A stretch of 24,838 nucleotides of DNA from a virus. Under the pieces are notes generated by a model. That model was not told where the DNA came from. It saw nothing but the letters and a program-made list of their open reading frames with translations, and did not search any database. The position numbers and the translations under genes were made by a program. Below, in pieces: positions 1 to 24,838 of the stretch; position 1 is the first letter of the stretch; each line of letters begins with the position of its first letter. The stretch spans positions 1-24,838 of IMG/VR virus record IMGVR_UViG_3300007734_000505. One strand, 5' to 3'.

Positions 1-1153
1 CTGAAATGCGAGTTTGACGTGCAAGATCCATACGTGGGAGCAATTGAACCTGACGACCCGCTTGACCCTTGAGTGTGCGCAATGCTTCTTCACTACCAGC
101 AAGAAAATTCTTCATAGTGCCAGCTTCGACTACGCCTTCTTTAAGCATAGCCTCAATAACATCATCACCAAACTCAGGAGCAATACGCTTGAGTTGAATA
201 GAGGCTTGAACTAAAGCCTGTGGGTCTGCTGTGCCTTCTTTGATGGCCTTGCGAGCTACTGAATAATTCTTCAATGCTCCAACATAGGCTTGGTCAAATC
301 GTTGTACGCTTCCTACTTGAAATGCCTTTTGAACATTTCCAGCATCACCAACGATATTATCTAATGCATATTTTCCAATATCGTATGTCTTCTTTGCTTT
401 ACCAAGTGCAAGTGTTGGATCTGCAAATATACGAAATGCTGCATCGCCAAGACCTGAGATTGCTTTGTAAGCAGCACCTGATCCTTCCCATTTTTGAGGA
501 AGTAGTGCGTTAGCAATAAATCTACCTGGAGAATACTTAGCAGCGTTAGCTGCATCTAATGCATCTTGAAAGAGTGGGTCTTTCTTTTGTGCGGCTTTGG
601 CAGCAATCTGTTTTTCTTCTTCAGTTCCAGTTGCAACAATCTGGTCTAGCGTCATACCTTCTGCAACTTTTTGTGCTACAGACATATATTGTGAACCAAA
701 GATACGTGTTGCTTCTGCTATACGTGATGGGCTAAATACTTTATCGCCCTTGTCATTGGCAGTTGTCCACGCTTTACCGATATCAACTTTTTGGTCAATA
801 GCAATTGCTGCTGTGCGATAAGCACGTGTAGATAAATCTGAAAGTTCTTGAACGCCCTTAAATGCTAATTTCACAGGAGCTGCAAGTGTATTAAATACTG
901 GCTCTACTGTGTAGTGAAGTGCTGTTCCTAACCATCCACGCTTTTGCTCAACGTTACCAAAGTTATCTTTCAAAGACTTTTGTTGCTCTGGAGTTAGTTT
1001 TGAGTACTCTAATTTTGCAACGTCAGATGGAAGAGATGTTAACTTCTGGTGCGAGTCTACAGCCTTGATATAGCCATTAATCTGCTCTTGTTGCGCTGGA
1101 GTCAATCCAGCTTGAGCAGAGATAGCCTTAATGTTGTTTGAAGTTGAACCCAC
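1..1153 (-). CDS. Large head-module protein of unknown function, 3' end outside window
   Basis: Open frame of 384 codons running off the left edge. The start is GTG at 1153-1151, inside TAGTG, so it overlaps the upstream stop by one base. A GAGG lies about 7 nt upstream, and an in-frame TAG just before excludes an earlier start. The visible part is Ala/Lys/Gln-rich and mostly helical-looking (for example GYIKAVDSHQKL, FRIFADPTLALGKAKK), with no signal peptide or obvious membrane segment. It lies downstream of terminase, portal and three small ORFs in the leftward late operon, so a virion or internal structural protein is a reasonable inference. I recognise no domain. It is clearly coding: no stops across 1.15 kb and a codon style like the adjoining portal gene. 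Confidence 0.85.
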   Translation of the reverse strand, partial: MGSTSNNIKAISAQAGLTPAQQEQINGYIKAVDSHQKLTSLPSDVAKLEYSKLTPEQQKSLKDNFGNVEQKRGWLGTALHYTVEPVFNTLAAPVKLAFKGVQELSDLSTRAYRTAAIAIDQKVDIGKAWTTANDKGDKVFSPSRIAEATRIFGSQYMSVAQKVAEGMTLDQIVATGTEEEKQIAAKAAQKKDPLFQDALDAANAAKYSPGRFIANALLPQKWEGSGAAYKAISGLGDAAFRIFADPTLALGKAKKTYDIGKYALDNIVGDAGNVQKAFQVGSVQRFDQAYVGALKNYSVARKAIKEGTADPQALVQASIQLKRIAPEFGDDVIEAMLKEGVVEAGTMKNFLAGSEEALRTLKGQAGRQVQLLPRMDLARQTRIS

Positions 1154-1518
1154 TACTGACCTCTAGATAAAGCCATCTGATAGAGAACAGAAATTTCTCC
1201 AGTTGTATCGTATGGAAGTAATGCCGCAAGTGTGTCTGATAATTTTCCTTCGGCTGGTTTTGGTGGACCAGCAATAGTCATAATATCTTCATTAGGGCGT
1301 TGAGTTGGAGCAAACATTCCTACTAGCGGTTCTGCTTTCGCTGCACCTGCAGCAATATCGGCAGTAGGCATTGGCTTTACAAGTGGCTTAGAAGAAGTAG
1401 AAGCACCTGCGATATCTTCAGCCATTGCTTTGCGATCACCGTAATTTTGTGACGGTGGTAAATCTTCACGTACGGAGAATTTTCCTGGACCGCCTATTTG
1501 TAATGGGCTATCTACCAT
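1153..1518 (-). CDS. Hypothetical protein in head module (121 aa)
   Basis: Begins MVDSPLQIGGPGKFSV. It is rich in Pro, Ala, Gly and Ser, with low-complexity stretches and no Cys, so it is probably partly disordered. It overlaps the preceding ORF by 11 nt and hands over to the next gene through a TAGTG stop/start overlap, which supports translation as part of the portal operon. A position between portal and the large protein would fit a small structural, scaffold or assembly protein, but nothing in the sequence proves this. I do not recognise the family. Confidence 0.7.
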   Translation of the reverse strand: MVDSPLQIGGPGKFSVREDLPPSQNYGDRKAMAEDIAGASTSSKPLVKPMPTADIAAGAAKAEPLVGMFAPTQRPNEDIMTIAGPPKPAEGKLSDTLAALLPYDTTGEISVLYQMALSRGQ

Positions 1519-1729
1519 CGGTATCCTCCTGAATCTTTTCTAAATCGTTTGAAAATTGTTCCCAAGCCTTATTGACTTCTGAGTTTCGGTTAGCGTTGTA
1601 AACAGCTATCTCCATTAATTCTTCTGTTGCAGTTTGTACTGAACTTGCAATGTTATGTACAAAACCTGCAAGGACTACTAAAAAATCAGCGAAGTGTACT
1701 GAGCGTGGAACCTTGTTATTATTATCCAC
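1508..1729 (-). CDS. Hypothetical protein in head module (73 aa)
   Basis: Starts at GTG 1729-1727, with GGAGG 8 nt upstream. The first half has a moderately hydrophobic stretch (FADFLVVLAGFVHNIASS, residues about 14-31) that could be a membrane segment or a buried helix. The second half is acidic and helical (EELMEIAVYNANR, then NDLEKIQED). It ends inside the next ORF with an 11-nt overlap. Function unknown. The position in the leftward head operon, good SD and consistent codon use support it as real. Confidence 0.65.
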   Translation of the reverse strand: MDNNNKVPRSVHFADFLVVLAGFVHNIASSVQTATEELMEIAVYNANRNSEVNKAWEQFSNDLEKIQEDTDGR

Positions 1730-1758
1730 GCCCAGTACCTCCGTTAATTGAAATTTAC

Positions 1759-1899
1759 TTAGCCTTTCTTTACTGCTGAGCCTTTACGACCTGCTGGAGT
1801 TGTTCCGAAGTATACCTGGCCGCCTGCTGGCTTAGAGGTATCTTTCTTGCCTTCAACTGGCTTTGACATTGGTGCTGCTGCACGTGATCCTTTGTTCAT
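1759..1899 (-). CDS. Small basic protein in head module (46 aa)
   Basis: Short ORF, ATG 1899-1897 to TAA 1761-1759, with GGAGG 7 nt before the ATG. The product is basic and Gly/Ala/Lys/Pro-rich. It starts MNKGSRAAAPMSKPVEGKK and ends AGRKGSAVKKG, with no hydrophobic segment. Such small Lys-rich, unstructured proteins occur between portal and capsid genes in phages, but I cannot assign a function. It fills the otherwise empty gap between the portal gene and the 73-residue ORF. The strong SD and lack of overlap with other frames make it credible. Confidence 0.65.
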   Translation of the reverse strand: MNKGSRAAAPMSKPVEGKKDTSKPAGGQVYFGTTPAGRKGSAVKKG

Positions 1900-1915
1900 T
1901 TTACACCTCCCTCAG

Positions 1916-3673
1916 TTATGCTGCGCCGCTTATAGAAGCTAGCAGAGTTGCTATATCTGGACGTTGTTCTGGACCAGCAGCAGGGGCCGCTCCGCCTTGT
2001 TGTGGAGTTGGCTGCGAGGCAGGTACGGGGGCCGCACCTGCTGCTGGAGTTTCTGGTGACCCTGGCATCATTGCCATTTCTGGAGTTTCTTGTTGTTCTT
2101 TAGGTGCAAATGCTTTTTCAATAACTGTTTCTAGTTGAAGACCTTTTTGACGGCCTTGAATAACTTCTGCAATACGAGTAATGATTTGAGATGGGTCTTG
2201 ACCTTGCGCCGCAAGGGCTGGTATTGCCTGAGCATACTGAGCAACAGCAACGCGCAAAGAATCACGCATCTCTTCAATATCAACACGCTGTTCCTCCTGC
2301 GTTACATTAAGCTCCATTGGTATTTCACGACGTACATAGTCACGAGATACGAGTTTGTCTGAACGCATTTGTAGTAAAGCAATGATGGCACGGTTAGGAT
2401 CCATACCAGACATAATTCCGTAACGAACATCTACACCATAGTTGCCTGCAATTTGTTTTGATGGTGTGTATTTCATATTAAACGGAGTTCCGTCGTCAAC
2501 GCCTTTAATTTCTTTAGTTACATTACCAAAGATTTTTTCATCTACTTCAAGACAAAGAGATACAAGATCCATAAATAAACGAGCAAATTGTGCTTGTGCT
2601 GCTTTAATCTGTGTATCAAAACCTGCTTGTAGGGCTTGAACACCACGACCTGTAACTATAGATGCATCAATGTTACCTGAGCGAGTCTCTGGGTAACGAG
2701 CACCTGTACGTAGCTCACGCTCTAGAACACCAGACTCGGTGAATACTCCATTAGGAAGTTCTAGTGGAACACGGCGAATACCTTGTGGATTGGCAGAGCG
2801 CATTATTGCATCAGGACCAAGTGCTAACTCTTGCACATCTTGTGGAATAGCAATAGGTGCTTGGATAGATTTTTCTGCTGCTTGGATTTGCAATACTGCA
2901 AAACGAGCACGAGCAAGTTGAACTGATAGAACATCATCAAATTGTCCACGAGCTTCGCCATCAATAGATGAGCGCATAGCTACACTTGCTAAACATTTTC
3001 CTACTGGGTTAGGTGTATTAGATAAAACTAGGTTTTTGCGTTCTGGAATAAAAATTAAATCTTGATCTTTGTCGTGGTAGCGAACTAAAGATACATAAGG
3101 TGAGCCAGGCGCATAGACGTTACGTGGCATAATCTGGTCATAGAACTCTGGATACTGCATCGCAAGCGATTCAGCATCTGTTGCAATTATTTGCGAGATT
3201 GAGAGGGTACGGCCAAATCTATCAATTTCAGGATAAGTACCAAAAGGATTAAGCAGACGTATTCTCGGATTATTGGTTTCATAGTCCATCTCAACAATTG
3301 CTGGGAGCATACCGTAGGTGTTGAACCAGTCAGCACCTGTATACATTTGGATTTGTAGGTCAGAGGAAGAGACAAAGTAGTTAACGATACGAGTGCGTGT
3401 ATCTGCAGCTTTACGTGCAGAATCTGAAACCATATTGGTAGCAGCGCAGTTAAACGATGGTAGAGGTGACATCACTTCTGCTAAGTCACGTGCTGCTACA
3501 TCTACAAAGTTTGCAACTAAAGGTTTTGGGTATTCTTCTGAAAACATCGCAGGGTATACCTTAGAGATATCACCTTGACGTACAGAGAGCACGTCGCGCA
3601 TTCTCTGGTCACGTGCGGCGTAGCGTGTTTGTAGCCGTGCTACTTTCGCTGCGACCTCTTTAGTTGATAACAA
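1916..3673 (-). CDS. Portal protein
   Basis: A 585-residue protein directly after the large terminase (9-nt gap), the classic place for the portal ring subunit through which DNA enters the capsid. The N-terminus is helical (LSTKEVAAKVARLQTRYAAR), followed by a conserved-looking stretch with YPKPLVANFVDVAARDLAE. Residues about 114-146 have the portal-like pattern of an aromatic helix, then a sentence such as NPFGTYPEIDRFGR, where the loop names a location and an Asp/Arg pair. A later acidic helical part (residues about 455-515) is followed by a Pro/Ala/Gln/Gly-rich tail from about 540, probably disordered. Length fits the family (450-600). Recognition is by context and overall texture, not by a catalytic motif, so the assignment is strong but not absolute. 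Confidence 0.85.
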   Translation of the reverse strand: MLSTKEVAAKVARLQTRYAARDQRMRDVLSVRQGDISKVYPAMFSEEYPKPLVANFVDVAARDLAEVMSPLPSFNCAATNMVSDSARKAADTRTRIVNYFVSSSDLQIQMYTGADWFNTYGMLPAIVEMDYETNNPRIRLLNPFGTYPEIDRFGRTLSISQIIATDAESLAMQYPEFYDQIMPRNVYAPGSPYVSLVRYHDKDQDLIFIPERKNLVLSNTPNPVGKCLASVAMRSSIDGEARGQFDDVLSVQLARARFAVLQIQAAEKSIQAPIAIPQDVQELALGPDAIMRSANPQGIRRVPLELPNGVFTESGVLERELRTGARYPETRSGNIDASIVTGRGVQALQAGFDTQIKAAQAQFARLFMDLVSLCLEVDEKIFGNVTKEIKGVDDGTPFNMKYTPSKQIAGNYGVDVRYGIMSGMDPNRAIIALLQMRSDKLVSRDYVRREIPMELNVTQEEQRVDIEEMRDSLRVAVAQYAQAIPALAAQGQDPSQIITRIAEVIQGRQKGLQLETVIEKAFAPKEQQETPEMAMMPGSPETPAAGAAPVPASQPTPQQGGAAPAAGPEQRPDIATLLASISGAA

Positions 3674-3682
3674 GATTTCTCC

Positions 3683-5542
3683 TTAGATAAACGTACGATC
3701 TTTTTCTGCGAGTAGCTCATCTATATTGATGACCATTCGCTTGCCCTGTTCATAACGAGACAGGAAAGGGTTTTTCATATGATGGGTAGCGTGAATACCT
3801 TGGTTGAGCATTTCACGTGCTCTAATCTCACAGAACCACAGAGCCATTACCATATCGGTCTTGCCTTTAGTACTAGGTGACCAGGTAATTAATTGTTCAA
3901 TGAGCGCCTTAATGTTTTCAGTTTGATCTGAAGGTAAGTGAATAAGGTTATCGCGGTGGTGCTTTCCGTCGTGCTGCTTGGTTCCAAACAAAGTTGACAT
4001 TGATGCAACACCAAAGCCTGAGTCCCACTTGTTGTTTCCAGTATGGTGTTCGCGCAATAGCACTCCTCGTGAGGCTAAGTTTGCACGGATACCTTCATCT
4101 TGAGTTAAGAATGATTGAAATGCGTTCTTTTCTACTATCCACTCACTAGGACTATAGAGGTTAGTCCAGTCAAAAATTAATTGACGGATTTGAGCAGGTG
4201 TTGGCCTAGTGATTTTAATAGCATCAACAACATAGCGTTTATGTGTAACCCTATCAACAGCGTAACAAACGGCGGCTGTATCACCCACCATAGCGGGATC
4301 AAGACCACAAATAAAAGAAAAGCCGTTGACATCACGCGGATGGCCTGGGTTACCAGGAACCAAACGACCTGCTTTACGCATACCATCAATAGAACCTCTT
4401 ACACACGCTGGGTCAAAGATGGCATCATCTGAGATATCTTGTTGTTGGTAAACCAACGCCCACGTAGATGCATCCATCGCTTGACGTTCGTTGTAGAGGT
4501 TACGACCATTCCAACGTGGGTATAGTCCATCCTCATTCAAATCTGATTCTAACTGTCCATCAAAGGGAGCATCGGATGCTGGCCATAGGGTAACCCACTT
4601 ATCGGGGTTTTCATCTGTTTCTAATAAAGCTGGCATTGCTAGGTACTTCCAAGGGACTAGACCGCCTGGGTATCTATCTGGGTTACGCAGTTCTCGATAG
4701 AGGTCAACTGCAGCAACGCGGGTACCAATAATAATCAATTTACCAGTAGGGTTTAGACGAGAACGTACGTCCTGTGTCAACCATTTGATCTGGCGTTCAA
4801 ACTCGTTAGCGTTCTTAAGAGTTACCGCGTCATCTACGATAATCATATCGGCACGCTTGCCGTAGATTTGACCGCCAATACCGACGGCTTCAATGTTCGG
4901 GTCTTTTTCAGATGACTCACGTAGTTCATCACCAAAGGTGATACGGGTGGCCTGCCACGAGGCCGACTTAGAGTTAAACCCTACGCCAGCAGCATAAGCA
5001 TTTTGAAGGTTTTCATACATTGGGTGAGTCAAACGCTGCTTGATGGCGTAGAGAAAGTCTGCGGCTAGTTGCTGAGTCTGGGAGACTATGAGCACTCTAA
5101 AGTTAGGATTACGAGCTACCTGCCAGGTTACGTAGTCTACTGTGATTGTGATGGACTTTGCGTGGTTTGGCGGGATGTTGATAAGGATACGGTTATTGGC
5201 TAGGCCCTGCTCAAATTTCATCGAAGGGTGTAGCCACGTAGGTTCAACGCCTTCAATCATATCCACTAGGTTTTGTTGATGAGGGAAGGTCCTAGAGTTG
5301 AGAAAGCGTTGGCGGAAATCTGCGAATGTGATGTCGTGGACATCGGAGGTAGCAAAGGATTTGTCCTTTAGCCCAAGGCGGGTTCTATCAACCTTGTCTG
5401 TAAATATCTTATCGGTGCGACGATAGTACTCATAAGTCTTATAGGATTTACCAGCCGATAGACAGGCTTGTTCAATGGTCATACCTTCAGCTACGGCACT
5501 AAGGATAATGCGCTTTGCTATATCTGCTGAGTTTTCAGCCAT
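3683..5542 (-). CDS. terL: Terminase large subunit (packaging ATPase-nuclease)
   Basis: A 619-residue DNA-packaging motor. The ATPase half shows a deviant Walker A (PPNHAKS, residues about 124-130), Walker B (MIIVDD, 233-238) and a coupling motif (IIIGTR, 270-275). The nuclease half has the RNase-H-like acidic triad: D415 in GLDPAMVGD, E471 in WIVEKNAFQSF and D563 in KGKTDMVMA. Residues about 10-50 form a helix-turn-helix-like segment (MTIEQACLSAGKSYKTYEYY) resembling small-terminase or recombinase DNA-binding domains. The start is ATG with AGGAG 7 nt upstream. It heads the leftward head operon, with the portal 9 nt downstream. No separate small terminase is visible in the window. It cuts concatemeric DNA and pumps it into the prohead through the portal. 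Confidence 0.96.
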   Translation of the reverse strand: MAENSADIAKRIILSAVAEGMTIEQACLSAGKSYKTYEYYRRTDKIFTDKVDRTRLGLKDKSFATSDVHDITFADFRQRFLNSRTFPHQQNLVDMIEGVEPTWLHPSMKFEQGLANNRILINIPPNHAKSITITVDYVTWQVARNPNFRVLIVSQTQQLAADFLYAIKQRLTHPMYENLQNAYAAGVGFNSKSASWQATRITFGDELRESSEKDPNIEAVGIGGQIYGKRADMIIVDDAVTLKNANEFERQIKWLTQDVRSRLNPTGKLIIIGTRVAAVDLYRELRNPDRYPGGLVPWKYLAMPALLETDENPDKWVTLWPASDAPFDGQLESDLNEDGLYPRWNGRNLYNERQAMDASTWALVYQQQDISDDAIFDPACVRGSIDGMRKAGRLVPGNPGHPRDVNGFSFICGLDPAMVGDTAAVCYAVDRVTHKRYVVDAIKITRPTPAQIRQLIFDWTNLYSPSEWIVEKNAFQSFLTQDEGIRANLASRGVLLREHHTGNNKWDSGFGVASMSTLFGTKQHDGKHHRDNLIHLPSDQTENIKALIEQLITWSPSTKGKTDMVMALWFCEIRAREMLNQGIHATHHMKNPFLSRYEQGKRMVINIDELLAEKDRTFI

Positions 5543-5593
5543 TGGATCTCCTGGATTCTCATTGGGTTATAGGTAGACTACACCCAACTAAAA

Positions 5594-5610
5594 GTCGTGC
5601 TTTGCACGAC
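5594..5610. repeat. Perfect hairpin in the terL leader region
   Basis: GTCGTGC-TTT-GCACGAC: a perfect 7-bp stem with a 3-nt loop, about 52 bases upstream of the terL start. It is immediately followed by GTACCGTAC, which reads as a short palindrome-like repeat. On the leftward transcript it would sit in the 5' leader of terL. There is no T-run on either side, so it is more likely regulatory or structural than a terminator. Confidence 0.6.
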
Positions 5611-5676
5611 GTACCGTACGCTAAACTCCCGAGCAAGCTACAGCGTAGCGAGGGGTAAGTTGGTACTCGTCCTAGG

Positions 5677-5704
5677 GACTCGCGTAGGGTAACCGTAGCG
5701 AGTC
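5677..5704. repeat. Inverted repeat GACTCGC / GCGAGTC
   Basis: Arms at 5677-5683 and 5698-5704 are perfect reverse complements, separated by 14 nt. Neighbouring sequence has further short dyads, for example GCTAC-AGC-GTAGC at about 5637-5649, and repeated GTAC-containing words. It is part of the dyad-dense intergenic region, and no gene is proposed here. Confidence 0.5.
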
Positions 5705-5743
5705 GGTACGGGGCTATCACAATTACCGCCCCTACTGTATATA

Positions 5744-5772
5744 AGGCAGGAATAAAAAGTCATTTCCTGCCT
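5744..5772. repeat. Inverted repeat, 9-bp arms (AGGCAGGAA / TTCCTGCCT)
   Basis: Perfect 9-bp arms at 5744-5752 and 5764-5772, with an 11-nt A-rich loop. It lies just upstream of the rightward promoter at 5786. It could be a repressor or replication-protein site, or a weak hairpin in leftward leader RNA. Confidence 0.55.
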
Positions 5773-5782
5773 ATGGTATAAA

Positions 5783-5818
5783 GTATTTACAGAATGTGAC
5801 TAACGTCACTATAAATAC
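5783..5818. promoter_or_regulatory. Nested dyad over the promoter, containing a CRP/GlxR-like site
   Basis: Outer arms GTATTTA (5783-5789) and TAAATAC (5812-5818) are exact reverse complements and overlap the -35 and -10 boxes. The inner arms give GTGA-N6-TCAC (5796-5809), preceded by T, so TGTGA-N6-TCACT. This is one base off the TGTGA-N6-TCACA consensus of CRP-family regulators, which in Actinobacteria include GlxR. Binding in the -35/-10 spacer would be expected to repress. A phage-encoded dyad-binding repressor is an alternative. Confidence 0.6.
5786..5815 (+). promoter_or_regulatory. Sigma70-type promoter firing rightward
   Basis: TTTACA (5786-5791) and TATAAA (5810-5815), separated by 18 bp. 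Both are 5/6 matches to the housekeeping consensus. It points toward the plus-strand small-ORF block. The first supported ORF starts at 6449, so a transcript would carry a leader of about 625 nt through the hairpin array unless another promoter exists nearer. Confidence 0.55.
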
Positions 5819-5839
5819 GGTACAAAATAGGACATTAAT

Positions 5840-5857
5840 AAGTGATCTGGTTCACTT
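5840..5857. promoter_or_regulatory. Second CRP/GlxR-like dyad (AAGTGA-N6-TCACTT)
   Basis: Perfect 6-bp arms, AAGTGA and TCACTT, around TCTGGT. The core again reads GTGA-N6-TCAC (5842-5855). Its centre is 46 bp from the first site and about 25 bp downstream of the predicted transcription start, a position suited to a roadblock or cooperative repression. A further 7-bp inverted repeat (TGTAGTG / CACTACA, 8-nt loop) follows at 5871-5892. Confidence 0.55.
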
Positions 5858-5870
5858 TAGGAAATATATC

Positions 5871-5892
5871 TGTAGTGGGTACATACACTACA
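5871..5892. repeat. Inverted repeat TGTAGTG / CACTACA
   Basis: Perfect 7-bp arms at 5871-5877 and 5886-5892 with an 8-nt loop. It is the third dyad in 110 bp downstream of the rightward -35 box. It has no T-run, so it is not a standard terminator. Confidence 0.5.
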
Positions 5893-6448
5893 CACGTACT
5901 AAACTTAACACCGTAGGGTCTCCTCGCCGTACCCGTGGCCGATACCGTAACCGACGGCCCGCATTCTGCCCCGTACCGTACCGTTAGCAATTCCCGACGG
6001 GTAGGCTCCCCTTCTGGCACGGGGATCCCTGTATCAATTGCCCAAGCTGTATTAATAAACCCGCCTAACGAATAGCCCAAGGCCTAGCGATAACCCCAAG
6101 GATCTAGGGCCTCACGGCCCTACCGATTACCCAAGGCCTCACGCCTTACGGCTCAAGGCCTAACCCTTCACGGCTCTATTGATCCACGGGCCAGAGCTTT
6201 ACGGGCCAGAGATTACGGCCCAAGCCTTCGGCCTCCTTGCTTACCTTGGATCATTCGGGCCTTCGGCCCCTTAGATCTGGCCCAGCTTTACCCCTTCGGG
6301 CCTTGGATCTGGCCCCGTCTAGCCTCTTGGAGCTTGGGACACGTGGCCAGAATCTGGCCCCTTATATGTCTTCCCTATGGGGTAACGTATGGCATAATAA
6401 TCACGTGAAGAGGATCTGCCTCCTCACTCTAATAGTTAGGATCTAGTT
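5893..6448. other. Gene-free stretch holding repeats and hairpins
   Basis: About 550 nt with no ORF I can support. The part to about 6070 has repeated CCGTACC/GTACCG words and GC-rich segments. The part from 6105 to about 6370 is the hairpin array described separately. Just before the first ORF there is CATAAT (6393-6398), with a poor -35 (TTCCCT) 16 bp upstream. That makes a weak candidate promoter nearer the block. Two ORFs overlapping this stretch were considered and rejected because they lack ribosome binding sites. Confidence 0.5.
6105..6370. repeat. GC-rich chain of short hairpins and degenerate repeats
   Basis: Contains many small stem-loops. Perfect ones are TAGGGCC-TCAC-GGCCCTA (6105-6122), AAGGC-CTCAC-GCCTT (6133-6147) and GGGCC-TTC-GGCCC (6257-6269), with smaller GCC-TTC-GGC (6224-6232) and CCC-TTC-GGG (6292-6300). 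ACGGGCCAGAG occurs twice in tandem with a 15-nt period (6186 and 6201), and GATCTGGCCC-type words recur at about 6275, 6307 and, as AATCTGGCCCC, about 6351. A second AAGGC at 6155 could compete with that at 6133 for the same GCCTT. The units are too degenerate and too close for CRISPR. It may be a structured RNA leader or a replication/packaging recognition region. Function is unknown. Confidence 0.6.
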
Positions 6449-6577
6449 ATGTCACGCGATTATGAAGAAGTAAATTATCTAAGCACGTGCGAATCTTGCA
6501 ACACTTCACACGGGTATTGGTTTGGTACTACGTGCGGATATTGTGGCCACGTAAATAATAAGAAGGAGAATATCTAA
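6449..6577 (+). CDS. Small zinc-ribbon-like protein (42 aa)
   Basis: First ORF of the rightward block. It starts MSRDYEEVNYLSTCESC and carries two CxxC knuckles, C14/C17 and C29/C32, with a following His, spaced as in a minimal zinc ribbon. It therefore probably binds Zn and may contact nucleic acid or a host protein. Only a weak AGGA precedes the ATG. The TAATG overlap with the next ORF supports coupling. No family is recognised beyond the knuckle pattern. Confidence 0.7.
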   Translation: MSRDYEEVNYLSTCESCNTSHGYWFGTTCGYCGHVNNKKENI

Positions 6578-6741
6578 TGAAATTCTTATTGTTTATCGCT
6601 AGTTTATTGCCCGCATATCTTTACTCTATTCTCTCCACGGTAACGATTACGTTAGAGAGTACTCTTGCAATTATTCTAATCTCACTCCTCTCACTCTCTA
6701 TTGTGGGAGCTATTGCAACACTATCGAAGGGATCTAACTAA
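6577..6741 (+). CDS. Small two-helix membrane protein (54 aa)
   Basis: Starts at the ATG in TAATG and ends in another TAATG. GAAGGAGAA lies just upstream as the SD. Hydrophobic segments lie at residues about 2-20 (KFLLFIASLLPAYLYSIL) and about 28-48 (STLAIILISLLSLSIVGA), with very few charges, so it is predicted to be an inner-membrane hairpin. It could be a holin-like protein or a membrane effector such as a superinfection factor, and the early-type context favours an effector. That is inference. Confidence 0.65.
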   Translation: MKFLLFIASLLPAYLYSILSTVTITLESTLAIILISLLSLSIVGAIATLSKGSN

Positions 6742-7133
6742 TGAGCACAATTGAAGAGCTAGGCGCACAATTGGAAGATATTAAGGCTAAGAGTTGCGAG
6801 GCCAGAATTGAAGGCCAGTTGAAAGATCGCGAGAAGGATCTTCGTGATCTCTTTGCTATCGCCGACGATTACGAAGGCGACGAAGATTTAAGAGATCAAG
6901 CTAACGGTGAAATTTACGAATTCGCCTATGGTTATGAGACTTACAAGGTAACCCGCCTAACGTGGAGCGGAGGAGGCCCCGCCGATTGGATCGAAGTGCA
7001 ACACGATAGCAACGGGATCCGTCGCATTGATTATGTCTTCCAAGATTGGTACGACGGGGCTAGGCGTGAAGTGAAAGAAGGCTCCCCTGTATGGCGTTAC
7101 GCCTCAATTATGCTAGACGGCTTGGAGGCTTAA
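6741..7133 (+). CDS. Acidic hypothetical protein (130 aa)
   Basis: Starts at ATG inside TAATG. The N-terminal third is a charged helical segment (STIEELGAQLEDIKAKS, then KDREKDLRDLFAIADDYE), probably coiled coil. The C-terminal part is aromatic and folded-looking, with YKVTRLTWSGGGPADWIEV and a DYVFQDWYDGARRE motif. No catalytic pattern is recognised. It is among the longer proteins in a block of small acidic ORFs and probably shares their regulation. Confidence 0.75.
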   Translation: MSTIEELGAQLEDIKAKSCEARIEGQLKDREKDLRDLFAIADDYEGDEDLRDQANGEIYEFAYGYETYKVTRLTWSGGGPADWIEVQHDSNGIRRIDYVFQDWYDGARREVKEGSPVWRYASIMLDGLEA

Positions 7134-7135
7134 CC

Positions 7136-7279
7136 GTGGAGAAGATCACCAAGCGCGGGGCATTCGTGTTAGGCGTGGCCGTGGGCCTTCTAATCGTTGG
7201 GGCCTTCTGGCTTATGGGTAATTATTGGGTAACCGATTCGGGAATATGTATCGGATCTATGGCGGAGTGTAATCTCTAG
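7136..7279 (+). CDS. Small single-span membrane protein (47 aa)
   Basis: I chose GTG at 7136 because a clean GGAGG sits 7 nt upstream (7124-7128). An earlier in-frame ATG at 7091 lies deep inside the preceding gene without an SD. The N-terminus is basic (EKITKRG), followed by one hydrophobic helix, FVLGVAVGLLIVGAFWLMG (about residues 9-27). The short tail holds two Cys (ICIGSMAECNL). Predicted to be membrane-anchored with the tail outside. Function unknown. Confidence 0.65.
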   Translation: MEKITKRGAFVLGVAVGLLIVGAFWLMGNYWVTDSGICIGSMAECNL

Positions 7280-7285
7280 GAGCGT

Positions 7286-7361
7286 ACTATCTCGCACGGC
7301 TTAGGCCGTGCGCGGTAGTCTGCCACTAGGGGCAGATCTTAAACCTTGGAAGGGGTTAATT
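7286..7361 (+). promoter_or_regulatory. Structured leader A (hairpins plus CCTTGGAAGGGGT box)
   Basis: Starts with ACTATCTC, then a perfect stem GCACGGC-TTAG-GCCGTGC (7294-7311), a second stem CTGCC-N6-GGCAG (7320-7335) and the 13-mer CCTTGGAAGGGGT (7344-7356), whose GGAAGGGG is the SD of the ORF at 7362. The same order of CTATCTC, hairpin and identical 13-mer occurs at 8099-8173. It is one of only two real gaps inside the plus-strand block. It could be an RNA processing, attenuation or translational control site. Confidence 0.6.
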
Positions 7362-7517
7362 ATGAAATATGAGAAGAATCGGGTTAGTCTTGTGGATCTA
7401 TCCACGGGCGAAGAGATCGTTAGCGCGGAGCTAACCGCGCCACGGGTGAAGGCTATCGTGAAGGCCTACGCCTTAGCGGGGATCACACTAGGGCAGAAGG
7501 AGCGGGTGAGTGCGTGA
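7362..7517 (+). CDS. Hypothetical protein (51 aa)
   Basis: ATG 7362 is preceded by GGAAGGGG at 6-7 nt spacing, as part of structured leader A. An upstream in-frame GTG at 7308 falls inside the leader hairpin and is unlikely. The protein begins MKYEKNRVSLVDLSTGEE. It looks like a small beta-beta-alpha unit (a strand pair, then APRVKAIVKAYALAG) and ends in GTGA overlap with the next ORF. No family recognised. Confidence 0.65.
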   Translation: MKYEKNRVSLVDLSTGEEIVSAELTAPRVKAIVKAYALAGITLGQKERVSA

Positions 7518-7618
7518 GTAATCAAGAGCTATTGAAAGCTTTACAGGAGGCGGGAATTGTGCAGATTATCCCCGTTGGATCTTATGAGCAAGAAGAGAAG
7601 GGGGAGGAGAGTGAGTAG
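7514..7618 (+). CDS. Very small acidic peptide (34 aa)
   Basis: GTG start in GTGA overlaps the previous stop by 4 nt. The sequence runs SNQELLKALQEAGIVQIIPV and ends in a Glu/Gly/Lys-rich tail (EQEEKGEESE) created by the SD-like purine run of the next gene. The predicted amphipathic helix (residues 3-15) could mediate binding. It overlaps the next ORF by 8 nt (GTGAGTAG). Tiny, but it fits the exact spacing rules of its neighbours. Confidence 0.5.
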   Translation: MSNQELLKALQEAGIVQIIPVGSYEQEEKGEESE

Positions 7619-7757
7619 AGAATTGGAAGTGTTACGCGAGGAGTATTGGAGGGTGAGAAGTAATCCTTACTTCGAAGATCCCGCTAAGAATGGCATTCTA
7701 TTAGATCTCATAATCAATAGAATTGAAGTATTGGAAGGGGAGGAGAAGAGTGAATAA
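7611..7757 (+). CDS. Small helical protein (48 aa)
   Basis: GTG at 7611 gives the 8-nt overlap also used by neighbouring pairs. An in-frame ATG at 7584 would add a Lys/Arg-rich extension that is really the purine-rich SD of this gene read in frame. The body, SRELEVLREEYWRVRSN followed by GILLDLIINRIEVLEGE, looks like a helical hairpin or coiled coil. The acidic tail again overlaps the next gene's SD. Function unknown; the start choice is uncertain. Confidence 0.55.
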   Translation: MSRELEVLREEYWRVRSNPYFEDPAKNGILLDLIINRIEVLEGEEKSE

Positions 7758-7941
7758 CGGAGCTTGGACACTAGGCCGTGAGCGTGAGATCCAAGGGGCC
7801 ACGCTCCTAGACGATAACGATAGATTCTACTTAGAAGTGGAGGGGGAGAGACGGTACGGTTACCGTACTCACCTATCTGGCACTTACGTATGCTTTACCG
7901 ACGGCCACTTATGCGAATGCGGAGAGGAGGGGGAAGAGTGA
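7750..7941 (+). CDS. Hypothetical protein with Cys pair (63 aa)
   Basis: GTG 7750 has GGAGG 6 nt upstream and overlaps the previous stop by 8 nt (GTGAATAA). The in-frame ATG at 7723 is poorer. The protein looks beta-rich: WTLGREREIQGATLL, YLEVEGERRYGYRTH, then TYVCFTDGHLCECGEEGEE. Three Cys and a His near the C-terminus could bind metal. It ends in an acidic SD-encoded tail. It resembles a small OB/SH3-like fold by texture only. Confidence 0.6.
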   Translation: MNNGAWTLGREREIQGATLLDDNDRFYLEVEGERRYGYRTHLSGTYVCFTDGHLCECGEEGEE

Positions 7942-8063
7942 TAGGAGATACGAAGGAGGAGATCGTTACACAGTTGAATGATCTTATCTACGGCGACGAT
8001 CCTTATAGCTTATCCGACATAGAAGATATAATCGGAGACGGGGATCTATTCGAGTACTTATAG
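7938..8063 (+). CDS. Highly acidic small protein (41 aa)
   Basis: GTG in GTGA overlaps the previous stop by 4 nt, and GGAGGGGGAAGA precedes it. It has 12 Asp/Glu against a single Lys in 41 residues, net about -11. The order is TKEEIVTQLNDLIYGDD, then SLSDIEDIIGDGDLFEYL, suggesting two short acidic helices. Such charge density is typical of DNA-mimic inhibitors, but no homology is claimed. It ends just before structured leader B. Confidence 0.6.
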   Translation: MIGDTKEEIVTQLNDLIYGDDPYSLSDIEDIIGDGDLFEYL

Positions 8064-8098
8064 GATAAGATACGGTAAGGTAAGGCAATAGCGGTTAG

Positions 8099-8173
8099 CT
8101 ATCTCTCCTCCTCCACGGGCAGAAGTGGAGGGGGAGGGAGGGTGAATCGCCCTACAACTACCTTGGAAGGGGT
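8099..8173 (+). promoter_or_regulatory. Structured leader B (12-bp hairpin plus CCTTGGAAGGGGT box)
   Basis: CTATCTC at 8099, then a hairpin with 12-nt arms (8105-8116 and 8125-8136; one T-G pair, 8-nt loop GGGCAGAA) and the same 13-mer CCTTGGAAGGGGT (8161-8173) as leader A. The distance from CTATCTC to the 13-mer is 62 nt here and 57 nt in leader A. Different stem sequences with the same layout suggest the structure itself is what is kept. Confidence 0.6.
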
Positions 8174-8179
8174 ATAAGA

Positions 8180-8758
8180 ATGAAAGAATACGTAGTACGC
8201 CGTTACTCATTCTCCGAATTGAATGAAGAGGCACGTGAGAAGGCGATAGACGATATACAGAGACACCTTCTTGAATGGCTAAGTGAGCGAGAGCTTACCG
8301 ATTACCTAGAAGGTAAATTAGAAGAGGATCTAGGATCCTTACCCGAAGACATCACTATTGCCTACTCTCTTAGTTACTGCCAGGGAGACGGCGTGGCACT
8401 ATATGGCAGAATCTACAAGCGCGAGGCTCCAAGCCTTACGTGGCCAGAAGGATCTTATTATGTAGATCTAGTACGCAATTCTTGGAGTAATCATTACTCT
8501 CACTACAATACTTTCAACGTGGAGCTAGGTAATGAGAATGCTGAACCCATTGACTTATCTGGATCTCATATTGAAGAGCAACTACGTACTCTATGCAAGA
8601 AATTAGAGAGACTAGGCTATAAATATATAGAGAATGAAACTAGCCGTGAAAGTGCTATTTCATTCTTGAAAGATCAAGAGTCAGAAGAAGAAGGATCATT
8701 CTTAGACGACGGCACTAGAGATCTACCCCGTGGAATTGTGCAGAAGGTGAGCGCATAA
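8180..8758 (+). CDS. Conserved-looking phage protein with QGDG motif (192 aa)
   Basis: The longest protein of the block. It starts MKEYVVRRYSFSELNEEARE, the common opening of a family of phage and plasmid proteins with an aromatic SFxELxxEAxxKA segment. It also carries YCQGDGVALYG (about residues 66-76), the family's most recognisable motif, and a later aromatic YYVDLVRNSWSNHYSHYN region. The biochemical function of that family is, to my knowledge, not established. ATG 8180 has GGAAGGGG upstream in leader B. The C-terminus is acidic (DQESEEEGSFLDDGTRD). Confidence 0.75.
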   Translation: MKEYVVRRYSFSELNEEAREKAIDDIQRHLLEWLSERELTDYLEGKLEEDLGSLPEDITIAYSLSYCQGDGVALYGRIYKREAPSLTWPEGSYYVDLVRNSWSNHYSHYNTFNVELGNENAEPIDLSGSHIEEQLRTLCKKLERLGYKYIENETSRESAISFLKDQESEEEGSFLDDGTRDLPRGIVQKVSA

Positions 8759-8916
8759 TGAAAGATTATGTAGTGCTAGTTACTTTAAGGAATGAAGCGA
8801 TCTCACTAGGAGCCGATAGTGATAGCGAGGCCTTATCACGGGCCAAGCTCATAATTGCAGAAGAGTATGGAGATAGCGTGGCGAATGACGCCACCTACGA
8901 ATTGGAGGGTGAGTAA
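8758..8916 (+). CDS. Acidic small protein (52 aa)
   Basis: Starts at ATG in TAATG and ends in TAATG, so it overlaps one base at both ends. The sequence, DYVVLVTLRNEAISLGADSD then EALSRAKLIIAEEYG, looks like a beta-alpha-beta unit. Twelve acidic and four basic residues. The tail ELEGE is encoded by the GGAGGGTGAG SD of the next gene. It resembles the ORF at 9350 in general build (a strand, then an alpha with ALSRAK or AEAMNI), so the two may be diverged paralogues. That is inference. Confidence 0.65.
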   Translation: MKDYVVLVTLRNEAISLGADSDSEALSRAKLIIAEEYGDSVANDATYELEGE

Positions 8917-9203
8917 TGAGTGAATACGATTACAACGTTATCTTTACGGGTAACTATTGGAGCTTAACTACCAAGATCTCCATTGATATAGACGATACGA
9001 CGGGTAATCTAAGTGATGATAGCCGTGAGCTAGCGTTAGATAGGGCTAATGAGGCTATTCGTGGTGAGCTTGGAATAGATCCTATTAATTTCGCTCACTC
9101 TACTAACGTGGCATTACTACTAGACGACGAAGAAATCTGGCTTGAAGGGTTAGGCGAATACCCGCCTATCCACGTATCGGTAATAGAAGAGGAGGGTAAG
9201 TGA
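8916..9203 (+). CDS. Acidic hypothetical protein (95 aa)
   Basis: ATG in TAATG, with GAGGGTGAG as SD. Begins MSEYDYNVIFTGNYWSLTTK, followed by an Asp-rich region (IDIDDTTGNLSDDS), a helix (ELALDRANEAIRGEL) and a C-terminal strand pair. The tail IEEEGK is encoded by the next gene's SD. Strongly acidic overall, with no metal or catalytic motif seen. Translationally coupled to both neighbours. Confidence 0.7.
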   Translation: MSEYDYNVIFTGNYWSLTTKISIDIDDTTGNLSDDSRELALDRANEAIRGELGIDPINFAHSTNVALLLDDEEIWLEGLGEYPPIHVSVIEEEGK

Positions 9204-9346
9204 TGTTAAAAGATACAGTAATAAATGAATTGGAAAGCGTGCGACAAGAGATAGAGAGTGATGATGAGCAAGAGAGAGCCTTACTAGAGGGTTGGGAGAA
9301 GGCTTTACTATGGGTACTACGCAAGATAGAGAGCGAGGAAGGGTAA
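9203..9346 (+). CDS. Acidic helical protein (47 aa)
   Basis: ATG overlaps the previous TGA by one base (TGATG), with GGAGGGTAAG upstream. The protein is nearly all helix: KDTVINELESVRQEIESDDE then ALLEGWEKALLWVLRKIE. It has 14 acidic and 6 basic residues with regular hydrophobic spacing, so it is probably a coiled coil or helical hairpin. Function unknown. Confidence 0.6.
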   Translation: MLKDTVINELESVRQEIESDDEQERALLEGWEKALLWVLRKIESEEG

Positions 9347-9349
9347 GTG

Positions 9350-9523
9350 ATGAATACTTATAGGGTTACGTTAGAAGTGGATTATATAATCAAGGCAACT
9401 AGCCTTGCCGAAGCTATGAATATCGTGAATGAAGATAGCGAACACCCGCTAATTGGTGGCGTGTCAGTAGGTCATTGTGATAACACCCGTGTAATTGGCG
9501 GATCAATAGTAGAGGGGGAGTAA
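9350..9523 (+). CDS. Hypothetical protein (57 aa)
   Basis: ATG 9350, with GGGTAAG upstream, shortly after the previous stop. A GTG directly before the ATG is an alternative that would add one residue. The protein reads NTYRVTLEVDYIIKATSLAEAMN, a beta strand then a helix, followed by a Gly/Val-rich second half with one Cys. It ends in VEGE from the SD of the next gene and hands over by TAATG. No family recognised. Confidence 0.6.
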   Translation: MNTYRVTLEVDYIIKATSLAEAMNIVNEDSEHPLIGGVSVGHCDNTRVIGGSIVEGE

Positions 9524-9663
9524 TGAATCAAGAATCAATGAGCTGGAGTGAGATAGCGCAATTGACACACGCTACCCAAGTGGAGAATTTTGATTGGTGT
9601 TGGTGTGAAGATAATGAAGGTAATGAAAATCCATATAGCGACTGTCCGAAGGAGGAGAAGTAA
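9523..9663 (+). CDS. Small Cys/Trp-containing protein (46 aa)
   Basis: ATG in TAATG with GAGGGGGAG upstream. It begins MNQESMSWSEIAQLTHATQV, followed by a WCWCED motif (C26, C28) and C41 near the C-terminus, a possible metal knuckle. The tail PKEEK is encoded by the AAGGAGGAGAAG SD of the next gene. Acidic overall. No family recognised. Confidence 0.6.
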   Translation: MNQESMSWSEIAQLTHATQVENFDWCWCEDNEGNENPYSDCPKEEK

Positions 9664-9896
9664 TGAAAGAACATCACTATGTAGTTAGCTGGAGTGAGAA
9701 GAGCGGGTGGAGTATCAATACGGATATGGAAGAGGGGGCATTCCCTAATGGAAGTATCTTCGATCACGACACTAACGAATGGGAGTATGCCTATAACGGC
9801 GACGGGGAATGGGAAGAGAATGAGCAAGAGCTAACCGAAGAATTGCAGTCTATTCTGGATCTGCATAACGAACATAATGGAAAGGTAACACTATGA
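9663..9896 (+). CDS. Strongly acidic, Trp-rich protein (77 aa)
   Basis: ATG in TAATG with a strong GGAGGAG SD. It contains 19 Asp/Glu and only 3 Lys, no Arg, and four Trp, giving a net charge near -16. The sequence has beta-like stretches (YVVSWSEKSGWSIN, EWEYAYNGDGEWEE) and an acidic C-terminal helix. This profile matches known nucleic-acid mimics in a general way (acidic, aromatic, small), but homology is not claimed. It overlaps the next ORF by 4 nt (ATGA). Confidence 0.65.
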   Translation: MKEHHYVVSWSEKSGWSINTDMEEGAFPNGSIFDHDTNEWEYAYNGDGEWEENEQELTEELQSILDLHNEHNGKVTL

Positions 9897-10135
9897 AAGA
9901 AGAGGGATCAGTAACGCACGTGGTAACGCTAGTAATCCAAGCGGGATCTAAGTGGAATAAGGTAGAGCTATTCGATTTTAGCGGTGGCGAACCTACCCCG
10001 TTAGCTTCGGGTGAGGGAAGCAATTGGCGAACGGCGTTAGGTGAGGCATTATCTAAGATCACGCTATCATCAGACACGCCAGAGAAGAGCGTGAGCGACG
10101 TAGTGAAGGAGATCAAAGAGGAGGAGGGTGAGTAA
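9893..10135 (+). CDS. Hypothetical protein (80 aa)
   Basis: ATG in ATGA overlaps the previous stop. Strand-rich N-terminal half (THVVTLVIQAGSKWNKVELFD), a Gly/Pro loop, then a helix (WRTALGEALSKIT) and an acidic C-terminal helix (SVSDVVKEIKEEEGE), whose end is the next gene's SD. The arrangement looks like a small alpha-beta domain. Function unknown. Confidence 0.65.
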   Translation: MKEEGSVTHVVTLVIQAGSKWNKVELFDFSGGEPTPLASGEGSNWRTALGEALSKITLSSDTPEKSVSDVVKEIKEEEGE

Positions 10136-10350
10136 TGGGATATGAGCCAGAGCTTAACGATCCTATCTTCTATGAAAATGAAGAAGAGGATAATGAGATC
10201 AAGTGCTTTTTATGTTCAGAGCCACTAGATCAAGACGAAGTAGTATGGGCAGACTGTGAAGGCCAATGGCAAGTGAGAGGGAAAGAGGGTAACGATACTG
10301 CGTGGTGCGTATCGTGCTTACCAAGCGAGAAGGGTGAGAGTAATGAATAA
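10135..10350 (+). CDS. Acidic zinc-ribbon-like protein (71 aa)
   Basis: ATG in TAATG. CxxC pairs at C24/C27 and C58/C61, plus C41, give a treble-clef or zinc-ribbon-like arrangement with a beta-rich centre. It has 20 acidic residues against 4 basic, net about -16. The combination of a Zn knuckle with a highly acidic body suggests protein-protein interaction or nucleic-acid mimicry rather than DNA binding. It overlaps the next ORF by 8 nt (ATGAATAA). Confidence 0.65.
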   Translation: MGYEPELNDPIFYENEEEDNEIKCFLCSEPLDQDEVVWADCEGQWQVRGKEGNDTAWCVSCLPSEKGESNE

Positions 10351-10510
10351 AGAATACTGGCTAGCTAAGGCAGAATTATGCCGTGATCTGGCATTGATCC
10401 AGATACAAGAAGAGGAGACGGAGAAGGAGGCGGGGATGAACCTAATGAGAATGACCTACGCATTGTCTATGGTAGATGTATATTCAGAAGGGCAGGGGGA
10501 GAATGAGTGA
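10343..10510 (+). CDS. Acidic helical protein (55 aa)
   Basis: ATG at 10343 with GGGTGAGAGTA upstream. It is predicted mostly helical: KEYWLAKAELCRDLALIQIQ, a Glu-rich turn (EEETEKEAG), then NLMRMTYALSMVDVY. It is rich in Met and Leu, so perhaps a helical bundle or coiled coil. The tail EGQGENE comes from the SD of the next gene. It overlaps that gene by 8 nt (ATGAGTGA). Function unknown. Confidence 0.6.
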   Translation: MNKEYWLAKAELCRDLALIQIQEEETEKEAGMNLMRMTYALSMVDVYSEGQGENE

Positions 10511-10754
10511 TGTAATTGCATTCCACCCACGTGTATCCACGCTTGTGAATCTATATGAGATAGTAGATGGGAAGGGTGAGGCAATTTGGGGTGGCAACGA
10601 TACGCACGAAGCTATTCGATATCTACGCAATAGCCCTGTCAATTGCAGGATCCTTGTATCGGGCTGGGAGAGTGACGAGGAAGATGCTCACCTAGTGGGC
10701 CAACCCATTGACATAACCAAATTGGTCTATGCCGTATTAGCGGTGAATCAATGA
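10503..10754 (+). CDS. Hypothetical protein (83 aa)
   Basis: I chose ATG 10503, preceded by GGGGGAG; the in-frame start at 10476 lies inside the previous gene with no SD. The protein has an alpha-beta texture: STLVNLYEIVDGKGEAIWG, then THEAIRYLRNSP and CRILVSGWESDEED. The YEIVDGKGE-helix-R-VSGWE build is reminiscent of small phage proteins with a modified ferredoxin-like fold, but I cannot name one. It ends in ATGA overlap with the next tiny membrane protein. Confidence 0.65.
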   Translation: MSDVIAFHPRVSTLVNLYEIVDGKGEAIWGGNDTHEAIRYLRNSPVNCRILVSGWESDEEDAHLVGQPIDITKLVYAVLAVNQ

Positions 10755-10834
10755 GCTATGTCTTGGGTTTATTAGCCGTAATGCTGGTGGCATATGCCCT
10801 CATTGTATGGGAGAATAATATCAATGGAGAATGA
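10751..10834 (+). CDS. Miniature single-span membrane protein (27 aa)
   Basis: ATG in ATGA overlap. Nearly the whole peptide is one hydrophobic helix, SYVLGLLAVMLVAYALIVW (residues 2-20), followed by a polar tail, ENNINGE. Predicted single transmembrane segment. Its position just before the transglycosylase-like gene raises the possibility of a lysis role, but size and context alone cannot show it. No strong SD, so translation would depend on coupling. Confidence 0.5.
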   Translation: MSYVLGLLAVMLVAYALIVWENNINGE

Positions 10835-11108
10835 GAAGCGATTGGCGAGTGCTGCAAAGCAGGCCGTCTATTACCGCAACTATCGAAGAGCAAGGGATCG
10901 CGCCCTGGTGAAGTTGGCACAAACCTACCCAGACGCATATAAAGAATTGCTGGAGAAGGAGAAGGTGAGTGATGAGCAAGAAGGCAAAGCGTGGATTGAT
11001 CTTAACGGTACTACTATTAGTCCTCGTATCGTTGCACGTGCAAAAGCTAGGGGAATTACCCTTACCCAAACCGATACAAACCAAGGCAACAATGGAGGAG
11101 AAGGTTGA
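10824..11108 (+). CDS. Basic helical hypothetical protein (94 aa)
   Basis: ATG 10824 is preceded by GGGAG at 9 nt; the longer frame from 10794 runs through the preceding gene. A helical basic segment (KQAVYYRNYRRARDRALVKL) is followed by AQTYPDAYKELLEKEK and a short C-terminal region with SPRIVARAKARGITLTQ. The RRARDRALVKLAxxYPxxYKELL pattern is familiar to me from small actinophage and actinobacterial proteins of unknown function. Its last 137 nt are shared with the transglycosylase-like ORF in another frame. It ends GGEG in the SD of a TTG-started ORF. Confidence 0.65.
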   Translation: MENEKRLASAAKQAVYYRNYRRARDRALVKLAQTYPDAYKELLEKEKVSDEQEGKAWIDLNGTTISPRIVARAKARGITLTQTDTNQGNNGGEG

Positions 11109-11397
11109 GAACAAACGACTCGCATACAAGTTTAGTAAAGCTCTCGGATATACGAGAGCAGAAACGACGTGCCTTATACGACTTTGGTCCCGTGAATCCC
11201 GCTTCGACCACCTTGGTTTCCCAAAGAACTCTAAGGGCAAACCAGCTTCGTCAGCTTTCGGAATTGCTCAGCTCCTTGGAGAACGTAGTAGAGAGCCTGA
11301 ACTACAAATCCTTCACGGTCTACGATACATTGAGCACCGCTATTCAGGAAGTGCGTGTCGCGCTCTCAGACACAGCAACAGACGTGGATGGTACTGA
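10972..11397 (+). CDS. Membrane-anchored lytic-transglycosylase-like protein (141 aa)
   Basis: ATG 10972, preceded by AAGGTGAG. The N-terminus is a basic signal-anchor, KKAKRG followed by a hydrophobic run LILTVLLLVLVSLHV (residues 8-22), then a linker and a C-terminal domain matching the SLT lysozyme-like pattern: CLIRLWSRESRFDH with Glu in RESRF as likely catalytic acid, SSAFGIAQLLG, GLRYIEHRYSGSACRALRH and a final GWY. This enzyme class cleaves the glycan strand of peptidoglycan at the cell envelope. It could serve in lysis or cell-wall remodelling early in infection. Its first 137 nt overlap one ORF and its remainder another, in different frames. A shorter start at ATG 11092 lacks an SD. 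Confidence 0.75.
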   Translation: MSKKAKRGLILTVLLLVLVSLHVQKLGELPLPKPIQTKATMEEKVENKRLAYKFSKALGYTRAETTCLIRLWSRESRFDHLGFPKNSKGKPASSAFGIAQLLGERSREPELQILHGLRYIEHRYSGSACRALRHSNRRGWY

Positions 11398-11407
11398 TAT
11401 AATCTGA
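11105..11407 (+). CDS. Possible overprinted helical protein (100 aa), in another frame over the transglycosylase
   Basis: Frame from TTG at 11105, in TTGA overlap with the previous gene and with GGAGG 5 nt upstream. The product is helical: RTNDSHTSLVKLSDIREQKR, then TLRANQLRQLSELLSSLENVVESL, and a Thr/Asp-rich tail. Codon use and the coupled start resemble the block, yet the entire frame lies under the transglycosylase-like ORF. Either both frames are translated or this one is a chance open frame of 100 codons. I favour neither strongly. Confidence 0.35.
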   Translation: MRTNDSHTSLVKLSDIREQKRRALYDFGPVNPASTTLVSQRTLRANQLRQLSELLSSLENVVESLNYKSFTVYDTLSTAIQEVRVALSDTATDVDGTDII

Positions 11408-11433
11408 ACCACTCATTCCGTCCGAGTAATAAA

Positions 11434-11469
11434 AACCCCACCATAACCCTTCCTGTGGTGGGGTTCTTT
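11434..11469. terminator. Bidirectional intrinsic terminator
   Basis: Perfect 10-bp stem AACCCCACCA / TGGTGGGGTT (11434-11443 and 11456-11465), loop of 12 nt. TTCTTT follows on the plus strand, and AATAAAAA precedes it (TTTTTATT on the minus strand). It sits exactly between the convergent small-ORF block and the replication module, so it can end both. Confidence 0.88.
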
Positions 11470-11641
11470 ACTTATCGGTAGAGTAAAAGCCTTTACCCTT
11501 AAAGGTAACCGAAGGTGAATCCCATACTCGATTCATAATCTCGTGACAATCAAAGCACATAGGAGTAGATGCCTCCTCGTGGATAGAACGCTCAACCGAT
11601 ACAGTTGAATTACACTTACCACACTTGTAGTCATAGATCAT
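11468..11641 (-). CDS. FmdB-type zinc-ribbon protein (57 aa)
   Basis: ATG 11641 to TAA 11468. The order is IYDYKCGKCNSTVSVERSI, then a second pair in MCFDCHE and the ending VTFKGKGFYSTDK. The two CxxC pairs (C7/C10, C29/C32) and the FKGxGFYxTD ending are the signature of the FmdB/CxxC-SSSS zinc-ribbon family. These small proteins are usually annotated as regulatory; their true role is uncertain. It starts in ATGA overlap with the upstream gene and is the last gene of the leftward replication operon, with its stop codon at the 11434-11465 terminator. Confidence 0.82.
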   Translation of the reverse strand: MIYDYKCGKCNSTVSVERSIHEEASTPMCFDCHEIMNRVWDSPSVTFKGKGFYSTDK

Positions 11642-12021
11642 AGCTTTACTGCCTCTTCAATCGGTAAGTAACCTACTAACTTATCAATCTTATTGTTACG
11701 CGAGAACTCAGTAGTCGCTGGCATTCTATGGGTGAACCATTCAGGTTCTGGTATATCCATTAAGTCAAAAGAAAAGACCCCTTCTGGGGTCGAGTTGATA
11801 TAGAAGGGGTTGAGATCTCGCTCTGCCGCCTGGGTAATAAGCTTTCGATACTTGAACTCTTCAATCAGTAGCGTAGGATAGTGTGTATTACGACACTTCA
11901 ACTCTATGTATGCAGCAGAGTCACGACTAATACAATCAAAGGAGTCATAGATACCCTCTGACTTCTGTAAGTCTGGGTACTTGTTATCCATTAAGAATAG
12001 AAATAGATCTAACTCTTTCAT
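11638..12021 (-). CDS. PD-(D/E)XK nuclease-like protein (127 aa)
   Basis: Contains YDSFDCI (D26/D29), then AYIELKCR (E40-x-K42), the spacing of a PD-(D/E)XK nuclease core. A downstream helix (LLIEEFKYRKLITQAAE) and a strand NPFYINSTPEGVFSFDL match a family of small phage nuclease-like proteins. It probably binds a divalent metal and cleaves or processes DNA. It overlaps both neighbours by 4 nt (ATGA), so it is part of the replication operon. Catalytic activity is inferred from the motif only. Confidence 0.65.
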   Translation of the reverse strand: MKELDLFLFLMDNKYPDLQKSEGIYDSFDCISRDSAAYIELKCRNTHYPTLLIEEFKYRKLITQAAERDLNPFYINSTPEGVFSFDLMDIPEPEWFTHRMPATTEFSRNNKIDKLVGYLPIEEAVKL

Positions 12022-12173
12022 ACTTCACCATTTCCAACCCCAGAATGTCCTTCCCAACCTTGCCTTTTGTGAATAGAACTATTTTTAGAATGACGATTTA
12101 ATAATTTTTCTAATTGAAGTTCCGTATTAGCATTTATACTTACACCACAAATACACTTAAAGCTGTATGTCAT
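12018..12173 (-). CDS. Small CxC protein (51 aa)
   Basis: ATG 12173 overlaps the preceding stop by ATGA and its own stop overlaps the next start by ATGA. It begins MTYSFKCICGVSINANTELQ, a strand with C7/C9, followed by a basic helical region and a Gly-rich end (HSGVGNGEV). The opening resembles half of a zinc ribbon, with the second Cys pair missing, so metal binding would need a partner or other ligands such as His28, His35 and His43. Function unknown. Confidence 0.6.
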   Translation of the reverse strand: MTYSFKCICGVSINANTELQLEKLLNRHSKNSSIHKRQGWEGHSGVGNGEV

Positions 12174-12802
12174 TGCCACGGGTTGTCACCGCCTAAACCA
12201 TTCTGCACCTTGCGTAGTGCGCTGGTGCATCTACGATCTGCAGTAGATACTGCACACTCTAAAACGTGCGCTACTTGTTGCAAGGTCTGACCCTCGTGGT
12301 AGCGCATACGAAGTATGGTCTGGTCTTCTACTTCAAGATTTAAGTATGAACGCTTGACATCAATCAAGGTAGCAAGCAGGTTGCCACCTTCTGCTGGAAC
12401 GCTAGGTTTTTTAGGAGAGCCATCATTGATGAGGTTCTGAGCCTGTTCTAACACCGTATCATCAACTATAGATGCAATAACGTGTGGCAATACTTGTGCA
12501 ATCATAGCTGTATCGTAGAAGGCTTCATCACCTGTGCGATAGCCAGACTTGGCGGCCTTCTCTTTGCGAGCATAACGCTCAGCAGTACGCTTCATCTGCC
12601 AAGCTATACGCTTCTCATTGATAACACGTTGGACTGGATTAGGTTCATTAAGCATCTCATCAAACTGTTTGCCACGTGTTAATGCCCAAGCAAGGCACTC
12701 TTGCAGGACATCATCTCGTTCTACGTAGTTACGAAAGCGACGTGCTATTGCACTAGCAACGCTGGGTGCTATGTCGTAAATAGATTTATGTAGTTCAGTC
12801 AC
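12170..12802 (-). CDS. Sigma-factor-like protein (210 aa)
   Basis: The N-terminal part resembles sigma region 2 (SAIARRFRNYVERDDVLQEC, residues about 17-36). The C-terminal part has a region-4-type helix-turn-helix: EDQTILRMRYHEGQTLQQVA, then HVLECAVSTADRRCTSALRK (about 159-199). The middle is a charged helical linker. This order is that of an ECF-type or phage sigma homologue, which would direct RNA polymerase to phage late or middle promoters. It is co-transcribed with primase and nuclease genes. A DNA-binding regulator that borrowed the sigma fold is an alternative. Starts in an 8-nt overlap with the preceding gene. Confidence 0.7.
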   Translation of the reverse strand: MTELHKSIYDIAPSVASAIARRFRNYVERDDVLQECLAWALTRGKQFDEMLNEPNPVQRVINEKRIAWQMKRTAERYARKEKAAKSGYRTGDEAFYDTAMIAQVLPHVIASIVDDTVLEQAQNLINDGSPKKPSVPAEGGNLLATLIDVKRSYLNLEVEDQTILRMRYHEGQTLQQVAHVLECAVSTADRRCTSALRKVQNGLGGDNPWQ

Positions 12803-13184
12803 AGTCAGGTAGCACCAAATCTATAGTGTGTTGGATGTTGAGCAGTTTGATAGCAAGGAAATCTATGTAGTTACTAGCATCTGCTAGTTCTTCAACTAAT
12901 TCTCTAATAGTATCTGCGGTAGTAAAGGACTCAAACTTCTGTCCTTGTGCTATCGCATATTGCTCGTGTCCTACACCCTTAACACGCATAGCACGTAAAG
13001 ATGCAAAAGCCTCAATGAAAGAAGTTAAATCCTCAGTGCTTACACCCATTGCACGATAGCCAACAACAGCTAAGTGATCTACTAACGGGTTGGTATGGGC
13101 TTTATTATCAGTATCTCTTTGGACTTGTCTAGGTTCAGGACCTGAAAGCCCATATGCTGCAAAGTCTGTACCACTATGGTCCAT
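12795..13184 (-). CDS. MazG-like helical protein (129 aa)
   Basis: The C-terminal half has TIRELVEELADASNYIDF, in which ExxxEExxD-type acidic spacing matches the all-alpha NTP pyrophosphatase (MazG/dUTPase-like) signature. The N-terminal half is Gln/Asp-rich with a second helix (LTSFIEAFASLRAMRVKG). If enzymatic, it would hydrolyse nucleoside triphosphates to monophosphate plus pyrophosphate, cleaning the nucleotide pool or countering host alarm signals. The motif is only partial, so this is a moderate call. ATG 13184, with GGGTGAG upstream. Confidence 0.5.
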   Translation of the reverse strand: MDHSGTDFAAYGLSGPEPRQVQRDTDNKAHTNPLVDHLAVVGYRAMGVSTEDLTSFIEAFASLRAMRVKGVGHEQYAIAQGQKFESFTTADTIRELVEELADASNYIDFLAIKLLNIQHTIDLVLPDCD

Positions 13185-13190
13185 TCAGCA

Positions 13191-13841
13191 TCACTCACCC
13201 TTCTCACCTAGTAACAAAGCCCTCGTTGCATCTAAACCTTTGGCTAGATAGAAGTCATTGATGTCCATTGATGGGGGTAATGTTACTATTGTACTGTTAG
13301 GAACTTCTTGCGCGACACGCTTAGCAAACTCAGCGCCAGGGTTAGTGCCATCTTCTTTAATATCGTTATCACCAATAACAAATACAGTATCGTAACCAGT
13401 AAATAGCTTTGGAAAGTGTGGCTTCCAAGCTTGTACACCAGGTACACCCACTGCTGGTATACCTATGAGTCCAGATAGAACCACAGTATCTAGCTCGCCC
13501 TCGCATACTGCAATATAAGATGAGTCAATAGTGATATCACCTACGTTGTATAGGTGTGCCTTTTGCCCTGTTGGAGATCCATACTTTGGTTTGCCGTCAT
13601 CTAGTCTGCGGAACTTATACCCAACGCAAGAACCAGAAGCAGTAATGTAAGGAATAGAAAGCCAACCTTGGTGCATCTCGTGACCATTGATAGGATCTGT
13701 AACCGTACCCAACGAATACTGGCTGGCAATAACATCAGATATTCCACGTTCTTCTAGATAATTTAGAGCTTCCGCGCTTATGTTTCGACTGTAATGTTTG
13801 GCCGCTTCCGTCAATGATTTCGATTGCACGATTGAGGGCAT
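13191..13841 (-). CDS. TOPRIM catalytic part of DnaG-like primase
   Basis: I chose ATG 13841, with GGAG 7 nt upstream; a longer frame exists to 13877 but has no better signal. From this start (216 aa) the TOPRIM motifs are CEGELD (E114) and VIGDND (D158/D160), with GIPAVGVPGVQAWK between them and DINDFYL near the end. It synthesises RNA primers for phage replication. The zinc-finger half is in the overlapping upstream ORF (107 nt shared, other frame). Together they have the DnaG order of zinc finger then TOPRIM, so this is either two co-acting polypeptides or one protein joined by a +1 frameshift. Confidence 0.85.
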   Translation of the reverse strand: MPSIVQSKSLTEAAKHYSRNISAEALNYLEERGISDVIASQYSLGTVTDPINGHEMHQGWLSIPYITASGSCVGYKFRRLDDGKPKYGSPTGQKAHLYNVGDITIDSSYIAVCEGELDTVVLSGLIGIPAVGVPGVQAWKPHFPKLFTGYDTVFVIGDNDIKEDGTNPGAEFAKRVAQEVPNSTIVTLPPSMDINDFYLAKGLDATRALLLGEKGE

Positions 13842-14112
13842 CCTTAAACTCCAAATTCTCTTTGTGCATAACGACATCTACTGAACTGCCACCCTTACCG
13901 CAGGTGTGGCAGAAGTAGAGGTTGTCATACGTGTTCATTACAGCACTACGTCTGCTGTCTGTATGTATACAGCAACGAACTGCTGCTGACTTACCTTCTC
14001 TTACTTCGCCTCCATAGTAGGAAACGATTGCCCCTATGGGGATTGAAGTTGCATCAACGGAGTGCTTTCGTTTGGACGCTTTATGTATCCTGGACCAGTC
14101 TTGTGCTGGCAT
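13735..14112 (-). CDS. CHC2-type zinc-finger part of DnaG-like primase
   Basis: ATG 14112 with AAGGGG upstream; an alternative TTG at 14145 lacks a good SD. The zinc knuckle is C48-x-H50 with DSRRSA after it, then YFCHTCGKGGSSVD (C68/C71), the template-DNA-binding finger of bacterial-type primases. The helix EFKDALNRAIEIIDG follows, after which the frame diverges from the expected primase continuation and ends after 23 Lys/Arg/Ser-rich residues. The natural continuation (EAAKHYSRN, EALNYLEERGI) is found in the +1 frame, i.e. the TOPRIM ORF. It overlaps a small Cys/His ORF at its 5' end. Confidence 0.8.
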   Translation of the reverse strand: MPAQDWSRIHKASKRKHSVDATSIPIGAIVSYYGGEVREGKSAAVRCCIHTDSRRSAVMNTYDNLYFCHTCGKGGSSVDVVMHKENLEFKDALNRAIEIIDGSGQTLQSKHKRGSSKLSRRTWNI

Positions 14113-14213
14113 ACACACCCCTTTGCATCGCACTTGTCGTGCCAATGAGCTGCACGTTTCAGATGATTAGATTGATTCTCTTCTCCACCTTTAAGACAGT
14201 TCGGGCAAATCAT
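14034..14213 (-). CDS. Small Cys/His zinc-binding protein (59 aa)
   Basis: ATG 14213, with AGAGG upstream. It begins MICPNCLKGGEENQSNHLKR, then AAHWHDKCDAKGCVCQHKTG. C3/C6 and C28/C33/C35 with several His form a probable Zn site. The CxCQHKTG ending is a pattern I associate with small actinophage proteins encoded beside replication genes. Its 3' part is shared with the primase zinc-finger ORF in a different frame (79 nt with the start I chose), so the region is doubly coding if both are right. Confidence 0.6.
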   Translation of the reverse strand: MICPNCLKGGEENQSNHLKRAAHWHDKCDAKGCVCQHKTGPGYIKRPNESTPLMQLQSP

Positions 14214-14292
14214 CTTCGACCTCTTCTACTGCTGGTACAACTTCTGGTATTAGTATCTCTGTTGTTGTTATGTCACCTTCTGGTACTGGCAT
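14191..14292 (-). CDS. Tiny acidic peptide (33 aa)
   Basis: ATG in TAATG overlap with the resolvase-like gene, with AAAGGAG 8 nt upstream. The sequence, MPVPEGDITTTEILIPEVVP followed by AVEEVEDDLPELS, has no basic residue and is unlikely to fold alone. It could be an interaction tag or an SD-reinitiation element that couples translation to the next small zinc-protein gene, which it overlaps by 23 nt. Coding status is moderate. Confidence 0.45.
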   Translation of the reverse strand: MPVPEGDITTTEILIPEVVPAVEEVEDDLPELS

Positions 14293-14642
14293 TATTGTTT
14301 CTCCTTTAGGAATTGAGTTAAGTCTTGGATTACCCAAGCCTGATCTATTGAAGCGTTGCGACGCTTAACTACGACATAAGACAGAGGAACTTCCCCAAGA
14401 CCTCGTGCCTTTGCATAGTTAAGCGCCTCAACTTGTGCTTCTCTCCAGAACTCAGGCAGGGAAAGGGTCTGCCTGTTCTTGAGTTCTAAGATGTAGGTTT
14501 CTCCAGATATGATAACAACCATATCACCTTCATCTTTTGCCCCAGCTTTGGTCAGACGTTCTGCAATGACTCCAACTTTGCGGAACCATTTCATTACATC
14601 TGTCTCAAACTGAGAACCTTTGCGTCCGTTTTTATTCGCCAT
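14292..14642 (-). CDS. Holliday-junction-resolvase-like PD-(D/E)XK nuclease (116 aa)
   Basis: Starts MANKNGRKGSQFETDVMKWF. E13 sits in the first helix; D40 is in AKDEGDMVVI and E53-L-K55 in YILELKNRQ, the full PD-(D/E)XK pattern of archaeal-type Hjc and phage resolvase-like enzymes. It probably cuts four-way junctions or branched intermediates before packaging. The C-terminal part, with a conserved-looking PEFWREAQVEALNYAK helix, also fits this family. It overlaps the upstream gene by 11 nt and ends in TAATG. Confidence 0.75.
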   Translation of the reverse strand: MANKNGRKGSQFETDVMKWFRKVGVIAERLTKAGAKDEGDMVVIISGETYILELKNRQTLSLPEFWREAQVEALNYAKARGLGEVPLSYVVVKRRNASIDQAWVIQDLTQFLKEKQ

Positions 14643-15147
14643 TAAATGTTAAACTCTCCATAGAATTAAGGTATGTAACTGGTACATACCAAGTCCTATC
14701 ATTATATCTCCACTCTTCACGCTTGCATTCGGAGCCAAGTTTCCATCCAATAGCTTTATATTCAGGGCCTTTCCAATCAGGTCCAACCCTTCGTGTCTTA
14801 TGGCATAGACCATCAGACATTAATACATATACAAGATTATCGTTATCTCTAGATGAGTAACGCATTCCTCTTACTGGTGGAAATGAGTAACGAATTTCTC
14901 CAAATCCTGGAATGTCCAATTCTGATTTCCATTTATTGTAGTGTGGAGTGAAGTCATACTTACCGACCATACGTGCGAATGCAAGTTCCGATCCTGCACA
15001 CACAACGTGTTGCCACATTTCCCATAGGTCGCCCTCTGAGTAATTAACATTCTTTGTTGGGTCAGCAAAATATGGCTTCTGTCTTTGGTATCCGACTTCG
15101 ACACAGATAGCTTCCTCTTCTGTTGTTAGAGCGTAATTAGATAGCAC
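14632..15147 (-). CDS. Nuclease-like conserved phage protein (171 aa)
   Basis: GTG 15147 has GGAGAG 8 nt upstream and overlaps the preceding gene by 11 nt; the longer frame to 15204 would overlap by 68 nt and begins at a non-SD site. The motif AGSELAFARMVGKYDF, followed by KSELDIPGFGEIRYS (D78, E84-x-R86), resembles a PD-(D/E)XK core, then a strand-helix GPEYKAIGWKLGSECKREEW. It matches a family I recognise from many phages as a putative endonuclease without proven activity. It could act on DNA during replication or as a host-genome nuclease. Confidence 0.6.
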   Translation of the reverse strand: MLSNYALTTEEEAICVEVGYQRQKPYFADPTKNVNYSEGDLWEMWQHVVCAGSELAFARMVGKYDFTPHYNKWKSELDIPGFGEIRYSFPPVRGMRYSSRDNDNLVYVLMSDGLCHKTRRVGPDWKGPEYKAIGWKLGSECKREEWRYNDRTWYVPVTYLNSMESLTFNGE

Positions 15148-15982
15148 CGTACGTACTCTCCTCGCTGTTGCTACGCAGGTAGGCCCTACCTTGCGCATCA
15201 TCATCGCCTATCTGACAAGAACCAAAGTCTACAAATAGAGATGCCCATTGTGAAGCATCTGCATAGTGTGGACCAAAACGATTCTTGACTGATGCTATCC
15301 GAAGCAGGCCCTGTGAAGGATCATACCCAAGCGTAAGGATAAGAGCTGGTAGTTGACTCACCTTTCCGTGAATAGCACGTCTAGGTGGTGGCATCATAGG
15401 AGAACCATACTCGCTCTGTTCGCTTACGTGATGGAGTACAAGCACACAAGCCTCAGTCTTACGTGCCATATCGTGCAACTCCATCATAATTGCACGAAGT
15501 CCAGCCCATTCATTATCTGTCTCTGCTGCCACATTCATTAGGTTGTCTATGATAATCAACTCTGGCATCACACCATAGAGTTCTACATAGGCTTTAATCT
15601 CCATCTCAATATCATCAAGAGACGGACTGGAGTCAAAGACCCACTGAATATGAGAAGCTTTAGTTAAATAAGAATCGTAGTGGCGCTGACTTTTATTGAT
15701 GTTACTTTCGACAGTCACTTGTGTGTGACCTGAAAGATGAGCAGCAGCACGAATCATTACTGTTGCTGTGTCTGTATCAGCAGAAAAGAATAACGTTGGA
15801 ACTCGTGCTTTGATTGCGTATATCAATGCGAACATTGACTTACCAGCATTAGGTGCAGCAGCGACCATACAGACTTGGCCTCGACGGAACTTGACAGAGT
15901 GCTTAACTAGATTTTTCCACACGTCAGGTAGTGGTGTGGCTTTGGTAGTCACACCGCCCCAAGCACGGGAAAGATTAAGCAC
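15137..15982 (-). CDS. RecA/DnaB-type ATPase (replicative helicase-like)
   Basis: 281 residues. GTG start at 15982 in an 8-nt overlap, with AGGAG upstream. Walker A is AAPNAGKS (residues about 42-49) and Walker B LIIIDN (142-147), followed by VLVLHHVSE (180-188) and a C-terminal strand with a likely Arg finger (NRFGPH). The fold is that of the RecA/DnaB hexamer core. Lacking the DnaB N-terminal domain, it could be a compact replicative helicase or a RecA-like accessory ATPase. It is encoded between WhiB and the nuclease/primase genes, which favours a replication role. Confidence 0.8.
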   Translation of the reverse strand: MLNLSRAWGGVTTKATPLPDVWKNLVKHSVKFRRGQVCMVAAAPNAGKSMFALIYAIKARVPTLFFSADTDTATVMIRAAAHLSGHTQVTVESNINKSQRHYDSYLTKASHIQWVFDSSPSLDDIEMEIKAYVELYGVMPELIIIDNLMNVAAETDNEWAGLRAIMMELHDMARKTEACVLVLHHVSEQSEYGSPMMPPPRRAIHGKVSQLPALILTLGYDPSQGLLRIASVKNRFGPHYADASQWASLFVDFGSCQIGDDDAQGRAYLRSNSEESTYGAI

Positions 15983-16244
15983 TCTTCTCCTCTTCCAATT
16001 TTATTCGTCGTTGATTGCGTATCTGCCTTCGCTCACTATCGGTAAGACCGCCCCAGATTCCAAAACGTTCCTTACGGATGCCCCACTCAGCACATTCAAC
16101 GATGTGTTGACAGCCACGACATATTGATTTTGCTGATGCAATGCTCAGACGTACAAGCTTGCCTTCGTTTTCCTTTTCAGGAAAGAAAAGATCTCCACCT
16201 ACCTGAGCACATAAAGGAACCTCAAACTCGTGTGGTTCCCGCAT
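15975..16244 (-). CDS. WhiB-like [4Fe-4S] transcription regulator
   Basis: 89 residues. Cys at 12, 42, 45 and 51, in CRGCQHIVEC spacing, bind an [4Fe-4S] cluster in WhiB-like proteins. GIWGG (62-66) forms the conserved beta-turn, and the C-terminal Arg/Lys-rich segment (RRQIRNQRRIK) is the DNA-binding part. Wbl proteins bind the housekeeping sigma factor region 4 and are almost confined to Actinobacteria and their phages, so this gene is the best evidence for the host. In phages they can modify host transcription or block superinfection. Here it is part of the leftward replication operon. Confidence 0.93.
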   Translation of the reverse strand: MREPHEFEVPLCAQVGGDLFFPEKENEGKLVRLSIASAKSICRGCQHIVECAEWGIRKERFGIWGGLTDSERRQIRNQRRIKLEEEKSA

Positions 16245-16247
16245 TCT

Positions 16248-16622
16248 TTAAGCCCAGATAGTTGCGCACTTATCTACTGCACCCTTTGGTGCAGCACACA
16301 TCCAACCCTTCCAAGGGCCACGAGCAGAAGTACCTGTACGGAAACTCATCACACCGTGCTTACAGCTTGGTGCTTGTCCTTCAACAACAGCAGGTGCAGC
16401 AACAGGTGGTGTTTCAAATTGTTTTGTAATTGATTCAACAGTAGGTGCTGATGCTTTGCCACCATTAAGTTCAGCATCTGTTGACTTAATAAGAGAAGAC
16501 ACCATTGATAGATCGGTAAGACCTGTCTCTAGTTCTTTAATGTCACTTGCATAGAGATTGATAAGAGTTCCATTGCTTGTCTTGAAATTTACTTGGAACT
16601 TTGTGTTTTCGTTTGCAGCCAT
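16248..16622 (-). CDS. Possible ssDNA-associated protein with C-terminal Cys/His motif (124 aa)
   Basis: The N-terminal half is a beta-strand-rich unit (KFQVNFKTSNGTLINLYA), followed by a helix and a Pro/Ala linker. The C-terminal module carries C87-x-H89 in APSCKHGVMSFRTG, then PWKGWMCAAPKGAVDKCATIW (C109 and C119). This CxHG..RxG..PWKGxMC arrangement recurs in actinophage proteins encoded beside RecB-like nucleases and helicases. I regard it as a zinc-binding domain. A role in coating or sensing ssDNA is inferred from that company and is not shown by the sequence. Confidence 0.55.
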   Translation of the reverse strand: MAANENTKFQVNFKTSNGTLINLYASDIKELETGLTDLSMVSSLIKSTDAELNGGKASAPTVESITKQFETPPVAAPAVVEGQAPSCKHGVMSFRTGTSARGPWKGWMCAAPKGAVDKCATIWA

Positions 16623-17594
16623 TTACTTTCCTCCAGATTGTTTGATTGTTAACCGTAATGAATCTGCACCCTGCTTAGTCGGTACGAAACCAAGTTTAGC
16701 AAGCACTTCATCTTTATCTACTGACGTCACTCCAGCTACCTTGTTCCATCGAACTTGGATACCTGTATCTGTAACGCCAGCAATTCCCTCAAGGGAAGAC
16801 TTTAGTGATTCTTTCTGACTTGTCAAGTTTTTAATTTGCTCGTCTATTTGTAAGTATTTCATTGCATTAATGGAAGCATCTCTATCCTGTATTAATACTT
16901 CTTCACTAGCTATACGTTCTTTTTTTAGACCAACGCATCCTAACTGCCCACTTGCGTCATAGAACTTGCAATAGAATTTGCAGTAGTTTTCTTCACGCTC
17001 TGGTTCTGGTGCTACCTCTGATGCCTTGACAGCTTCTAGCCAGCTCAGTGCTTCAAGTGCCATTGCTTCGTTGTAATCTTCTGTATGCACCTTGACATCT
17101 CGCTCATCACCATCACGTGCGATAGCAACTAGAGATACACGTTTGATATCGTATCCATTCTTGGCCAATAAATAACCATAGGTTTGTACCTGCCAGCGTT
17201 GTTGTGTTGATGGGAAGTATGAAAGATTCTTTACCTTACTTGTCTTCCAGTCAATGACATCACCAGTACTAGGTACAAAACAGTCAATGTGCGCTTTCAT
17301 TCCATTGTATTCAGCTTCAACTTCAACTAATACATCTGGATTATCAGCTAATGCTCTTTCAATTTCTGCGTGGATAGCAGTACCCATAATGGCTGCTAGT
17401 TTTAATTCGTTATCGTTAGTCTCTGGTTGGTTGTTAAGTCGGTACCACACCTTACGCCGACAACCACCTACCTCTGATGGACCAATCTGTACTTGCGTAG
17501 AACGTGAACGCTTAGCATCGCCTGCACGTAGTGCATCAAGTAGTAGTTCTTTTGGATCAGTAATACTCACTTCTTGTATTTCCAATCTACCCAT
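16623..17594 (-). CDS. RecB/Cas4-like exonuclease with Fe-S cysteines
   Basis: 323 residues. The order C45 (GGCRRKVWYRL), H75 (GTAIHAEIE), D104 (AHIDCF), D115-W-K117 (DVIDWKTSK) and Q135-x3-Y139 (QVQTYGYLL) is the Cas4/AddB/RecB nuclease signature. C205, C209 and C220, together with C45, could form a [4Fe-4S] cluster. It probably trims or degrades DNA ends in phage recombination or replication. The C-terminal third is helical with coiled-coil character. Start ATG 17594 overlaps the previous tiny ORF by 60 nt without a strong SD. Confidence 0.82.
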   Translation of the reverse strand: MGRLEIQEVSITDPKELLLDALRAGDAKRSRSTQVQIGPSEVGGCRRKVWYRLNNQPETNDNELKLAAIMGTAIHAEIERALADNPDVLVEVEAEYNGMKAHIDCFVPSTGDVIDWKTSKVKNLSYFPSTQQRWQVQTYGYLLAKNGYDIKRVSLVAIARDGDERDVKVHTEDYNEAMALEALSWLEAVKASEVAPEPEREENYCKFYCKFYDASGQLGCVGLKKERIASEEVLIQDRDASINAMKYLQIDEQIKNLTSQKESLKSSLEGIAGVTDTGIQVRWNKVAGVTSVDKDEVLAKLGFVPTKQGADSLRLTIKQSGGK

Positions 17595-17653
17595 AAATCA
17601 AATGCTCTGCCAACTACTATTCCAATGATAAGACCTAATAAAAATGTTGTCAT
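17567..17653 (-). CDS. Tiny single-span membrane protein (28 aa)
   Basis: ATG in ATGA overlap with the upstream gene. A single hydrophobic helix, TTFLLGLIIGIVVGRAF (residues 2-18), is followed by a basic Lys tail (WKYKK), so the C-terminus is predicted to be cytoplasmic. Its 3' end is inside the nuclease gene. It could be a genuine mini-membrane protein or only a coupling element for the nuclease. Confidence 0.45.
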   Translation of the reverse strand: MTTFLLGLIIGIVVGRAFDLWVDWKYKK

Positions 17654-17811
17654 ACTCTGAATGCTCCAGCTTCTTCTGCTTGTTTGTGCAACAAGAAAGC
17701 AAGTCTACACGCTTTCCACCCTTGTTCGAACCAGTAATGTGCAGCGTATTCACCTGTTGCCATTACTTCTTTGAACTCTGGTTTTACATAATCAAATGTA
17801 TTGAACTCCAT
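17650..17811 (-). CDS. Hypothetical protein (53 aa)
   Basis: ATG 17811, with AGGAGG 4 nt upstream. Its 3' end overlaps the next ORF by ATGA. The sequence, MEFNTFDYVKPEFKEVMATG then EYAAHYWFEQGWKACRLAF and a Gln/Glu-rich helix, looks alpha-helical and slightly acidic with a few aromatics. No family recognised. It lies between the Ntn-hydrolase and nuclease genes in the leftward operon. Confidence 0.6.
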   Translation of the reverse strand: MEFNTFDYVKPEFKEVMATGEYAAHYWFEQGWKACRLAFLLHKQAEEAGAFRV

Positions 17812-17819
17812 AGCTCCTC

Positions 17820-18377
17820 CTAGAACCGTTCCTGTACCACCAACTGTAAAGGCTTACCAGTATTGGAGTCAAGGACTGAAGCAATCTCTACTGCTTTACG
17901 GGCGTGTCGCTTAGCATAGGTTAAGTCCATATCAGGCTTGACAATTGAATACAGGTAGCCAAGAGCAAGCTGACCACCAGAACCAATGCCATACGCTCCG
18001 TGATTTGCTTGGAAAAAAGAGAGATCACAAGCAATACGAAAGATATTACCGTTAAAAGCAATGAGATAATCGAAGCCATCATCTTTGTCCACCTTGTTGT
18101 AGTCGTAGTTGTTGTCGGTAAATGCTTGGGTAATACTGGGGATGATTTTCTTTCCCATAAATTGTGCTGGGTCTTCACCTTTGTAGATTGGTGGCTTCCA
18201 GTTATAGGCAAGGATATCTCCTGGTCGTGTATCACCTGAGATACCTAATAGATACTTACCAACCTCAACGATTTTAGGTGTACTAGTTGCTAGGGTTACA
18301 AGGTTATCTTCTGTAATCTGTGAGTCAGCTACTAGAACCGCGTAATCAATACCTTCAAGCGCTGCGATTGTTGTCAT
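17820..18377 (-). CDS. Ntn-hydrolase related to HslV / proteasome beta
   Basis: 185 residues starting MTTIAALEGI, the T-T-I opening of HslV and proteasome beta subunits. After Met removal Thr2 would be the N-terminal nucleophile. D18 (VADSQ), K35 (TPKIVEVG) and S133 (IGSGGQLALG) align in order with the Asp17, Lys33 and Ser129-type residues of the family. Later helices fit the sandwich fold. It would be an intracellular threonine peptidase, possibly forming rings; its substrate and any ATPase partner are unknown. It is the first gene of the leftward replication operon, directly after a strong TATAAT box. A proteolytically inactive decoy that joins host proteasomes is an alternative. Confidence 0.7.
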   Translation of the reverse strand: MTTIAALEGIDYAVLVADSQITEDNLVTLATSTPKIVEVGKYLLGISGDTRPGDILAYNWKPPIYKGEDPAQFMGKKIIPSITQAFTDNNYDYNKVDKDDGFDYLIAFNGNIFRIACDLSFFQANHGAYGIGSGGQLALGYLYSIVKPDMDLTYAKRHARKAVEIASVLDSNTGKPLQLVVQERF

Positions 18378-18400
18378 AAACCAAGCCTATCAGCAACGGC

Positions 18401-18446
18401 GTGTCGCTGGTCACACGACACAAGGGCAGAGTTATTATATTGTATG
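18401..18446. promoter_or_regulatory. Divergent promoter region with shared -10 and a dyad
   Basis: Minus-strand TATAAT (18439-18434) lies about 57 nt before the Ntn-hydrolase start, with only a poor -35. On the plus strand TATTAT (18433-18438), with GTCACA 17 bp upstream (18410-18415), would start transcription almost at the ATG at 18444. The dyad GTGTCG-N9-CGACAC (18401-18421) overlaps the plus -35. One regulator here could switch both directions. Confidence 0.45.
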
Positions 18447-18680
18447 CAATTTCGCTTACCCAGACTGTCTGTATTTAAGATCTGGAATGCCATTCCTAAG
18501 CCTTTCGGGGCCGATTTGCGGGGTTTAGGACCTATTCACGTATGTACCTGTGGGTCGCAGGTTTTTCAGGTTATGGCGAGCTTTGAAGATTCTGAGATAG
18601 TTTGGTGGTTCCTTGATGGAACCTGCGTTAGTTGTGGAAACTTAGTCACAGTTCCTTGTCCTGCCGATAAAATGGCATAA
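18444..18680 (+). CDS. Zinc-ribbon protein on the opposite strand (78 aa)
   Basis: The only plus-strand gene right of 11.4 kb. The N-terminus is basic, MQFRLPRLSVFKIWNAI. C34/C36 (CTCGSQVF) and C61/C64 (TCVSCGNLV), plus C72 (PCP), form a zinc ribbon, separated by an acidic aromatic strand, ASFEDSEIVWWFLDG. The CxCG..F..FED..WWxLDGxCxxCGN..PCP pattern is familiar from actinophage proteins of unknown role. No SD precedes the ATG, and the predicted -10 is so near that the message may be leaderless. It ends just before a terminator that faces the other way. Confidence 0.75.
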   Translation: MQFRLPRLSVFKIWNAIPKPFGADLRGLGPIHVCTCGSQVFQVMASFEDSEIVWWFLDGTCVSCGNLVTVPCPADKMA

Positions 18681-18682
18681 AA

Positions 18683-18712
18683 AAAGAAGCCCACTCCCCG
18701 TAGGGAGTGAGC
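18683..18712 (-). terminator. Intrinsic terminator ending the leftward tail/lysis transcript
   Basis: On the minus strand the stem CACTCCC / GGGAGTG (18692-18698 and 18703-18709, loop CGTA) is followed by CTTCTTTTTTTAT. On the plus strand it is followed by no T-run. It lies just after the holin-like gene and so should separate lysis/tail from replication genes. Confidence 0.85.
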
Positions 18713-18734
18713 CTCTTCGCCTCGCAGTTACTTC

Positions 18735-18926
18735 TTACTTAGCTCCGCGTCCAAAATCTGTTGACTTTGGGTCTAATGCCTTGAGCACTGGACCTGCAAT
18801 AGCTGCAATACCTGCAGTTGCCAGAGCCTTAGGATCTGTCACACCTGCAAGCCATAGCGCAATTACTGATGCAATTCCTGCACGTAGGTAAGTTCCTGCG
18901 ATAGCGATTAACTTCTCTTTGTTCAT
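18735..18926 (-). CDS. Holin-like small membrane protein (63 aa)
   Basis: Two hydrophobic helices: RAGIASVIALWLAGV (about residues 15-29) and ALATAGIAAIAGPVLKAL (about 34-51), joined by a short DPK turn. A basic N-terminus MNKEK and a charged tail DPKSTDFGRGAK complete a typical class II holin layout. It is located 9 nt after a CHAP endolysin gene and before the operon's terminator. Holins time lysis by forming membrane lesions. A membrane protein of unrelated function cannot be excluded. Confidence 0.7.
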   Translation of the reverse strand: MNKEKLIAIAGTYLRAGIASVIALWLAGVTDPKALATAGIAAIAGPVLKALDPKSTDFGRGAK

Positions 18927-18934
18927 TTGTTCTC

Positions 18935-19435
18935 CTAGTCTTTGAACTTTGGACTACCGAAGCCAACAATAAATAGCTTCAGTCCTTTCTTGTTATCAGT
19001 GCGATAAGCCCTGACCTTCTGGACCACTTCTCCACCGTTACGTTCACTGGTAGATTTCTTTTTATCACCCGATGTGTTGCCTTCAATAGTAGTAACTGTT
19101 CCGTCACCATTATCTCTAACAACAATTCCAACGTGGTCAATAGGGTTTCCACCCTCTGCGAAATCAAAGAAGGCTAAGTCACCAGGTGCAGGCTTAGCAG
19201 TTTCTGCATTAGCCCAGCGTCCAGTTCCTTTGAACTTCTCTGCTCCATCAGTAGTAGAGACTACGTTTGGAATCTTTAAGCCAACTTGGTTGGCACACCA
19301 CATTACAAATGAACCACACCAAGGCTTAAAGTTTGCCTTAGTAAATGCTCCATACTTTGTTTCATTATCTTTTGGACCCTCTATTGTGCCAATCTCAGCA
19401 CGAGCAGCCATTAGAAATTGGTTACGTTGTCCCAT
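18935..19435 (-). CDS. CHAP-domain endolysin
   Basis: 166 residues. The catalytic Cys is C40 in KPWCGSFVMWC, the His H101 in PIDHVGIV, and a third site is likely in TIEGNTSG (E118/N120). This is the CHAP amidase/endopeptidase pattern that cuts peptide bonds in peptidoglycan at the end of infection. The N-terminal helix (RNQFLMAARAEIG) and the aromatic KYGAFTKANF linker are usual. There is no signal peptide, so a holin is needed for export. No cell-wall-binding domain follows, only a short Lys/Gly-rich C-terminus. It is translated just before the holin-like gene. Confidence 0.88.
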   Translation of the reverse strand: MGQRNQFLMAARAEIGTIEGPKDNETKYGAFTKANFKPWCGSFVMWCANQVGLKIPNVVSTTDGAEKFKGTGRWANAETAKPAPGDLAFFDFAEGGNPIDHVGIVVRDNGDGTVTTIEGNTSGDKKKSTSERNGGEVVQKVRAYRTDNKKGLKLFIVGFGSPKFKD

Positions 19436-19630
19436 TTATTTCTCCGCTATTAACTTGTACAAGTCATCAACGCGTTGTTCTAGTCTATCTATTGAGTCAC
19501 GCATACTTGAGCCACCATTGCTCTTGAGTTCAATGAGGTAGTGCTTAACCATCCAGCGCACTGCGCCAGCAAAACCACCCACTATTGTCATCACTGCAAC
19601 AGCAACTGTTGCGTAGTCTTGTGCCTGCAT
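19436..19630 (-). CDS. Membrane-anchored coiled-coil protein of the lysis cluster (64 aa)
   Basis: One hydrophobic segment, ATVAVAVMTIVGGFAGAV (about residues 7-24), then a basic aromatic stretch and a C-terminal coiled coil (DSIDRLEQRVDDLYKLIAEK). The layout of one helix in the membrane and an amphipathic rod is seen in phage holin partners and small tail-associated proteins. It directly abuts the endolysin start and overlaps the tail-protein stop by 1 nt. A role in lysis timing is likely but unproven. Confidence 0.6.
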   Translation of the reverse strand: MQAQDYATVAVAVMTIVGGFAGAVRWMVKHYLIELKSNGGSSMRDSIDRLEQRVDDLYKLIAEK

Positions 19631-21837
19631 TAGACCGTCCTTATAGTCACTAAAAGTAATCCACCATAACCAGTGAATCGCTTATCCGAAGGTGTTGCAT
19701 TTCTGAAATCCATCTCTTCGATGAGTCCAATGAAGGACTCACCAGTTCTAAAGTCTTCAACGCGGATGGTATCTCCAGCGTTTTCAATAGATTCCAACTG
19801 GCTCATACGGTAATAGGCTGAGCCTTCATAGCCAACCTCAACACCGAAGTGATCTGATTCATTATCAAAACAAGACAGTGGATACTGGATAAGTCGCTGA
19901 CGTGGGATAGCAGGCAATGCCTTAATCTGGTAACCAGTAAAGAGTGGTCCCTTAGATGTATCAGTAGTTGAACGAATCAATGTGAACTGGAAGCCAAGGT
20001 ATTCTTGAGATGCCTGTGGATAGTTAATGTTAATCTCTGGTACTACTCCCTCTTGTGGGAATGTACCGATACGGTAGAAGTTATCTGCATAATCAATAGA
20101 GTCAATGTTGAGACCACCATTGGTGGTATCAATACGAGCCTGCATCAACTTAAAGATTTTAAGTTCTAGTGTGTTGTAGCGTACGTAGCCTGTACGCAAG
20201 AAGCCTTCTGCCATCAAGGTAGATGCTGACTGGATATAGATAGCACCATCTGAACCATTACCAGCATTACAAAATGCTAAACGGCTAGTATCACCAAGAA
20301 AAGCACAGGCTGTTGTGTGGTGACCCAATGTATCTGCTGGGTCATACAAGTCCCAGGCATATGGGAACTGTAGGTTACCTAATGGTTGACCCATATCTAC
20401 GCGAGTAACACCAACTTGACCATCAACACCAGAGGATGCCCAGATATATCTATCACGGAAAGCAAAGTCATAGACTGGTTGTGTTGATTCAAAGATTAAA
20501 GCACCGTAGGTAACAGAGCCATCTAACTGACTAGCATCAGCCATACGCATACCCTTAGAGGTACCGATAGCCATATTGCCTAGGTAGTACGAAATCTTAA
20601 ATACAATTTCTCCTACTGGTAGTTCTGCTGCAGTGATAGCACTAGTCAGCGTAGGCATAGCACCTGCAGTAGAGAGGGTAAACTTGTAGATGTTTGACTG
20701 GATGCCTGAGTATCCAGAGATGTAGATAGCAGCACCGCTAGATGTGATGCTAGTAAAGATATGATCTGGGTCGTTATGTGTATAGACCGCAGTAGGTAGA
20801 GTTGATGCAGATGTTGAGAACTCATAGACGCTATCGTTGACACACATTACGATACGCTCTTTGGTGTATTCCATTACTGCGTTAGTTACGGTAATGGTAT
20901 TTGCGCTAATCATCAAAGTAGGAGATACAGAACTATCATCAGATAGCAGTTTCTTATACACTCGAAGGCGTGGAGTTCCAGCATTGAGTACGTTGGTGAC
21001 CCAATAGGCATAAACACCATCATCACAGATAGCGTGTACTGGATAATCTGATCCTGAGTTGTAGTCAATAAAGTGGATAATCTCTGCCACACCTGTACCT
21101 GCTGGACTTACAGCAGTAGATGATACGTTGCTGGCAGTCTTGGCATAGGTAAATGTGGTAGTGGTAGGAACACCAGTGATTGTGTAAGTACCATTAAAGG
21201 TTGCATCTACTCCAGTAATAACAATGACCATACCAGTACACAAGCCGTGCGCTGCACTAGTTGTTAGCGTAGCTACGTTAGAGGTCAAAGCCTTGTTGGT
21301 AATAGAGACAGTAATCTTTGGAAAAACTTTATCTACATCGTATTCATCAACTAAGAGAACACCGTTGTAGGTATTACTGTTCTTATCCCATTGGATAGAG
21401 CGCATCAACTGCCAAGGACGACCATCAGTTCTAATACCACCAGTGGTTGTGTGCTGGCTAACACAAGAGTTAAGCAGGGTTGCCTGTCCCTTGGTCCAAA
21501 CATCTATACCTTTAGACTCTGTGTACTGGAAGCGAAGCGACTCATCCTGGATAGGCTCAAAGAACTTGATGCCTTGTCCATAATGGAATGAGGATTGGCT
21601 ACGTAGCCACCAACCAGTAAGTGTCTGCTCGCCAGGCTCACGGCTCTGGTCAATCTGTTGCTTGCGGTACTGCGCTGTGACGCGACGATATGGTGAATCG
21701 TCAGAGTTCAACAGGAAGAACGGCAAGCCACCGATTGCTACATCGTAGGCTTCACCAGTTGCTGAGTAGTTAGTAGATCCTGCAGGGTTGGAAAGGGTAT
21801 AGACCAGACCCTCGGTAATATCATCGCCGTATGGCAT
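19630..21837 (-). CDS. Large tail protein with embedded beta-rich insert (735 aa)
   Basis: A long, mostly beta protein. The opening has aromatic Gly/Tyr-rich strands (TNYSATGEAYDVAIGG, GWWLRSQSSFHYGQG). Residues about 175-250 form a Thr/Ala-rich insert (TSNVATLTTSAAHGL, FNGTYTITGVPTTTTF) of a type that occurs in many phage tail proteins. The later part has several AYWVTN, YISGYSGIQ and GNMAIGTSKG-like blades resembling a propeller. It is probably a minor tail or receptor-region protein. The start has AAAGGAG upstream. The order fibre, tail, lysis is usual for late phage operons. No enzymatic motif is seen. Confidence 0.75.
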   Translation of the reverse strand: MPYGDDITEGLVYTLSNPAGSTNYSATGEAYDVAIGGLPFFLLNSDDSPYRRVTAQYRKQQIDQSREPGEQTLTGWWLRSQSSFHYGQGIKFFEPIQDESLRFQYTESKGIDVWTKGQATLLNSCVSQHTTTGGIRTDGRPWQLMRSIQWDKNSNTYNGVLLVDEYDVDKVFPKITVSITNKALTSNVATLTTSAAHGLCTGMVIVITGVDATFNGTYTITGVPTTTTFTYAKTASNVSSTAVSPAGTGVAEIIHFIDYNSGSDYPVHAICDDGVYAYWVTNVLNAGTPRLRVYKKLLSDDSSVSPTLMISANTITVTNAVMEYTKERIVMCVNDSVYEFSTSASTLPTAVYTHNDPDHIFTSITSSGAAIYISGYSGIQSNIYKFTLSTAGAMPTLTSAITAAELPVGEIVFKISYYLGNMAIGTSKGMRMADASQLDGSVTYGALIFESTQPVYDFAFRDRYIWASSGVDGQVGVTRVDMGQPLGNLQFPYAWDLYDPADTLGHHTTACAFLGDTSRLAFCNAGNGSDGAIYIQSASTLMAEGFLRTGYVRYNTLELKIFKLMQARIDTTNGGLNIDSIDYADNFYRIGTFPQEGVVPEININYPQASQEYLGFQFTLIRSTTDTSKGPLFTGYQIKALPAIPRQRLIQYPLSCFDNESDHFGVEVGYEGSAYYRMSQLESIENAGDTIRVEDFRTGESFIGLIEEMDFRNATPSDKRFTGYGGLLLVTIRTV

Positions 21838-21857
21838 CTACTCTCCTTTAAGTTGGC

Positions 21858-21889
21858 ATAAAAATATGAACAGTTTAGAGACTTGTTCA
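21858..21889 (-). terminator. Weak terminator or attenuator between fibre and tail genes
   Basis: On the minus strand TGAACA / TGTTCA (21884-21889 and 21867-21872, 11-nt loop) is followed by TATTTTTATG. The stem is only 6 bp, so read-through into the tail gene is likely. It may adjust the ratio of fibre to tail messages. Confidence 0.4.
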
Positions 21890-21907
21890 GGTCTTCAAGA
21901 TTAAAAG

Positions 21908-22252
21908 TTAAGCAGGAAGTTCTACTTCAACCCAAGATAGGGTTGGTTCGTCCCACTTAAATACTTTGCCTTCTTCTACTGGCATAGGAGTTGGAGCATT
22001 CCAGATATAGGTATCAGCATCTAGTGTCCAAGATTCGTATGGCTTAGGTGCTGCAAATCCTGTACCGTCCCAAGTAAATCCAATACCTGCATAGTTCTTA
22101 TGTAGTGGTCGTCCTTCTGGGTGCTGGTTAGCGTGTGTATTGTAGGAAGTCTGTACCCACTCACCGCCAAGGTTTGCCTGACACCATTCCTTGGTGTCTG
22201 CAACGATTACCTGCTCGACAACTCCATCTACTACTTTAGCAAAATGTGCCAT
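21908..22252 (-). CDS. Tail-fibre-associated protein (114 aa)
   Basis: Begins MAHFAKVVDGVVEQVIVADT. Distinctive segments are GGEWVQTSYNTHANQHPEGR, then HKNYAGIGFTWDGTGFAAPK and ESWTLDADTYIWNAPTPMPV. This NYAGIGxxWD..FxxPKPxxSWxL...WxAPTPMP series is one I recognise from many aquatic phages, where it is next to tail fibre genes. Its role is unclear; fibre assembly factor or a small fibre tip component are the usual guesses. It lies in the leftward late operon between the two fibre/tail genes. Confidence 0.75.
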   Translation of the reverse strand: MAHFAKVVDGVVEQVIVADTKEWCQANLGGEWVQTSYNTHANQHPEGRPLHKNYAGIGFTWDGTGFAAPKPYESWTLDADTYIWNAPTPMPVEEGKVFKWDEPTLSWVEVELPA

Positions 22253-22456
22253 TTATTTATCCTTTTCTTCGCCATAAAGAATGGCTGTATTTACTAGTTT
22301 GACTTCGCGCTTTGTCATAATGCCACCCTTTTCATCAAGTTGAGACTTGGCTGTTGCCTCGTCATCTGCAATGATGTGGACTAGCATTGTTACTTCATAT
22401 GAGAAGCATTGTGTTTGCTTTGTTTCTTTAATTTTAGTTACGTTATCTTTGGTCAT
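22253..22456 (-). CDS. Hypothetical small protein (67 aa)
   Basis: Begins MTKDNVTKIKETKQTQ, then CFSYEVTMLVHIIADDEATAKSQL, suggesting a basic N-terminal tail followed by a strand-turn-helix. The end is a basic and acidic mix (KREVKLVNTAILYGEEKDK). It abuts the tail-fibre-associated gene and follows the glycine-rich fibre, so it is expressed with them. No family recognised. Confidence 0.6.
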   Translation of the reverse strand: MTKDNVTKIKETKQTQCFSYEVTMLVHIIADDEATAKSQLDEKGGIMTKREVKLVNTAILYGEEKDK

Positions 22457-22466
22457 TTGGATCTCC

Positions 22467-24838
22467 TTATACTGGGTAACGGATAATAACTATACCAGAA
22501 CCGCCTGCTGCTGCTGTTCCTGTACCTGCGCCACGACCACCGCCACCACCGCCTGTATTAGCAGTACCATCTGTTTGTCCACTTGAGGAAGTGCTACCGT
22601 TGCCACCGCCACCAGTACCGCCAGTACCAGGTGCAGTTCCGCCAGTATTTATAGAACCGCCACCACCGCCTGCATAAGTTACAGATGATCCAGAATAAGA
22701 ATTAGATGTGCCAGCGCCACCATTACCGCCATTAGTATTAGTACCATTACCACCAACTGCACTAGCACCACCACCGCCACCGCCACCATAGGCTGGACCT
22801 GCACCATTACTTGCAGAACCTCCGTTATTACCTTGTCCCGATGTTGCGGTTCCACCTGAGTTTGTACCACTTACAGGTCCACCACCTCCACCACCTGAAC
22901 CACCGTTTCCACCTGCGCTAGTATAAGCAGCACCATATCCACCGCCAACTGCAGCAGTTAAAGCACCAAAAGATGAGTTTGCACCAGCAGAACCATTTGC
23001 AGCAGTTCCACCAGCGCCACCAGCACCAACTGTAACTGTATAATTAGTCGCAGTTAAAGATTGAGATGTATAAGTAAGCAGACCGCCTGCTCCTCCACCA
23101 CCACCGTTGTTTCCACCGCCACCTCCACCGCCAGCAACTACTAACATATCTGCAGTAAGTGATTGAGTAGGAGTAAATGTTCCTGAACTTGTAAATGTGT
23201 GAACCCAATGAGTACCAGTATTGGTAACTGTTCCACCAAATGCTTTGGCTAGTGTGTAAGAAACTATGACAATACCTGAACCACCACCGCCTGTACCACC
23301 GCCACCACCTGTGTTAGCAGTTCCAGAAGTACCTCCATTTGGATTTCCACCATTACCACCACCACCAAGACCACCAGTACTTGCAGTTCCAGCATCTGCG
23401 TTACCGCCACCACCACCAGCATAGTAAGTAGAAGTACCAGTGATTGCTACGGCAACACCATTTCCACCATTTCCAGCAGCACTATTACTGCCATTACCAC
23501 CTACAGCACCAGCACCACCACCACCGCCTGATCCATAATTTGGTGCAGAAGTTCCGCCAGTACCACCGTTATAACCTTGATTAGCAGTACCAGTTCCTCT
23601 TGTTGAGTTTTGAAATGCCGCACCGCCACCAGAACCGCCGTTACCAGCATTGCTACCAACACCGCCATTACCACCAAAACCACCGCCAGTTGATGTAATA
23701 GTACTAAATACTGAATTGCTACCTTGTGTTTGAGAAGCACCACCAGCACCAACAGTGACTGTATAAGCAGTACCACTAGTAAGAGATAATGGAGTTTCAA
23801 GAGTACCGCCACCGCCAGTTGCTGTAACTGTCGAACGTAAACCGCCTGCTCCACCGCCACCAAAAGTTGAACTAACACCACTTCCGCCACCACCTGCTAC
23901 TACAAGGTAGTTAGCAGTCAGTGCCTGTGTTGGTGTAAATGTTCCTGATGAAGTAAATGTGTGAACAAATTCAGGATAATTAAATGTAATAGTTCCACCA
24001 GTTGCTAATGCAGCACCAGTGTAGAAAGTACCAGAAGAGTTAAATGTGTGGATTGTGTTACCACCTGAAGTAGTTACAGTTCCGCCGTAGGCTTTTTGTG
24101 TAGTGCCTGAGTAACGTGCAATAACAATTCCTGATCCGCCATTTGCGACAGTACTAGTTTGTTGCCCACCACCACCGCCACCTCCACCAGTATTTGAAGT
24201 TCCTGAAGTTGGTTGTGAACTCGACAAGTAGCCGCCATTACCACCGCCACCTGAACCACCAGTTCCACCACTAGCACCGTAACCACCACCACCGCCACCA
24301 CCAGCATAAGTTACTGATGAACCAGAAATAGATGTGGCTACACCAGCACCGCCAGTTCCACCAACACCAGCATTTCCTCCACCACTTGCGGTTGTATTTC
24401 CTCCAACAGCACCAGCACCTCCGCCACCACCTGCACCATAGCGATTAAGAATACCCGTACCGCCAGCATAACCTTGATTTGCAGTACCAGTTCCAGCAGT
24501 TTGTACTGTTCCTGTTTGGCCACCAGCACCACCACCAGAACCGCCGTTTTTACCATTTTGATTTGATGAATTTTCTCCACCAGTACCTCCACCTCCACCG
24601 CCAGAAGAAGTAATAGTTGAAAACACAGAATCAGATCCAGTAGTTCCGCGTGAGTTTGTTCCACTGCTTCCATAAGTTCCACCAGCGCCACCAGCACCAA
24701 CTGTAACTGTAAAAGAAGTATTAAGAGCAAGAGATAATGCTGACTCTAATGAACCACCACCGCCAGTTGCAGTAACAGTTGAACGAAGTCCACCTGCTCC
24801 ACCGCCACCAGCACCAGCATCGTAATTAGAAGTATAAG
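22467..24838 (-). CDS. Glycine-rich repeat tail fibre/adhesin, 5' end outside window
   Basis: The frame stays open to the right edge (at least 789 residues, C-terminus complete at VIIRYPV). There are at least three tandem units of about 230-250 residues, each built from TPTQxLTAxYLVVAGGGG, GGGGAGGL, YTVTVGAGG, several GGSGGGG runs and a closing SGIVIxRY strand. This is the glycine-rich fibre domain common in phages of aquatic bacteria. The poly-Gly runs can pack as a polyglycine-II sandwich, as in known phage adhesin tips. It probably touches the host surface and defines host range. An internal GTG at 24626 is not a real start. Confidence 0.88.
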   Translation of the reverse strand, partial: YTSNYDAGAGGGGAGGLRSTVTATGGGGSLESALSLALNTSFTVTVGAGGAGGTYGSSGTNSRGTTGSDSVFSTITSSGGGGGGTGGENSSNQNGKNGGSGGGAGGQTGTVQTAGTGTANQGYAGGTGILNRYGAGGGGGAGAVGGNTTASGGGNAGVGGTGGAGVATSISGSSVTYAGGGGGGGYGASGGTGGSGGGGNGGYLSSSQPTSGTSNTGGGGGGGGQQTSTVANGGSGIVIARYSGTTQKAYGGTVTTSGGNTIHTFNSSGTFYTGAALATGGTITFNYPEFVHTFTSSGTFTPTQALTANYLVVAGGGGSGVSSTFGGGGAGGLRSTVTATGGGGTLETPLSLTSGTAYTVTVGAGGASQTQGSNSVFSTITSTGGGFGGNGGVGSNAGNGGSGGGAAFQNSTRGTGTANQGYNGGTGGTSAPNYGSGGGGGAGAVGGNGSNSAAGNGGNGVAVAITGTSTYYAGGGGGNADAGTASTGGLGGGGNGGNPNGGTSGTANTGGGGGTGGGGSGIVIVSYTLAKAFGGTVTNTGTHWVHTFTSSGTFTPTQSLTADMLVVAGGGGGGGNNGGGGGAGGLLTYTSQSLTATNYTVTVGAGGAGGTAANGSAGANSSFGALTAAVGGGYGAAYTSAGGNGGSGGGGGGPVSGTNSGGTATSGQGNNGGSASNGAGPAYGGGGGGGASAVGGNGTNTNGGNGGAGTSNSYSGSSVTYAGGGGGSINTGGTAPGTGGTGGGGNGSTSSSGQTDGTANTGGGGGGRGAGTGTAAAGGSGIVIIRYPV
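22470..24838 (-). repeat. Three long tandem repeats in the fibre gene
   Basis: Unit boundaries are visible from the LVVAGG and SGIVI motifs. Unit 1 runs from beyond the right edge to about 24120, unit 2 from about 23930 to 23255 and unit 3 from about 23170 to 22470; the period is roughly 760 nt. Glycine codons dominate the + strand as repeated CCACC/GCCACC words. These are prone to slippage and recombination, and can also collapse in short-read assembly. Confidence 0.75.

Follow-up and report, generated by a model that had tools for sequence, protein, structure and literature searches.

The question raised by this locus is whether a phage promoter carries an operator that is read by a CRP-family regulator of the bacterial host. 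The window, i.e., the complete stretch of 24,838 nucleotides of viral DNA analyzed here (IMG/VR record IMGVR_UViG_3300007734_000505), contains exactly two exact copies of GTGA-N6-TCAC. Both are located in the long non-coding stretch that extends from the gene for the terminase large subunit (3683..5542, minus strand; phrog_38, E 1.9e-64), positioned left of a divergent control region, to a rightward block of small ORFs (6450..11407, plus strand) that lies downstream of the candidate operator and is presumed to be early; nearly all genes of this block are without a PHROG or Pfam match. Dyad 1 occupies positions 5796-5809 (GTGACTAACGTCAC) and dyad 2 positions 5842-5855 (GTGATCTGGTTCAC), 46 bp apart, just as a sequence-only reading of the window had described them, and dyad 1 with its flanks (TGTGACTAACGTCACT; 5795..5810) was likewise confirmed to be a single mismatch away from TGTGA-N6-TCACA. 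When one mismatch is allowed, GTGA-N6-TCAC finds 11 matches in the window versus 10 expected, and the evidence for the dyads from this single sequence could hence be due to chance. It is the comparison with relatives that shows dyad 1 to be far beyond chance; its exact core and its conservation are the basis on which we annotate it as a putative Crp/GlxR-type operator.

Dyad 1 constitutes the spacer of a putative rightward promoter, whose -35 element TTTACA (5786..5791, plus strand) and -10 element TATAAA (5810..5815, plus strand) are separated by 18 bp; these assignments rest on the sequence itself, and additionally on a conserved upstream TTT in the case of the -35 element and on a TAnnTA pattern of the family in that of the -10 element. 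A larger GTATTTA/TAAATAC dyad (5783-5789 and 5812-5818), which the sequence-only reading had considered as an outer frame around dyad 1, is present in the window, and is intact in only about six of the 21 nearest relatives when these are read from the sequence listing. Because of this poor retention it appears incidental, and the notion that it is a functional unit was dropped. The interval between the terminase gene and dyad 1 contains an inverted repeat (GGCAGGAA...TTCCTGCC; 5745..5771), identified from the sequence, whose stem is retained and whose loop varies in a large group of relatives; it is possibly a terminator or a second operator.

The relatives of the window were collected as viral contigs through the terminase as anchor gene, and 83 of the loci span the region of interest. 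Dyad 1 is present in all 83, 74 times as an exact copy and nine times as a homologously positioned copy with a single mismatch, while its spacer is free to vary (22 forms across 58 distinct site sequences), so that its conservation exceeds that of the neighbouring sequence. The eight arm bases are invariant (100%) in the 58 distinct sites, but this value is fixed by the search pattern itself; the outer T was not part of that pattern and is conserved to 93%, and the flank is A/T. Among all palindromic tetramer dyads found 200-800 bp upstream of the terminase, GTGA-6-TCAC is the one with the most distinct spacers, a ranking that holds in both phage families studied here. The TTT upstream of dyad 1 is conserved to 88-97% in the 58 distinct window-family sites, and the family also retains TAnnTA at dyad positions 17-22. 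Dyad 2 fares differently. Both of its arms occur in the closest group only (L002-L020), whereas the other window-family groups keep just its right arm, embedded in TTnACTTTAG[CG]AAATAT; this arm is overlapped in the window by an element (TTCACTTTAGGAAATAT; 5851..5867) that is kept in all groups of the family. Of the two dyads, dyad 1 alone is conserved across the relatives, and a paired operator with a fixed 46-bp spacing is not supported; dyad 2 is probably fortuitous, or else a weak site peculiar to its lineage.

As judged by the terminase, the closest named relatives are the phages LanE43-AprE7 and AprF5 (E7 and F5; 46-47% identity), which were isolated on Ca. Planktophila (PMC10202952). 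Both carry TGTGAGTTACATCACA in the same intergenic region. In 99.8 kb of DNA upstream of the terminase from 80 relatives of F5, GTGA-N6-TCAC occurs 88 times, compared with 0-7 times for the same half-sites at 12 other gaps. An exact TTGACA box is found downstream of the dyad in this sister family at distances of 11, 12, 22 and 32 bp (15, 24, 11 and three cases, respectively), and none was found on the opposite side of the dyad. These steps of 10-11 bp keep the dyad in helical phase with the box, as would be the case for the binding site of an upstream activator. Many of the sites precede further promoters within the early block, and the site of the sister family most likely serves in the activation of several early promoters.

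Several other features of the sister family should be recorded. In its early promoters, the TTGACA box is enclosed by nested inverted repeats (AGCCC...CCCTTGACAGAGGG...GGGCAC) that recur before several genes; they were seen in L297, L302, L305, L336, L349 and others, 1000-2600 bp upstream of the terminase. In F5/E7 (L082, positions 16115 and 16192; L083, position 2478), conserved sequence begins at the dyad and diverges beyond its other side, as if the dyad marked a recombination boundary. By eye, TTTAGCAAATATAACAG near the terminase gene of E7/F5 looks like the counterpart of the window element at 5851-5867, and the TTTAG[CG]AAATAT counterparts upstream of the terminase in these two phages (L082, L083) are followed by a terminator-like hairpin.

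Which sign of control the site exerts in the family of the window is a separate matter. Among 39 distinct window-family sites, the most frequent fit, seen in 18, is one in which the -10 element of the best-scoring promoter follows the dyad by 0-4 bp. A Crp protein bound to a dyad within the promoter spacer would cover the spacer, an arrangement that favours repression. The rightward promoter that the sequence-only reading had rated as good is recognizable by its two elements on either side of dyad 1, but it matches the consensus weakly, and the L323 subgroup possesses the dyad but not the promoter flanks. The most serious alternative accepts dyad 1 as a Crp site and lets it activate early transcription in the window family as well, from a further promoter. 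The geometry of the sister family, with its helically phased TTGACA boxes, speaks for such a role, as does the consideration that a host factor that is always present is more natural as an activator for a lytic phage, for which it would be odd to place an early promoter under a constitutive repressor of the host. Against it stand the lack of TTGACA in the window family at the offsets used by the sister family (11/12, 22 and 32 bp), distances from the dyad to the conserved elements that vary without helical phase, and the position of the dyad within the spacer in the most frequent promoter fit. On balance, we lean slightly towards repression at the window-family site, hold activation of another promoter to be a possibility of clearly lower probability, and regard any other outcome as unlikely. 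Leftward activation of the terminase operon was also considered and rejected: the distance between the dyad and a conserved TATATA shifts by about 16 bp between groups, which does not correspond to whole helical turns.

Who might read this site? A WhiB-family protein is encoded in the window (16020..16217, minus strand, inside the ORF 15975-16244; PF02467, E 4.8e-17), 22 of another 29 phage records encode one as well, and among 14 control genomes the WhiB model matched that of Corynebacterium only; the possession of WhiB by the phages consequently points to actinobacterial hosts. A sigma-like protein (phrog_354, Sigma70_r4) is encoded at 12170-12802 on the minus strand of the window, so that the phage's own transcription factors comprise this protein and WhiB, besides the putative site for the host Crp. 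A search for hosts via relatives of the terminase in 84,980 genomes found none. Sixteen complete genomes of 1.2-1.5 Mb, chosen from an even sample of the class, were taken to represent the likely hosts. All 16 contain a rhodopsin gene, and Nanopelagicales carry rhodopsin; to judge by size, rhodopsin, class and GC content, the sampled genomes very probably are those of Nanopelagicales, and we infer that the phages infect bacteria of this kind.

Each of the 16 complete genomes yielded one match to the CRP of Mycobacterium tuberculosis at E <= 0.001, a search that diverged Crp/Fnr paralogues would escape. The residues that correspond to positions 186-194 of the M. tuberculosis protein, its recognition helix, are unchanged in 30 of 30 Crps from small genomes of the sample; the Crp of the likely hosts carries the RETVNK helix, which is expected to read GTGA. 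No HTH_Crp_2 domain (PF13545) was found in 28 phage records. A CRP-family protein, whose presence in the host the sequence-only reading had presupposed, thus exists in the likely hosts, and that reading's assignment of dyad 1 to the Crp/GlxR-type operators gains credence from the conservation of the site, the actinobacterial stamp that WhiB puts on the phages, the identity of the helix in the host Crp and the lack of a phage-borne Crp domain in the records searched.

A scan of the likely host genomes for the motif revealed that it is avoided there. Perfect TGTGA-N6-TCACA sites are too rare to be scored per host genome, and the eight-base core was consequently used together with spacing controls. 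In the genome G104 (1,431,431 bp), GTGA-N6-TCAC occurs once, whereas each of 30 other gaps between these half-sites gives 12-46 copies (25 on average); with one copy seen and 24 expected, no other gap-6 tetramer pair for which at least eight occurrences are expected is depleted as strongly. In 800 kb of G152, three copies contrast with a mean of 12 at other gaps. Spacing controls were confined to these two genomes, and for the others the avoidance rests on a reversed-pattern control: across the 16 complete genomes the dyad is present 1-9 times and the reversed pattern 11-45 times, while in a Mycolicibacterium genome the dyad is found 100 times and the reversed pattern 31 times. When a single base in one half-site is changed, the depletion weakens by degrees. 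It is still strong after changes at half-site position 4 (0.29-0.41 of expected), and it is not detected with C at position 3 or with C or G at position 2. The avoidance of exactly this dyad by the likely hosts points, independently, to a factor in their cells that reads it. The sole exact copy in G104 (position 637905) is intergenic and resides within a longer palindrome (GAGGTGAAACGGATCACCTC).

We suggest that dyad 1 is probably an operator for the host Crp, a GlxR-like protein, in the divergent control region of phages of Nanopelagicales. Their hosts would be freshwater Nanopelagicales with a Crp that recognizes TGTGA-N6-TCACA; as the phages appear to bring no Crp of their own, the reading would be left to this host protein, which is predicted to bind between the terminase-led operon and the early-gene block. 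In the sister family, the same site, on the same helix face upstream of the TTGACA boxes, would activate several early promoters; in the window family, Crp bound in the spacer of the putative rightward promoter would hold this promoter back.

Two other candidates for the reader of dyad 1 deserve consideration. The dyad could be the operator of a repressor or activator from another protein family that is encoded by the phage and reads GTGA-N6-TCAC by coincidence. The motif is indeed conserved among the phages and present in multiple copies in the sister family, as phage operators often are, and many phage proteins are without an assigned family; yet the motif equals the CRP/GlxR consensus down to the outer T/A, the 28 phage records yielded no Crp domain, and a regulator of the phage would not explain why the likely hosts avoid the dyad. 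We consider this explanation quite unlikely. Very unlikely, in our view, is a different host reader, be it a further Crp/Fnr-type regulator or a nucleoid protein that shares the motif. With M. tuberculosis CRP as the query at E <= 0.001, the search would have overlooked a diverged paralogue, but a single match was obtained in each of the 16 complete genomes, and the matched protein possesses the very helix expected to read GTGA. That the dyad is a restriction/modification site, a thought prompted by its strong and spacing-specific avoidance in the likely hosts, which resembles restriction-site avoidance, is hardly credible, as the phages have not lost the site but retain it in fixed positions and at helical offsets before -35 boxes, and the partial avoidance of single substitutions fits graded binding rather than all-or-none recognition.

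If the host Crp does read dyad 1, the avoidance invites a further, tentative proposal to which we give somewhat less than even credence. The genomes of Nanopelagicales may have been largely purged of the consensus Crp site, perhaps through binding by cAMP-free Crp, and the phages may employ full-strength copies of it as a control of their early genes that is nearly private to them. It would then be in phage DNA, and not in the host's own, that this global regulator of the host finds its strongest sites.

The sequence-only reading had also envisaged that a cAMP-type regulator ties infection to the nutrient state of the host. The 16 complete likely host genomes yielded neither a class III cyclase (PF00211) nor a CYTH protein (PF01928), while both models match in the Corynebacterium control. 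The residues of the cyclic-nucleotide pocket are largely kept in the Crp of the likely hosts. Since neither of the two cyclase classes was detected in these 16 genomes, the proposed link between nutrients and cAMP lacks support.

Control of a phage promoter by the host Crp has been shown for the enterobacterial phage T1, whose pir promoter is repressed by E. coli cAMP-CRP (PMC6737242), and is what we propose here. In T1, control by cAMP and glucose was established by experiment; the present case differs in its actinobacterial hosts, in the two cyclase classes that were not found, in the deep conservation of the site in two phage families and in its avoidance by the host. The operators of GlxR and of M. 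tuberculosis CRP in Actinobacteria share the motif TGTGA-N6-TCACA, and the 30 Crps of the likely host group retain residues 186-194 of M. tuberculosis CRP; the motif exceeds its reversed control in Mycolicibacterium, however, and is avoided in the likely Nanopelagicales hosts, where full-strength copies sit in the phages instead. A promoter with sites for a host regulator is also described for phage GIL01 (PMC4551915), a case that concerns LexA, the SOS response and a temperate phage, rather than Crp. Freshwater actinophages are known to carry WhiB and sigma factors (PMC10202952). These belong to the same phage groups and are likewise means to manipulate host transcription, but they are phage-borne proteins, whereas in the case of dyad 1 the phage carries the DNA site alone. 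We found no report of host-CRP control in actinophages in the open-access literature.

Nanopelagicales rank with the most abundant bacteria of fresh water. Their phages have been cultured only recently (PMC10202952), and a putative host-regulator site that two phage families share and the likely host avoids offers a concrete, testable entry to early gene control. The dyad could furthermore serve as an in-silico marker by which uncultured phages are assigned to Nanopelagicales hosts, and it may be an instance in which the best binding sites of a global regulator reside in its viruses.

Finally, about 540 bp of non-coding DNA (5900-6440) separate the operator candidate from the first rightward gene of the window. 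No Rfam family matched above its gathering score around the dyad site. The 5900-6440 segment is rich in short GC palindromes (GGGCC/GGCCC) and folds slightly better than shuffled sequences (z -2.1).
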